Assembly: GCA_011390465.1 (NCBI GenBank)
Contig: JAABSH010000005.1
Coordinates: 57,129-121,128, forward strand
Direction: 5' to 3'
Length of the DNA stretch: 64,000 bases
From: Desulfobacteraceae bacterium
GTDB taxonomy: Bacteria > Desulfobacterota > Desulfobacteria > Desulfobacterales > Desulfosalsimonadaceae
Positions 1 through 64,000 of the stretch are shown here, piece after piece. Position 1 is the stretch's first letter. Each line of letters begins with the position of its first letter. The notes under the pieces were generated by a model. It searched no databases, was not told where the DNA came from, and saw only the letters and a list, made by a program, of their open reading frames with translations. Made by a program: the position numbers and the translations under genes.

Positions 1-2530
1 TGGTGACAGCCATTAAAAACCCAAACAGGATCAAAGGTTTAAACGTTGACAGCCCTAAGACGGAAAAACCGCAAATCAGGGCAAGGGAGGTAAAAATTAT
101 GGCTTTGCCGGACACCTGAAGGGTCTTTTGGATGGCCGCATCCACACTCAATGCCTGTTTCCGGAAGTATCGGAAGGTATTTAGAAAATGAATGGTATCA
201 TCTACCCCGATGCCGATGGTGATGGCTGCGATAATAGAGGTGGCAACGTCCAGATGAATCCCAGACCAGCCCATAATGCCGAAATTGATGATCACCGCAA
301 CGGTCATGGGAATGAGCGACAGCAATGCCGCGCGAATGTCTCTCAGCAGCATCAGCACCACCCCAAAAATCACCAGCAGGGTCAGCACCAAGCTCTGCAC
401 CTGGCCGTAGACAATATAATCCACGCTTTTGATCAGCATCAGGGGATATCCGGTAATTTTAAAATCATATTCCCCCGGCAGAGTGGCGCTCAGATACGCG
501 GATATCTGCTTTTTGATATGTTTCAGACCGGCGGTGCCCAGAAGCCCGTCACCGTTCTGACCCAGGCGGGTCATGACATTGCAGGTCTGGAAATCCGGAT
601 CAATATAAGCCTCAAACCGGTCCACCCGGCCGTCGGAATTTTCATCTGTATCTGAATAAATTTCAAAATAATCCATGATCGTGGCATTGCTTGACGGGAC
701 TCTGAAAAACCCCGGGTCGTCATTGTTCATGGCCATGTGCATGGTTTTAATAAAATCCGGAAACGCATCCGTGCGGCCGATGCACAGATCCCGGTTTGCA
801 TCACATTCCACCCACTTGCGGAAATCAGAAATGGTCTGCAGGTATCTGGCGTCTTTTGCACCGTCAATTTCATTGGAATCAATCAGCACATTAAATCCCC
901 ACCGGCCCCCGAATTTTTCCTCAATGTATTTGGCGCTGGTGCGGATATAATTGTTTTCCTTAAAATAATACAGCAGTTCGGTTTCCACTTTAAGCCGAAA
1001 CAATCCGGCAACCGACACCACAATCAGGAGCATGACCACGGCCAGCACCTTTTTATAATGATAAATCGCAGCAGTTGTCATCCATTGAATCAACCGGTCA
1101 ATCAGCGGGGAATCCACCCCGGTTTTTCTGAGCACCCGGTGGTTGGTCTGGTGATGGGGCATCAGGGCAAGTCCCGCGGGAATCACGGACGCTGAAATAA
1201 AAACGGCAAAGGCAATGCCCAGGGCGGAAAAAATTCCCCATTCGCGAATAGCGGAAAGCTCATGGGTGGCCAGGGTCAAAAACGCCACAAACGTCGTCAG
1301 TCCGGTAAGCAGAACGGTTACGGAAATATGACTCATGGCATACTGAAGACCCGGGATTTTTCCTTTTTGACTGACCAGATGATATTCCGCGTAATACTGA
1401 TTCAGGATGTGAATGGCATAGGAACTGCCCACCGCAATCATCAGAATGGGAATGGAAATGCCCACAGTGGTGATTTTCACCCCCAGATGCCCCATGAGCC
1501 CGAGAATCCAGACGGTTGCCATGGAAAGGGTCAGAAAGGGCAGCAGGACCCCGCGCAGGGACTTAAAGTTCAGAAAGAAAATAATCACCGCCACCAGCAT
1601 GACCAGGGGCACCAGCCGCATCAGGTCTTTCTGCATATAATCATTAATCCAGATCAGCACCACGGGCTCTCCCTGGGGCACAATCTCCAGCCCGTCATTA
1701 AAACTGACAATGTCCAGGATTTCTCTGGCAATGGGATCAGAGCTGGAAATATCATGAAACCGGACAATGATGCCCAGATCCGTTATATTGCCGGCCGCAT
1801 CCGTTGCGAAAATGCCTTTTTCAAACACTGGATTGCGCTTTAAATTACGTAAGAATGCGTCAAAATCCGCATCTGTTTTCGGCAGCAGCCGACGGCCCGC
1901 ATCATCAGTGGGGATCAGGGAGATGGTTTCCAGCATATCGTCTTTGCCCACAATATCTTTCATGGTAAAAGGCGACAGAATCTCATTGATCATTTCCCGG
2001 GATTTCAATTCATTGGACGCCTGCACCAATGCCAGCAGCTCGCGCTTTTCCCCGGGTGCCAGCGGCCTGTCCAGTGAGGCGACGGTCTTCATTTTTCGGG
2101 AAATCAGGCGGGAAAATCCAATATCGGTTTTAAAGGCAGCCGCCACCTGCCTGCCGGTGATCTCTGATCGGCCAAGCAGTGCTTCCAGCCGGTGCATTCT
2201 TTCTTTTTCAAGGGCGGGATGATAATTTTCAAATTCTTCAATATCCAGGACCAGGTGATCTATTTTCTGAAACACCCCAGGCGTAAACAGATGTTCCTGG
2301 TCTGCTTCATCCGCGGTCACGGATAAAATGATAAACGCGTCACATCCCCCGTAAATTTCCTTGACCTGATCATAATATTTGTATTCAGGATCAGATTTCG
2401 GCAGCAGGGTGGAGATGGTGGTGTCAAATCCGAGCTTTGCCATGCCGGATGCCAGCACGATGGTAATCACGGCAAAAACCGCAAGCACTGTTTTAGGCCA
2501 TTTTAAAACCCACCCGATGTACCGATTCAT
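1..2530 (-). CDS. RND/MMPL-family exporter, 3' end truncated by window edge
   Basis: Open minus-strand frame from ATG at 2530 (MNRYIGWVLKWPKTVLAVFAVIT...) running off position 1; not in supplied ORF track because it has no stop in window. Motifs TIGIGVDDTIHFLNTFR and SVGSSYAIHILNQYY-like match the + strand paralogue at 2847. Confidence 0.9.
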   Translation of the reverse strand, partial: MNRYIGWVLKWPKTVLAVFAVITIVLASGMAKLGFDTTISTLLPKSDPEYKYYDQVKEIYGGCDAFIILSVTADEADQEHLFTPGVFQKIDHLVLDIEEFENYHPALEKERMHRLEALLGRSEITGRQVAAAFKTDIGFSRLISRKMKTVASLDRPLAPGEKRELLALVQASNELKSREMINEILSPFTMKDIVGKDDMLETISLIPTDDAGRRLLPKTDADFDAFLRNLKRNPVFEKGIFATDAAGNITDLGIIVRFHDISSSDPIAREILDIVSFNDGLEIVPQGEPVVLIWINDYMQKDLMRLVPLVMLVAVIIFFLNFKSLRGVLLPFLTLSMATVWILGLMGHLGVKITTVGISIPILMIAVGSSYAIHILNQYYAEYHLVSQKGKIPGLQYAMSHISVTVLLTGLTTFVAFLTLATHELSAIREWGIFSALGIAFAVFISASVIPAGLALMPHHQTNHRVLRKTGVDSPLIDRLIQWMTTAAIYHYKKVLAVVMLLIVVSVAGLFRLKVETELLYYFKENNYIRTSAKYIEEKFGGRWGFNVLIDSNEIDGAKDARYLQTISDFRKWVECDANRDLCIGRTDAFPDFIKTMHMAMNNDDPGFFRVPSSNATIMDYFEIYSDTDENSDGRVDRFEAYIDPDFQTCNVMTRLGQNGDGLLGTAGLKHIKKQISAYLSATLPGEYDFKITGYPLMLIKSVDYIVYGQVQSLVLTLLVIFGVVLMLLRDIRAALLSLIPMTVAVIINFGIMGWSGIHLDVATSIIAAITIGIGVDDTIHFLNTFRYFRKQALSVDAAIQKTLQVSGKAIIFTSLALICGFSVLGLSTFKPLILFGFLMAVT

Positions 2531-2598
2531 TGTTGTCTCCCTGTTGACTGATTATTTTTTCGAAATTTTTATTGGCGATGCTGTTTTGATATTTTTTT

Positions 2599-2616
2599 TG
2601 ACTGATACGTCAGTCA
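2599..2616. promoter_or_regulatory. Operator-like inverted repeat TGACTGA-TACG-TCAGTCA
   Basis: Perfect 7-bp arms in the divergent promoter region; same core as the palindrome at 2690-2715. Confidence 0.7.
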
Positions 2617-2689
2617 TCCTTCTGGTAAAAAAAAATTTACGGCATTGCTTTTAAAATCAATACATATATAATTATAAAAATTAAAACTT

Positions 2690-2715
2690 AGCATGACTGA
2701 TATGTCAGTCATGCT
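2690..2715. promoter_or_regulatory. Operator-like inverted repeat AGCATGACTGA-TATG-TCAGTCATGCT
   Basis: Perfect 11-bp arms, 4-bp spacer; second copy of TGACTGA-N4-TCAGTCA. Confidence 0.75.
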
Positions 2716-2846
2716 TAAAAAATCATAAAAAAACAGAAATTGCAAGAAAAAATTTACCAGAAAAATTTAACGGCCGGTTAACAGTATATTGCACCGGCCC
2801 TTGCTTCCAACCATGGATTTTCAACCACTGCGGACTGTCGACAATA

Positions 2847-5441
2847 ATGAATAATTATCTGAAGATTATTTTAAAACGCCCTTTGATCCCGATTCTTCTC
2901 CTGTTTGCCATCACGGTATATCTTGCCCTGGGAATTCTGAAAATCCAGTTTGACAGCTCCATTGAATCGTTCATGCCAAAGCATGATCCTGAATATATTG
3001 AATATTCCGCAGCCAAGGAACTTTACGGAGACAACGACCGGTTTGCCCAGATTTCCATTGCCCATAAAAACCTGTGGCATCCGGACACCCTGGCCATGAT
3101 CAACCGGCTGATCATCGATATTGAAGAATACAAGGATATTGATAAAAAAACCGAAACCCTCCGGCTTTCCACCTTTGATGCCGCTGCAAGCCGCCAGGCC
3201 CTGGGGTTTAGTGATCTCCTTGAATATTACCGTGAAGATCCCGCCTTTGTCCGCTTTCTCGAGCGAGCCGTTCCCGAGCGCATTCAAAACAAAAAACGCC
3301 TCCACCCGCCCCAGATGTCAAAAATCAGAAAAATTATACTCGCGGACCGGGAACTTAAAGAAACGGAAATCGTCGACACCCTTCTTACCCCTTTCACGGC
3401 AGAGGATATCAGCGGCGCTGACGACACCCTGGAAACCTATGACCTGCTGGAAACCGACAGCTGCGGGGAGCGCATAATTCCGAAAACGCAAGCGGAAATC
3501 ACCGCTTTCCGGGACCGGCTCACCAAAAACCCGGCCTATGAAAATCGCCTCTATGCGGTCTCTGATGCATCCGGCCATATCACGGATTTCGCGGTGCTGA
3601 TTAAATTCAAAGGCACCCTGCCCCGGGAAGTGATCATCAGCACCCTCATCAAAATCATCGACACCTATCCGGAGCTGGAAATATACATATCCGGCGTGCC
3701 GTATGTGGCAAAAAATTTTAATGACTACATTAAAAAAGATCTTTTTAAAAACGTCCCCCTGATCCTGCTGGTGGTCACTTTTATCTTTTATCTGAATTTC
3801 AGATCCCTGCGCGGGGTATTGCTGCCCCTTTTCACCCTGAGTATGGCGGAAATCTGGACCATCGGCCTCATGGGACATCTGGGATATAAAATCACCTCCA
3901 TCGGCATCACCCTGCCGCCGCTGCTGATTTCCGTGGGCAGCTCCTACGCCATTCATGTGCTGAACCAGTATTACGCGGATTTCAATCAGATTGATCCGAA
4001 AAAAAAGCGCGCCGGCATCAAAGACGCCATGACCCATATTTCAGTGACCGTGTTTCTGGCGGGATTTACCACGTTTGCGGCGTTTATGACCCTGGTTACC
4101 AACCATGTGTCCGCGATTCAGGAATGGGCGGTTTTTTCCGCCACCGGTATCCTGTTTACGGTTTTCATTTCCATCACCCTGATCCCCTGCGCCCTGGTGC
4201 TGCTTCCCCACACCTATCCGAAAAATCTGTTAAAAAAATATGATGCCCGAAAAATCACCTGGGTGGAAAAACTGCTCGTGGTCACGGCCCGGGCCGCTGT
4301 CCACCATTACAAAATCATTTACGCAATAGTGGCGGTAATTCTGGTGGTGGCCATTGCCGGGGCCCTGCGGCTGAAAGTGGACACGGATATTCTGCATTAT
4401 TTTAAAAATGAGGACCCGGTCAGGGTAAACGTGCGGACCGCGGGCGATAAATTCGGCGGCGGCTGGGGATTTTCCGTGATCATTGATTCCGGTGAGCCGG
4501 ACGGCGTGAAATCCCCGGAGTTCTTAAACACAGTTGAATCCATCCGGAACTGGCTGACCGCGCCGGAAAACGCGGATCTGAATATCGGCCGGACCGATGC
4601 GTTTTCCGATTTTATCAAGCGCATGCACATGGCCATGAACAATGATGATCCCGCGTATTTCAGAATTCCGGAAAACCGGATGAATATCATGGATTACCTG
4701 GAAATCTATTCCGGAGCGGATGATAATTCCGACGGCCGGTTTGATGAATTTGAACCGTTTGTGGACTATGATTTTCAGAAAAACAACATCCTGGTGCGAC
4801 TGAGCCACAAAACCGCCGACCGGATCGGCACATCAAAAATCAAACAGATTCTCGCCAAAATCGAGGCCCACCTGAACGCCACCCTGCCGGATCAATACAC
4901 TTATGCCATCACCGGCTATCCGGCCATAGAAGTGCAGCTGGCCCATTATGTGGTCACAGGCCAGCTCACCGGGCTGGTGCTGTCGCTGGGCATTGTGGCC
5001 CTGGTGATTATGCTGCTTTTCAAAAAAATCAGCGCCGGCCCTCTGGCCCTCATTGACATGGGGGTGACCATTATCATCAATTTCGGCATCATGGGGTGGT
5101 TCGGCATCAGTCTGGACATGGTCACCTCCGTGATTGCCTCCATCACCATCGGCATCGGCGTGGACGATACCATTCATTTTCTCAATACTTACCGGCACAA
5201 TAAAAGCAAGGACATCAGCATCACCAAAGCCATTGAGCAGACCCTGTTCGTGGCGGGCAAAGCCATTGTGTTCACATCTCTGGCACTCACCGGCGGATTT
5301 CTGGTACTGGTCACTTCGAGTTTTCAGCCGATTATTCTGTTCGGCATTCTGATTGCGCTCACCATGGTCAACACCACCATTGGTTCGATTCTGCTGGTGC
5401 CGGCCGCCATCCAGATGACGGGCATTGAGCTGGATCGGTAG
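2847..5441 (+). CDS. RND/MMPL-family exporter
   Basis: 864 aa, two repeated TM blocks with large loops, TIGIGVDDTIHFLNTYR; paralogous to the gene at 1..2530. Confidence 0.92.
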   Translation: MNNYLKIILKRPLIPILLLFAITVYLALGILKIQFDSSIESFMPKHDPEYIEYSAAKELYGDNDRFAQISIAHKNLWHPDTLAMINRLIIDIEEYKDIDKKTETLRLSTFDAAASRQALGFSDLLEYYREDPAFVRFLERAVPERIQNKKRLHPPQMSKIRKIILADRELKETEIVDTLLTPFTAEDISGADDTLETYDLLETDSCGERIIPKTQAEITAFRDRLTKNPAYENRLYAVSDASGHITDFAVLIKFKGTLPREVIISTLIKIIDTYPELEIYISGVPYVAKNFNDYIKKDLFKNVPLILLVVTFIFYLNFRSLRGVLLPLFTLSMAEIWTIGLMGHLGYKITSIGITLPPLLISVGSSYAIHVLNQYYADFNQIDPKKKRAGIKDAMTHISVTVFLAGFTTFAAFMTLVTNHVSAIQEWAVFSATGILFTVFISITLIPCALVLLPHTYPKNLLKKYDARKITWVEKLLVVTARAAVHHYKIIYAIVAVILVVAIAGALRLKVDTDILHYFKNEDPVRVNVRTAGDKFGGGWGFSVIIDSGEPDGVKSPEFLNTVESIRNWLTAPENADLNIGRTDAFSDFIKRMHMAMNNDDPAYFRIPENRMNIMDYLEIYSGADDNSDGRFDEFEPFVDYDFQKNNILVRLSHKTADRIGTSKIKQILAKIEAHLNATLPDQYTYAITGYPAIEVQLAHYVVTGQLTGLVLSLGIVALVIMLLFKKISAGPLALIDMGVTIIINFGIMGWFGISLDMVTSVIASITIGIGVDDTIHFLNTYRHNKSKDISITKAIEQTLFVAGKAIVFTSLALTGGFLVLVTSSFQPIILFGILIALTMVNTTIGSILLVPAAIQMTGIELDR

Positions 5442-5463
5442 GAAGGGATTAGAAACCAGAATA

Positions 5464-5546
5464 CAGAAGTCAGAAGTCAGGAGACAAAAAAAACTGACTA
5501 AGCCGAAGGCGAAATCATCATTCTGACTCCTGTCTTCTGTCTTCTG
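5464..5546. repeat. Imperfect inverted repeat CAGAAGTCAGAAGTCAGGAG / CTCCTGTCTTCTGTCTTCTG between convergent genes
   Basis: 20-bp arms (5464-5483, 5527-5546) with 2 mismatches. Confidence 0.7.
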
Positions 5547-5556
5547 TCTTCTGATC

Positions 5557-6213
5557 TTATCTTCTTTGCACCTTCACCCCAAACTGTCGGGAAATCACCT
5601 CCGCAAGGGGCCGGCCAAACAAAAAATCCATGATATCCGGTGACAGCCCGCCTTTTTCAGCCGCCACCTGGCGCAAATGGAAATCATAGTTGATGATTTC
5701 ATTCAGCGCATCCGCGGCTGCCGGATCATCCGCAATCCGCGCCTGCACCAGCTTTTCCGCCCGATCGAGTGCGCATTTTTCTTCATGGGCCTGCACCAGC
5801 TCCGCCAGCCAGCCGACCTTTTCCAGCAGGACGTATCTGGACAGGCGGGTGCGGGCATACATGCCTTCAATGGGATTTGTATTCCAGCATTCCAGAATCC
5901 GGCACTCCACCGGCCGGTGCAGGTAAATGTCGCAGGATTGATCGGTTTCATTAAAATACATACAGATGGCCGCATCCGGCAGGCTCCTGATTTTAACGAT
6001 TTCCGCAGAAAGCCGGATCAGGCCGCCTTTGATATTGTCCCGGGCCAGCTCTCCCTTGCGGAGGGTATACAGTGATGCCAAAGGAATTTTCCCCTGGTCA
6101 ACCAACTCCCTGTCTTCCAGATGCAGGGCCGGCCCGCCCTTGCGGCAGCAAGCCCCGCAGCGCTGGCAGGATGAAATTGGGAGATCTTCAGGTTTTATCA
6201 TTTCGGGGCCCAT
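5557..6213 (-). CDS. YkgJ-type cysteine cluster protein (Fe-S/zinc-binding candidate)
   Basis: N-terminal CQRCGACCRKGGPAL and later C-x-IYLHRPVECR-x-LEC motif. Confidence 0.8.
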   Translation of the reverse strand: MGPEMIKPEDLPISSCQRCGACCRKGGPALHLEDRELVDQGKIPLASLYTLRKGELARDNIKGGLIRLSAEIVKIRSLPDAAICMYFNETDQSCDIYLHRPVECRILECWNTNPIEGMYARTRLSRYVLLEKVGWLAELVQAHEEKCALDRAEKLVQARIADDPAAADALNEIINYDFHLRQVAAEKGGLSPDIMDFLFGRPLAEVISRQFGVKVQRR

Positions 6214-6575
6214 AAAAAATTATCCTTTTCTGATTAACCATTTCCTTCAATCGGTTACCCGGGCTTGTAGGGATGCCGTAAGGGATTAAGTTTGCCTTCA
6301 CGGGCACAGGACAAAAACTTTGAGGCAGATACAACATGACAGCCGATTGCCAATCATCAAGGAGTTTCTATCTTTCGAAGAACTTGACACAGGTGGCCTC
6401 CCTTGCTAAAAAAATCAAGGGATTATTACATGCTAACAGCTATTTTTTCAAGTTATCGGTGAAAAAATCTGTGAAAAAAAAGTTCGGCGACTGATAATAT
6501 CATTCATTCTCAAAACTCGATTAATCTGATATAATATTTTTTGAAATAAACAATCTAAATTTTGGAGCGTAAAAG

Positions 6576-6800
6576 ATGAGGCAATTTAAAATAGTTGTCG
6601 AAAAACATCCTGATACCTATGTCGCTTATCCCTTGGGATTAAAAGGGGTGGTTATCGGGCAAGGCGACTCTTATGAATCTGCCTTGGATGATGTAAAATC
6701 AGCCATCAAATTCCATATCGATACTTTCGGGTTTAATGAAATCGATTCCGATCCACCAGTTATTGAGGCATTCATTGCCGAGGCTGGAGTGGCCGTTTAA
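6576..6800 (+). CDS. hicB: HicB-family antitoxin (short form)
   Basis: 74 aa, GxxxxGDSYESALDDVKSAI typical of HicB; TAATG overlap with downstream HicA-like ORF. Confidence 0.8.
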   Translation: MRQFKIVVEKHPDTYVAYPLGLKGVVIGQGDSYESALDDVKSAIKFHIDTFGFNEIDSDPPVIEAFIAEAGVAV

Positions 6801-7036
6801 TGCCGAAATTCCCAGCAGACGCCCCCGTTAAAAAAGTCATCAGCACTTTGGAACAACTTGGTTTTCGATTGGTTCGTGAGGGGAATCACATCGCTATGTT
6901 AAAGGAAAATCCTGATGGAACCCGTACACCGCTCACAATTCCGAATCATCCAGTTTTGAAAAAGTCGACTTTACGAACAATTCTTACTCAGTCCAAAATT
7001 AAAAGAGACGATTTCTTAACTATCTATTATGCTTGA
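6800..7036 (+). CDS. hicA: HicA-family mRNA interferase toxin
   Basis: 78 aa, LEQLGFRLVREGNHIAMLK...LTIPNHPVLKKSTLRTIL, dsRBD-like HicA/YcfA pattern with catalytic His. Confidence 0.85.
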   Translation: MPKFPADAPVKKVISTLEQLGFRLVREGNHIAMLKENPDGTRTPLTIPNHPVLKKSTLRTILTQSKIKRDDFLTIYYA

Positions 7037-7130
7037 TAAATATTGAAAATTAGTTCACCGAACCAGGGCACTCAGCAGACCACAAAAAGCTGCGGCTGCT
7101 GATGCCCGCCGTTTATATAATCAAATAAAG

Positions 7131-7520
7131 ATGGAAATCACATTAACCACCCCGGCCCTGCTTTTCCCAGCTATCTCCCTGCTCCTGGTGGCCTACACCA
7201 ACCGTTTCAACACCATTGGCGGGCGCATCCGGACCTTGCATGCCCAGTACAAACAACATCCGGAGCATGTTTTGGCAGACCAGATCGACAGTTTGCGCAA
7301 ACGGGTAAAAATCATCAAAAACATGCAGGCATTTGGCGTGGCCAGCCTTTTCCTGTGCGTGCTGTGCATTTTTGTCCTGTTTGCGGGGCATCTGATTTTC
7401 GGAAAAATCCTGTTCAGCGCAAGCCTTATCCTGATGATGATTTCACTGGGGTTGTCCTTTTGGGAAATATTGCTCTCCTCGCACGCCCTTAATATTGAGC
7501 TGAGTGATATGCAGAAATAA
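7131..7520 (+). CDS. DUF2721-like membrane protein
   Basis: 129 aa, PALLFPAISLLLVAYTNRF plus two C-terminal TM helices. Confidence 0.7.
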   Translation: MEITLTTPALLFPAISLLLVAYTNRFNTIGGRIRTLHAQYKQHPEHVLADQIDSLRKRVKIIKNMQAFGVASLFLCVLCIFVLFAGHLIFGKILFSASLILMMISLGLSFWEILLSSHALNIELSDMQK

Positions 7521-7629
7521 AAAAAAGCGTTCACAGGGCACCGCATCTGCTTTGTTACCGGGCAATTGAAGTACAACGAGTACGTCTTCGTGCCCGGCGC
7601 CTCGCATCTGCAGCACCCTGCAAACGCTT
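7520..7629. other. Candidate structured intergenic element with nested stems
   Basis: Nested inverted repeats GCGTT/AACGC, CAGGG/CCCTG, CCGGGCA/TGCCCGG, apex GTACaacgaGTAC; direct repeat GCATCTGC in both internal loops. Confidence 0.55.
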
Positions 7630-7682
7630 CCAGGTCAATGGGTTAAGAAAATCTGAATATTTCAACCCCGTGAGCGGATACA

Positions 7683-7724
7683 AAAAAAGGAGGCCGGCGG
7701 AACCATCCGCCGGCCTCCTTTTTT
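7683..7724. terminator. Bidirectional intrinsic terminator
   Basis: AAAAAAGGAGGCCGGCGG-aaccat-CCGCCGGCCTCCTTTTTT, perfect 18-bp arms downstream of nifJ. Confidence 0.95.
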
Positions 7725-7765
7725 ATTTTTTATGATCTTCTGGTGATTTTTACGGCATCACCAAA

Positions 7766-11338
<3,573 letters not shown>

Positions 11339-11462
11339 TTATTGGTAAAAAACACTGAACAAAGAAAACAGTGCTCCTGAATTACATGGAAAGTCTAAAA
11401 AATTATCGTAAATCAAAAACGATGTAAAGGATAAAATTGGATAACCGGGGAGAGTCGCGGGT

Positions 11463-11633
11463 TTCAGGTTTCAGTGTTCAGGTTGAAGTGTTCAGGTTGA
11501 AGGCATCAGGTTGAAGGCATCAGGTTTTGGGTTGACCGTGATGTCGGATGTCGAAACGAATATCAGGTGTGAGCTGGTAACCTTTCCACCTCCCGACACT
11601 GACACCCGACACCTGACACCTGACAACTCCCGT
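11463..11633. repeat. Low-complexity short tandem-repeat intergenic region
   Basis: Repeated GGTTGAAGGCATCA and CACCTGACACCTGACA units. Confidence 0.6.
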
Positions 11634-11666
11634 ATCATCCGGCTTCTCCGGACGATTGATTCACCC

Positions 11667-13193
11667 CTATTTCACCCGGTACAAGAGATCAATATACTTT
11701 TCCATCATCTCCGAAACCAGGCCCCGGAAGGGAATGGTGGCGGCCATGCCGTATACCGGGGCCATGGCGCCTTTTTCCTCGGGATAGGCTTTGACAAACC
11801 CCACCGCGGTTTTCAAATCTTCAATAAACCGCCGGGCCGCCCCGCCCCGGGTATGGGCCAGGGTCACGCAGATATGGACGCAGGCCGGCTGGTGCAGCCC
11901 GTTCAGGCTCCACCCCTTCCGTCCCATCTGGTCCATAACCTGGTAAATGTTTAATTCATCAGATGCAAAGGCAATCACCCACAGGGGATCCCCCAGGATT
12001 TTCAGTTCGGGGATTTCCTGGATACCGGCTTTGACGGCAGCCGCGGTTTCAAGAATTTTCCGGGTGGCGTCCAGGTATCCTTTTTCTCCAATGGACACCA
12101 TGGCGGCCCAGCAGGCCGCGCTCAGGGCGCCGGGCCGGCTGCCGGCAAAGGTGGGGGAAAAATACAGCCCGCCGGGCCAGTCCGTGATGGTGAAATACTG
12201 ATACCGCCGCAAATCCGTGCCGCGATAGAGAATCACGGACGTGCCCTTGGCCGCGTATCCATACTTATGGGTGTCCGCGGAAATGGAAGTGACGCCGGGC
12301 AGGCGGAAATCAAAAGGCGGCACATCATGGCCCAGCTTTTCCGCCCAGGGAAGCACAAAGCCCCCCAGACAGGCATCTGTATGAAACCCGATCTTTTTTT
12401 TCCGGGCCAGCTCAGACAGGTCTTCAATGGGGTCCATTACCCCGTGGGGGAAACAGGGCGCGGAACCCGCCATCACAATGGTATTTCGGGTGATGGCTTT
12501 TTTCGCGGCCCTTACATCGGCCCGGAAATCCGGTCCCACCGGAATATGGATGATCTTGATGTTGAAATACTGGGCTGCCTTATCAAAGGCCGCATGAGCA
12601 GTCCGGGGCACGATCATCTCCGGGGCGGTGATGTTTTTTTCCTGCCTGGCCCGGTCCCGGTAGGTTTTCATGGCCAGCAGAATGCTTTCCGTGCCGCCGG
12701 ATGACACCACGCCGCAAATATTGTCATCGGTTTTATTCGTCCCGAACTTGGCGCCGAGCATGGCTGCGGTCATTGAAACAATTTCAGACTCGAACTTGGC
12801 CGCGCTCGGCCAGATATCCGCATGCAAGGGGTTGCTCTGGGAATTATAGGAGTATATTTTATTCAAAAAATCAATGTGGGCCGGGTCTCCGTGATAAACA
12901 GCGCCGGAAACATGCCCGGTTTTCCACTTTTCCGTTTCTTTTGCGTGAATATCCTCCATAACGGCCAACAGATCATCTCTGGACAGCCCCGCTTCCGGCA
13001 ATCTTGAAAAGCGCTGCACCGTGTCATCATAGGGCTTTACAGAACTTTCCAGCTCCGCCATCATGGTGTCCAGTTCCTTTTCAATGGCGGTTTTCACAAA
13101 CGGAATGTCTTTTACGGCATTAAAGATCCGGGCAGCCACTTTTTTGGGCAGACGGGAAAAATATTTATCCATTATAATCTGAATATCCAACAA
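11667..13193 (-). CDS. PLP-dependent lyase/decarboxylase, sphingosine-1-phosphate lyase-like
   Basis: 508 aa; [55 protein letters not shown] (PLP lysine motif resembling S1P lyases). Confidence 0.85.
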
Positions 13194-13212
13194 TGCCTCC
13201 AGGCGGTTGATT

Positions 13213-14799
13213 TTATCGCGCGTTCAGCCGCTTGTAAATTTTCCGGTTTTTGCGGTAAATATTTTTAAACTCCGCAAACATCCGGTCATAGATCCGCACA
13301 TGATCCGGGTTCGGCGTATAAACAGTATCCACTTCCACGGCATCCGCCACCGCCTCAACAGTCATATATCCCAACGCCACCGCTGCCAGACACCCCGCTC
13401 CCCGGACATTGGCCAGCATCGGCTGCCGAATCTGCCATATTTCCCGGTTAAACACATCCGCAAAAATCTGGCACCAGGTATCAGATGCAGCCCCGCCGCC
13501 GATCATGCGGACCCGCTCCAGGCGCCGTCCTACGAATTTTTCCACCGCTGCCAGCAGCCAGCGGCCGTTGAACGCCACCCCTTCCAGCACGGCCCGCACC
13601 ATATGCGACCGGGTGGTATTCAGGCTCTGGTTGAAAAATCCGCCGCGCACGTATTTATCATCCAGCGGGGTCCGCTCGCCATACAGCCAGGGGGTAAAAA
13701 TCAGCCCGTCACTGCCAGGCAAAATGGTTTTTGCCATTTGATCAAAAACCCGGTAGGTATCTGGCGGACACCCGCCTGTTTTCAGGGCATCGTCATGAAA
13801 AAAAATATTGTCCCGCAGAAAGCTCAGACACGCGCCCGCGGTTTCCTGTTCATCCGCCACAAAATACTTTCCCGGAATAGCGGACGGCAAAGAAGCAATT
13901 CCCCGAAAAATATCGGTTTTTTTAAAGGGCACATGGCAGGTCAGCCAGGCGGAAGTGCCGATATAAAAATGGGCGTCATAGTCCCCCACCCCGCCGGAGC
14001 CAATGGCGGCTGCCTGAATGTCCGGAGTCCCGGTGATTACTTGCACTTTCGGCGAAAGCCCCAGGGACGCGGCCACATCCGGTTTGAGCGGCCCCAGGAT
14101 ATCCGTTGCCTGCTTTAAATCCGGCAGTTTTGCCGGATCAATGCCGGCCATGCGGATAAGCCGCCCGTCATAGGTGATATGATGGATGTCCCGGTTGTCC
14201 GTGACCCAGTGAAGGGTGATAGAATCATAGGACGCGGCGAATTTTCCGGTGAGCCGCAGGTTGATGTAATCTTTGGGCTCTAAAAACTTATAGGTTCGGT
14301 GATAAATATCCGGATGCTGGTTTTTGATGTACAGAATATGGGCCAGGGAATCTTTTCCGGACAAACTGGGGGCCCCGCCGGTCAGGCGCAGCCACCGGGC
14401 GATTTTGGAAATACCGTAGCCTTCAAAATTAATCAGACCGCGCGCGATTTCCCGGACATACCGGCTGCCCCGGGAATCCAGCCAGATCATGGCACTTGCC
14501 AGATGATGGCCGTTTTCAGCCACTGCCACGGTGCCGGACCACTGGGTGGAACAGCTCACGGCAATAATATCATCCGCAGGCACGGAATTTTTTCCCAGAA
14601 CAATTTTCATTGTTTCCAGAATGGACTGCCACCATTCTTCCGGGTCCTGTTCCGCGCCGCCGTCCGGCAGCAGCACCAGCCTGTTTTGAACAAACGCGGC
14701 ATCTTTTACTTCTCCCCGGCAGGACACCAGGGCGCACTTGGGGCCGGAAGTGCCCAGATCAATGGCAAGAATGTATTTTTCTTTATTCTTGGGCCCCAT
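13213..14799 (-). CDS. FGGY-family carbohydrate kinase (xylulokinase-like)
   Basis: 528 aa; [34 protein letters not shown]. Confidence 0.9.
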
Positions 14800-14818
14800 C
14801 TGCGGATATCACACGGCG

Positions 14819-15406
14819 TTATCGATCAGGCCGGTAAATCACGGTTAAGGCATCTTCCGGGTCTGATGCCAGCCGCACAGCCAAATGCATCACATAATCC
14901 GGGGCCCCCAGCACCGCCTTCAGATCCAGCCTTCCGGCCCCGTCGGTCTGTGCCTGCCGTTCCATGGTCTGCTGTTTATCCGTAATAATAACCGTTTCAT
15001 GGGCTGCGGGCTTTTTTTCTCCGCAGGGCACAAACTCTCCGGTTTCATATTTTCCCAGGGGCTTTATTTCTTTTGAGTTTTCCACCACCGCCTGGCTTTT
15101 GGCCGCATCATAGATTCCCAGCCCGAAAATAACCAGTTCCATCATGGAAAATACCCGGCCCCGGCGCTGTTTCTGGGCAATGCGCACTTTCTCCGCAACA
15201 ATGGGGCACACGGGGGTCTTTTCAAGAACAATTACACCGGCGTAAATGCTGCCCGAGATCTGGTGTTTCGCCAACTCGCCCACGGATTTCTCCCCATCCT
15301 CCAGCCGGTAAATCATCGGTCCAGTGCTCGTCGCAACCGTAGAGCAGCCGGCTCCCCCCACCGTCAGCATCACCGCAATGAGCAGGCAGGCAAGTTTTGT
15401 CTTCAT
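14819..15406 (-). CDS. Hypothetical lipoprotein
   Basis: Signal peptide with lipobox LTVGGAGCST. Confidence 0.65.
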   Translation of the reverse strand: MKTKLACLLIAVMLTVGGAGCSTVATSTGPMIYRLEDGEKSVGELAKHQISGSIYAGVIVLEKTPVCPIVAEKVRIAQKQRRGRVFSMMELVIFGLGIYDAAKSQAVVENSKEIKPLGKYETGEFVPCGEKKPAAHETVIITDKQQTMERQAQTDGAGRLDLKAVLGAPDYVMHLAVRLASDPEDALTVIYRPDR

Positions 15407-15545
15407 CCTGATTCGTCCTTTCCCTTATAGTTCAATGATTGGGTTATCCAATTTAACTGATTGACATCAAAACAAAAATTCTGGTAAAAAAACATATCAG
15501 AAAGTCTTTGCAATCTCAACCCATAATCATAGCAAGGAGACCATT

Positions 15546-15980
15546 GTGAAATACATCGTGATATCGTGCGTTTTTCTTTTTGCCCTGGCCGGCTGTATGA
15601 TGGAGCCCTATAATCAGGCATTTGACGAGGACGCCGGTCCCTATCCGGAACATTATGAAGATCTCATCCGCGGATTTCTGGATCAATACCTTGAAAACCC
15701 GGCATCCATAAAAAACCTGACCATTGTCAAGCCGCCGGAAAAGAAAATTATAGAGCACCGTCAGGAATCCATCTCCCTGGCCAAAGGCAATCAGGTGTGG
15801 GAGAGTTTTATCGCGTTTGAAGCAAAAAACCGAAATGGAAAAATGGTGCGGGACTTTCATGTGATCTGGATCCGCAACAACCGCATCATGGCTTTTGACT
15901 ATAAAAAACCGGATCTGGATTATCGATTTGAACATCGGTTTGAGCCGGCAGTGTCGCCTGAAAATGAAACAGAAGAGTAA
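15546..15980 (+). CDS. Hypothetical lipoprotein
   Basis: MKYIVISCVFLFALAGCMMEP signal/lipobox. Confidence 0.7.
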   Translation: MKYIVISCVFLFALAGCMMEPYNQAFDEDAGPYPEHYEDLIRGFLDQYLENPASIKNLTIVKPPEKKIIEHRQESISLAKGNQVWESFIAFEAKNRNGKMVRDFHVIWIRNNRIMAFDYKKPDLDYRFEHRFEPAVSPENETEE

Positions 15981-16069
15981 AATCCTGGCCCAAAGAACCC
16001 GGCCTCGGCTTGCCCATAGAAGAGGCTTGTTTAGCTCAAGCCGAAAAGTTAGAAGTGCCTAAAGTGCCT
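15979..16069. repeat. Dispersed intergenic element, copy 1
   Basis: TAAAATCCTGGCCCA...GGCTTGTTTAGCTCAAGCCGAAAAGTTAGAAGTGCCTAAA; strongly similar to 56018-56106. Confidence 0.75.
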
Positions 16070-16928
16070 TGTATGCTGCCTGAGATTCGGCAAAGCGATT
16101 GGCAAGTTTTACAAATTCTGCCACAGACAACGATTCCGCCCGCCGGCCCGGATCAATGCCCGCGCGCTCAAGTATATCCATGATGGAATCAGCGTCGAGT
16201 TTTGCTTTTGGGCGCAGGTTTAAAAGAGCGTTTTTCAATGTTTTCCGGCGAGTGGAAAATGCGGCCTTCACCACATCAGAGAGCATGGTTTCATCTGCTG
16301 CCGGATTTTCAATAATTTCCTTAAACCGGATTTCGATCACTTCAGATGCCACTTTGGGCGCGGGCAAAAACAGGTGCGCCCCAACATTTGCCAGCTTTCG
16401 CACTTCCGCGCTGTACTGCAGCATCACAGACAATCTGCCGTAGTCCTTTGACCCCGGCCCGGCGGCCAGGCGGCAGGCCACTTCTTTCTGAAACATCAAC
16501 GCCGCCCGGGCGATTGACTGTTTTGCCGCCAGAAGCGCCACCAGAATCTGGGAGGAAATATTATACGGCAGGTTTCCCAAAACCACCAGTTTCCGATTTT
16601 CCCGGCTGCTGATGGCGGCAATATCAACGGTTAAAATATCTGCGGTCATCAGCGTGACATTGTAAATACCTTGCTTTTCCAGCTCACTTTTCAGCACATC
16701 CGCCACTGCATAATCCTTTTCCACGGCATACACATGACGGGCCGTCCGGGCCGCCGGAAGGGTCAGTGCCCCTAAACCCGCACCAATCTCCAACACAATG
16801 TCATCACCAGACAAAAGGACCCGGTCCACAATCATCCGGGCCGTGGACGGATCCCGCAGGAAATTCTGGCCGAATTGTTTTTTCGGATAAAGATCCTTAG
16901 ACGCGAGCAGGGTTTTGGGTGATGTCAT
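16059..16928 (-). CDS. rsmA: 16S rRNA (adenine(1518)/(1519)-N6)-dimethyltransferase
   Basis: KKQFGQNFLRDP, VLEIGAGLGALT, LGNLPYNISSQI. Confidence 0.95.
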   Translation of the reverse strand: MTSPKTLLASKDLYPKKQFGQNFLRDPSTARMIVDRVLLSGDDIVLEIGAGLGALTLPAARTARHVYAVEKDYAVADVLKSELEKQGIYNVTLMTADILTVDIAAISSRENRKLVVLGNLPYNISSQILVALLAAKQSIARAALMFQKEVACRLAAGPGSKDYGRLSVMLQYSAEVRKLANVGAHLFLPAPKVASEVIEIRFKEIIENPAADETMLSDVVKAAFSTRRKTLKNALLNLRPKAKLDADSIMDILERAGIDPGRRAESLSVAEFVKLANRFAESQAAYKAL

Positions 16929-17095
16929 ATCCGGCTGTTACAGTTTCTTGTTTTTCAAATAATGATAGAAAATTCAGGAATGCATGGCTGAGATATTTCT
17001 ATTTAACCGACATTGAAAATAATTGCCACTTTTTTCTGTTTCCCTTGATTTTCTTCAACCATAAATGTTCCCAAAGAGGCTGCGCCTTGACCTGT

Positions 17096-17947
17096 TTATG
17101 AAAGGATATGTCGAATCTCTTGTTTGTGCGCCTGATAAATTTGAATATCTTTCGGGTTCCATGGCCGGAACGCTTTATCAATGTATTTTAACGCACCTCT
17201 GGTGAGCATGGGCAGGGATTGAAACACGAATTTCAGGTAAGGTCCCCAATTCTTGCGCTTAAGCAGGATTCCGTCTTTTAGGAGAAAATAAAATTGCATT
17301 CCATAGACCGAAATGAGTGTTGCCGGCATCCAGATAAAAATAAGGGCCAGGGTTAACAGCCAGGTCCGTTTTTCCAGGGCCGCAAACACATCAAAGCACA
17401 CGGCCTGGTGCTCCAGTTCTTCAAGCGCGTGCCAGCGGGTGAAGTCGATTGCGGCATTGGACTGATCTCCCGCCCAGAACCTGTTGTTAACGATAAAATC
17501 CCGGCTGATGGCGGATGTAAAATGCTCAAACGCCGCCGGCATGGCCAGTTCCCACGCCGGCGGAGAAATTTTGCGCATTTTCCCGACAAAAAATTTCTGA
17601 AACCGCTCAAACGGTCGAATCGCCGGATAGCCGCACTTTTTCAACAGCTCATTGCATCGCAGGTGCATCAGCGTATGGCGCCCTTCCTGCCGAATCAGAG
17701 CGTCCATCTCCCGGATCAGCTTTGGCTCGGTAATATTATCCGCGTATTTTCGGACAATATCGATGACCGTTCTTTCCGAGACGGGCACCACAATGGAGAG
17801 GGCGTTCATAAACTGCGAGGTGAAGGGATCTTTCAACCAGTATTTATCGACGCCTGAAAAGTCGAACTCCGGCCTTCGGGGCTCGATGGCGATATTCTCC
17901 GGGGTTGAGCTGTGTGCCGTTTTCGTCTGTGGTATTCTTTTTTTCAT
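17096..17947 (-). CDS. PF10118-like predicted metal-dependent hydrolase
   Basis: HxxxE/ExxxH-rich helical protein: ALSIVVPVSERTVIDIVR, LIRQEGRHTLMHLRCNELLKKCGY, WHALEELEHQAVCFDVF. Start chosen at MKKRIPQTK. Confidence 0.75.
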   Translation of the reverse strand: MKKRIPQTKTAHSSTPENIAIEPRRPEFDFSGVDKYWLKDPFTSQFMNALSIVVPVSERTVIDIVRKYADNITEPKLIREMDALIRQEGRHTLMHLRCNELLKKCGYPAIRPFERFQKFFVGKMRKISPPAWELAMPAAFEHFTSAISRDFIVNNRFWAGDQSNAAIDFTRWHALEELEHQAVCFDVFAALEKRTWLLTLALIFIWMPATLISVYGMQFYFLLKDGILLKRKNWGPYLKFVFQSLPMLTRGALKYIDKAFRPWNPKDIQIYQAHKQEIRHILS

Positions 17948-18003
17948 TTTCCGTACCTTATGTGAATGAAAAGAAACGAATCGATTGATTGATTTAAAAA
18001 TCG

Positions 18004-19056
18004 TTAATCTTGTTGGCCCGCCCTGAACTCCAAAGCCCGCGGGTCCATTATCTTGCGCCAAACCGGCGGAATAAACGCCAGCACAATCATCCCCGCATAT
18101 CCGGTGGGCAACTGGGGCACGCCGTCGTAATGACGAAGCAACTGATAACGATGCCCCGGTTTGTAGTGATGGTCCGAATGGCGCTGTATATTAAACAGAA
18201 AATGGTTGCTCAGCCAGTTGGAAGAATTCCAGGAGTGCCGGGGTCGGACCGGTTCGTATGTCCCCGGTGCAATCTCTTTGCGCAGCAGCCCGTAATGCAC
18301 CACATAGTTTGCGGTTTCGACAAGGATAATAGCAATAAAACTCTGTGCAAGAAGGAACAAAACCCCCATCTTTCCAAATATCACGGCAAAGAAAACAATA
18401 TAAGCCGCCTGAAATAAAAGCCCCAAAATCATTGGATTGCGCAGACTCCAGACCGGTTTGTTCTGCCTTTTCATCCGGTCGGCTTCAAATTGCCAGGCAT
18501 TTTTGAACCCACCCAGAATGGTACGCGGCAAAAACGCATACAGCGATTCTCCTAAACGTGCAGTCGCCGGATCTTCAAACGTGGCCACCCGCCGGTGGTG
18601 CCCGACAACATGTTCCAACCCGAAATGCATGTATAATACGCTGCACAGAATGACTTTTGAAAGCGCGTGTTCGAATTTATGGTTCACCCGATGCGCCAGT
18701 TCATGGGCCGCGCTAAGCCCCAGGATATCGGATGAGATCCCTATGGAAAGAATAATGCCAACTGTTTCCAGAATCCGCAAATCACCATAGCTGACCACAT
18801 ACGCACCCCAGAAAACAACCGCAATCTGGACCGGTGCGCACAAAAGCGTCAGGATTTTATACCGGCTGTCCGATTCAAGTTCCTTTTCCGTTTCTTTGGC
18901 CGGGTTTCGCGTATCTTTGCCGATAACCGTATCTAAAACCGGTCCGATGCCGAAAACCAGAAACGGTGTGATAAAGGTATAAATCCCACCGAGCCAGTAG
19001 CCGATAATCACGCTGACCGGGACCAGATATACCATTGAAAACGCTAAAACATTCAT
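18004..19056 (-). CDS. AlkB-type alkane 1-monooxygenase / membrane diiron hydroxylase homologue
   Basis: HELAHRVNH, HVVGHHRRVATFEDPATARLGESLYAFLPR, HYGLLRKEI...RHSWNSSNWLSNHFLFNIQRHSDHHYKPGHRYQLL: the conserved histidine boxes of AlkB. Start chosen at MNVLAFSM. Confidence 0.88.
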   Translation of the reverse strand: MNVLAFSMVYLVPVSVIIGYWLGGIYTFITPFLVFGIGPVLDTVIGKDTRNPAKETEKELESDSRYKILTLLCAPVQIAVVFWGAYVVSYGDLRILETVGIILSIGISSDILGLSAAHELAHRVNHKFEHALSKVILCSVLYMHFGLEHVVGHHRRVATFEDPATARLGESLYAFLPRTILGGFKNAWQFEADRMKRQNKPVWSLRNPMILGLLFQAAYIVFFAVIFGKMGVLFLLAQSFIAIILVETANYVVHYGLLRKEIAPGTYEPVRPRHSWNSSNWLSNHFLFNIQRHSDHHYKPGHRYQLLRHYDGVPQLPTGYAGMIVLAFIPPVWRKIMDPRALEFRAGQQD

Positions 19057-19075
19057 TGTGGATTCATTCTCCGTT

Positions 19076-21217
19076 TTATCCCCGCCGCCAGGCATGATAC
19101 TTACCCAGCCAGTTCAGGATTTTTTCCGGGGCATGGGCTTTTTTCCAGACACCGGCCGCATACTTGTTGGCTTCCGACATAGTGGGATAGGTGTGGATAG
19201 TGCCCAGAATTTTGTTGAGCCCCAGCCCATGCTTCATGGCGAACACATATTCCGCCAGGATATCACCGGCATGCGCGCCGACAATGGTAACGCCCAGAAT
19301 TTTGTCCGTGCCGGGTTTGGTCAGCACTTTTATGAACCCGTAGTCTTCGGAATCGGCAATGGCCCGGTCGAGATCATTAATTTCATAACGGGTGAGCTCA
19401 AACGCGATGTCTTTTTCTTTGGCTTCGGTTTCATTTAAGCCCACCCGGGCCACTTCCGGATCGGTATACGTGGCCCACGGGATGGCGCTGTAATCGACTC
19501 TAAATGACTTCAACCCGCCGAAAAGCGCGTTGACCGACGCATACCAGGCCTGATGCCCGGCCACATGGGTGAATTGATAAGGACCCACCACATCTCCTGC
19601 GCAATAAATCGTGGGGACGCTGGTCTGGAGAAATTCATTGGCAGAAATCGTTTTCCGGGGCGTCAATTCAATGCCCAGTTCCTCCAGGCCGAATCCGCTG
19701 ATATTGGCGGCCCGTCCCACGGCCACTAAAATTTCGTCAAACGGGATGCTGACATCCTGGCCGTTGTGATCACAGACCAGCGTTTTTTCGCCGGTTTCAA
19801 TTTTCACTGCTTTGGCCCGATGCCCGGTCAACACGCGTACCCCTTCGCTTTCCAGTTTTTCCTGGATCAGCGCTGCCACCTCCGCATCCTCCCGACCCAT
19901 AATCTGGGGCATCATCTCCACCTGGGTGACCGCCGATCCCAGCCGGCCGAAGGTCTGGGTCAGTTCGCATCCGATGGGACCGCCGCCGAGCACCACCAGG
20001 CGTTTCGGCTGGTCTTTAATCTCCCAGACATTATCCGATGTCAGATAGGTCACGTTTTCCAGGCCGGGAATGGGCGGCACAAAAGGCCGGGCACCACTTG
20101 CGATCACGATTTTTTTGGTGGTCAGGATTCTGCCGTTGACCTCCACCGTATACGGGGAAGTGATTCTGGCCGCTCCGGAAATGCATTCCACGCCAAGTTG
20201 TGAATACCGCTCCACGGAATCATGGGGTTCGATTTTTGCAATCACCTGATGCACCCGCTCCATGACCCGGGCAAAATTAAAATCAATAGTTCCGCTGTCA
20301 AACCCGAACTCTTTGGCCCGCCGCACATAGGACAAAATTTTGGCGGACCGGATCAGGGCCTTGCTGGGGACGCACCCGGTATTTAGGCAGTCGCCCCCCA
20401 TTTTACGCTTTTCAATCATAGCGACTTTGGCCCGCACGGTGGCCGCGATATAGGACGTCACCAGGCCGGCGGCTCCGGCGCCGATCACCACCAGATTGTA
20501 ATCGAATTTCTTCGGTTTCGGGTATTTTGCCAGAACTTTTTTGGATTGGATTTTGGCGGTCACTTTTTTGGCAATTAACGGAAAAATTCCCAGCAGGGCA
20601 AAGGAAAAAATCAGATCCGGCGACAGAATGCCGGATAAGGAATCAATCTGCGCCAGCTGCGTGCCGGCATTGACATACACCGCCGTGCCGGCCAGCATGC
20701 CCACCTGGCTGACAAGATAAAACACCCCGGTCCGGATGGGGGTAAGCCCCATCACCAGATTAATCACAAAAAACGGAAAAATCGGGACCAGCCGCAGGGT
20801 GAACAGATAAAAGGCCCCGTCTTTCTCTATGCCTTTATTAACGGCTTTCAGGCGGTCGCCAAAACTCTTCTGGACAGTATCCCGCAGCAAAAAACGGGCC
20901 ACCAGAAAGGCGCAGGTCGCGCCGATGGTGCTGGCAAAAGAGACCAGGACCAGGCCGAACCAGAAACCGAAAATCGCGCCCCCGGCAAGGGTCATGACCG
21001 CAGCGCCGGGAAGCGACAAGGCCGCCACGAGAATATATATTGCCATGTAAACGGCCATGCTCATCAGCTGATGGCCGGCGTAAAAGGATTCCAGGGCCGC
21101 CTGCCGGGATTTAAGATAATCAAAGGACAAGTATTGCCCGAGATCAAAGGCAAAAAAAACAGCCACCAGGGCGGCGATGAGCAGCACGATCAGAATTCTG
21201 GGAAGATGTGATCTCAT
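19076..21217 (-). CDS. Fusion protein: N-terminal TVP38/TMEM64 (VTT) membrane domain + FAD pyridine nucleotide-disulfide reductase (MerA/Lpd-like)
   Basis: 713 aa; N-term LSLPGAAVMTLAGGAIFGFWFGLVLVSFASTIGATCAFLVAR; C-term VVIGAGAAGLVTSYIAA, GGDCLNTGCVPSKALIRSA (redox disulfide), CAGDVVGPYQFTHVA. Confidence 0.92.
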   Translation of the reverse strand: MRSHLPRILIVLLIAALVAVFFAFDLGQYLSFDYLKSRQAALESFYAGHQLMSMAVYMAIYILVAALSLPGAAVMTLAGGAIFGFWFGLVLVSFASTIGATCAFLVARFLLRDTVQKSFGDRLKAVNKGIEKDGAFYLFTLRLVPIFPFFVINLVMGLTPIRTGVFYLVSQVGMLAGTAVYVNAGTQLAQIDSLSGILSPDLIFSFALLGIFPLIAKKVTAKIQSKKVLAKYPKPKKFDYNLVVIGAGAAGLVTSYIAATVRAKVAMIEKRKMGGDCLNTGCVPSKALIRSAKILSYVRRAKEFGFDSGTIDFNFARVMERVHQVIAKIEPHDSVERYSQLGVECISGAARITSPYTVEVNGRILTTKKIVIASGARPFVPPIPGLENVTYLTSDNVWEIKDQPKRLVVLGGGPIGCELTQTFGRLGSAVTQVEMMPQIMGREDAEVAALIQEKLESEGVRVLTGHRAKAVKIETGEKTLVCDHNGQDVSIPFDEILVAVGRAANISGFGLEELGIELTPRKTISANEFLQTSVPTIYCAGDVVGPYQFTHVAGHQAWYASVNALFGGLKSFRVDYSAIPWATYTDPEVARVGLNETEAKEKDIAFELTRYEINDLDRAIADSEDYGFIKVLTKPGTDKILGVTIVGAHAGDILAEYVFAMKHGLGLNKILGTIHTYPTMSEANKYAAGVWKKAHAPEKILNWLGKYHAWRRG

Positions 21218-22215
21218 TTTTCACCATAATACCGGGACGGCCCTTCCCAGGTTTCCCATCCACATTCTTTATAGATGGTCTTGCAGGTTTGCACAGTTTC
21301 TCCCCTGCCTTCTTCTGTTTTTTCCTCAACATCTCTGGGGTTTGCGCCGGATTCAGCCCAAAAGAGCGTTGCCCCGGCAAGTCCGCCCAGCGTACAGGGT
21401 TCATGGGTGCAATTGCCCTGGACCGTCCGGGGCATTCCCAGACGCGTCACCGCTGCAATCTGGGCCATGCGCAGTTCGCTGATCATGCCTTTTTCAGCCA
21501 TCGGTGTTCCGGGAATTGAAATACGGCGGCCGGCGCCGCTGTAAGCCGGATTTAATGAAGCGGTAAACAGGATCATATCCGCCAATTCTTCATTTGAATG
21601 TTCCGGTCCCACAGGCTCTACGCAGGTGCCTACTGCCAGGCCGGCTTCCCGGAAGTTGCGCAGGGATTCGATCCTGGCCCCGGGCTTAAGGCCCGTGTCT
21701 TTTCCTTCTCGCAGGCGCAAGGCATGATAGACGCCCGCATACCCGCAATCCTTTAGTTTTCTGGCACTTTCCAGACTCTGGTCCCCGATATTGGCGACCA
21801 TCAGGGTATCGGGTTTTAAATGTTTGCGAATTTCCTGGGAAATTTCAAGGAACATCGAAAAGGGATACTGGGCCGTGATCATCACATAGACAGCGTTCGC
21901 GCCATCAGCTTCCAACTGGCATGCGTATCCAATGGCGGTTTCTTCGGTAATCCGGGTTTCTTCCGTAAACACGCCATTGACTTTCGCAAAAGAGCAAAAC
22001 ATGCAGTTGCAGGCGCAGGGTGCAAGATTTAACGCAAACTGGGCGTGAATTTCAGCCTTATTCCCGGTCAGTTCTTTGGAAATCCGATTGGACTCTGCCA
22101 TGATCCGAAAAGTTTCCGGGGAATCCGCCGGACAACTGAGCATCCACATCAGCTCTTCTTTGGTAAACGCCACAGCGTCTTGTGATTTCTTCAACAGATC
22201 TTCGATGTTCATCAA
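21214..22215 (-). CDS. BioB/HydE-like radical SAM enzyme
   Basis: CACNCMFCSF (CxxxCxxC) motif; 4-bp ATGA overlap with downstream gene. Confidence 0.85.
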   Translation of the reverse strand: MMNIEDLLKKSQDAVAFTKEELMWMLSCPADSPETFRIMAESNRISKELTGNKAEIHAQFALNLAPCACNCMFCSFAKVNGVFTEETRITEETAIGYACQLEADGANAVYVMITAQYPFSMFLEISQEIRKHLKPDTLMVANIGDQSLESARKLKDCGYAGVYHALRLREGKDTGLKPGARIESLRNFREAGLAVGTCVEPVGPEHSNEELADMILFTASLNPAYSGAGRRISIPGTPMAEKGMISELRMAQIAAVTRLGMPRTVQGNCTHEPCTLGGLAGATLFWAESGANPRDVEEKTEEGRGETVQTCKTIYKECGWETWEGPSRYYGEK

Positions 22216-22317
22216 AATCTCCTTTTTTTAAATGATTGATGTTCCCACGGAAACCGCATGAAAAGCACCATGGCCCGGATATGGCCAAAATGATGATCAA
22301 AGCCGGAAAAATGATCA

Positions 22318-23067
22318 TTATCGGCCGTTTAACGACCAGTCATAATCCAGGTAGCTGACGTTGATATCACCCGATTCTTGTAAAAGCTGTTTTTTCAGTT
22401 CATCGCCCGCGTATTTTTTAAAAAAAGCAGGAATATCATGGTCAAAATCTTCCGCAAACCACTTGAAAATGCTGCTCACATGCAGGGTATTGCCGTTGAG
22501 GTAATTTTTTTCAGAATTGTTGATAAAGGCCCGGGCAACCGCATTGAGCTGCGCGTCCAGCATATTTCCTTCATAGGGTACGGAGATCAGCTTCGGGCAT
22601 CCTTTTGACGCGCAATTGACGGCAAAATGAACCCGTGGATCTTTAAACGTGGGCCGGAGAATATCGTGCTCAATTTCATCCAGAGACAGCATTTTTCCAT
22701 TGATCCGGCAAATCTTTTTCTTCCAGGGACTGCGAAAAAAAGACCCCAGTTCTTTGATGGATTCAACCCCCGGGTAGCCGGATAAGATCAGCTTGATGGT
22801 CCAGGCATTGTAGGCATTGATGTAAAAGGCAAACCGGTCGTCCCGGGAAAGCGTTTCCGGATCAACGGCCGCCAGAACATCCAGATAGGCATCCAGTTTT
22901 TTTTCTTTGTTTTTAAATCCCTGATAATCGACCATCCCGTTTTTTACATAGTTGGACAGCAATTGGGCAAATATGCTGTTGTCAACGCTCTCAGCAGCGG
23001 CTGACAACGGCACACTCATGAATCCGGCGTATAAAAACACCAGAACCAATATTATTTTCTTTTTCAT
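22318..23067 (-). CDS. Secreted DUF547 protein
   Basis: Signal peptide; FYINAYNAWTIKLIL, DPRVHFAVNCASKGCPKL typical of DUF547. Confidence 0.85.
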   Translation of the reverse strand: MKKKIILVLVFLYAGFMSVPLSAAAESVDNSIFAQLLSNYVKNGMVDYQGFKNKEKKLDAYLDVLAAVDPETLSRDDRFAFYINAYNAWTIKLILSGYPGVESIKELGSFFRSPWKKKICRINGKMLSLDEIEHDILRPTFKDPRVHFAVNCASKGCPKLISVPYEGNMLDAQLNAVARAFINNSEKNYLNGNTLHVSSIFKWFAEDFDHDIPAFFKKYAGDELKKQLLQESGDINVSYLDYDWSLNGR

Positions 23068-23087
23068 GCCTTTTCCTTTTTATGCGG

Positions 23088-23822
23088 TTACGGGTTTGAT
23101 TGGTCTCTTTTTTGGCGATAATAAACACTTTGCTTGAGTTCATTTTTGTAAATAATCTGTTCATGGGCCTCGGCCGCCATCATGATGTATGCGCCGGAAA
23201 ATTCTTCCAGCCCATACTGACAGACCAGAACACCATTTAGTAAAGGCTGTCTGAGTTCCGGCGCCTGTTCCAGTTCGCGCAGGGTTTCCAGATCCCATCC
23301 TTTGCAAATGGCCCAGGACATATCTCCCAGAATCCGAAACTTTTTTGAATTTGCGGCAAAGGCGCACAAATATTGGATCATTTCTTCCGGCGTGTTTTTC
23401 CCTTCACTCACAACCAAGCGATCCTTTTTCAGATCTTTTTCCAGTGACGGCCGGTGACGGCCAAGCAAGGACAAAAAATCTTTATGTTTTTGCCGGGGCA
23501 TCACCATAAGCATACTCTCTCCTTGGTTCAGTCCGGTCACTGCATATTTCAGAGCCGTGTCAAAAAACTCTTTCTGATTTGCAAAAAAATGCGTAGAATG
23601 GCTGCTGTCAGAGAGTTTCAGGCCGTCAAACCCCAGTGGAACCAGTGCCGGCCCTTTGTCTTTGTTCAAAAAAGCAACCAGATCGGCCATGTAAAAACGT
23701 CTCTCTTTTTTCCCCCCCACCCGAAAACAGTTGAGAGACCCTTTATTGGTCCAGCGCCGGATGCTCATTTCAGAGACGTTTAAAAACTCAGCTGCTTCTC
23801 TAACATTCAAAAGTCGATTCAT
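23088..23822 (-). CDS. Excisionase/MerR-like HTH + MEDS (DcmR-type) sensory domain regulator
   Basis: N-term LLNVREAAEFLNVSEMSIRRWTNKGSLNCFRVGGKKERRFYMADLVAFL; C-term sensory domain HSTHFFANQKEFFDTALKYAVTGLNQGESMLMVM... Confidence 0.8.
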   Translation of the reverse strand: MNRLLNVREAAEFLNVSEMSIRRWTNKGSLNCFRVGGKKERRFYMADLVAFLNKDKGPALVPLGFDGLKLSDSSHSTHFFANQKEFFDTALKYAVTGLNQGESMLMVMPRQKHKDFLSLLGRHRPSLEKDLKKDRLVVSEGKNTPEEMIQYLCAFAANSKKFRILGDMSWAICKGWDLETLRELEQAPELRQPLLNGVLVCQYGLEEFSGAYIMMAAEAHEQIIYKNELKQSVYYRQKRDQSNP

Positions 23823-23898
23823 TGGCCAGTCTGCTTCTTGTCGTTTTTGGTCAAGTCAAAAAGGAGGAGCATTAATCTTTTATATTTTAATTAATTTT

Positions 23899-23930
23899 AT
23901 TATACAATAATATACAATAATATACAATAT
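23899..23930. promoter_or_regulatory. Three tandem ~10-bp TATACAATAA repeats in divergent promoter region
   Basis: TATACAATAA TATACAATAA TATACAATAT at 23901-23930. Confidence 0.55.
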
Positions 23931-23964
23931 GATTTAATATATCTGAAGTCAAGCCAAGGCCCTG

Positions 23965-25275
23965 ATGACAAAAAGCTCTGCAATGAAAACAAAAGACAAT
24001 CTATCGAAAGTCCGGATTATTGTATTTACGCGATTTCCTGTCCCGGGTCATGCAAAGACCCGCCTGATTCCGGCACTCGGCGCGGACGGCGCAGCCGAAT
24101 TGCAACGGCGGATGACGGAGTTTACCATCAAGCAGGTTCGCCAAACCGGAATAAAAATGGAAATTCGATTCACTGGCGGTTCGGAATCTCAAATGCGGGA
24201 ATGGCTGGGCCCTGACGGCAAATACACACATCAAGGACCAGGCGATCTGGGCGCACGGATGGCGCGCGCTTTTGCGGATGCTTTTAACGATGGGGCGGAA
24301 AAAGTGCTGGTCGTCGGGAGTGACTGTCCCGACAATCGAACCGAAAACATGCTCAAGGCCCTAAAGTCGATGGATGACACCCGTTGTGTTCTCGGGCCAG
24401 CCACTGATGGCGGGTATTATTTAATCGGGCTGCGGGAACCCTGTCCTGAGTTATTCCGCGATGTGGATTGGGGTACTGAACGGGTTTTTAAGCAAACAGC
24501 GGGAAAACTGGACCACTATACTGTTCTTCCCGCGCTGAGCGATGTCGATAAACCCGGTGATATTCCGCCGCGAATTTCCGTGATCATTCCGGCAGTCAAT
24601 GAAGAAGCCTACCTTAAACCGGCCGTGAAAGCAGCGTTGAATGGATTCAACACGGAAACAATTGTGGCGGACGGTGGAAGCTGCGACCGTACACGGGAAA
24701 TTGCTTCTCTGGCTGGTGCCAGGGTGATCCAGGGCCGTATTGGCAGAGCAGTACAGATGAATTATGGCGCACAGCATGCCAATGGTGATATTCTGGTGTT
24801 TCTGCATGCGGACTCTGTTCTGCCCCCGGGATGGGATTATCAGGTTCGTCGTGTCATGAGACAGCCGCGAGTGATACTGGGATACTTTGGTTTTGCAATC
24901 AACGGTTCATTTTTCGGCAGGCATTGGATTGAGTGGGGCGCGAACCTGAGATCCCGTTTGCTGAAACGTCCCTACGGAGATCAGGGCCTGTTCATTCGGC
25001 GCAATGATTTTTTTGAAATGGCGGGATTTCCGGTGGTGCCGATTCTTGAGGATGTCTTGTTTGTAAAGCAGGCAAGAAACCGGGGGTTGACCGTCTGTAC
25101 GGGCGTCCCACTGCCAACCTCCGGCAGAAGGTGGCTGAAATACGGCGTCATCAATACAACAATCCTTAATCAAATTGTTCTCATTTCAGCATATCTTGGC
25201 GCTGATCTTGACAAATTGAGAGAGGTTTACCGTAATGGGAAAAATCCGTTGTTTGCACTTCTGCGCAAAGCTTGA
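23965..25275 (+). CDS. Fused glycosyltransferase: TIGR04282-like (DUF2064) + TIGR04283-like GT2
   Basis: N-term VRIIVFTRFPVPGHAKTRLIPALG...LVVGSDCPDNR...LGPATDGGYYLIGL; C-term ISVIIPAVNEEAYL...GRIGRAVQMNYGAQHANGDILVFLHADS...PYGDQGLFIRR. Confidence 0.85.
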   Translation: MTKSSAMKTKDNLSKVRIIVFTRFPVPGHAKTRLIPALGADGAAELQRRMTEFTIKQVRQTGIKMEIRFTGGSESQMREWLGPDGKYTHQGPGDLGARMARAFADAFNDGAEKVLVVGSDCPDNRTENMLKALKSMDDTRCVLGPATDGGYYLIGLREPCPELFRDVDWGTERVFKQTAGKLDHYTVLPALSDVDKPGDIPPRISVIIPAVNEEAYLKPAVKAALNGFNTETIVADGGSCDRTREIASLAGARVIQGRIGRAVQMNYGAQHANGDILVFLHADSVLPPGWDYQVRRVMRQPRVILGYFGFAINGSFFGRHWIEWGANLRSRLLKRPYGDQGLFIRRNDFFEMAGFPVVPILEDVLFVKQARNRGLTVCTGVPLPTSGRRWLKYGVINTTILNQIVLISAYLGADLDKLREVYRNGKNPLFALLRKA

Positions 25276-25373
25276 GGCTTTGCAAAAAATCCGGATTCTT
25301 TGATTTTCAGATACCCAATAAACTTTTTATCGCAAAGCGCACCGGAGATTCTTGCGGGATTACCGCCGGTCTG

Positions 25374-26366
25374 CTAATGCTCCCGCTTCCGGGTAAACAC
25401 ATGAATCAGGCGGTCCTTGTCCCGGCCGATGGCAGACGCATCCTGATTTTCGTCCCAGGCCAGCAGGGCCGCCGGGTCGGTGATCACCACCACGGGGCAG
25501 GTGGACCGGAACGCGGTGCGCTCCACAGCGCTTCCGGCATACCATTTTTGGCCTTCCGCCTTGGTATGGGAACCCATTACAATCAAATCCGCGGCCATTT
25601 CCCGGGCCGTGTTGACGATTTCCTGGTGCGGCAGGGCCCCTGCCCTGATCTGATATTCATGGGACACGCCTTTTACTGCATCTGCGCAAAATGTTTCCAG
25701 CCGCTCCCGGGCCGCGGCCCGGTCCGCCTCGAAATCCTCGCGGGAATATTTGGGATACGGCGGTACCGGCAGCATGTGAAAAGGAAAAATGGCAGATCCA
25801 AACCGGTCCGCCATCTGCCGGGCAAAAGACAGGGCGCATTCACAGGATACGGAAAAATCAATGCCCACCAGGATTTTTTGGAATTCAGCGGTCCCAATCC
25901 GAACTGCCGGATTGACAATCATCACCGGACAGTTTTCCCGCATCACCACCCCTTCCACCGTGCTCCCGATCTTTCCTGCGGTCCGGACCACTCCCTTTTC
26001 CGCGGCCCGGCCCGAATGCGGGCCAAGCACGATCATGGAAGCCTTCAGCTGCCGGGACCAGCGGAGGATTTCCGCCCACGGAAGCCCCGGGGCCACCCGA
26101 ATATTCACCTCTCCTTCAGGCGGAAAAATATCCGCATAAACTGCATCAATGGCCGAAATCAGGGTTTTGGCATAATCCGGACCGTAATCGATTTCTTCGC
26201 CAGTCTTAAAATGCTTTACCCGAAGCCGATTTTCCGTCTGCGCGGACTCCGGCACATGAAGGATATGCAAATCCGCCTGATTCCGGGCGGCAATCTGCGC
26301 GGCGGCGGCGACCACCGGATCCCGAACATCCACCAGATCAGTGGCGGCTAAAATATGTCTGAACAT
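25374..26366 (-). CDS. Universal stress protein, tandem UspA domains
   Basis: MFRHILAATDLVDVRDPVVAAA..., second domain KILVGIDFSVSCECALSFA, ADLIVMGSHTKAE. Confidence 0.9.
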   Translation of the reverse strand: MFRHILAATDLVDVRDPVVAAAAQIAARNQADLHILHVPESAQTENRLRVKHFKTGEEIDYGPDYAKTLISAIDAVYADIFPPEGEVNIRVAPGLPWAEILRWSRQLKASMIVLGPHSGRAAEKGVVRTAGKIGSTVEGVVMRENCPVMIVNPAVRIGTAEFQKILVGIDFSVSCECALSFARQMADRFGSAIFPFHMLPVPPYPKYSREDFEADRAAARERLETFCADAVKGVSHEYQIRAGALPHQEIVNTAREMAADLIVMGSHTKAEGQKWYAGSAVERTAFRSTCPVVVITDPAALLAWDENQDASAIGRDKDRLIHVFTRKREH

Positions 26367-26384
26367 GATGCCTCCTTTGAAAAA

Positions 26385-27986
26385 TCACGATTCATCCGGC
26401 TGCGTGTTTCTGTAATTTCCGGAAAGCACTGCATCCACGCAGGCCTGTATGCTGTTTTCCGTATTCACCTCAATATGCCCCGGTTCACTGATTTCCGTCA
26501 ATGGTTCATAATTTTTTTTGAAAAATTCAAAATGGGTCAATCGGGCGTCGGACTCGACAGCCTGAGTTTCCCGGTCTTTGAGCCGTTTTTTAAGCCGGGC
26601 ATCCGGCAGGACACATTCAATGAAAAGAAGACCTGCATCGGTTGTTTCGGCCAGCCGGACCACCTGCCGGCGGAAAACCCTTGCGCTGAAAGTGGCGTCC
26701 AGAATAACGGAACCGCCCTTTCTGATTTCCCATGCCGCTGTTTCAAGCATTTTATCATAGGTCCCGCGGGTGGCATCCCGGGAATAAATGTCTGTTTCAA
26801 AAGCAATATTTTCCGCGGTTTCAGACGCCGGGCCGAACATTTCCCTGCGCACCCGGTCGGAACTGATGACCCGGGCCATGCAAAGGCCTCCCAGCTCCCG
26901 GGCCAGGGTGCTTTTGCCGGATGCCGGCATGCCGCAGACCACCCACAGTCGGGGCCGGGAAGCGCAGCGCGCGTAATGGCGGGCCAGCATGAGGTGTCTT
27001 TTGATTTTCACCGCCAGCTTGTCTTTGACGGTTTCGGTAACATCCGGTTCATCATGGCGGATGCAGTCCACCTTGAGCCGCACAACCGCGCGATAGCTTT
27101 TGTAAAAATCAATCATCCCATAGATTCCCGGATCACGGGTCACCCGGGCGCAGGCGGAAATGAGTGTGGCAGCCAGTTGCCGATACCCCATGAATTCCAT
27201 GTCCATGGCAAGAAACCCCAGATCCGAGGCCACGTCCTGGTGCCGGAACCGGTCATTGAATTCAATGCAGTCAATAATCCGGATGCCGCGATCCGTAAAA
27301 TAGACATGGCCGGTGCGGAGATCCCCGTGACAGTCCTGGAACCGGTTTTCATCCATGCGGTTAAAAAAAAGTAACCGGTGCTGTTGTAAAAAATCCATTG
27401 TCAGGTCCTGAACCGATGAAAACAGGTCCGGATCAAGCAGGCGGCCGGTATAGTTTCTTGTCTGGTTAAAATTTTCCGCGCAGTTGCCGGCGATGATGTC
27501 AAATTCCGCCTGTCTGTCCTGTAGCGGATCACCCGCGGGTTGTCCATAAAATGCCGCAAGCTTTTGGGCCAGGTCCTGGATTTGGGGGTTATCGATCCGG
27601 CCGGACCGCAGCAAATATTTCATGGCGCAGGTATCGGCAAGCCTGCGCATTTTCACCGCGTATTCCACTGCCGGCCCCTCTCCGCCCAGCCGGTAGGTGC
27701 CGTTTTGACAGGTAATGGCAACCACATCCAGATACACATCTGCGGCAAGCCGGCGATTTAAGAAAATTTCCCGGTCGCAGAAATACGCCCGTTTTTCCAG
27801 GGTGGTGAAATCCAGAAACCCCAGGTTCAGGGGTTTTTTGATTTTATATACATAATCCCCCGCCAGAAACACTTTGGAGATATGGGTTTCAACACTTGTA
27901 ACAGGGGCCGCGGGGTGGGGATAAAAATCAGGATCCGCCATCCGGCGAAAAAGCGCGCGATGATCGCTGGTGTCATGGGTGTCCAT
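26385..27986 (-). CDS. Bifunctional aminoglycoside phosphotransferase-like / P-loop ATP-binding protein
   Basis: CHGDLRTGHVYFTDRGIRIIDCIEFNDRFR kinase-like core plus Walker A VVCGMPASGKSTLARELG. Confidence 0.85.
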   Translation of the reverse strand: MDTHDTSDHRALFRRMADPDFYPHPAAPVTSVETHISKVFLAGDYVYKIKKPLNLGFLDFTTLEKRAYFCDREIFLNRRLAADVYLDVVAITCQNGTYRLGGEGPAVEYAVKMRRLADTCAMKYLLRSGRIDNPQIQDLAQKLAAFYGQPAGDPLQDRQAEFDIIAGNCAENFNQTRNYTGRLLDPDLFSSVQDLTMDFLQQHRLLFFNRMDENRFQDCHGDLRTGHVYFTDRGIRIIDCIEFNDRFRHQDVASDLGFLAMDMEFMGYRQLAATLISACARVTRDPGIYGMIDFYKSYRAVVRLKVDCIRHDEPDVTETVKDKLAVKIKRHLMLARHYARCASRPRLWVVCGMPASGKSTLARELGGLCMARVISSDRVRREMFGPASETAENIAFETDIYSRDATRGTYDKMLETAAWEIRKGGSVILDATFSARVFRRQVVRLAETTDAGLLFIECVLPDARLKKRLKDRETQAVESDARLTHFEFFKKNYEPLTEISEPGHIEVNTENSIQACVDAVLSGNYRNTQPDES

Positions 27987-28212
27987 CCAGGGCCTCCGGG
28001 TTGGCTTAACGGTTTCAAGTTATAAATTTATCATATCACACTAAAGTTTATTTGCGAACAGAACAAATCCGTCATTTTATTTTTCCTTAAGGCATTTTCC
28101 TTTTTTACATGGTCATCCGGCCGGTTTTTTGATATATGTCGACTTTTGTTATCAATAATTTTGTTATCAACGACCCACCGCAACCAACCGTCAAAGGGAT
28201 AAAGGAAAATAT

Positions 28213-31188
28213 ATGGACCCGCAAAACCCAGGCATCAAGGCCGGCGACCGCATCGCAGGCTACCAGGTCGAAAAAATTACCGAACTTCCGGAAATTCAAT
28301 CTTTTTTTTACGAACTCACCCATCCGGGCACCGGCGCCCGGCACATTCATATCAGCTGTCAGGATACGGAAAACACTTTTTCCGTGGCATTTAAAACCGT
28401 ACCCCGGGATTCCACGGGCGTGGCCCATATTCTGGAGCACACCGTACTGTGCGGGTCCAGAAAATATCCGGTCCGGGACCCGTTTTTCTCCATGCTCACC
28501 CGGAGTCTGAAAACCTTTATGAATGCGCTGACCGCGTCCGACTGGACCATGTATCCGTTTGCCACTCAGAACAAAAAAGATTTTTACAATCTCATGGAGG
28601 TGTATCTGGATGCCGCGTTTTTCCCGCGCCTGGACCGCCTCAGCTTTAAGCAGGAAGGCCACCGCCTGGAATTTGAGACCACCGGACCCGGCGAACCTGA
28701 GCGTCTTGTTTACAAAGGCGTGGTATACAATGAAATGAAAGGCGCCATGTCATCCCCGGATCAGGTCATGGTCCGGTCCATGCTGAACGCCCTGTATCCG
28801 GACACCACCTACGGCCACAATTCCGGCGGGGACCCGGCCCGGATTCCGGATCTGAGCTGGGACCAGCTCAAGGCCTTTCACCGGCATCACTACCATCCCA
28901 GCAACGCCTTTTTCTATACCTATGGGAACCTTCCTGTGGCAGCGCACCTGGAATTTATTCAGGAAAAAGTGCTGGCCCATTTTGATCCCATTCATCCGGA
29001 CACCAATGTTGCGTCCCAGCCCCGGTGGGACGCGCCCCGGGAAAAAACCTATTATTATCCGTTTGATGAAACCGATGACCCTGCGAAAAAGTCCCAGGTC
29101 TGCCTGGCCTGGCTCACCGCGGACATCCGGGACAGCCTGGAAGTGCTGAGCCTTACCGTGCTTGAACAGGTGCTGCTGGGCAATTCCGGATCCCCCCTGC
29201 ACCAGGCCCTTCTGGATTCCGGCCTGGGCAGCACCCTTTCCGACGGCACCGGCTATGACACGGACAACAAAGACACCATGTTTGCCTGCGGCCTGAAAGA
29301 CACGGACCCGGCAGATGCGGATGCCATTGAAAAAATTATCTTTGATACCCTGCAGGATCTTGCGGAAAACGGCATTGACAAAGAATTGGTGGAATCAGCC
29401 ATTCATCAGATTGAATTTCACCGCAAGGAAGTGAGCAACACGCCCTACCCCTATGGGATCAAGCTGTTGCTCCGCATGTCAGGGGACTGGTTTCATCACG
29501 GGAGTCCGGTCTCCGCTCTGGAAGTGGACCCGCTGATCAAAACCCTGTTTGATGAACTGGACAAAGGGCCGTTTCTGGAAAACCAGATCCGGAAATACTT
29601 TCTGGACAATCCTCACCGGGTCCGGATGCTGCTGCTGCCGGATCAAAATATGGCAAAAGCCGAAGCAAAGCGCGAACAGGATGCCCTGGCCAAGATTCGC
29701 CAGAGCCTGAAACCCGAAGATCTGGATCGCATCAAAACAGATGCCAAGGCCCTGGCCGACCTGCAGGAAGCCAAAGAAAATCTCTCCTGCCTGCCCACCC
29801 TTGAAATAAAGGACATTCCGCCGAAAATCCAGACAATGACGGAAACTCCCGGCTACGATGGCACGGACGCGTTGTGCTATGAACAGCCCACATCCGGCAT
29901 TTTCTACCTTACCACGGCCTTCGGGCTCCAGGCGCTATCTTCGGACCTCCTGCCCCTGGTCCCGTTTTTCTGCCACAGCCTGCCGCTTATCGGCACCACC
30001 CGGCACAGCTATCATGAAATTGCCCGGCTGATGGATCTGTATACCGGCGGCATGGGGCTTGCCATTTCCGCGGGCACCCGTTTTGCGGACAATCAGGAAA
30101 ATGAATGCCTGCCGGTGATGACGTTTTCCGCCAAATGCCTATCCCGGAATCTTATAAAAATGTTTGCCCTCACAGACGAACTGCTGTGCGAAAACCAGTT
30201 CACGGATCTTAAACGATTAAAACAGCTGCTTCTGGAATACCGGTCCAACAAAGAAGCCTCGGTGGTGGCAAACGGCCACCGGTACGCCATTTCCCTGGCC
30301 TCCAGGTCATTTAACGCCGCCGGGGTCTTTAATGAAAACTGGCACGGCATTCATCAGGTGAAAATGTTCAAACACCTTACCGAAGATCTGAGCAATGACC
30401 GGCTGGCCGCTATTGCCGATGACTTGGCCAGAATCAGCGGCTGTCTTTTGAAAAGCAACAACATGCGCGCGGGGCTGATCGGCGAGGCCGATGACATCAA
30501 AGCCGCCATCGGGCAAACAGAAAACCTGAAACAGCATCTGGGAGATGGCGACAACGCCGGATTCGGCGCGCCGGCCCTTGATTTTTCCCCGGTGCCGGTG
30601 CGGGAAGGATGGAGCACTTCGTCCGCGGTCTCTTTTGTGGCCCAGACCTTTCAGACCCACCCCATCACCCATGAACATGCCCCGGCCCTGGCAGTGATCA
30701 GCAAAATCCTGCGGTCCATGTTTCTGCACCGGGAAATCCGGGAAAAAGGCGGGGCCTACGGCGGATTTGCCCTTTATCAGATGGACAGCGGCATCTTCTG
30801 TTTTGCATCCTACCGGGACCCGCACATTGCCAACACCCTGAAGGTGTATGGGGCTGCCTCAAACTTCATTGTTTCCGGTGACTACACGGAAGAAGACATC
30901 AAAGAAGCCATTCTGCAGGTCTGTGCGGACATTGACCACCCGGATACCCCGAACACGGCAGCGGGAAAGGCCTTTTACCGGAAGCTTGCCGGCCTGAGCG
31001 ACGACATCCGCAACGCCTTTAAACAGAACCTGCTCAAATTAAACCGAGACAAGGTACTGGAAACGGCCCGAGCTTATTTCGGCCCTGCCATGCCCCCGGC
31101 ATCGGTTGCGGTTATTTCCAGCAACCAGGCCCTGGAAGATGCCCAGAAAAAACTGGGTGAAACGCCGCTGGAGCTGCATCGGATATAA
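28213..31188 (+). CDS. M16C insulinase-family metalloprotease (PreP/Cym1-like)
   Basis: 991 aa; GVAHILEHTVLCGSRKYPVRDPF (HxxEH), EREIREKGGAYGG-type C-terminal motif (HREIREKGGAYGGFALY). Confidence 0.93.
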   Translation: MDPQNPGIKAGDRIAGYQVEKITELPEIQSFFYELTHPGTGARHIHISCQDTENTFSVAFKTVPRDSTGVAHILEHTVLCGSRKYPVRDPFFSMLTRSLKTFMNALTASDWTMYPFATQNKKDFYNLMEVYLDAAFFPRLDRLSFKQEGHRLEFETTGPGEPERLVYKGVVYNEMKGAMSSPDQVMVRSMLNALYPDTTYGHNSGGDPARIPDLSWDQLKAFHRHHYHPSNAFFYTYGNLPVAAHLEFIQEKVLAHFDPIHPDTNVASQPRWDAPREKTYYYPFDETDDPAKKSQVCLAWLTADIRDSLEVLSLTVLEQVLLGNSGSPLHQALLDSGLGSTLSDGTGYDTDNKDTMFACGLKDTDPADADAIEKIIFDTLQDLAENGIDKELVESAIHQIEFHRKEVSNTPYPYGIKLLLRMSGDWFHHGSPVSALEVDPLIKTLFDELDKGPFLENQIRKYFLDNPHRVRMLLLPDQNMAKAEAKREQDALAKIRQSLKPEDLDRIKTDAKALADLQEAKENLSCLPTLEIKDIPPKIQTMTETPGYDGTDALCYEQPTSGIFYLTTAFGLQALSSDLLPLVPFFCHSLPLIGTTRHSYHEIARLMDLYTGGMGLAISAGTRFADNQENECLPVMTFSAKCLSRNLIKMFALTDELLCENQFTDLKRLKQLLLEYRSNKEASVVANGHRYAISLASRSFNAAGVFNENWHGIHQVKMFKHLTEDLSNDRLAAIADDLARISGCLLKSNNMRAGLIGEADDIKAAIGQTENLKQHLGDGDNAGFGAPALDFSPVPVREGWSTSSAVSFVAQTFQTHPITHEHAPALAVISKILRSMFLHREIREKGGAYGGFALYQMDSGIFCFASYRDPHIANTLKVYGAASNFIVSGDYTEEDIKEAILQVCADIDHPDTPNTAAGKAFYRKLAGLSDDIRNAFKQNLLKLNRDKVLETARAYFGPAMPPASVAVISSNQALEDAQKKLGETPLELHRI

Positions 31189-31343
31189 TTAGATTTTAAG
31201 CATTTTGACCAACGCAATCTGTGGCTTCCTGTGAATATATATCTGATTATTGTATAGTTTTTTTTTGGTTCAATCATTAAGATTCGTGGCCTCCATAACA
31301 AAAAAAGCCGGAATTTAATAGGATGGTTTAATAAGAGGAAATA

Positions 31344-31883
31344 ATGGGTTATTCCATATCAGATTTAAAAAAAGCCTTGTCGAAAAAAACAAAAACCGAA
31401 TTAGTGAATGAAATATCAATGTTATGCCAAAAATTTTCACAGGTTAAGGATTATTATCAGGCACAGTGGAGTGATCCCAATGATGTTTTAAAAAAACACG
31501 AAATCATAATTCAAAAAGAATTCATAGAAGGAAAAACGCGAGGCCTTCCAAAAGCAAGGCTTTCGGTGGCCAAAAAGGCTATAAGTGACTTTAAAAAATT
31601 GACTGAAGATCCAGAGTTAATAGCAGATTTAATGTTAACATTCGTTGAAAGTGTCTCCTCGTTTAACACAGAATTTGGTCCCGACCGAGAAACCTTTTAT
31701 ACGAGCCCGGAGAGTATATTTGAAAAGGCTCTAAAATTAATAGAAAAAAGTAAACTTCTTGGTAAATACCAATCAAGAGCGAAAAAAATTGTGATGAACG
31801 CTACTAATGGATTTGGACATCAGGATTCTTTACATGAAAAATATGAAGAGGCTTATGGTGAGGTAATTGAAAAACTTTATTGA
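31344..31883 (+). CDS. Hypothetical protein, possibly DUF6155-like
   Basis: 179 aa intact ORF with RBS-like AAGAGGA upstream. Confidence 0.55.
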   Translation: MGYSISDLKKALSKKTKTELVNEISMLCQKFSQVKDYYQAQWSDPNDVLKKHEIIIQKEFIEGKTRGLPKARLSVAKKAISDFKKLTEDPELIADLMLTFVESVSSFNTEFGPDRETFYTSPESIFEKALKLIEKSKLLGKYQSRAKKIVMNATNGFGHQDSLHEKYEEAYGEVIEKLY

Positions 31884-31968
31884 ATCGGGATTCTCTTTTG
31901 AAACGATATGTCTCAAAAGAGAATCAGGTGTCATAAACCGCAATCAATATATGGTATGATAGCAAGAT

Positions 31969-32100
31969 AAAGAATACTGACGATGCTTATCGATAGTGCT
32001 CGCTTTTGAAATTTTCTGCAATACTGTCGTTTTGAACCATTCGGGCATCAATCGACGGCACAAAATCCAAAAAATTCGTCATGGATGTTTCCTGATTTCC
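31969..32100. repeat. Degenerate repeat copy A flanking island
   Basis: AAGAATACTGACGATGCTTATCGATAGTGC...CTGATTTCC resembles 37128-37250. Confidence 0.45.
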
Positions 32101-32522
32101 GGTTTCAATACACCAGTACATGATGGTTGGGTGTCCACGCAAGCGGAAAAAATTATGATGAAGTTTGACACAAGAAAAATTTTTTTATAAGATATATTTC
32201 ATAATTTTATGCAACTCCTGCAAATAAATTTTGATACTGCTTGGATTTCTGACCTCAACCTCATCTGAAACAAAGTGCTGCCATGGAGGCGACATCTATC
32301 CTGACACAGGGGGATAAATTCAGGTTTCTCTTATCAAACCACCCATCAATCCCAAATAAAGGATTATGATATTTGAATTTTTCTGATTTTGACGGAATTT
32401 CGGCAATTGCGACTTCTGCTGTTGCCATTTCAGTTATCGCTATGTATGGAATAAATAGACACGATATAATTTAAAATAGAGCCATTTTTTCGCCCATTTT
32501 TTTACTTTGCAAGGAATCCAAA

Positions 32523-35500
32523 ATGAAAAAAACAAATTTTATTTTATTTGTTATCATTTCTATAATGACACTTGCAGGAATATCGTATGCGTACACTTCT
32601 ACTTACTTTTTAAAAATCAATCCACAAGATATAACTGTTTCCAAAAACGCAGGCACAGGGTCCTTGGACGTACTACGTTCATATACGAAACATGATATCA
32701 CTGGAACTAATAGAGCATTGGAATGGAGTGCAAATGTAAATCAAGGTAGTGACTGGCTTTCTATCACGTCAGGAGCTACCGGACATTATGATGGAACTGT
32801 TTTTTTTGAATTCACCAATAATCTCACCTATAAAACACGAAAAGGTGTAATTCGAGTAAAGAATGTTGGCAAATCAGAATATTTTACTATCACTCAAATA
32901 GGATTGTCTTACCTTTCCGTCAGCCCACTTACAAGTGATTTAACGTATAACTCAGGCACGACTACTTTTGATGTCGCTAACACGGGCAGCGATACAATGC
33001 TTTGGGTAGCATCTGTAACTTCTGGTGCTGATTGGCTTTCTATCACCTCCGGAGATAGCGGAAGTAATGCAGGTGCTGTAAAATGCGCTTTGAGCCATAA
33101 TAGTTTCGTGTCTCCACGCACTGGAAAAATTCAGATATCGGCGCAGAATGCCGGGGGCAGTCCAATAGAAGTGACCGTTTGCCAAGCCGGCCATCCTCCT
33201 AACGTATTTCCCTCAAGGAAAGATGTTGCAAAAGAAGCAGGCACGACCACTTTTAATGTATCTGCGCGTGGAAACCCAAACATGCCCTGGACGGCAGAGG
33301 TTATATCAGGCAGCAATTGGCTTTCCATAGTGGCAGGAACAAGTGGAACTCATGGTGAAACTATCACCTGCGCATTTACCAGTAATGAAATTTTCCCAAC
33401 CTCACGCTCTGGAATGATTCGTGTAATTGCAGAGGGGGCTCCCGACAGTCCCGTTGATGTGACCGTTACTCAATCTGGAAATCCGCCAGTACTATCTGTG
33501 ACCCCTTCCCGCAGAGATATTGCAGTAGAAGCAGGCTCGACTACTTTTAACGTATCCAAGTTTACTGGTATCGGACCTATGCCCTGGACAGCGGAGGTAA
33601 CCACCAGCAATTCATGGCTTTCGATTTCTTCCGGGGCCAGCGGCACGGATAGCGGGACTATTAAATGCAAATTTACAACCAATACGGGCACATCCACTCG
33701 CTATGGTACCATCCGCATAACAGCAGCAGGTGCAACCGGCTCCCCCATGAATGTGACGGTGAAGCAGGCGTTTTATACCGATGTTAAAGGCGATGTTAAT
33801 GGAGATGGAGACCTTAATTTGGCAGATACTATTTTTGCACTACAAATTTCTGCCAATATTGATCCGGCAGGTAACGTGCACTATGAAGCGGATGTGAATA
33901 GCAATGATAAGATTGGCATTGAAGAAGCGATTTTTTCGTTAGAGCATCTTGCCAGAATATTGAGACCAGCGCCTACGGCCACCGCAGCTTCAAGGATCAC
34001 CTCCACCACATTCCAGGCCAACTGGGATAGTGTGTCCTGGGCCACAGGCTACTGCTTAGATGTATCAACGAGCAGCGGATTTGGCAGTTTTGTGTGCGAA
34101 TATAACGATAAGGATGTGGGTAACACCACAGTCCAGATCATCAGTGACCTGAAATCCGGCACACAATATTATTACCGAGTTCGGGCGTATAACGCCAAAG
34201 GAACCAGCTGTAAATCCAATGTGGTTAATGTTACCCCCGGAGGTAGTGGTTATATCCCCGACTTCACCAACTCCCTTGGCATGGACTTTGTCTACATCGA
34301 TCCCGGCATTTTCATGATGGGGTCTCCAGAGGATGAGCCGTGCCGGGGAAGCGATGAAACCCTGCACCAAGTGATTCTCACTCAAGGGTTCTATATACAG
34401 ACCACCGAAGTAACTCAGGGCCAGTGGAAGGCGGTGATGGGCAGCAACCCTTCTACTTCTTTCCAAAATTTCGGAGACGACTGCCCGGTGGAGCAAGTGT
34501 CCTGGAATGATGTACAGGCATTTATTACCGCCCTCAATGCTATAGGCGGAAGGACCTACCGGCTACCCACGGAAGCCGAGTGGGAATACGCGGCCCGGGC
34601 CGGGACAAGCACCGCCTTTGCCAGCGGCGAGTTTACGAATCCTAATGGTGATTGTGAGATTGGCCCCAATTTGGACTCTATAGGCTGGTATTATAATAAC
34701 AGCGGTTGGAGTATCCGTCCAGTGGCCCAAAAACAGGCCAATGCCTGGGGGTTGTATGACATGCACGGCAATGTCTATGAATGGTGCCACGACTGGTATA
34801 GTGATTATCCTTCCGAATCAGTGACTGATCCTGAAGGTCCGTCATTTGGCGACTACCGTGTCATGCGCGGTGGCTGCTATGTTTGCGACGCCTGGTACTG
34901 TCGGTCCGCCTCTCGCTCCCGCTTCAAACCGGGCCGCACGTCCGAAATCACCGGGTTCCGGCTTGTCTCTCCCCAAGTCAGTTCCGCGCCATACGCACCA
35001 GCGGCCATCACAGCCTCCTATGTAACCTCTACTGGATTCCAAGCAAACTGGAACATCGTGTCCGGGGCCACGGGCTATCGCCTGGATGTGTCCACAGGCA
35101 GTGGGTTCAGTAGTTTTGTGCCGGGGTATAATAACCGGGATGTGGGCAGTGTTACCAGCAAGACAATCAGCGGATTGAGTTCGAACACCCCTTATTATTA
35201 CCGGGTGCGGGCGTATAATGCGGGAGGAACCAGCAGAAATTCCAATGTGAGGAGTGTGACCACCACCGGCGGAGGCGGTTCGAACGTCACCAACTCCTTG
35301 GGTATGGACTTTGTTTATATTGAACCCGGCACTTTCATGATGGGAAGTCCGGAAGATGAGCTGGGCCGGGATAGCAGAGAAACCCGGCATGAGGTGACCC
35401 TGACCCGGGGGTATTATATGCAGACCACGGAAGTGACCCAGGGCCAGTGGGAGGCGGTGATGGGGTCCAATCCCTCGTATTTTTCCAATTGCGGGGACAA

Positions 35501-36008
35501 TTGTCCGGTGGAGATGGTTTCCTGGAATGATGTGCAGGCTTTTATCACGGCCCTCAATGCCATGGGTATAGGCACCTATCGCCTGCCCACAGAAGCCGAG
35601 TGGGAATATTCTTGCCGGGCCGGGACAGCCACCGCCTTTGCCAACGGCGGGATTACGAAACCTGATTATGAATGCGGCCATGATCCCAACCTGAATGCCA
35701 TGGGCTGGCATTGCGGGAATTCGGACTCTAAAACCCATCCTGTTGCCCAAAAACAGGCCAATGCCTGGGGGTTGTATGACATGCACGGCAATGTCTGGGA
35801 ATGGTGCCAGGATTGGTATGGGAATTATCCGTCTGATTCAATAGTTGATCCTGAAGGACCATCATTTGGCGACCTCCGTGTCCGTCGCGGCGGCTGCTGG
35901 CGCCACTACGCCAGGAGCTGCCGGTCCGCCTACCGGAGCAGCGGCTCGCCCGACGGCCGGGACTACGTCCTCGGGTTCCGGCTTGTTGCTTCCCAGGTCA
36001 GCCAGTAA
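32523..36008 (+). CDS. Secreted multidomain protein: signal peptide, 4x BACON-like, dockerin-like module, 2x (Fn3 + formylglycine-generating-enzyme/C-type-lectin-fold domain)
   Basis: 1161 aa; repeated WLSITSG..G...G.I.V.A.......VTV.Q; DVNGDGDLNLADTIFALQISAN...DVNSNDKIGIEEAIFSLEHL; two copies of NSLGMDFVYI.PG.FMMGSPEDE...TTEVTQGQW.AVMGSNPS...GFRLV. Confidence 0.88.
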   Translation: MKKTNFILFVIISIMTLAGISYAYTSTYFLKINPQDITVSKNAGTGSLDVLRSYTKHDITGTNRALEWSANVNQGSDWLSITSGATGHYDGTVFFEFTNNLTYKTRKGVIRVKNVGKSEYFTITQIGLSYLSVSPLTSDLTYNSGTTTFDVANTGSDTMLWVASVTSGADWLSITSGDSGSNAGAVKCALSHNSFVSPRTGKIQISAQNAGGSPIEVTVCQAGHPPNVFPSRKDVAKEAGTTTFNVSARGNPNMPWTAEVISGSNWLSIVAGTSGTHGETITCAFTSNEIFPTSRSGMIRVIAEGAPDSPVDVTVTQSGNPPVLSVTPSRRDIAVEAGSTTFNVSKFTGIGPMPWTAEVTTSNSWLSISSGASGTDSGTIKCKFTTNTGTSTRYGTIRITAAGATGSPMNVTVKQAFYTDVKGDVNGDGDLNLADTIFALQISANIDPAGNVHYEADVNSNDKIGIEEAIFSLEHLARILRPAPTATAASRITSTTFQANWDSVSWATGYCLDVSTSSGFGSFVCEYNDKDVGNTTVQIISDLKSGTQYYYRVRAYNAKGTSCKSNVVNVTPGGSGYIPDFTNSLGMDFVYIDPGIFMMGSPEDEPCRGSDETLHQVILTQGFYIQTTEVTQGQWKAVMGSNPSTSFQNFGDDCPVEQVSWNDVQAFITALNAIGGRTYRLPTEAEWEYAARAGTSTAFASGEFTNPNGDCEIGPNLDSIGWYYNNSGWSIRPVAQKQANAWGLYDMHGNVYEWCHDWYSDYPSESVTDPEGPSFGDYRVMRGGCYVCDAWYCRSASRSRFKPGRTSEITGFRLVSPQVSSAPYAPAAITASYVTSTGFQANWNIVSGATGYRLDVSTGSGFSSFVPGYNNRDVGSVTSKTISGLSSNTPYYYRVRAYNAGGTSRNSNVRSVTTTGGGGSNVTNSLGMDFVYIEPGTFMMGSPEDELGRDSRETRHEVTLTRGYYMQTTEVTQGQWEAVMGSNPSYFSNCGDNCPVEMVSWNDVQAFITALNAMGIGTYRLPTEAEWEYSCRAGTATAFANGGITKPDYECGHDPNLNAMGWHCGNSDSKTHPVAQKQANAWGLYDMHGNVWEWCQDWYGNYPSDSIVDPEGPSFGDLRVRRGGCWRHYARSCRSAYRSSGSPDGRDYVLGFRLVASQVSQ
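34868..34965 (+). other. DGR variable-region-like C-terminus of first FGE domain
   Basis: RGGCYVCDAWYCRSASRSRFKPGRTSEITGFRLV; aligns without gaps to 35888-35985, differing at positions where FGE-type DGR targets vary. Confidence 0.4.
35888..35985 (+). other. DGR variable-region-like C-terminus of second FGE domain
   Basis: RGGCWRHYARSCRSAYRSSGSPDGRDYVLGFRLV; variable codons CGC CAC TAC AGC TAC AGC AGC GGC GGC GAC TAC GTC are all NNC, as expected from AAC template codons. Confidence 0.45.
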
Positions 36009-36400
36009 GCTTTAAAAAGCAGGCAGGGGGCAGGAAATCCGTCGCACCCGCGGCAAATGAAATGAGGGACGAACGGAATGGACGCAGGGTCGACGGACTT
36101 CAGATCCGAAAGGAAATTCCTTTTGGGCGAATTGTATTCGCCCCTGGGATGACAGTGGCTAACCCACGGATGGAATCCAGTCCCGGAAACGGACAAAAGC
36201 AGAGACTCTGCTGATGCTGGTACCCGGTGCCGGATGGCTTGGTGAAGGGTTCGGCAGTGTGCTTGTTGTGGTTTACTTCATACTTTTTTTATCAGCGTGT
36301 TATGGCAGCTGTTATTCTTTTTAAATTGGTATTGAGGAAAAAATAACAAAAAATAACTAAAAGACCCCGAAACAAAAATAAGAGAAGAGATTGGAGGAAT

Positions 36401-36973
36401 ATGATGTATCCAAAACAATGGAAAGCTTACTGTGATTTTATTCGTAAACAAGGAATGCGTCCGCATACAAACAGAAGTATCTTTGCGGCCAGGTATAGAC
36501 TTGCCAAATCATGAAAAGAAATAAATTTTGGACGTATTTCACAAAAAACACAGAATTCTTATTTTGCCGCATTGAGGGTTCAGCTTGCTCATAATGCCCT
36601 TGAAGCCTTGGCTAAGGCGATTGGAAAAAAAAATGTAAGAGATTTGCAAATCAACGATCAAAAATTGAGCAAATCATTTCGATCCATTGCTGGAAAACGA
36701 TTGCTTGATTGTTTAATTAATTTTGCGAACGAAGATTCAAAAAAAAGATTACTTGAATGGATCTCTAATACTGACGATTACAATTTAAGTATAATTTCAG
36801 CAATTACAAGACATTCGCATGCTCATGGCCATTTTACGGCCTATGGATGCGGAATAGCAGAATCTCTGACTGCTCAAAAAATGCTTAACTCATTGGCGGA
36901 TAAATTGCTGGATGCCTGTGACCTTCATTTTGGAAATTTTTTGGATTCACTTATCGAAAAAAGAACAGAATAA
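36401..36973 (+). pseudogene. Hypothetical ORF interrupted by in-frame TGA at 36512-36514
   Basis: GGAGG RBS then ATGATGTATCCAAAACAATGG..., same frame as listed ORF 36572..36973; reads MMYPKQWKAYCDFIRKQGMRPHTNRSIFAARYRLAKS*KEINFGRISQKTQNSYFAALRVQLAHNALEALAKAIG... Confidence 0.55.
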
Positions 36974-37127
36974 ATTCATGTGATTTTTTTTGGGGGGAGA
37001 GCTGTTTTCCAAAACAAGTGCTCACTATCAAACCCCGCCCTTCCAATGCACATTGCAATAGCACCCAGATGCTTTTCCAAAAAACCGGCAAAAATTCTCC
37101 ATCAAGATGTTGTGGTGTGGCGAGATG

Positions 37128-37250
37128 AAGAATGCTGATCGGCACTTATCGATATGGTGCAATGGGGAAAATTTTTGGAATAGTGACGTTTTCAATCATC
37201 AATGGATGGTAAAAAATTAGAAAAAAAACGTATGGTATCCCCCGATTTCC
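37128..37250. repeat. Degenerate repeat copy B flanking island
   Basis: AAGAATGCTGATCGGCACTTATCGATATGGTGC...CCCGATTTCC, partner of 31969-32100. Confidence 0.45.
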
Positions 37251-37371
37251 CGATTTAAATTGAATTTATTTGATTCTTAACCGGACACTACTGATGTTCA
37301 ACTTATTTACTTCTCGCTGGTATAATCAGTTTCGCAATAAAAAACTGTTATTTGTAATATGGAAGACACCC

Positions 37372-38946
37372 ATGAAAATAAAATTTGATAAGTTCTTTGT
37401 CCTGGAAATCATATGTTTCTGTCTGATTTACCTGCCGGTTTCGCTTTATGCATGGCCGGTTCCAGACACCGGGCAGACGACCTGCTATGATGCCACCGGC
37501 AATGCAATTCCCTGTCCGTCGCCGGGAGATTTTTTTTACGGACAGGACGGGTGTTATAATATCAATCCCATGTCCTATACCAAGCTCGATATATCCGGTA
37601 ATGAATTGCCCGATGACGCCACTTCTTGGATTATGGTGCGGGACAATGTGACAAGTTTAATCTGGGAAGTGAAGCGAAACAAGGACGGTGTGGAACATTA
37701 TGATGATCCCAGGGATGCTGATAATACTTATACCTGGTATGATTCCAACCCGGCAACCAATGGCGGTTATGCCGGCACACCCGGCGACGGCACAGACACA
37801 GAGGATTTTATCAATGCCCTTAATGATGAAAATTTCGGCGGTTATTCAGACTGGCATTTGCCCTCTAATAGGGATCTGTTGTCCATCCCCAACTACAGTT
37901 TAATCAGTCCGGCCATTAAGATAGAATGGTTTCCCGATAACCAATCGGCTTGGTACTGGTCGTCTATTACCAATAAATTAAATAATACCCGTGCGGGAGG
38001 AGTATATTTCCACAGCGGTCGTGAATATTCCTGCGAAAAAGATGATACTGGTTATGTCCTTGCCGTTCGCGGGGAGCAAGTTGCTCCCCGTTTTGTGGAC
38101 AACGGTAACGGTACGGTGAGCGATGTAACAAACGGCCTTATGTGGCAGCAGGCGACAGCATCAGACAGGTATACTTGGTTATATGCTTTGGCCTATTGTG
38201 AAGGGTTAAAGCTGGCCGGGTATAATGACTGGCGTTTGCCCTCCATTAGAGAACTTTACAGTCTTGTAGATTACAGCCACTATGACCCGGCCGTTAGTGA
38301 AATTTATTTCCCGGATACAGTCTCCCCTGTATCCCGTTACTCGTCATCCACTACCTACGCTAACGATAATAGCCGTGCGTGGTATGTGAATTTAGGTATC
38401 GGCCATGGCAGCACTATCGCAAAAGGCTTTTCTAATGAAGTCCGTGCCGTTCGAGGTGGGCAATCTACGTCATTATCTCATTCGATTATTATTTCACCAA
38501 GGCAGGCGTCATCATGGAAAATCAGTTCTTTAATGCCAATCCGCTGGGAAACAGGCGGATTGGGTTTAAATGTAAAAATTTCTCTATCCCGTCAGGGGGG
38601 ATCGGATGGCACTTTTGAAATCATCTTTGAATCTACCCCTAACGACGGTCAACAAAATTGGGTAGTCTCCGGCTTTGCATCCGTCAATTGTGTGGTTAAA
38701 ATTGAACAGGCAGACAATCCGGCTAACTGGGCAACTGAAGGTTTGTTTGTCATCACTATAAAAAAAGGCGATATAAATAACGACGCAACCCTTGATTTAG
38801 CTGATGAAATCCTTGCACTTCAAATTGTTGCCGGCATTACTCCCAACCAAAATATATATAAGACTGCCGATGTGAATAATGACGGAATAATCGGCATGGA
38901 AGAAGTGATTTATATTTTGGAAAAGGTTGTTGATACGAGGGAGTAG
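37372..38946 (+). CDS. Secreted protein: two DUF1566 (Lcl C-terminal-like) domains, Ig-like region, C-terminal dockerin-like module
   Basis: Signal peptide MKIKFDKFFVLEIICFCLIYLPVSLYA; WHLPSNRDLLS, DWRLPSIRELYSLVDYS, SNEVRAVRGG; C-term GDINNDATLDLADEILALQIVAG...DVNNDGIIGMEEVIYILEKV. Confidence 0.85.
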   Translation: MKIKFDKFFVLEIICFCLIYLPVSLYAWPVPDTGQTTCYDATGNAIPCPSPGDFFYGQDGCYNINPMSYTKLDISGNELPDDATSWIMVRDNVTSLIWEVKRNKDGVEHYDDPRDADNTYTWYDSNPATNGGYAGTPGDGTDTEDFINALNDENFGGYSDWHLPSNRDLLSIPNYSLISPAIKIEWFPDNQSAWYWSSITNKLNNTRAGGVYFHSGREYSCEKDDTGYVLAVRGEQVAPRFVDNGNGTVSDVTNGLMWQQATASDRYTWLYALAYCEGLKLAGYNDWRLPSIRELYSLVDYSHYDPAVSEIYFPDTVSPVSRYSSSTTYANDNSRAWYVNLGIGHGSTIAKGFSNEVRAVRGGQSTSLSHSIIISPRQASSWKISSLMPIRWETGGLGLNVKISLSRQGGSDGTFEIIFESTPNDGQQNWVVSGFASVNCVVKIEQADNPANWATEGLFVITIKKGDINNDATLDLADEILALQIVAGITPNQNIYKTADVNNDGIIGMEEVIYILEKVVDTRE

Positions 38947-39354
38947 TTTTGAAATTCTTGAATTGATAACTAAGAAAAAGGACTGCTTTTGATTTTTAAA
39001 ATCTCAACGGTCGCCCTTTTTTATTAATTCGATAACTGAGGCACGAGGATAGGCAGAGATATTCCTCACCTATAAAATTTATTCACCAGTGCACCTTACA
39101 ATAGCCAATCTTGCCGAATCATCTCTTGATGGCTACACCACATATTGGGGTCACAACAGGTGGCCAAAAGCACTTCGACGCAAAAAACATATGCGGGATA
39201 CTTTTTAAATTCATCTTCCATATCCATGGCAGTTGCATTCAAATATCGCTTTCGAAATTGCGATATGAAACGCGAACGGAAAACAGTTTTGCCCATGGGG
39301 TCAGGAAACGGTTTTTCCGGAATATCCAATTTTAAATCATCAAAATTTTTCAGA

Positions 39355-40281
39355 TCAGGGCTTAAATATCCGGAATAGACGGTTGGCTGCTTCTTGGGAC
39401 AGCGTTCCCCTGGCGCGGGCGATTTTAAGGGTTTCCAAGCCGTTTTGAATATAATAGTCCGCTATTTCTTCCGCCTTCCGCCCCGGCAGGGCGGAAATCG
39501 CCTGAAGATGTTTTTCAATAATGCCCGCGTCTCCCCGGGCAATGGGGCCGGTCAGTGCCTCCGGAATGCCCTTGGCTTTTATATTGGCAAGGGTGCCCTG
39601 GATCAGGGGAGCCAGAATCTCAAAGGCCTGGGGCCGGGACACACCGGAGGCGCTCATTAATTCAATGGCCAGGTTCATCAATGTGACAAGGTAATTGGAA
39701 GCCACCACCGCAGCGGCATGATACAGCATTTTGCCGTCAGTGCGGATGGTAAACGGCCGGGCGCCGAGATCAGCGGCGATTTTCACGCCTGTTTCCACGG
39801 CTTCGGCGTCGCCTTCCACGGCCATGATGATCTTTTCAAAAGGATTTGGATCTTTTTCCGGAGATTTTTGCTGAACAGTGGCAAAACTTTGAAGGGGATG
39901 AAGCGAACCGGTCCGGACATGCCCTGCATCGCTGGCTGCACGCCCTCTTTTTTTGGCTGAGGCCAGCACGGTGGAAGCCAATGCACCACTGCAGTGAAAC
40001 ACCCTGGCATTGTCTGAAAATCCGCTGTTTTCCGCAATCAGGCCGCACACAGCACCAATGGTATCATCCGGCGTGGTGATAAACACGATATCTCCCTGCC
40101 TGGCGGCATCTTCCATATTTTCATACCAGCAGGAAGGGGCCCCGGCGATCTCCGCGGCCAGACGGGATGAAGCGGCATTGCGCCCGCTGAATCCGGCAGG
40201 ACGGTATCCGGCCCCTGCCAGATATCGTGACAGGGCAGTACCGACTTTTCCGCAGCCAATAATGGCAAATGAAGGTTTCAT
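39355..40281 (-). CDS. Rossmann-fold DUF2520-containing oxidoreductase-like protein
   Basis: FAIIGCGKVGTALSRYLAGAGY; TGSLHPLQSFA; DUF2520-like helical C-term. Confidence 0.88.
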   Translation of the reverse strand: MKPSFAIIGCGKVGTALSRYLAGAGYRPAGFSGRNAASSRLAAEIAGAPSCWYENMEDAARQGDIVFITTPDDTIGAVCGLIAENSGFSDNARVFHCSGALASTVLASAKKRGRAASDAGHVRTGSLHPLQSFATVQQKSPEKDPNPFEKIIMAVEGDAEAVETGVKIAADLGARPFTIRTDGKMLYHAAAVVASNYLVTLMNLAIELMSASGVSRPQAFEILAPLIQGTLANIKAKGIPEALTGPIARGDAGIIEKHLQAISALPGRKAEEIADYYIQNGLETLKIARARGTLSQEAANRLFRIFKP

Positions 40282-40334
40282 AATATTGAATCATAGCTCC
40301 TGATTTTATTTTTGACAATCACGATTTCACCCAA

Positions 40335-40366
40335 AAATAAAAAAGAACGATCGTTCTTTTTTATTT
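40335..40366. promoter_or_regulatory. 32-bp perfect palindrome AAATAAAAAAGAACGATCGTTCTTTTTTATTT, operator candidate
   Basis: 16-bp arms, zero spacer, in the divergent intergenic region between DUF2520 gene and etfA-like gene. Confidence 0.75.
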
Positions 40367-40400
40367 GACAGATTTGTTAAAACCATGCCATTTTACGGGT

Positions 40401-41435
40401 ATGAGTCGTGATATCGTGATTATTACCGAACAGACCGAAGAAAAACCAGTACCGCACCTCCATGAACTGGCAGCCGCGGCATCTGTTCTCCGCACACATT
40501 CAGGACATCGCATCACCCTTGTGATAGCAGGCCAGGCATCGGAGGAAGCCGCAAGAACCTTATCCGGGCAGTACAATTTTAATACTATCCTGATCCGCCA
40601 GGATATGACCCATCAGGACACCGCCCTTCCCTTTGAAATTCTGCTGCGAACGCTCCCCGCGGCCCTGCTCCAGCATCTGGACCCGGCCTACATCCTCCTG
40701 CCCCATAACACCCAAACCCTTGACGCCGCGCCGGCCCTGGCGGTTAAATGCCGCGGCGCCTGCGTGACCGGGGTTGAAAAAATTTTTTACCAGAACAACA
40801 CAATCTGTTTTCACCGGTCCCTGTTCAGTGACCGGATTACGGCAACCATCCGGCCGTCAGCCGACACCACTGTCCTGACCATTGCAGCCGGGGCCTTCAA
40901 ACCGGAACCGGAATCGGCCGGGGCACCTGAAAACCCTGCTTTTGGAAAAATTTCCGTTATTGAACCGGAACCATACAATCCTTTTTACCATCAGATCAGC
41001 CTGACAGACCAGGCGGACGATACCGCGGCCCTGGATCAGGCGGACGTGATTGTTTCTGCCGGAAACGGCATCAGGGAGCAGGAAAATCTGGATCTGATTT
41101 TTGACCTGGCAAAACTGTTCCCCAAATCCGCAGTCGCCGGTTCCCGGCCCGTATGCGACAGAAAATGGCTGCAATACGCCCGTCAGGTGGGCGTCACCGG
41201 CGCCACGGTACGGCCGAAACTCTATATTGCCTGCGGTATTTCCGGGGCCAGCCAGCATATCACCGGCATGCAGGACGCCCGGTTCATTGTTTCCATTAAT
41301 ACCGACCCCCATGCCGCCATATTTAATGTCTCCGATGTCTGCATCGTGGAAGATCTCACCACGTTCATCCCCCGGTTCATCACCACCTGGCATGAAAAGA
41401 TATCCGACATTCCCCGGCACAACAAATCCTCCTGA
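40401..41435 (+). CDS. Electron transfer flavoprotein alpha-subunit (EtfA/FixB) family protein
   Basis: MSRDIVIITEQ...; C-term YIACGISGASQHITGMQDARFIVSINTDPHAAIFNVSDVCIVED. Start chosen downstream of palindrome. Confidence 0.88.
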   Translation: MSRDIVIITEQTEEKPVPHLHELAAAASVLRTHSGHRITLVIAGQASEEAARTLSGQYNFNTILIRQDMTHQDTALPFEILLRTLPAALLQHLDPAYILLPHNTQTLDAAPALAVKCRGACVTGVEKIFYQNNTICFHRSLFSDRITATIRPSADTTVLTIAAGAFKPEPESAGAPENPAFGKISVIEPEPYNPFYHQISLTDQADDTAALDQADVIVSAGNGIREQENLDLIFDLAKLFPKSAVAGSRPVCDRKWLQYARQVGVTGATVRPKLYIACGISGASQHITGMQDARFIVSINTDPHAAIFNVSDVCIVEDLTTFIPRFITTWHEKISDIPRHNKSS

Positions 41436-41564
41436 TATTGCTGCTGATGGTTCAATACGCAAAAATTTAAAATTTTAACAAAGCATTTGGACTTTTTACA
41501 AAGCCGTCAAGACATAACCTTATGAATGAATCACAGAACCGGGAACCGCAGGAGACAGAAAGAG

Positions 41565-43583
41565 ATGGTTGACCACCCCTCACCTGATGAGCGCACACAG
41601 CGCATCAGCGATCTTGAAGCTGAAAACCGCAAACTTCGCCGTCATCTGGCGCAATCGCAATCAAACGAGCAGAAATTCCGGGCCATGATCGAAAATGTGC
41701 CGGAAATCATATGGATGATTTCTTCGGTAAATCTGCGGACCATGTACCTCAGCCCGTCTGTGGAACCCATGCTGGGCTATTCGCCTGAAGAAGCCCTGAA
41801 AAAATCCGTCAAGGAAATGGTAACCCCTGAAACCTTTGCATTCGGCACCCAATACCTTGCCGACATCATGGAAAGACTGAAAACCGACCCTGCCGTGCTG
41901 CATCAGACCCACAGTTTTGAAGTGGAATATATCCGCAAAAACGGCACCACCCTGTGGGCGGAACTTACCGCCAGACTGGTATCGGATGAAACCGGAAAGG
42001 TCATCAGCATTATCGGGGTGTCACGGGATATTTCCCAGCGTATTGTGGCGGAAACCGCCCTGAAAAAAAGCGAGGAAAAATACCGGGCCCTTTTTGAAAA
42101 CTCCCGGGATGCCATTTATATTACCACAATGAGCGGCCGGGTGGTGGAAATGAACCCGGCCGGCATCCAGCTGTTCGGTTACCCCAAGGCGGAAATGATC
42201 GGCAGCAATATCTGCAAAATTTACAATAATCCGGATGAGCGCAAAATATTTCAAAATACCATCACTGAAAAAGGGTATGTGCGGGACTATGAAATCCGGT
42301 TCCGGAAAAAAGACGGTGCCTGTATTGACTGTCTTCTCACCTCTACGCTCTGGTATTCCGAAGCCGGCGAAATCATCGGCTACCAGGGGATTATCCGGGA
42401 CATCACCGACCAGAAACGGATGCTGAAGCAATTTCAGCAAGTCCAGAAAATGGAAGCCATCGGCACCCTTGCTGGCGGCATTGCGCATAATTTCAATAAT
42501 CTGCTGATGACCATCCAGGGAAACACCTCCCTGATGCTCATGAAAACCGATCCTTCCCACCCCCATTACAAAAAGCTGCGCACCATCGAACAGCACATCC
42601 AGCACGGATCTGATCTGAGCCGCCAGCTGCTGGGCTTTGCCCGGGGCGGGCAGCAGGAAGCCAAAGCCGTGAATTTAAACCTGGTGGCCCGGATGAGCAC
42701 CAAAATTTTTGCTGCCACCAAAAAAGACATTTCCGTGCATTTCACCCTGGACAAGCATCTGCTTCCCATTACCGCGGACCCCGGCCAGATTGAGCAGACC
42801 CTGCTGAACCTGCTGGTAAACGCGGCCCAGGCCATGCCGGAGGGCGGAGATATCTACATTGAAACCCAGAATGTGCACCTGGATCAGTATCAGCTTGCCC
42901 CGTATCAGAGTGATTATGGCCATTACGTTAAAATTTCAGTGACCGATACCGGCATGGGCATGGACAAGGCCATCCAGGAAAAAATTTTTGAACCGTTTTT
43001 CACCACCAAGGATTATGGCCAGGGAACGGGCCTGGGGCTTTCTTCGGTCTATGGCATTGTGAAAAACCACCGGGGCTATATCACTGTTTACAGCGAACTC
43101 GAAAAAGGCGCCACCTTCCGGATTTACCTGCCGGCCGCCCGGAAACTGCCGGAAAAAACAAAACCGGCAAAGCCGGCCCTGCTTCAGGGGCATGAAACCA
43201 TTCTGCTGGTTGATGATGAATCCATTATTGTGGAAACCGGCCAGACCCTGCTTACGGAACTGGGGTATACCGTGCTCACGGCCCGGGACGGCCAAAGCGG
43301 CGTGGAAACCTACGTTCGCCATGCCAAAGACATTGATCTTGTGATTCTGGACCTGATCATGCCGAAAATGAACGGCAAAGCCACCTTTGCCCGTCTCCGC
43401 CAGGTTAATCCTGATGTAAAAGTCCTGATATCCAGCGGATACGGCATTAACGGCCAAGCATCGGAACTGATCGAAAGCGGATGCCGCGGTTTTATCCAGA
43501 AACCTTTTGGTCTGTCGGAACTCTCCACCCAGGTCCGGGCGGCCCTTGACGAAAATACCACCAAAACCGGCAGCATTGGTTAA
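41565..43583 (+). CDS. PAS-PAS hybrid sensor histidine kinase with C-terminal receiver domain
   Basis: Two PAS regions, GTLAGGIAHNFNNLLM H-box, TGLGLSSVYGIVKNH G-box, REC ILLVDDESIIVETG...LVILDLIMPKMNG. Confidence 0.93.
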   Translation: MVDHPSPDERTQRISDLEAENRKLRRHLAQSQSNEQKFRAMIENVPEIIWMISSVNLRTMYLSPSVEPMLGYSPEEALKKSVKEMVTPETFAFGTQYLADIMERLKTDPAVLHQTHSFEVEYIRKNGTTLWAELTARLVSDETGKVISIIGVSRDISQRIVAETALKKSEEKYRALFENSRDAIYITTMSGRVVEMNPAGIQLFGYPKAEMIGSNICKIYNNPDERKIFQNTITEKGYVRDYEIRFRKKDGACIDCLLTSTLWYSEAGEIIGYQGIIRDITDQKRMLKQFQQVQKMEAIGTLAGGIAHNFNNLLMTIQGNTSLMLMKTDPSHPHYKKLRTIEQHIQHGSDLSRQLLGFARGGQQEAKAVNLNLVARMSTKIFAATKKDISVHFTLDKHLLPITADPGQIEQTLLNLLVNAAQAMPEGGDIYIETQNVHLDQYQLAPYQSDYGHYVKISVTDTGMGMDKAIQEKIFEPFFTTKDYGQGTGLGLSSVYGIVKNHRGYITVYSELEKGATFRIYLPAARKLPEKTKPAKPALLQGHETILLVDDESIIVETGQTLLTELGYTVLTARDGQSGVETYVRHAKDIDLVILDLIMPKMNGKATFARLRQVNPDVKVLISSGYGINGQASELIESGCRGFIQKPFGLSELSTQVRAALDENTTKTGSIG

Positions 43584-43643
43584 ATTGAAGAAGCCGGCTG
43601 ATGCGTTTAACCCATCCAGCCGTTCCGCCGGCATTTAGACCAA

Positions 43644-44279
43644 TCAGCACAGTGGCCGACCCTGCAGAGTCCCGAGATTTTGACCAGGCAACGTCCATTT
43701 AATTTCTTTATCCATTTTTACCATTGAAATCAAATGGTTGTCATAATATTGGTGTTCCACCCGCCACAGAATGCCGCCGCAGGAAACATGCAGGTTTTTT
43801 TCATCTAGAATAGCAATGATTTTGCAATTGGACAACCCGGCAAGGCCGGCCCCCACTGCCTTTAAAACCGCTTCTTTGGCAGTCCAGAACCGGAAGAACA
43901 GCGCGTCAGAGGCCTCATCAAGCTGGCGCTCTGTTTCATCCGTGACCTTATAAAACAGCGCCGGCCGCACCGGCCGGATGGCTTCAAGATCAATTCCCAC
44001 CGGCCCCTCCGCCGCAACCCCGGCCACATACCCGGGCTTATGAGTTAAGGACCAGTAAATACCGCTGATCGCGATTGGCGCGCCCCGGGCGTCTTTTTCA
44101 AAACCCGGCACCGGAAGCCCGGATTGCCGGGCGGACAAGGCAACGGCCTGCCTGGCGTATTGCCGGAGCCAGGTGACCTGTGCTTTTCCGGAAAGCGCTT
44201 TTTTGTCCGGTGGTACTTTCAGGATTACCGGCAACAAAAAATCACCAGCCGGGTTGTTTCTATCCCTTGGGTTGATCAA
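43644..44279 (-). CDS. 4'-phosphopantetheinyl transferase (Sfp-like)
   Basis: WSLTHKPGYVAGVAAEGPVGIDLEAIRP and FRFWTAKEAVLKAVGAGL. Confidence 0.88.
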   Translation of the reverse strand: MINPRDRNNPAGDFLLPVILKVPPDKKALSGKAQVTWLRQYARQAVALSARQSGLPVPGFEKDARGAPIAISGIYWSLTHKPGYVAGVAAEGPVGIDLEAIRPVRPALFYKVTDETERQLDEASDALFFRFWTAKEAVLKAVGAGLAGLSNCKIIAILDEKNLHVSCGGILWRVEHQYYDNHLISMVKMDKEIKWTLPGQNLGTLQGRPLC

Positions 44280-44393
44280 CTGTCACATCCGGATACAAAA
44301 TAGGGGTTCCCATGGGGGGCATAAACAGTAAATAACCAAATTAATATTTTCCCGGTCCCTTGCAGCACTTTTACCTTTTCCGGTTTATGGGGA

Positions 44394-46517
44394 TCAAGTT
44401 TCAGTCTTTTCAAAGGTAATAATAATATCCGCCACCGTGGCCCCCTTTCCCTGTTCATGCACAAACAAAGGATTAATGTCCATCTCCTTGATCTCGGGAT
44501 GGTTTGTGACCATGGCAGACAATCCCACCAGCAGCTTTTCCAGTTTTTCAACATCAGCTTTGGGTTTACCCCGGAATCCGTCCAGTATTTCATATCCCTT
44601 GATGCTCCGGATCATCCGGCGGGCATTGTTCCGGCCGATGGGTGCCAGACGAAAGGTGACGTTTTTAAAAAGTTCCACATAAATACCGCCCAGGCCAAAC
44701 ATCAGTAAATGACCGAATCCTGGATACCGGGTGACCCCGAGAATCACTTCCTGGCCCGGCGGCACCATTTTCTGCACCAAAATCCCTTTAATATCCGCAT
44801 CCGGGCTGTACTCGCGGCAGGATTCCATAATCTCCGTATATGCCTTTTCCACGGCCTCCCGTGTTTTCAGATCCACTTTAACGCCGCCGGCATCTGATTT
44901 GTGAAGAATCTGGGGAGACACAATCTTCATCACCACGGGCAACCCGATTTCTTCAGCAAAGTCAGCGGCTTCCGCCGGATTCCGGGCGATTTTCATGGCA
45001 GGGATATCAAACCCGTAGCAGGAGAGCAATTCCTGGCCGTCTTCTTCTCCGAGCACGGTTTTGCCGGCGGCCAGGGTCTCGTCTACGATTTCCCGGGCCC
45101 GGGGCTCATTAAATGTCAATTCATATTCCGGTAAAATCTGGCGCTTCAGCCAGCGGGCCGCTGAATACAGTTTGCCCATGGCCCGGGCCGCGTCTTCGGG
45201 AAACCGGTATACCGGCACCTGATTTTCCTGGAGATGTTTGACCCCGGCAGACACATCCACCACTCCCATAAAACTGCAAATAATGGGCTTGGTGGAGGTG
45301 CGGTAGATGTTGACAATGGCCTGGGCCGTGCCAATGGCGTCCGTCATGGACTGGGGCGTGAGGATCATGAGCACGCAATCCACATTGTCGTCCTCAATAA
45401 CCGTTTCCAGGGCTTTTTCATAACGGTCCCGGGTAGCGTCCCCGATCACGTCAATGGGATTGTTAAAATTAGCCGTGGGCGGCAGAAACTGATGCAGGTT
45501 CCAGTCCGTGTCCGAACTGAATTTCGCCAGCCGCAATCCGGAAATTTCCGTCATGTCGGTGGCGATAATGCCGGGGCCGCCGGCATTGGTGATAATGGCC
45601 ACCCGGTTGTCAGCGGGAATTTTTTGCGCGGAAAACGCCACGGCAAAATCAAACAGATCATCCACGGTGTCCACCCGGATAATTCCGGCCTGATCAAAGA
45701 TGGCATCATAAACCGCATCCGTGCCGGCCAGGGACCCGGTGTGGGATGCGGCCGCCGCCGCGCCGGCGGCGGTCTTGCCGGATTTGATCACCAGAATCGG
45801 CGTGGGCCGTTCGCCGGAGGTGATTTCTTTCACTTCTTCGATAAACCCGGGACGGAACCGGAGCTGCTCCATGTAAATCATAATCACATTGGTTTCTGGA
45901 TCTTTATGGTAATACCGCAACAGATCCAGCTCATCCACATCCGCCTTGTTACCGATGGAAACAAACTTGGAAAATCCGAATCCCCGGTCCGCGGCAAAAT
46001 CCAGCACCGCGGTACACAATGCCCCGCTCTGGGAAATAAATGAAATATTGCCTTTATTGGGCATCCTGGCGGAAAAACTGGCATTCAACCGGACGGAATC
46101 ACTGGGATTGATCACCCCCAGACAGTTGGGACCAATGAGGCGGATACCGGCTTCCCGGCACTTGGCGGCAATTTCATCCTCTACAATGGCCCCGTCACCG
46201 CCCACTTCCTTGAATCCGGCAGACACGATCACAATGCCCTTTACCCCTTTTTCAATGCAGTCATCCACGGTTTTCAGGGCTATCCGGGGCGGCAGGATAA
46301 TCATGGCCAGATCCACGGGATCCGGAATGTCAGTAATGGACTTATAACAGCGTACGCTCAGAACGGACCGGGCTTTGGGGTTTACCGGATAAAGGGTGCC
46401 CTGGAATCCGCCTTTTAAAATATTTTCAAAAATATCATGGCCCACTTTGCCGGGAGTTGACGATGCGCCAACCACAGCCACGGATTCCGGTGAAAAAATC
46501 GCGTCAAGTCTATCCAT
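44394..46517 (-). CDS. NDP-forming acetate/acyl-CoA synthetase (alpha-beta fused)
   Basis: IFSPESVAVVGASSTPGKVG; SHTGSLAGTDAVYDA; ATP-grasp-like VVMKIVSPQILHKSDAGGVKV. Confidence 0.92.
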   Translation of the reverse strand: MDRLDAIFSPESVAVVGASSTPGKVGHDIFENILKGGFQGTLYPVNPKARSVLSVRCYKSITDIPDPVDLAMIILPPRIALKTVDDCIEKGVKGIVIVSAGFKEVGGDGAIVEDEIAAKCREAGIRLIGPNCLGVINPSDSVRLNASFSARMPNKGNISFISQSGALCTAVLDFAADRGFGFSKFVSIGNKADVDELDLLRYYHKDPETNVIMIYMEQLRFRPGFIEEVKEITSGERPTPILVIKSGKTAAGAAAAASHTGSLAGTDAVYDAIFDQAGIIRVDTVDDLFDFAVAFSAQKIPADNRVAIITNAGGPGIIATDMTEISGLRLAKFSSDTDWNLHQFLPPTANFNNPIDVIGDATRDRYEKALETVIEDDNVDCVLMILTPQSMTDAIGTAQAIVNIYRTSTKPIICSFMGVVDVSAGVKHLQENQVPVYRFPEDAARAMGKLYSAARWLKRQILPEYELTFNEPRAREIVDETLAAGKTVLGEEDGQELLSCYGFDIPAMKIARNPAEAADFAEEIGLPVVMKIVSPQILHKSDAGGVKVDLKTREAVEKAYTEIMESCREYSPDADIKGILVQKMVPPGQEVILGVTRYPGFGHLLMFGLGGIYVELFKNVTFRLAPIGRNNARRMIRSIKGYEILDGFRGKPKADVEKLEKLLVGLSAMVTNHPEIKEMDINPLFVHEQGKGATVADIIITFEKTET

Positions 46518-47433
46518 TTGTGTGTTCTCCTTTTTCCCTGTCAGCGGAATGTCCAGAGGGTGTCTTTAATTCCAGAATTTTTTCATACAACATATTTTTA
46601 GGCAATCCAGAGGATCTGGAAAATTGCCTGGCAAGCTGCAAAACGCCGGCTTCGCTGTTGTTCAGTGCCTCCTCCACCTGATGGCGGATGTCTTCAAAAC
46701 ACAGGGGATTTTCTGCTTTTTTCCCGCTCACCAGCAGGGTGATTTCCCCTTTGACAGCGGCACGGCCCCGGAGCTCGGTGACGAGCGATGAAACCGGGCC
46801 GCGCAAAAACTCCTCATAGGTTTTGGTCATCTCCCGGGACAGCACCGCATAGCGGTCCCCGAATATTTGGGCCATCTCTTCCAGCAGGGCAATAATGCGT
46901 TTGGGAGATTCATAAAATATCAGGGTCGGCGTCATTTCTTCAAGTTCTTTCAAAAGTTCTTTCCGCTTTTTGGCCCTGGCCGGCAGAAAACCGATAAAAC
47001 AGAACCGGTCGGACGGCAGGCCGGCGGCGGACAGGGCGGTAACTGCTGCCGAAACACCAGGGATCGGCACCACGGTTATCTTTTCACGGATTGCCGCGGT
47101 GATGAGCCGATATCCGGGATCAGACACGGTGGGCGTGCCGGCATTGGACACCAGGGCCACGGATGATCCGGCCCGCAGCTTTTCCATGATCCCTTTGGCG
47201 CTTTGTTCCTCATTGTGCTCATGATAGGCCATGAGCCGGGATTTGATATTATAATGGGCAAGCAGTTTCCGGGTATGGCGGGTGTCTTCCGCGGCAATGA
47301 GCGATACTTTTTCAAGTATTTCAATGGCCCGGAAGGTAATGTCTTTTAAATTGCCGATGGGCGTGGCAACCACATAGAGGGTACCGGCCAGAAATTTCTG
47401 AAGGGATTCATTTTCAGACGCATTCAAAGGCAT
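46510..47433 (-). CDS. rsmI: 16S rRNA (cytidine(1402)-2'-O)-methyltransferase
   Basis: GTLYVVATPIGNLKDITFRAIEIL; EDTRHTRKLLAHY; SNAGTPTVSDPGYRLI. Confidence 0.95.
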   Translation of the reverse strand: MPLNASENESLQKFLAGTLYVVATPIGNLKDITFRAIEILEKVSLIAAEDTRHTRKLLAHYNIKSRLMAYHEHNEEQSAKGIMEKLRAGSSVALVSNAGTPTVSDPGYRLITAAIREKITVVPIPGVSAAVTALSAAGLPSDRFCFIGFLPARAKKRKELLKELEEMTPTLIFYESPKRIIALLEEMAQIFGDRYAVLSREMTKTYEEFLRGPVSSLVTELRGRAAVKGEITLLVSGKKAENPLCFEDIRHQVEEALNNSEAGVLQLARQFSRSSGLPKNMLYEKILELKTPSGHSADREKGEHTNG

Positions 47434-47779
47434 TTTTTATAATCTCAACACAGGGTTTCCGGTCAAAAAGGGTAACGCTGGCCACGTCAAAGCGGGCCCG
47501 GCAGTTGATCTGATGGGTGGATTTCAGATAATACAAGGCGGTTCTGGCGATTTTTTCCTGCTTGGCACGGGTCACCGCATATTTGGGATGACCGTAAGTG
47601 TCCGTGCGCCGGGATTTCACTTCAACAAAAACCAGGCAATCCCCGTCTCTGGCAATAATATCGATCTCTCCGAACCGGTTCCGGTAATTCTGGCAGATCA
47701 CCTGGTAGCCGATTTTTCTGAGATGGCGAACCGCCACATTCTCACCAAACTTTCCGAATTTCTGCCGGATATTCAGCAT
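47414..47779 (-). CDS. yraN: YraN/UPF0102 family endonuclease-like protein
   Basis: GEIDIIARDGDCLVFVEVKSRRTDTYG. Confidence 0.92.
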   Translation of the reverse strand: MLNIRQKFGKFGENVAVRHLRKIGYQVICQNYRNRFGEIDIIARDGDCLVFVEVKSRRTDTYGHPKYAVTRAKQEKIARTALYYLKSTHQINCRARFDVASVTLFDRKPCVEIIKNAFECV

Positions 47780-47955
47780 ACCCTTTCCCGGTACGATAAC
47801 GATGCAACTTCAGATCCAGTGCCCCGGAAAACAGCGCGGGCAGGACCTGTTTTATAAATTTACTTCATGCATAATTTCAACAAAACATATCACTTTCGAA
47901 AAAATAAAAAAAGGATTTGTATCATCAAGGAAAACCGGCGGAACCGAAGCAGATA

Positions 47956-48600
47956 TCAGCAGTATTCTTTCACGCCTTTAAAGCTCCGGCGATGAATGGG
48001 CGATACGCCATGCTTTTGAATGGCTTCCCGATGGGCTTTGGTAGGATAGCCCTTGTGTTGTGAAAAACCAAACTCAGGGTATTTTTCCCCATAGCGGACC
48101 ATGAGGCGGTCCCGGGTGACCTTGGCGACAATGGAGGCAGCGGCAATGGAAATGCTTAATGCGTCGCCTTTGGGAATGGCTTTCTGGGGGTATTTTGCGG
48201 GAAGGGTAAAAATACCGTCGATCAATAGAAAATCGGGGCTTTCCGGCAGATCCCCAACCGCGTGGGCCATGGACAACAAAGCAGCCTGCAGAATATTGAT
48301 GCGGTCAATTTCCATGGGCGACACCTCACCGACCCCGACACTGAGCGCGTGCCGGTAAATATCCTCAAACAGGCGGCTGCGTTTTCCCGGGCTGAGTTTT
48401 TTGGAATCCCGGATGCCGGGAACGGCAAAATCCGGTGGCAGGATCACGGCAGCAGACACCACCGGCCCGGCCAGCGGTCCCCGGCCGGCCTCATCCAGCC
48501 CGGCCACCATGGTGAAGCCCTGGCGGCGGGCCCGGTGTTCAAACGCCCACATATCAATTGCCGGTATTTCAGCTGATATTTCAGCCGGCATTTCTGTCAT
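47956..48600 (-). CDS. rnhB: Ribonuclease HII
   Basis: GLDEAGRGPLAGPVVSAAVIL; ASIVAKVTRDRLM. Start chosen at MTEMPAEIS. Confidence 0.95.
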   Translation of the reverse strand: MTEMPAEISAEIPAIDMWAFEHRARRQGFTMVAGLDEAGRGPLAGPVVSAAVILPPDFAVPGIRDSKKLSPGKRSRLFEDIYRHALSVGVGEVSPMEIDRINILQAALLSMAHAVGDLPESPDFLLIDGIFTLPAKYPQKAIPKGDALSISIAAASIVAKVTRDRLMVRYGEKYPEFGFSQHKGYPTKAHREAIQKHGVSPIHRRSFKGVKEYC

Positions 48601-48673
48601 GACATCCCGATAAGATAAAAAGTGTATGACAATGGCGGAAAAATCATGAAAGGCACGGAAGCATCCACACAAA

Positions 48674-48718
48674 AAAATCAGATGAAACAACCTGTCACCG
48701 GCGGTTTCATCTGATTTT
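48674..48718 (-). terminator. Intrinsic terminator-like hairpin after rplS
   Basis: AAAATCAGATGAAAC...GTTTCATCTGATTTT, 15-bp arms followed by T-run on minus strand. Confidence 0.75.
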
Positions 48719-48784
48719 CCGGATTGTTCTCCCCCGGCCCGTTTATGTATGGCCCAGGGCAGCGGATGAAGGGTTTCGCCCTTT

Positions 48785-49141
48785 TTACTTCTGCTGGTCC
48801 CGCCGCCGTTCCTTGATTCTGGCAGCTTTGCCCCGCAGATTGCGAAGATAATAAATCTTGGCGCGCCGCACCCGGCCGGAGGTCACCACCTCAATTTTGG
48901 AAATACTCGGGGAATGCATGGGGAAAACCCGTTCCACGCCGATGCCGTAAGAAACCTTGCGCACGGTAAAAGAAGCATTGGTGGTGCCTTTGCGCTTGCT
49001 GATCACCACACCCTGGAAAACCTGAATCCGTTCTTTTTCCCCTTCTCTGATTCTTACATGCACCTTCACCGTATCTCCCGGAAAAAAATCCGGAATATCC
49101 ATCCGCAGTTGTTCTCGTTCGATCTGTTTAATTTTTTCCAT
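48785..49141 (-). CDS. rplS: 50S ribosomal protein L19
   Basis: [18 protein letters not shown]...[15 protein letters not shown]. Confidence 0.97.
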
Positions 49142-49230
49142 GACTGCTGTCCTTATGTCTTTTTTATTTTAAGTCGCCGACATTACGGCACTGACGCAAA
49201 CAATGTCAACATTAACGGTTCCCAAAAAAA

Positions 49231-49815
49231 TCAGCGCCGGTCTCCCCGAAGCCGGTCCAGTATAATGGCACAGGCGGCCCGCACCGGCAGATGATTGTAG
49301 CCGGCACCTGCCTGCACCGGCTCCAGAACAAAATCCGCTGCTGCCAGAAATTCGTCCGTCAGTCCCCAGGCAGTGCCAAACACCAAAAGATATGTGCCGG
49401 CCGGGCCCGAGCCGTTCAGGCGACATCGCAAATCCGCAAATGTCAGGGCTCCCGGTTTTTGCGCGGCGCATGTCACCACCACCTGTACCGGCCGGCCGTA
49501 TTTCTGTTCAAGTTCTTTCTTTGCCTGATCAAGCGTGGCTTTCACCCGGATAAGGGCAAGCGCCGCCTTGCGTTTGGGATTGTATGTCCCGCCCCATCCG
49601 CTGGTCCAGTGGGAAAGAATTGTTTCCACCAGGGCCCGCTGATCGTCCAGCGGTGTTACCACAAAAAAGGATTCAATGCCATAAGTTTTTGCGGTTCTGG
49701 CAATATCATGCAAATCCAGATTGGTCACTGCCGAGGTGATAATTTCGCCGTTTTTATTTTTTACCGGATAATGCAGCAGGGCAACGGCCAGCTCAGGACC
49801 GGATGAGTTGCTCAA
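49231..49815 (-). CDS. SPOUT-type RNA methyltransferase (PF09936-like)
   Basis: [50 protein letters not shown]; between trmD and rplS. Confidence 0.85.
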
Positions 49816-50539
49816 TTTGGTCGCACCATTTTTTTAACGCTTTTTTTTCCCTGCTATCCAGTGTTTTCGTCTGCAATAAATCCGGCCGTTTCAAAAGGGT
49901 CCGGATCAGGGCGGACTCAAGACGCCACTGGTCAATTACGCCGTGATTGCCGGACAGCAGCACGTCCGGCACTGCCTCCCCTTCAAATACCGGCGGTCGC
50001 GTGTAATGGGCATGTTCCAGGAGATCATCTGAAAAGGATTCCTTTTCCGCTGATTCCGCCCCGCCAAGCGCGCCGGGCAACAGCCGCGTCACCGCATCCA
50101 TAATAATCATGGCCGCCGGCTCGCCCCCGGTGAGCACATAATCGCCGATGGAAATTTCATCGTCAATATCGCGGTAAACCCGCTCATCCACCCCTTCATA
50201 ACGGCCGCAGATAAAAATAAGGCTGTCCAGCCTTGCCAGTTCTCCGGCCACCGGCTGCGAAAAGGGCCTTCCCTGGGGGGAAAGTAAAATGGTCCGGCTT
50301 CCGGGATGCTGATGCCGGGCGGAATTGATGGCCCGGCAAAGGGGCTCCGGCTTCATGACCATGCCTGCGCCGCCCCCATAGGGCCGGTCATCCGTGATAC
50401 GGTGCCTGCCGTCGGCAAAATCCCGGATATCCACGGGGGATACGGAAATAATCTCCGCCGCAATGGCCCGCCGGATAATACCGTGGGCCACAAACGCATC
50501 AAAAAATTCCGGAAAAATCGTGAGAATGCTGAAATTCAC
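49793..50539 (-). CDS. trmD: tRNA (guanine-N1)-methyltransferase
   Basis: [47 protein letters not shown]. Confidence 0.97.
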
Positions 50540-50550
50540 TGTCCCTGCCC

Positions 50551-51063
50551 TTACAAAAGTCCTTCAGGCAGATCGACACTGATTTTTTTGCTTTCAAAAT
50601 CCACATCGCGGACAACGGATGCGGTCACCGGAATAAGAATTTCTTCGTTATCCTGCCTGACCACCAGCACATCATTGCTGCCGGTTTCAAGCAGATGTTC
50701 CACCTGCCCCAGATACGTTCCGCCCATTTCATACACCGCCAGCCCCATCAGATCACACCAGTACCACGTTCCCGGAGCGGGCTCCGGAAGATCTCCGCGC
50801 CGGACGGCAAGTTCCGCGCCAGCCAGTGCTTCAGCCATATCCCGGTCACCAATTTCCGAAAACATGATCCGCAGGATATTTTTGTGCGGCTGAACCGCTT
50901 GAACCGTTAACCGCGAAAATCCGCTGATCTGCCGCGCCGGGATAAACTGCGCGCCGGGATAAAAAAGATCTCCAGTCCCGTCGTAAGAATAAACACGAAC
51001 CCCGCCCCGGATGCCATGCATGCCGACGATTTTTCCAACTATCAGAAGACGGTCGTTATCCAT
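50551..51063 (-). CDS. rimM: 16S rRNA processing protein RimM
   Basis: [23 protein letters not shown]-barrel-like C-term [16 protein letters not shown]. Confidence 0.93.
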
Positions 51064-51077
51064 CCATGCCTTGAAGA

Positions 51078-51311
51078 CTAATCTTCAACGATTTCCAGAA
51101 CGGTTCTTTTTTTGATTTTAGCGGAAGAAGCACTCAAAAGTGTTCGCATTGCCCGGGCCGTCCGGCCCTGTTTTCCAATCACCTTGCCAAGGTCCTCCTT
51201 TGCCACTTTCAGCTCCAAGACTGATGTCTGGTCTCCCACAATTTCGGTAACCTTTACCTCTTCGGGGTTGTCAACAAGCGCTTTGGCGATGTACGTGATC
51301 AGATCTTTCAT
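51078..51311 (-). CDS. khpA: KH-domain RNA-binding protein
   Basis: [21 protein letters not shown]...[20 protein letters not shown]. Confidence 0.93.
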
Positions 51312-51384
51312 GGTCCGTCTCCTTCTTAATAGCTGCAGGGAATTAAGGATTAAGAGGCAAAAAAACACTTATATCTGGAACGCG

Positions 51385-51624
51385 TTAAAGACCTTCTTTT
51401 TTTAACAGACTGCCCACCGTATCGGAGGGGGTTGCGCCCTGGCCGAGCCAGTATTCAATTCTTTCTTTTTTCAACGTCACCTCAGTGGGTTCTTTCATCG
51501 GATCATAGGTGCCCACGTTTTCCAGAAATCTGCCGTCACGGGGATATCGTCCGTCTGCCACCACTATCCGGTAAAACGGTTTCTTTTTTGCACCAAATCT
51601 TGCTAACCTGATTTTCACTGCCAT
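51385..51624 (-). CDS. rpsP: 30S ribosomal protein S16
   Basis: [35 protein letters not shown]. Confidence 0.97.
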
Positions 51625-51640
51625 TTTATTATTAGCTCCT

Positions 51641-52975
51641 TCAGAAAGGCATCATTCCGCGGCCCATTCCGCGCATAAAACCGCCCTTGTTGATCTTTTT
51701 CATCATTTTTAACACTTGTGTGTAATTTTTCAATAACTTATTTACTTCCTGTACACTGTTTCCACTGCCTTTTGCAATTCTTTTCCGGCGGCTGCCGTTA
51801 ATTATCGTATGATTGCGCCGCTCGACCCGGGTCATGGAATTGATAATCGCCTCCACGCGGACCAGTTCATGATCATCCACCTGCATATTTTTCAACTGTT
51901 TGTTCTTGCTGACACCGGGAATCATTTTAATGAGATCATTCAACGACCCCATTTTCCGGACCTGAGACATCTGATCCCGGAAATCTTCCAGGGTGAACTC
52001 GTTTTTCCTGAATTTTTTTTCCAGCTCAGCGGCTTTTTTTTCATCCACCGCGCCCTGGGCTTTTTCAATGAACGAAAGCATATCGCCCATGCCCAGAATC
52101 CGGGACGCCAGTCGCTCCGGATGAAACGGCTCCAGCTGGCTCAATTTTTCGCCCACACCGATGAATTTGATGGGCTTTCCGGTAATGGCCTTGATGGAAA
52201 GGGCGGCCCCGCCCCGGGCATCCCCGTCCATTTTGGTCAATACCACGCCGCCGATATCCAGCGACTGATCAAAGGACTGGGCAATATTCACCGCGTCCTG
52301 ACCGGTCATGGCATCCGCCACCAGCAAAATATCCGATGGATGAAGGGCATTTTTGATATTGACCAGCTCGGTCATCAGCGCTTCATCCACATGCAGACGC
52401 CCTGCTGTATCCAGAATCAGGGTGTCGCTGCCGGATGTCTTTGCATCCGCCACGGCATCCCGGCAAATCTGAACCGGATTCATGTCCGCGGATGAATCAA
52501 ATACCGGCACGGAAATTTCCCCGGCCAATTTTTTCAACTGGTCAATGGCCGCCGGCCGGTAAACGTCCACCGGCACCAGATAAGGCTTTTTGCCCTGCTT
52601 CCGCAGCAAATTGGCCAGCTTGCCCGCAGTGGTGGTTTTCCCGGACCCCTGCAGCCCCACCAGCATCAATACCGCCGGGGGCGGCCCGGAAAGGTCCAGT
52701 GCCTCATTTTTGCTGCCCATGAGTGCCGTCAGCTCATCATTGACAATCTTGATGATCTGTTGCCCCGGCGTGAGGCTGGACAGCACCTCCTGACCAATGG
52801 CCCGCTTCTTTATGTCGGCGATCAGGTTTTTGACCACCTTGTAATGGGCATCTGCCTCCAGCAGCGCCATGCGGACTTCTTTTAAGCCGTCTTCAATATT
52901 TTTTTCGGTAAGCTTGCCGTGGCCTTTGAGCTTTTTAAAAACCGAATTGAGTCTGTCGCTTAAATTATCAAACAT
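51641..52975 (-). CDS. ffh: Signal recognition particle protein Ffh
   Basis: [29 protein letters not shown], Met-rich M domain. Confidence 0.97.
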
Positions 52976-53188
52976 AACTTTGGGCTCTGTAAGTAAATTC
53001 TTGAAAATAATATTTTAGAAATGGTATGTCAAGTAAAATATATGGACCTTTCCTCCCTTTAAAACTCAGTATCTGCCCGGGGTTAAAGGAAATAATGCCA
53101 TGAACCACCCATTGCCCGGGCAGGGGCCAAAACAGCGACCGGAACCGCAACCGGGAATAAAAACCATAATAAAAACCATAATAAAAAA

Positions 53189-54304
53189 ATGACATCATCC
53201 ACCATCGCACCAGAGAGTCCGCCGGCACCCGTGCCGGCGCTTGCGCCGAAAACAGACATCAAAAGCCTTACCAAAGAAGAACTGACCCGCTGGTTCGGTC
53301 AGCAGGGCTTGCAGGCCTACCGGGCATCCCAGGTCATGCGATGGATATACCTGAAACAGGCGGAAAATTTTGATGCCATGACTGATATTTCAAAAAAAAC
53401 CCGGCTTCTGCTCAACGAAAATTTTTCCTTTTCCCTGCCTGAAACCCGTCATGTGGCGGTGTCAGCGGACGGGTCCAGAAAATTTTTGTTTTCCCTGGCA
53501 GACGGCAATTATGTTGAAACCGTTTTGATTCCGGAAAAAGACCATTACACCCTGTGCATTTCCACCCAGGTAGGATGTGCCATGGGATGCCGGTTCTGCA
53601 TGACCGCGGCATCCGGCCTGATCCGGAACCTGAAACAGGCGGAAATCCTGAACCAGGTGCTGGGGGCGGCGGGCCCGGCCGGCGAAGACAAGCCCCTGCG
53701 CAATATCGTGTTGATGGGCATGGGAGAGCCCCTGGCCAATTATGACAATGTCATCCGGGCCCTGGGCATTATCACGGACAGTGACGACGGGCTCCAGTTT
53801 TCCACCCGCCGGGTCACCCTGTCCACCTCCGGCATCGTTCCCCGGCTTCAGGACCTGGGCCGGGACGCTAAAATCAACCTGGCGGTTTCATTGAACGCCA
53901 CAGACAACAAAACCCGCAGCCGGCTCATGCCGGTCAATGCCAAATATCCCCTTGAACAGCTGATCCAGGCCTGCGCGGATTACCCGCTGGCCCCAAGAAA
54001 CAAAATCACGTTTGAATACATCCTGATCAAAAACATCAATGACACCCCGGAAGATGCCCGCCGGCTGGCGGGACTGCTGCGCCCGGTGAAAGCCAAAATC
54101 AATCTGATCCCGTTTAACCCGCACCCGGCCAGTGATTTTGAGCGTCCTTCGGAATCAAGGGTACTGGCATTCCAGCGCATCCTTCATGACAAAGGATATA
54201 CCGCGGTCATCCGATACAGCAAGGGCCAGGATATTTCAGCCGCCTGCGGCCAGCTGGCCGGTCAAAAAGCCGATGCAAAAACCGGATGCCCTGGCCCGCA
54301 ATAG
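53189..54304 (+). CDS. rlmN: 23S rRNA (adenine(2503)-C2)-methyltransferase
   Basis: CISTQVGCAMGCRFCMTAASGLIRNL; GMGEPLANYDNV. Confidence 0.96.
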   Translation: MTSSTIAPESPPAPVPALAPKTDIKSLTKEELTRWFGQQGLQAYRASQVMRWIYLKQAENFDAMTDISKKTRLLLNENFSFSLPETRHVAVSADGSRKFLFSLADGNYVETVLIPEKDHYTLCISTQVGCAMGCRFCMTAASGLIRNLKQAEILNQVLGAAGPAGEDKPLRNIVLMGMGEPLANYDNVIRALGIITDSDDGLQFSTRRVTLSTSGIVPRLQDLGRDAKINLAVSLNATDNKTRSRLMPVNAKYPLEQLIQACADYPLAPRNKITFEYILIKNINDTPEDARRLAGLLRPVKAKINLIPFNPHPASDFERPSESRVLAFQRILHDKGYTAVIRYSKGQDISAACGQLAGQKADAKTGCPGPQ

Positions 54305-54319
54305 GCCTGGTGAATTTGT

Positions 54320-55318
54320 TCAGTAGATCAGCAGGTGCTGCACAAACGCCGCCGGCTTTGGCGCCACAGCGACTTCCCGGACCCCGGAGGGATTCAAAAC
54401 GGTCACAACCGCTGATTCAAGGGTTGCCGATTTACCATATCCCGCGCAAATTGCCGCGGCTTCTGTCAGGTCCGCGTCACCACACCCATTGGGAACCAGC
54501 ACCACCGGACCGGGGATAGACTTAACTTTCAGCAGAAAATCCATCTCCGGCCGGAAGCGTTGTTCCAGGACATCATTGTCTTTTTTGTTTCTTCCCACAA
54601 TCACTTTCGTGGTGCTGTTCAGCCGCAAATGACGGCCAATGGACAAAAAATCCATTTCCGCCGGAGTTACCACGGGCTGATGGTCAAAAAGATCCCTCAG
54701 GCGTCTTGCATACCCTGGATCCGTAAGCAGACACCCGCCGCCGGGGGCCGGATAATCAGCAACCCCCAGTTTTTCCGCCAGTTCCATCTGGGGTTTTCGG
54801 GACCGGCCGGAAAACCCGTATAATCTTTCCCGGTCAACCCGGCCGTTTTTTTCCATGGGCGTTTCCGGCAGGACTTTTGCGCTCAGGGGCCGCAAAATAT
54901 ATCCGTCGAACCCGGAATGCTTTTCCACATACCGAAGGGAATTTTTGTTCTGGGACATGGGCCGCTGGCCCCGCACTTCACCGGAAAACAAAAAATCACT
55001 GCCGGTTTCCGCCATCATTTCACCGGCGATCTGAAACATCAGGGCATGGCAGTCCATACAGGGATTCATGTGTTTCCCGTACCCGCAGAACGGGTTTTTC
55101 AGCATGGGCATGTAGCGATCGGTTATATCCTTGACAACAAGCGGGATGTGGTGGTTAATGGAAGCCCTTCGGGCTTTTTCCGCAGTGAAAAACGGGGTTT
55201 CAAAGGCCACCCAACGGACATCAATGTCCTGGTCCCGGAGCACCAGGGCCGCCAGAATACTGTCCAGCCCACCGGAGCTGAGCCCCAGGGCTTTTATTTT
55301 TTTATCTTGTTCCGCCAT
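54320..55318 (-). CDS. PP-loop (MnmA/ThiI-like) tRNA thiolation-family protein
   Basis: ALGLSSGGLDSILAALVL PP-loop; MNPCMDCHALMF; APGGGCLLTDPGYARRLRDL. Confidence 0.8.
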   Translation of the reverse strand: MAEQDKKIKALGLSSGGLDSILAALVLRDQDIDVRWVAFETPFFTAEKARRASINHHIPLVVKDITDRYMPMLKNPFCGYGKHMNPCMDCHALMFQIAGEMMAETGSDFLFSGEVRGQRPMSQNKNSLRYVEKHSGFDGYILRPLSAKVLPETPMEKNGRVDRERLYGFSGRSRKPQMELAEKLGVADYPAPGGGCLLTDPGYARRLRDLFDHQPVVTPAEMDFLSIGRHLRLNSTTKVIVGRNKKDNDVLEQRFRPEMDFLLKVKSIPGPVVLVPNGCGDADLTEAAAICAGYGKSATLESAVVTVLNPSGVREVAVAPKPAAFVQHLLIY

Positions 55319-55359
55319 CTAACTATTTTATAACTCATTGTTTTTAAAATTAAAATGTC

Positions 55360-56019
55360 ATGATTTCAGAAAAAAAGCGCGTCCAGAAAATTCGTCAGAT
55401 ATTAAAGGCCAGATATCCGGATGTCAAGACGCAGTTGCGGCATAAAAATGCGTTTCAGCTGCTCATGGCCACCATTCTCTCGGCCCAGTGCACGGATCGC
55501 CAGGTCAACAGTGTCACCCCAACGCTTTTTGCCGCCCTCAAAACACCAAAAGATTTTGCCAATGCGCCGATTGCGCAAATTGAATCCCTGATCCGGTCCA
55601 CGGGGTTTTATCACAACAAGGCCAAAAACCTTAAAAACTGCGCCATCGCTTTGATTGACCTGTACGACGGCGAGGTACCGCAAACTATCGAAGAACTGGT
55701 CAAGCTGCCTGGGGTGGGCCGGAAAACCGCCAACGTGGTGCTGGGAGCGGCTTTCGGCATTCCCGGCATGGTGGTGGACACTCATGTGGCCCGGATTTCC
55801 CGGCGGCTGGCACTGACCCGCAATGAAAATCCGGTAAAAATTGAATTGGATCTGATGCAGGTGATTCCTGAAAAAGACTGGAATGATTTTTCCCTGTGGC
55901 TGATTTATTTCGGCCGGGCCGTGTGCAACGCCCGGAAGCCGGCCTGCCCGGACTGCTTTTTAGATCACCTGTGCCCGTACCCGGAAAAAACCCCGCCAGC
56001 TGGAACCAAACGGCAGTAA
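55360..56019 (+). CDS. nth: Endonuclease III
   Basis: LLMATILSAQCTDRQVN; LPGVGRKTANVVLG; C-x6-C-x2-C-x5-C Fe-S motif. Confidence 0.96.
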   Translation: MISEKKRVQKIRQILKARYPDVKTQLRHKNAFQLLMATILSAQCTDRQVNSVTPTLFAALKTPKDFANAPIAQIESLIRSTGFYHNKAKNLKNCAIALIDLYDGEVPQTIEELVKLPGVGRKTANVVLGAAFGIPGMVVDTHVARISRRLALTRNENPVKIELDLMQVIPEKDWNDFSLWLIYFGRAVCNARKPACPDCFLDHLCPYPEKTPPAGTKRQ

Positions 56020-56106
56020 AAATCCTGGTCCACAGGACCCGGGGCCTTGGCTTGCTCCGAAAAGGGGCTTGTTTAGCTCAAGCGGAAACGTTAAAAGTGC
56101 CTAAAA
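56018..56106. repeat. Dispersed intergenic element, copy 2
   Basis: TAAAAATCCTGGTCCACAGGACCC...GGCTTGTTTAGCTCAAGCGGAAACGTTAAAAGTGCCTAAAA, similar to 15979-16069. Confidence 0.75.
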
Positions 56107-56143
56107 TTTTGGACTGCGCTGATCGCGCGACCTGAAGGACCCG

Positions 56144-56665
56144 TCAGGCCTGCTTTTGCATCAGCGTGGTGTAGGCTTGCTGAATTTCCACAAATTTTTT
56201 CTGGGCCAGATCCCTGAACTCCTGGCCCAGATGGGCCACTTTGTCCGGATGGTACCGCTGGGCCGCTTCCCGGTAGGCGGCGCGGATTTCTTCAGGGGAT
56301 GCATTCGGCGATACCCCAAGGATTTCATAAGGATTTTTGGGCGCGGCATCCTCTTCCGATGTCCGTGTGTTTTCACCTTTCTGCTGGTGTCCGGACCCTT
56401 TCCCGGCCCCGGACTTAAAACCGGACCCGGACCCAGAACCGGCCCTATAACCAGACGAGCCGGTTTTATTCTGAAAAAACAGGCGGAAAATATTCATGAT
56501 AAACTTTGGCATTCGCCGGTAACGGAGATAATATGCCAGAAGTCCCACCAGAAAAGTATCATCCAGCCAGCCCAGCACGGGAAAAATATCCGGCAGAATG
56601 TCCACCGGGCTGACAATATACACCAGCACCAGCACGACGATAAGGACCACCCACAACGGATTCAT
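56144..56665 (-). CDS. DUF1232 (YkvA-like) membrane segment + DnaJ domain protein
   Basis: YIVSPVDILPDIFPVLGWLDDTFLVGLL; PYEILGVSPNASPEEIRAAYREAAQRYHPDK. Confidence 0.9.
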   Translation of the reverse strand: MNPLWVVLIVVLVLVYIVSPVDILPDIFPVLGWLDDTFLVGLLAYYLRYRRMPKFIMNIFRLFFQNKTGSSGYRAGSGSGSGFKSGAGKGSGHQQKGENTRTSEEDAAPKNPYEILGVSPNASPEEIRAAYREAAQRYHPDKVAHLGQEFRDLAQKKFVEIQQAYTTLMQKQA

Positions 56666-56667
56666 GG

Positions 56668-57135
56668 TCAGGATCGGAGGGTGGCGATAAGCCGCAGGGG
56701 TTCTGTCAATAATGACAATGCAGCGACAATGGACGTGCAGACCACATCCGCAGACTGAAGGGTGACAGCGGATGCGCCTTCCTCTAAAATGACAGCAATG
56801 CCCAAAGCAGACACCTGCAGCATGAGGTGATCATTTCTGCCGTTTCCAACACTGACGGTATTTTCCGCACCCAGGGACCGGACATAATCCTGTTTTCCGG
56901 TATGCTGATTTTCTTCAGATAAAATGCTCAGCTGGCAGGAAATCCCTTCCAGATTTGATTTGGCCTTGCCAAACGTGTCCGCCGTCAGCACATGCAGTTC
57001 CAGGTGCGACGCCAGTTCAGCCAGCATCTCTTTAACGCCGGGAACCAGCGCACCGTCCACTGCCAGGGTACCGTTATAGTCCATAACCAGATATTTCAGA
57101 TCCAGAACGCCATAGCCGGGGATGGATATTTTCAT
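56668..57135 (-). CDS. HAD-family hydrolase-like protein
   Basis: LVMDYNGTLAVDG; VLTADTFGKA; VGNGRNDHLML. Confidence 0.85.
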   Translation of the reverse strand: MKISIPGYGVLDLKYLVMDYNGTLAVDGALVPGVKEMLAELASHLELHVLTADTFGKAKSNLEGISCQLSILSEENQHTGKQDYVRSLGAENTVSVGNGRNDHLMLQVSALGIAVILEEGASAVTLQSADVVCTSIVAALSLLTEPLRLIATLRS

Positions 57136-57302
57136 TATCGTGTCTCCGTATTCTTTTTTTTAAAATTGTTGGTGTTAATATTTCAGAAAGTCCGGCCGCA
57201 AATCAATATCAAAATTGCTTGACATCCCGGGGCCGGACCATTTAAACAATAACTTTTACGAGAATATGCTTATAACACAATAGAACAGGAAAGGAAAAGA
57301 AA

Positions 57303-57647
57303 ATGAAAAATGTAGCGATTGTTGGATGCGGTGCTTATATGGACAATGGATACGGATGCCCCGGTGAATGGCGATGCCTGAAAGCCGCGGCCATGGGCGA
57401 AGGCTCATTTGATGAACCCTCAGCAGTGCTGGCGTTTGTAAAATGCACCTGCCCGGGACGGCCCACGGTTCCGAATCTGGGCATGGCCATCAAACAGCTG
57501 GCGGTAAAACCGGATGCCATTTACTTAAGTTCCTGCCTGGTCAATGCCAAACCGGGTTGCCCGTACACTACGCCGGAAGAACTGGCAAAAAGTATTGAAG
57601 ACAAAACCGGCATCAAGGTTATCATGGGCACCCATGACTACAAATAA
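57303..57647 (+). CDS. CGGC-domain protein
   Basis: VAIVGCGAYMDNGYGCPGEWRCLKAA; FVKCTCPGRPTVPNLGMAIKQL. Confidence 0.8.
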   Translation: MKNVAIVGCGAYMDNGYGCPGEWRCLKAAAMGEGSFDEPSAVLAFVKCTCPGRPTVPNLGMAIKQLAVKPDAIYLSSCLVNAKPGCPYTTPEELAKSIEDKTGIKVIMGTHDYK

Positions 57648-57722
57648 TCAGGGACCGGGAACATATTAACATACCGCTATTTGTTAAGAGGCTGAAGATT
57701 GAAGGCTGAGGACTGAAGGGGA

Positions 57723-57779
57723 AAAAAAAGCATCCGGAACAGCGCTGAGCAAACGCCAGCCCGTCCGGATGCTTTTTTT
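57723..57779. terminator. Bidirectional intrinsic terminator
   Basis: AAAAAAAGCATCCGGA...TCCGGATGCTTTTTTT, 16-bp arms. Confidence 0.9.
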
Positions 57780-57816
57780 AGGGGGCCCTTCTGTAAAAAA
57801 TATTTTAAAAAAACCG

Positions 57817-58116
57817 TTAAAAAACGCCCAATGGTCTTAAAAATGTCATGCGGGCGGGTTCAACCATCATTTTGGTATAGGCATCGGACACATTGTCACC
57901 AAGGGCTGAAAATGGCAGGGAGACAATAAAAAAAACCGTGCCGGACACCAGCGAAACAAACTGAAGGGGTCTTACCACGGCAAAGTCCGCGGCCATAAGT
58001 TCCGCGGAGTTTTCCATTGGATAATCCGATCCTTTTGCCATTGCCGAGGCCCCGAACGGTACCATCAGCAAAGCTGCGACCAGTAAAACAACCATTATTC
58101 TTTTTTGTCCGGCCAT
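57817..58116 (-). CDS. Hypothetical small membrane/exported protein
   Basis: 99 aa, N-terminal signal and a second hydrophobic segment. Confidence 0.6.
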   Translation of the reverse strand: MAGQKRIMVVLLVAALLMVPFGASAMAKGSDYPMENSAELMAADFAVVRPLQFVSLVSGTVFFIVSLPFSALGDNVSDAYTKMMVEPARMTFLRPLGVF

Positions 58117-58264
58117 GCGTCACCCTCCTCTGTTTTTTTCCTGTGGTATTGACGGTTTTTGCGCTCAAAAATTCAGAATAACCGCCATTATCCTGATTAT
58201 AAACTAAAATATCTTTTAAACAGGCCCCTGTCAAGGCGGATTTAAACCAGTTTTTTTCATGACT

Positions 58265-59206
58265 TCAGCTGACCACCCACAGTGCCATATTCTGCATTTT
58301 CTTCAGCATTTTCTGGCTGTAACGCCCGGAAATCAGTTCTTCCACAAACGGAACAATGGCCCGCCGGCCCACCACAATGGAGCCGATCTGCTGTTCCCGG
58401 GACAGATCCAGGGTAGAGTCCACGGGATTGGATGATTCCAGAATTAAATCTGAAATACTCTCTGAAAGAATACCGGCCTCTTCCAGACATTCTTTCATTT
58501 TATCAATGGACGGGCAGATACATTCCACATCCCTTAAGGGACAAATATGCTCACCATCCCGGTGGGGCGTGAACGTCTCCGGTGCATTTTTCATGGCAGC
58601 GCAACGGGCCACATGGCAGATCGCGATGGTAAAATTCTGAATTTCGAGAAGTTCCCCGATACTGTAAATGCACCTGAAGGCTTCTTCCCGCAAATCCACA
58701 CTGATGAGCAGCTTGCCGGTTTTGGGTTCTCCGTCGACAATCACCAGCGGAATCCGCTGAAGCCGGCCGGCCAGTTTAATGGCAAGGCTGCCGATAATTT
58801 TATCTTTTAACCGGCTTTTTCCGGTTTTTCCCACCACTACCGCGTCATAGCCTTCCCGGGCTTCCCGGATAATTTCTTCGATGACCCTGTCCTCTTTTTT
58901 TTTAATTTTAACACTCACAGATGTTTCCGGAATGCCCACCGCCACAACCCGGGATACCGCCTGATCCATAAACTGATGCATGGCCTTGTGGTCGGTGGCC
59001 ATCCATTTATCAATATTTTTCATCTGTGAGTCATACAAAGGATTTCCGGCAATACTTTTGCCGAGATCGGGATTCTGGGCGTCCACATGAAATAAAACCA
59101 TTTCACTGCGGTCTTTGGGAAACATTTTCGCGGCATACACCGCTGCCTGCAGGGCCTGATCAGACCCGTCCACCGGGACCAGAATTTTCATCTGCTGCTT
59201 TGTCAT
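58265..59206 (-). CDS. Universal stress protein, tandem UspA-like domains
   Basis: MKILVPVDGSDQALQAAVYAAKMF; DAVVVGKTGKSRLKDKIIGSLAIKLAGRL; second domain ending IGSIVVGRRAI. Confidence 0.88.
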   Translation of the reverse strand: MTKQQMKILVPVDGSDQALQAAVYAAKMFPKDRSEMVLFHVDAQNPDLGKSIAGNPLYDSQMKNIDKWMATDHKAMHQFMDQAVSRVVAVGIPETSVSVKIKKKEDRVIEEIIREAREGYDAVVVGKTGKSRLKDKIIGSLAIKLAGRLQRIPLVIVDGEPKTGKLLISVDLREEAFRCIYSIGELLEIQNFTIAICHVARCAAMKNAPETFTPHRDGEHICPLRDVECICPSIDKMKECLEEAGILSESISDLILESSNPVDSTLDLSREQQIGSIVVGRRAIVPFVEELISGRYSQKMLKKMQNMALWVVS

Positions 59207-59410
59207 CTATCCATCCTTGTGTGTATAAGTTACATTTAGCGCGATCCATTTTAAAAACAGTGTTTAAAACAGTGTTCCAGCCGCTCGGCTGCCAGACAAC
59301 CCCATGTGCTTTTAAGCTGATTATTCCAAATTCCGGTTCAATATTCAAGAATATTTATAAACCCGCCCCGCACCCGCGGCATCCGGTAAAGCATAAAGGA
59401 AGGAAAGCAC

Positions 59411-59446
59411 AAAAAAAAGGACGCCGGCTGATCCGGCGCCCTTTTT
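59411..59446. terminator. Intrinsic terminator hairpin
   Basis: AAAAAAAAGGACGCCGG-ctgat-CCGGCGCCCTTTTT, one mismatch in stem. Confidence 0.75.
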
Positions 59447-59524
59447 CTATGCTGTTTTTTTAAATTGCGCTATGTTTAAGATACCCCAGGCTTTGTATCG
59501 CCTGCGCAAAAAAAAAAAAATAAA

Positions 59525-60475
59525 TTATCCCTGGGCATTTTTTTCAAGTTCATCCAGTTTGTCAGGATCTGAGACCGCAATATCCACGATGGCTTTTGGA
59601 ATGGCGCTTTGCTCACACATCACCCGGATCTCTTTTTCTTCCTCACTGAATTCCATGATTTCCCGGATGGAATCAATATAATCAATCAGCTCATCAGCAG
59701 GTATGTCTTCAAGGGATGGGCCTTCAGCCTCTTTTCGCTTCCGTTCCGCCTCTTCGGCCGCCAGCCGTTCTTTTTCTTTTATGGCTTCTTCCATGGCCTT
59801 TTTTACGGCGTCAATCACGCTCTGGTCCACTTCGGCCATTTCCATAGCCAAAGGTTCCGCCACATTGTTTTCAAACAGATGCTGTACCTGTTCTTCCTTG
59901 GACTTGTCCGCTACTGCCGTCAGAAGGGTGGTCACCCGCGCTCTTTCCGCAAGCTCTTTTTTAATCTGCTCATGCACGGCTGCTATCTGTTCCGCCGTAA
60001 TGCCCATGGCATCCATAATCACTTCATCAGAGAGCCCGTCTTCAATCAAAAACCGGATTCCCTGATCACCGTCAAAGGTTTTGGCCTTGGCAACCATAAG
60101 ATCAAGACGGGCCTGGCCGACCATCTTCACCACATCCGGCCGATGCTCCGGATCTCTGAGTTCCGGCCATGTGCTTCCCAGGTTGTCAAGCAGGGTATTG
60201 GTTGCGGCAAAAAGATCCTTAACATCATCCAGGGTAAGGGCGGAAAGGGCGGCATTAAGGTCCTTTAACAGCGGACGGCCGGCCTCCCGCATTCTGTCCA
60301 CGGCCCACCGTAATTTCAGCAGGTTGCCCCCGTGGCGGGAAACATTGGTGCCCTGAGCATCAAGGGCTTCCGCCAGCTGCTTGATGGCAGGTTCTGAAAC
60401 ATCCGGGGAATCAAGGGTCAGAATTTGTTCTTCAATTAACAGCCAGAAGGGTTTCGCCTGTGTTGTTTCACTCAT
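59525..60475 (-). CDS. Hypothetical coiled, acidic protein
   Basis: 316 aa intact ORF; charged helical C-term (EEAIKEKERLAAEEAERKRKEAEG). Confidence 0.65.
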   Translation of the reverse strand: MSETTQAKPFWLLIEEQILTLDSPDVSEPAIKQLAEALDAQGTNVSRHGGNLLKLRWAVDRMREAGRPLLKDLNAALSALTLDDVKDLFAATNTLLDNLGSTWPELRDPEHRPDVVKMVGQARLDLMVAKAKTFDGDQGIRFLIEDGLSDEVIMDAMGITAEQIAAVHEQIKKELAERARVTTLLTAVADKSKEEQVQHLFENNVAEPLAMEMAEVDQSVIDAVKKAMEEAIKEKERLAAEEAERKRKEAEGPSLEDIPADELIDYIDSIREIMEFSEEEKEIRVMCEQSAIPKAIVDIAVSDPDKLDELEKNAQG

Positions 60476-60693
60476 TTTTCATTCTCCTCCATTTCAATTA
60501 AAAAGGCTTGTGGTGCGGTTCACCGCTTTATCCGTTATTTTTCTGTATATACTGGTTTTAAAATAACAGGTTGATAAGTCAATGAAAAAAAATTCCTTCC
60601 GGCAGTTATTGGCAAATTCCGACAGCTGTTACTGCTGCTTTTTTTTCATACACGCCCGCGTCAGATCCATAGTTCCCCTGCTCCCGCGGCCCC

Positions 60694-61065
60694 CTACCCT
60701 GCTGACTGTTCCTGCCAGATTTCAATACGGTGGCCTTCCGGGTCAACCAGATAAAAGACCCGCGCATTCCAGGGATGGTGTTTAATGGGTGACGGCACCA
60801 GTCCGGCCCCATTCAGGTCCGCGTGCACCGAATCAATATCCGCCACTTTTAACGCCAGGGTGATGCCGGCCCCTTTATTGCTCTCGATCGAAGCCCTGTC
60901 TGCGGCAGCAATGCTCAGACAGGATGCGGCATTTAAAAAAAATTCCACAAACCAGTCGTTTTCAAAGGACACGGGCAGGCCCAGCCCATCTCTGTAAAAA
61001 CGGACCGTCTGATGCCACTTTTCACAGTACAGGATCATGTTGGCGGTTTGAAACTGAAACCCCAT
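60694..61065 (-). CDS. VOC-family (glyoxalase/bleomycin-resistance fold) protein
   Basis: EKWHQTVRFYRDGLGLPVSF...VFYLVDPEGHRIEIWQ. Confidence 0.9.
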   Translation of the reverse strand: MGFQFQTANMILYCEKWHQTVRFYRDGLGLPVSFENDWFVEFFLNAASCLSIAAADRASIESNKGAGITLALKVADIDSVHADLNGAGLVPSPIKHHPWNARVFYLVDPEGHRIEIWQEQSAG

Positions 61066-61067
61066 GA

Positions 61068-62246
61068 CTACGCATATCCTTTTTCCGCATGCTTTTCACT
61101 GATAGCGGCCGCCAGGGCATCAATGGCCGCATAATCCGCGGCTCCGGGCACGCCTTTGCAAAGCACGGGTTCCAAAACCGCCACCTTGAGGTTGGGTATC
61201 ATGCCGGCCAAAGTTTCCACGGTTTTGCCGCCCCACCCATAAGATCCCACAATGGACAAAAAATTAACCTGAGGTTTGAGGGCATTGGCCAGAAACGCGG
61301 CATAGGCAGCATAGGGGTGGGGCCCTGCCAGCACGGTGGGGGTTCCCACCACAATGGTGGCGGCATCCACAAGGGCCATGGCCAGTTTGCCGATATCCGT
61401 AACCGCCAGGTTAAACAACTCCACCCGGACCCCTTTTTCCACCAGGGCCCCTGCCAGATGATTCACCATCAGTTTGGTGCTTTCATGCATGGACACATAG
61501 GGGATCACCACGATATTTTTTGGCGGACTGTTGACCCAGTCATTGTAGGCATCCAGAATAAAAGCGGGGTTCTGATAAATCGAACCGTGGCTGGGCGCGA
61601 TCATGTCAACAGGATAGGCAGCCAGTTTCTCCAGATTTTTTCGGATAATGGTTCGAAACGGCATCATGATTTCGGCAAAATACCGTTTGGCCGCCTCATA
61701 CACCCGGCCTTCGTCCGTAACAAAAAGGTCCGAGGCAGCGATATGGGACCCGAAAAAATCGCAGGAAAACAGCATCCGGTCCTCTTCCAGATACGCGCAC
61801 ATGGTTTCCGGCCAATGAACCCACGGCGTGTGGATGCATTTTAATGTTTTATCCCCCAGATCAATGGCTGCCCCGTCTTCCACGACCTGAAAGGCCGATT
61901 CCGGAAGGGACATCATGTCCATGAGAAGTCCCCTGGCCTTGGCAGTGGTCACGATTCTGGCCTCCGGGTATTTTTCCAGCACCCTGGGAAGGGTGCCGGA
62001 ATGGTCCTGCTCCGCGTGAAGGGACACGATATAGTCGATTTTCGGGACATCTGCGAGCTGGTCCATCAAAGTGTCCGCCATGGGCGGATCCACGGTGTCG
62101 ATCAATGCCACCTTTTCCCGGCCTTCCACAAGATAGGCATTGTAGGTGGTGCCGTCCGGCAGGGGAATAAGGGAATCAAACAGGCGCCGGTCCCAGTCCA
62201 CAGCCCCCAGCCAATAAATCTGGTCCTTGATTTTTCGCATCTTCAT
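61068..62246 (-). CDS. A-type flavoprotein (flavodiiron protein, FprA-like)
   Basis: SLHAEQDHSGTLPRVLEKYP diiron motif; flavodoxin-like C-term VGTPTVLAGPHPYAAYAAFLANAL. Start at MKMRKIKDQIYWLG. Confidence 0.93.
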   Translation of the reverse strand: MKMRKIKDQIYWLGAVDWDRRLFDSLIPLPDGTTYNAYLVEGREKVALIDTVDPPMADTLMDQLADVPKIDYIVSLHAEQDHSGTLPRVLEKYPEARIVTTAKARGLLMDMMSLPESAFQVVEDGAAIDLGDKTLKCIHTPWVHWPETMCAYLEEDRMLFSCDFFGSHIAASDLFVTDEGRVYEAAKRYFAEIMMPFRTIIRKNLEKLAAYPVDMIAPSHGSIYQNPAFILDAYNDWVNSPPKNIVVIPYVSMHESTKLMVNHLAGALVEKGVRVELFNLAVTDIGKLAMALVDAATIVVGTPTVLAGPHPYAAYAAFLANALKPQVNFLSIVGSYGWGGKTVETLAGMIPNLKVAVLEPVLCKGVPGAADYAAIDALAAAISEKHAEKGYA

Positions 62247-62338
62247 AACCCTTTGCCTCCTTTTTCCAATTCCAACCAAAACCCCCGTTTTGGAAACAGA
62301 TTCCGCGACGGGGGAAAAGGTTTTTCTTACTTCAGCGG

Positions 62339-64000
62339 CTATTTTCCGGCCATCATGGCCGCGATATCGTCTTCCACCGTGCCAATGGGTTTGATATCGA
62401 ATTTGTCCACCAGCACATTCAGCACGGTGGGGGACACAAACGCCGGCAGGGTCGGGCCCAGGCGGATGCCTTTCACCCCGAGAAACAACAGGGCCAGCAG
62501 CACAGCCACGGCTTTCTGCTCGTACCAGGCCACATCAAAGGAAATGGGCAGTTCGTTGATATCGGAGAGCCCGAACACGTCTTTGAGTTTCAGGGCAATG
62601 ACCGCCAGGGAATAGCAGTCATTGCACTGGCCCGCGTCCAGTACCCGGGGAATGCCGCCGATATCGCCCAGATTCAGTTTGTTGTATCGGTATTTGGCGC
62701 AGCCCGCGGTCAGGATTACCGTATCTTTGGGCAGTTTTTCCGCCACTTCCGTGTAATAGCTTCTGGATTTCTGGCGGCCGTCGCACCCGGCCATGACAAT
62801 AAACCGTTTGATAGCCCCGGATTTCACGGCATCCACCACCTTGTCCGCTAACGCCAGCACCTGATTTCGGGCAAATCCGCCCACAATGGTGCCGGTTTCC
62901 AGTTCTTCCGGCGGCTGGCAGGTTTTGGCCTGCTTTACGAGCGCGGAAAAATCCTTGACCCCGCCGGCCGGCCGGTCCGCAATATGTGTTGCGCCGTCAT
63001 AGCCGACCACGCCGGTGGTGTAAAGACGATCCAGATAGGTGTTGTCTTTTTTAAGGGGCACCAGGCAGTTGGTGGTCAAAAGGACCGGGCCGTTAAAGGA
63101 CTCAAATTCCTTGTTCTGGTGCCACCAGGAGCCGCCGTAATTGCCCACAAAGTGATCATATTTTTTAAAAGCCGGATAATAATTGGCCGGCAGCATTTCG
63201 CCGTGGGTGTATACATCAACCCCCGTGCCTTCAGTCTGTTTGAGCAATTCTGCCATGTCTTTCAGGTCATGGCCGGAGATCAGGATGCCGGGGTTTTTGC
63301 CCACGCCAATGTTTACTTCGCTGATTTCCGGATGGCCGTAAGTGCTGGTGTTGGCTTCATCCAGAAGCGCCATGGTGGTGACGGCGCATTCCCCGCATTT
63401 CATCACCAGTCCCACCATTTCATCCACGGACAGGGCTTTGGTGGTGGAGGCCAGGGCTTCCATCATGAGATCATTGATCTCGTCTTTCTGATATCCCAGG
63501 ATGGCGGCATGGTCCGCATAGGCGGCAACGCCTTTCAGGCCGATGACCAAAAGTTCCCGGAGGGACCGGACATCTTCGTTTTCCGTTGCCAGAATGCCCA
63601 CACTTTTGGCTTTTTCCGCAAATCCCGCAGCACCACCGGTCCAGGTGGCAGGGTCCGGCAGAGTGCCGTCAAAATCCTGGCCTTTTTTTTCTTTATACAC
63701 GGCAAGAAAGGTTGATTTAAGCTGATCCCGGCGGCTTAAGGCGTCCTGGATCATGGCGGTAAAGCGATCGTCATCCCAGTTGGCATTGGTGATGGTGGCA
63801 AACAGCCCCTGGAGGACAAACAGGGCATGATCCCGGTTGGGCGCGCCCAGTTCTTTGAGTTTTTCCGCGTACACCGCAATCCCTTTCAGGGCAAAAATCA
63901 ACAGATCCTGAAGGTTGGCGGTTTCTTCGGGTTTTCCGCACACGCCTTTGACGGTGCAGCCGGTGTTTTTAGCGGTTTCCTGACATTGAAAACAGAACAT
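62339..64000 (-). CDS. hcp: Hybrid cluster protein / hydroxylamine reductase
   Basis: [27 protein letters not shown]-terminal Cys motif; [28 protein letters not shown]; start codon lies exactly at window end. Confidence 0.97.

Follow-up and report, generated by a model that had tools for sequence, protein, structure and literature searches.

An AlkB-family membrane protein with valine in place of the iron-site glutamate in sulfate-reducing Desulfobacterales

Background

What would an AlkB-family protein, a protein of O2-dependent type, be doing in the genome of an anaerobe? The question is raised by a 64,000-nucleotide stretch of a Desulfobacteraceae genome (hereafter the window; assembly GCA_011390465.1, contig JAABSH010000005.1, positions 57,129 to 121,128), in which an AlkB-family gene lies on the minus strand. 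In the structures of AlkB the di-iron site consists of nine histidines and one glutamate (PMC10113152). This glutamate (Glu271 of 8f6t) ligates Fe2, approaches the substrate methyl to 3.2 A and has been put forward as the proton donor to the leaving oxygen (PMC10113152). The paper describing the equivalent E281 is more guarded on its role, the side chain being poorly resolved (PMC10110569). The NYxEHYG motif is considered AlkB-specific, and its glutamate is retained in every rhodococcal type surveyed (PMC11854999). Here we show that the window protein keeps all nine histidines and has valine at the place of the glutamate, and we discuss what such a protein might do.

Results

An uninterrupted open frame spans 18004-19095 on the minus strand. 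Relatives start at Met14, which corresponds to position 19056, so the alkB gene is taken as 18004-19056, exactly as the initial annotation had placed it; residues are numbered from the in-frame upstream Met at 19095. The protein matches PF00487 with 100.6 bits, and none of the NCBIfam models matched it at E 0.01. In the PDB search AlkB was the only match: the Fontimonas thermophila AlkBG structure 8f6t was hit over the full length with E 1.9e-86 and FtAlkB (8sbb) with E 2.5e-74; identity in the fold alignment is about 39-40%. The AlphaFold2 model (pLDDT 92) matches the AlkB fold, whose six transmembrane helices set it apart from other FADS members, with Foldseek TM scores of 0.94 to 8f6t and 0.91 to 8sbb, and the tunnel residues L141 and L315 are kept. 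According to family searches, on which all our statements about the whole host genome rest, this is the only gene of the FADS (desaturase) superfamily in the host; no other FADS-family desaturase was found. Contamination or assembly error is ruled out, for the valine type recurs in ten sequences whose genomes belong to the order of the host and were assembled separately.

Is the host really an anaerobe? Its genome (3.93 Mb, 100%-complete) carries dsrA (618 bits), no haem-copper oxidase was found in it, and the named relatives closest to it, at 71-77% identity, are Desulfobacteraceae, Desulfococcaceae and other Desulfobacterales MAGs. On the same contig, about 65 kb from alkB and outside the window, cydA, cydB, a rubredoxin gene at C75:6979-7149 and a flavodiiron protein gene lie on one strand (C75:5679-10008, locus L064 of genome G000) in an apparent O2-defence island, where cydB was identified by eye after cydA. 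The presence of dsrA and PFOR, the absence of haem-copper oxidase, and the genes for cydAB, rubredoxin and flavodiiron protein mark the host as an anaerobic sulfate reducer of the Desulfobacterales equipped to meet oxygen, not an aerobe. The PFOR, Hcp and A-type flavoprotein that the initial annotation listed from the window are indeed there, the last being of flavodiiron type, and its central observation, a protein of the O2-dependent AlkB family in an anaerobe, is borne out. The Hcp (hydroxylamine reductase family; 62339-64000, minus strand, 839 bits) is complete with 553 aa and runs up to the window edge, and a flavodiiron-like gene lies close to it at 61068-62279.

Then is the iron site that of an ordinary AlkB? 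The nine Fe-binding histidines are retained in all Val-type sequences (HExxH, EHxxGHH, HYG and RHxDHH motifs), and the window protein carries HELAH, EHVVGHH, HYGLLR and QRHSDHH. Its third motif, however, reads NYVVHYG instead of NYxEHYG: the codon GTG at 18298..18300 (minus strand) encodes Val266, which replaces the Fe2-contacting glutamate (Glu271 of 8f6t, E281 of 8sbb). The earlier statement that all AlkB histidine boxes are present is therefore right for the nine histidines but wrong at the third motif; the context quoted with it began at HYGLLR, directly past the altered residue. In a tree of 47 sequences, position 266 is Val in 8, Glu in 37 and Gln in 2, the last being XylM-type. Two further genomes also have Val (G685 and G686, of which G686 possibly duplicates a named entry of the tree). 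Two clade-specific residues, D/N123 and H298, were considered as substitute iron ligands. This idea is not supported, because position 123 is Asn in three of the eight Val-type sequences and H298, two residues from the equivalent of L315 of 8sbb, is directed away from the cavity by helix periodicity.

In the same tree, which was computed without the motif column, the Val-type sequences group together in a single clade (support 100/100) that lies within the Glu-type Desulfobacterota sequences. Judged from these sequences, glutamate gave way to valine once and the change is fixed in the clade. Pairwise dN/dS within the clade is 0.11-0.24, which rules out decay; together with the intact frame it also rules out a pseudogene. 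A recent transfer from aerobes is ruled out by the nesting of the gene in a supported Desulfobacterota clade, while an older transfer of AlkB into the phylum is possible. Thus the concern that the gene could be a recent import with a degrading active site does not apply; it belongs to an old clade under purifying selection.

The substitution of the glutamate does not stand alone. Seven of the 70 columns that are invariant in 24 Glu-type Desulfobacterota sequences are altered in all eight Val-type ones: G123 to D/N, I127L, N128S, W158F, V262A/T, E266V and L303I. Each of them is no more than 8 residues in sequence from a ligand histidine, which holds for 39 of the 70 columns (p 0.013). As I127L, W158F and V262A also occur as states in aerobic AlkBs, the distinctive set comprises four changes. 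L303, the equivalent of L318 in 8sbb, a position at which Trp abolishes activity (PMC10110569), is Ile in the Val-type sequences; the equivalent of L274 is Val in six of the eight. V or A occupies the chain-length gate (W62 of 8sbb), and a small residue there goes with chains of at least 12 carbons in characterised AlkBs (PMC10110569).

How widespread is the family among these bacteria? AlkB relatives were found in 23 of 292 Desulfobacterales genomes, in 14 of 36 genomes of the family and in 11 of 395 genomes of a phylum sample, a patchy distribution with a single copy in nearly all carriers. Several copies in Desulfosudis (G128; L016/L040, L021/L045/L046) have a frameshifted C-terminus or split frames, which suggests that loss of AlkB is under way in that lineage.

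Does the protein receive its electrons from rubredoxin, as AlkB does? AlkG docks on six arginines of FtAlkB (PMC10113152). Of eight aerobic AlkBs compared, seven carry Lys, Arg or His at nearly all of these positions, and the Acinetobacter sequence is a partial exception. In the Desulfobacterota AlkBs, positions 143, 148, 169 and 287 are mostly Asn, Pro/Val, Val/Ala and Pro, respectively, position 284 is variable, and only position 215 is usually still basic. Most of the docking patch, four of the six Arg positions, is thus missing from all of them. No rubredoxin gene was detected by motif search within 8 kb of alkB in any Desulfobacterota copy examined, whereas several aerobic plasmid copies of alkB do have one nearby. 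The window protein lacks these four of the six positions and has no linked or fused rubredoxin. The initial annotation had noticed no rubredoxin gene; this holds for the window but not for the genome, which has two, both outside the window and unlinked to alkB, the second on contig 34. Electrons probably come from a donor other than AlkG-type rubredoxin, or through docking of another kind.

Both departures bear on how the protein should be named. It is full-length homologous to FtAlkB and shares its fold and nine histidines, but differs from 8f6t and 8sbb in the valine, in the residues at L274 and L318, in the lost docking arginines and missing rubredoxin neighbour, and in its anaerobic host. 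It is 46-60% identical to the Glu-type Desulfobacterota AlkBs of the same clade, which likewise have neither docking patch nor adjacent rubredoxin; these, however, retain NYxEHYG, and their genomes lack the PF10118 gene discussed below. XylM xylene monooxygenase, of the same superfamily, has also changed the glutamate position, yet it is only about 26% identical and branches far outside AlkB, and its Gln is polar while Val is not. Since the glutamate motif and the rubredoxin docking features both fail, we class the window protein as a variant derived from AlkB rather than as a true AlkB alkane monooxygenase.

Are there partners in the neighbourhood? A gene on the minus strand at 17096..17950, with its start near 17950 and 53 bp downstream of alkB, encodes a PF10118 protein, a family labelled "metal-dependent hydrolase" (184.5 bits, above the Pfam gathering cut-off of 33.2). 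E59, E89xxH92, E142 and E178xxH181 are retained in it and in seven relatives, an E, ExxH, E, ExxH set, and in the predicted model (pLDDT 87) this ligand pattern falls on helices 42-68, 76-105, 131-154 and 166-193. In the Foldseek search aldehyde-deformylating oxygenase and ribonucleotide reductase R2 lead, with probability 1.00 and E of only about 0.05, and nearly all of the 50 matches listed are of the ferritin-like di-iron class, so the match is to a class. The AurF profile is matched weakly (E 0.077). Contrary to the family label, the predicted fold suggests a ferritin-like di-iron protein, probably a carboxylate-type oxidase rather than a hydrolase. Its subfamily stands apart, joined by a very long stem of 4.5 changes per column, and no characterised PF10118 member was found in the literature searched.

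PF10118 is present in seven of the 292 genomes of the order. Counting over the order survey and the family survey of 36 genomes, it occurs in eight of nine genomes with Val-type AlkB (and in a further two of the same genus, G681 and G683, whose AlkBs are partial) and in none of 18 with Glu-type AlkB (Fisher 4e-6). The Val clade is one lineage, however, so that few independent events lie behind this: one joint gain and perhaps a joint absence in genus g5. The exception is G241, which has Val-type AlkB and no PF10118. The two genes adjoin in four genomes, namely G000, G231 and G284, which represent three genera, and G681, whose contig holds only the C-terminus of AlkB. Outside these four genomes PF10118 has unrelated surroundings, and within the clade the trees of PF10118 and of AlkB are too poorly resolved for their congruence to be read. 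Two observations on PF10118 elsewhere may be recorded. In Acinetobacter pTol5 a ferredoxin/P450/FAD-reductase cluster precedes the PF10118 gene. G284 carries two PF10118 genes, and the second, which is divergent (57% identity with that of the window), lies beside a 1010-aa glycyl radical enzyme (L088, 3152-6181 and 6775-7650, plus strand).

On the other side, 19 bp upstream of alkB, a minus-strand gene at 19076..21217 encodes a VTT (TVP38/DedA-like) membrane domain fused to a MerA/lipoamide-dehydrogenase-like flavoprotein (PF09335, PF07992, PF02852). The flavoprotein part is complete and has a CxxxxC pair, and the fusion is a possible redox partner of AlkB; the order VTT-MerA then alkB is shared with G248 only. 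A conserved operon around alkB was rejected, as only PF10118 (four genomes) and VTT-MerA (two) recur. A role as partner of anaerobic alkane activation was rejected too: for the three long PFL-like genes of the host, MasD is a far poorer match than glycerol/diol dehydratases, PFL2 and choline lyase, and none of these glycyl-radical enzymes resembles alkylsuccinate synthase. Farther away in the window, at 32523-36008 on the plus strand, inspection by eye points to a single 1161-aa secreted protein that carries BACON-like repeats and two segments resembling formylglycine-generating enzyme.

Discussion

What, then, might the protein do? The initial annotation had left microaerobic use, O2 detoxification and an altered reaction side by side. 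The change from Glu to Val together with the clustered active-site substitutions favours the last. The reading we prefer, tentatively and at somewhat under an even chance, is a modified O2-dependent long-chain alkyl oxidase of a sulfate reducer, with changed chemistry or specificity and with the PF10118 protein as partner, used when oxygen is transiently present. A subset of sulfate-reducing Desulfobacterales would have kept an AlkB-descended, nine-histidine di-iron membrane enzyme, which presumably holds iron and most likely still binds O2. Its substrate would be a long alkyl or acyl chain, of C12 upwards, oxidised when the cells meet traces of O2, with electrons from a donor not of the AlkG type or from a rubredoxin that docks differently. 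With the glutamate beside Fe2 and the substrate methyl turned into valine and the surrounding shell remodelled, the reaction has probably changed, be it to another substrate or position, to a desaturase-like outcome, or to partly uncoupled O2 reduction. The PF10118 protein, adjacent or co-occurring, would probably act in the same pathway. A bolder version is a rather doubtful proposition: that the two proteins form an undescribed two-enzyme O2-dependent system, in which a carboxylate-free nine-histidine centre works on trace O2 with a non-AlkG-type donor and performs new long-alkyl chemistry.

Need the chemistry have changed at all? It may be unaltered, for XylM works with Gln, and the glutamate is thus dispensable in the superfamily. 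On this ground the protein could be an ordinary terminal alkane hydroxylase in which nine histidines suffice, making 1-alkanols for hydrocarbon scavenging under O2; the kept fold and histidines and a gate residue like that of long-chain AlkBs agree with it. We regard it as unlikely, though it stands best among the alternatives, given that the glutamate is invariant in the other 37 non-XylM sequences, that several changes cluster at the site of substrate oxidation, and that the AlkG docking patch is gone.

The precedent of SCD1, in which a water occupies the place of AlkB's iron-site glutamate (PMC10110569), brings in a desaturase or hydroxylase of membrane acyl chains, whose product the PF10118 protein would act on. 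The membrane location and a genome with no other FADS-family desaturase suit such a lipid modifier. It is nevertheless improbable: the fold and tunnel are AlkB-like, the structure search gave no desaturase similarity, and no recurring lipid genes were seen beside alkB in the neighbourhoods compared.

Placed after it, and improbable as well, is an oxidase-like or uncoupled enzyme that clears O2 near the membrane alongside cytochrome bd and the flavodiiron protein. Without the proposed proton donor, O2 activation could become uncoupled from hydroxylation, as may be argued from PMC10113152, and the anaerobic host does keep other O2-removing systems. However, it already has three dedicated systems of O2 reduction or defence, and the tunnel residues that are kept would be needless in a pure oxidase. 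A link to cytochrome bd had to be dropped, since cydA occurs in 20 of 23 AlkB-carrying genomes of the order against 187 of 269 others, which is not significant (p 0.09). Finally, a catalytically inactive remnant, or a protein that has taken on a role other than that of an oxygenase, which the loss of so invariant a residue might suggest, is very improbable, as a dead enzyme would not need the nine histidines that are invariant at 66-77% identity under dN/dS of 0.11-0.24.

Conclusions

No earlier account of the Val-type clade or of PF10118 function was found in the literature searched. For the annotation of PF10118 as a hydrolase, the predicted di-iron fold suggests that it be revisited. For sulfate reducers, counts of "alkB" by motif or name, taken as potential for alkane hydroxylation, may mislead. 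For the AlkB family as a whole, the mechanism is unsettled and the sole carboxylate of the iron site is central to it. A natural lineage that has lost this glutamate, kept its nine histidines and remained under selection is a ready-made experiment on the role of the glutamate.
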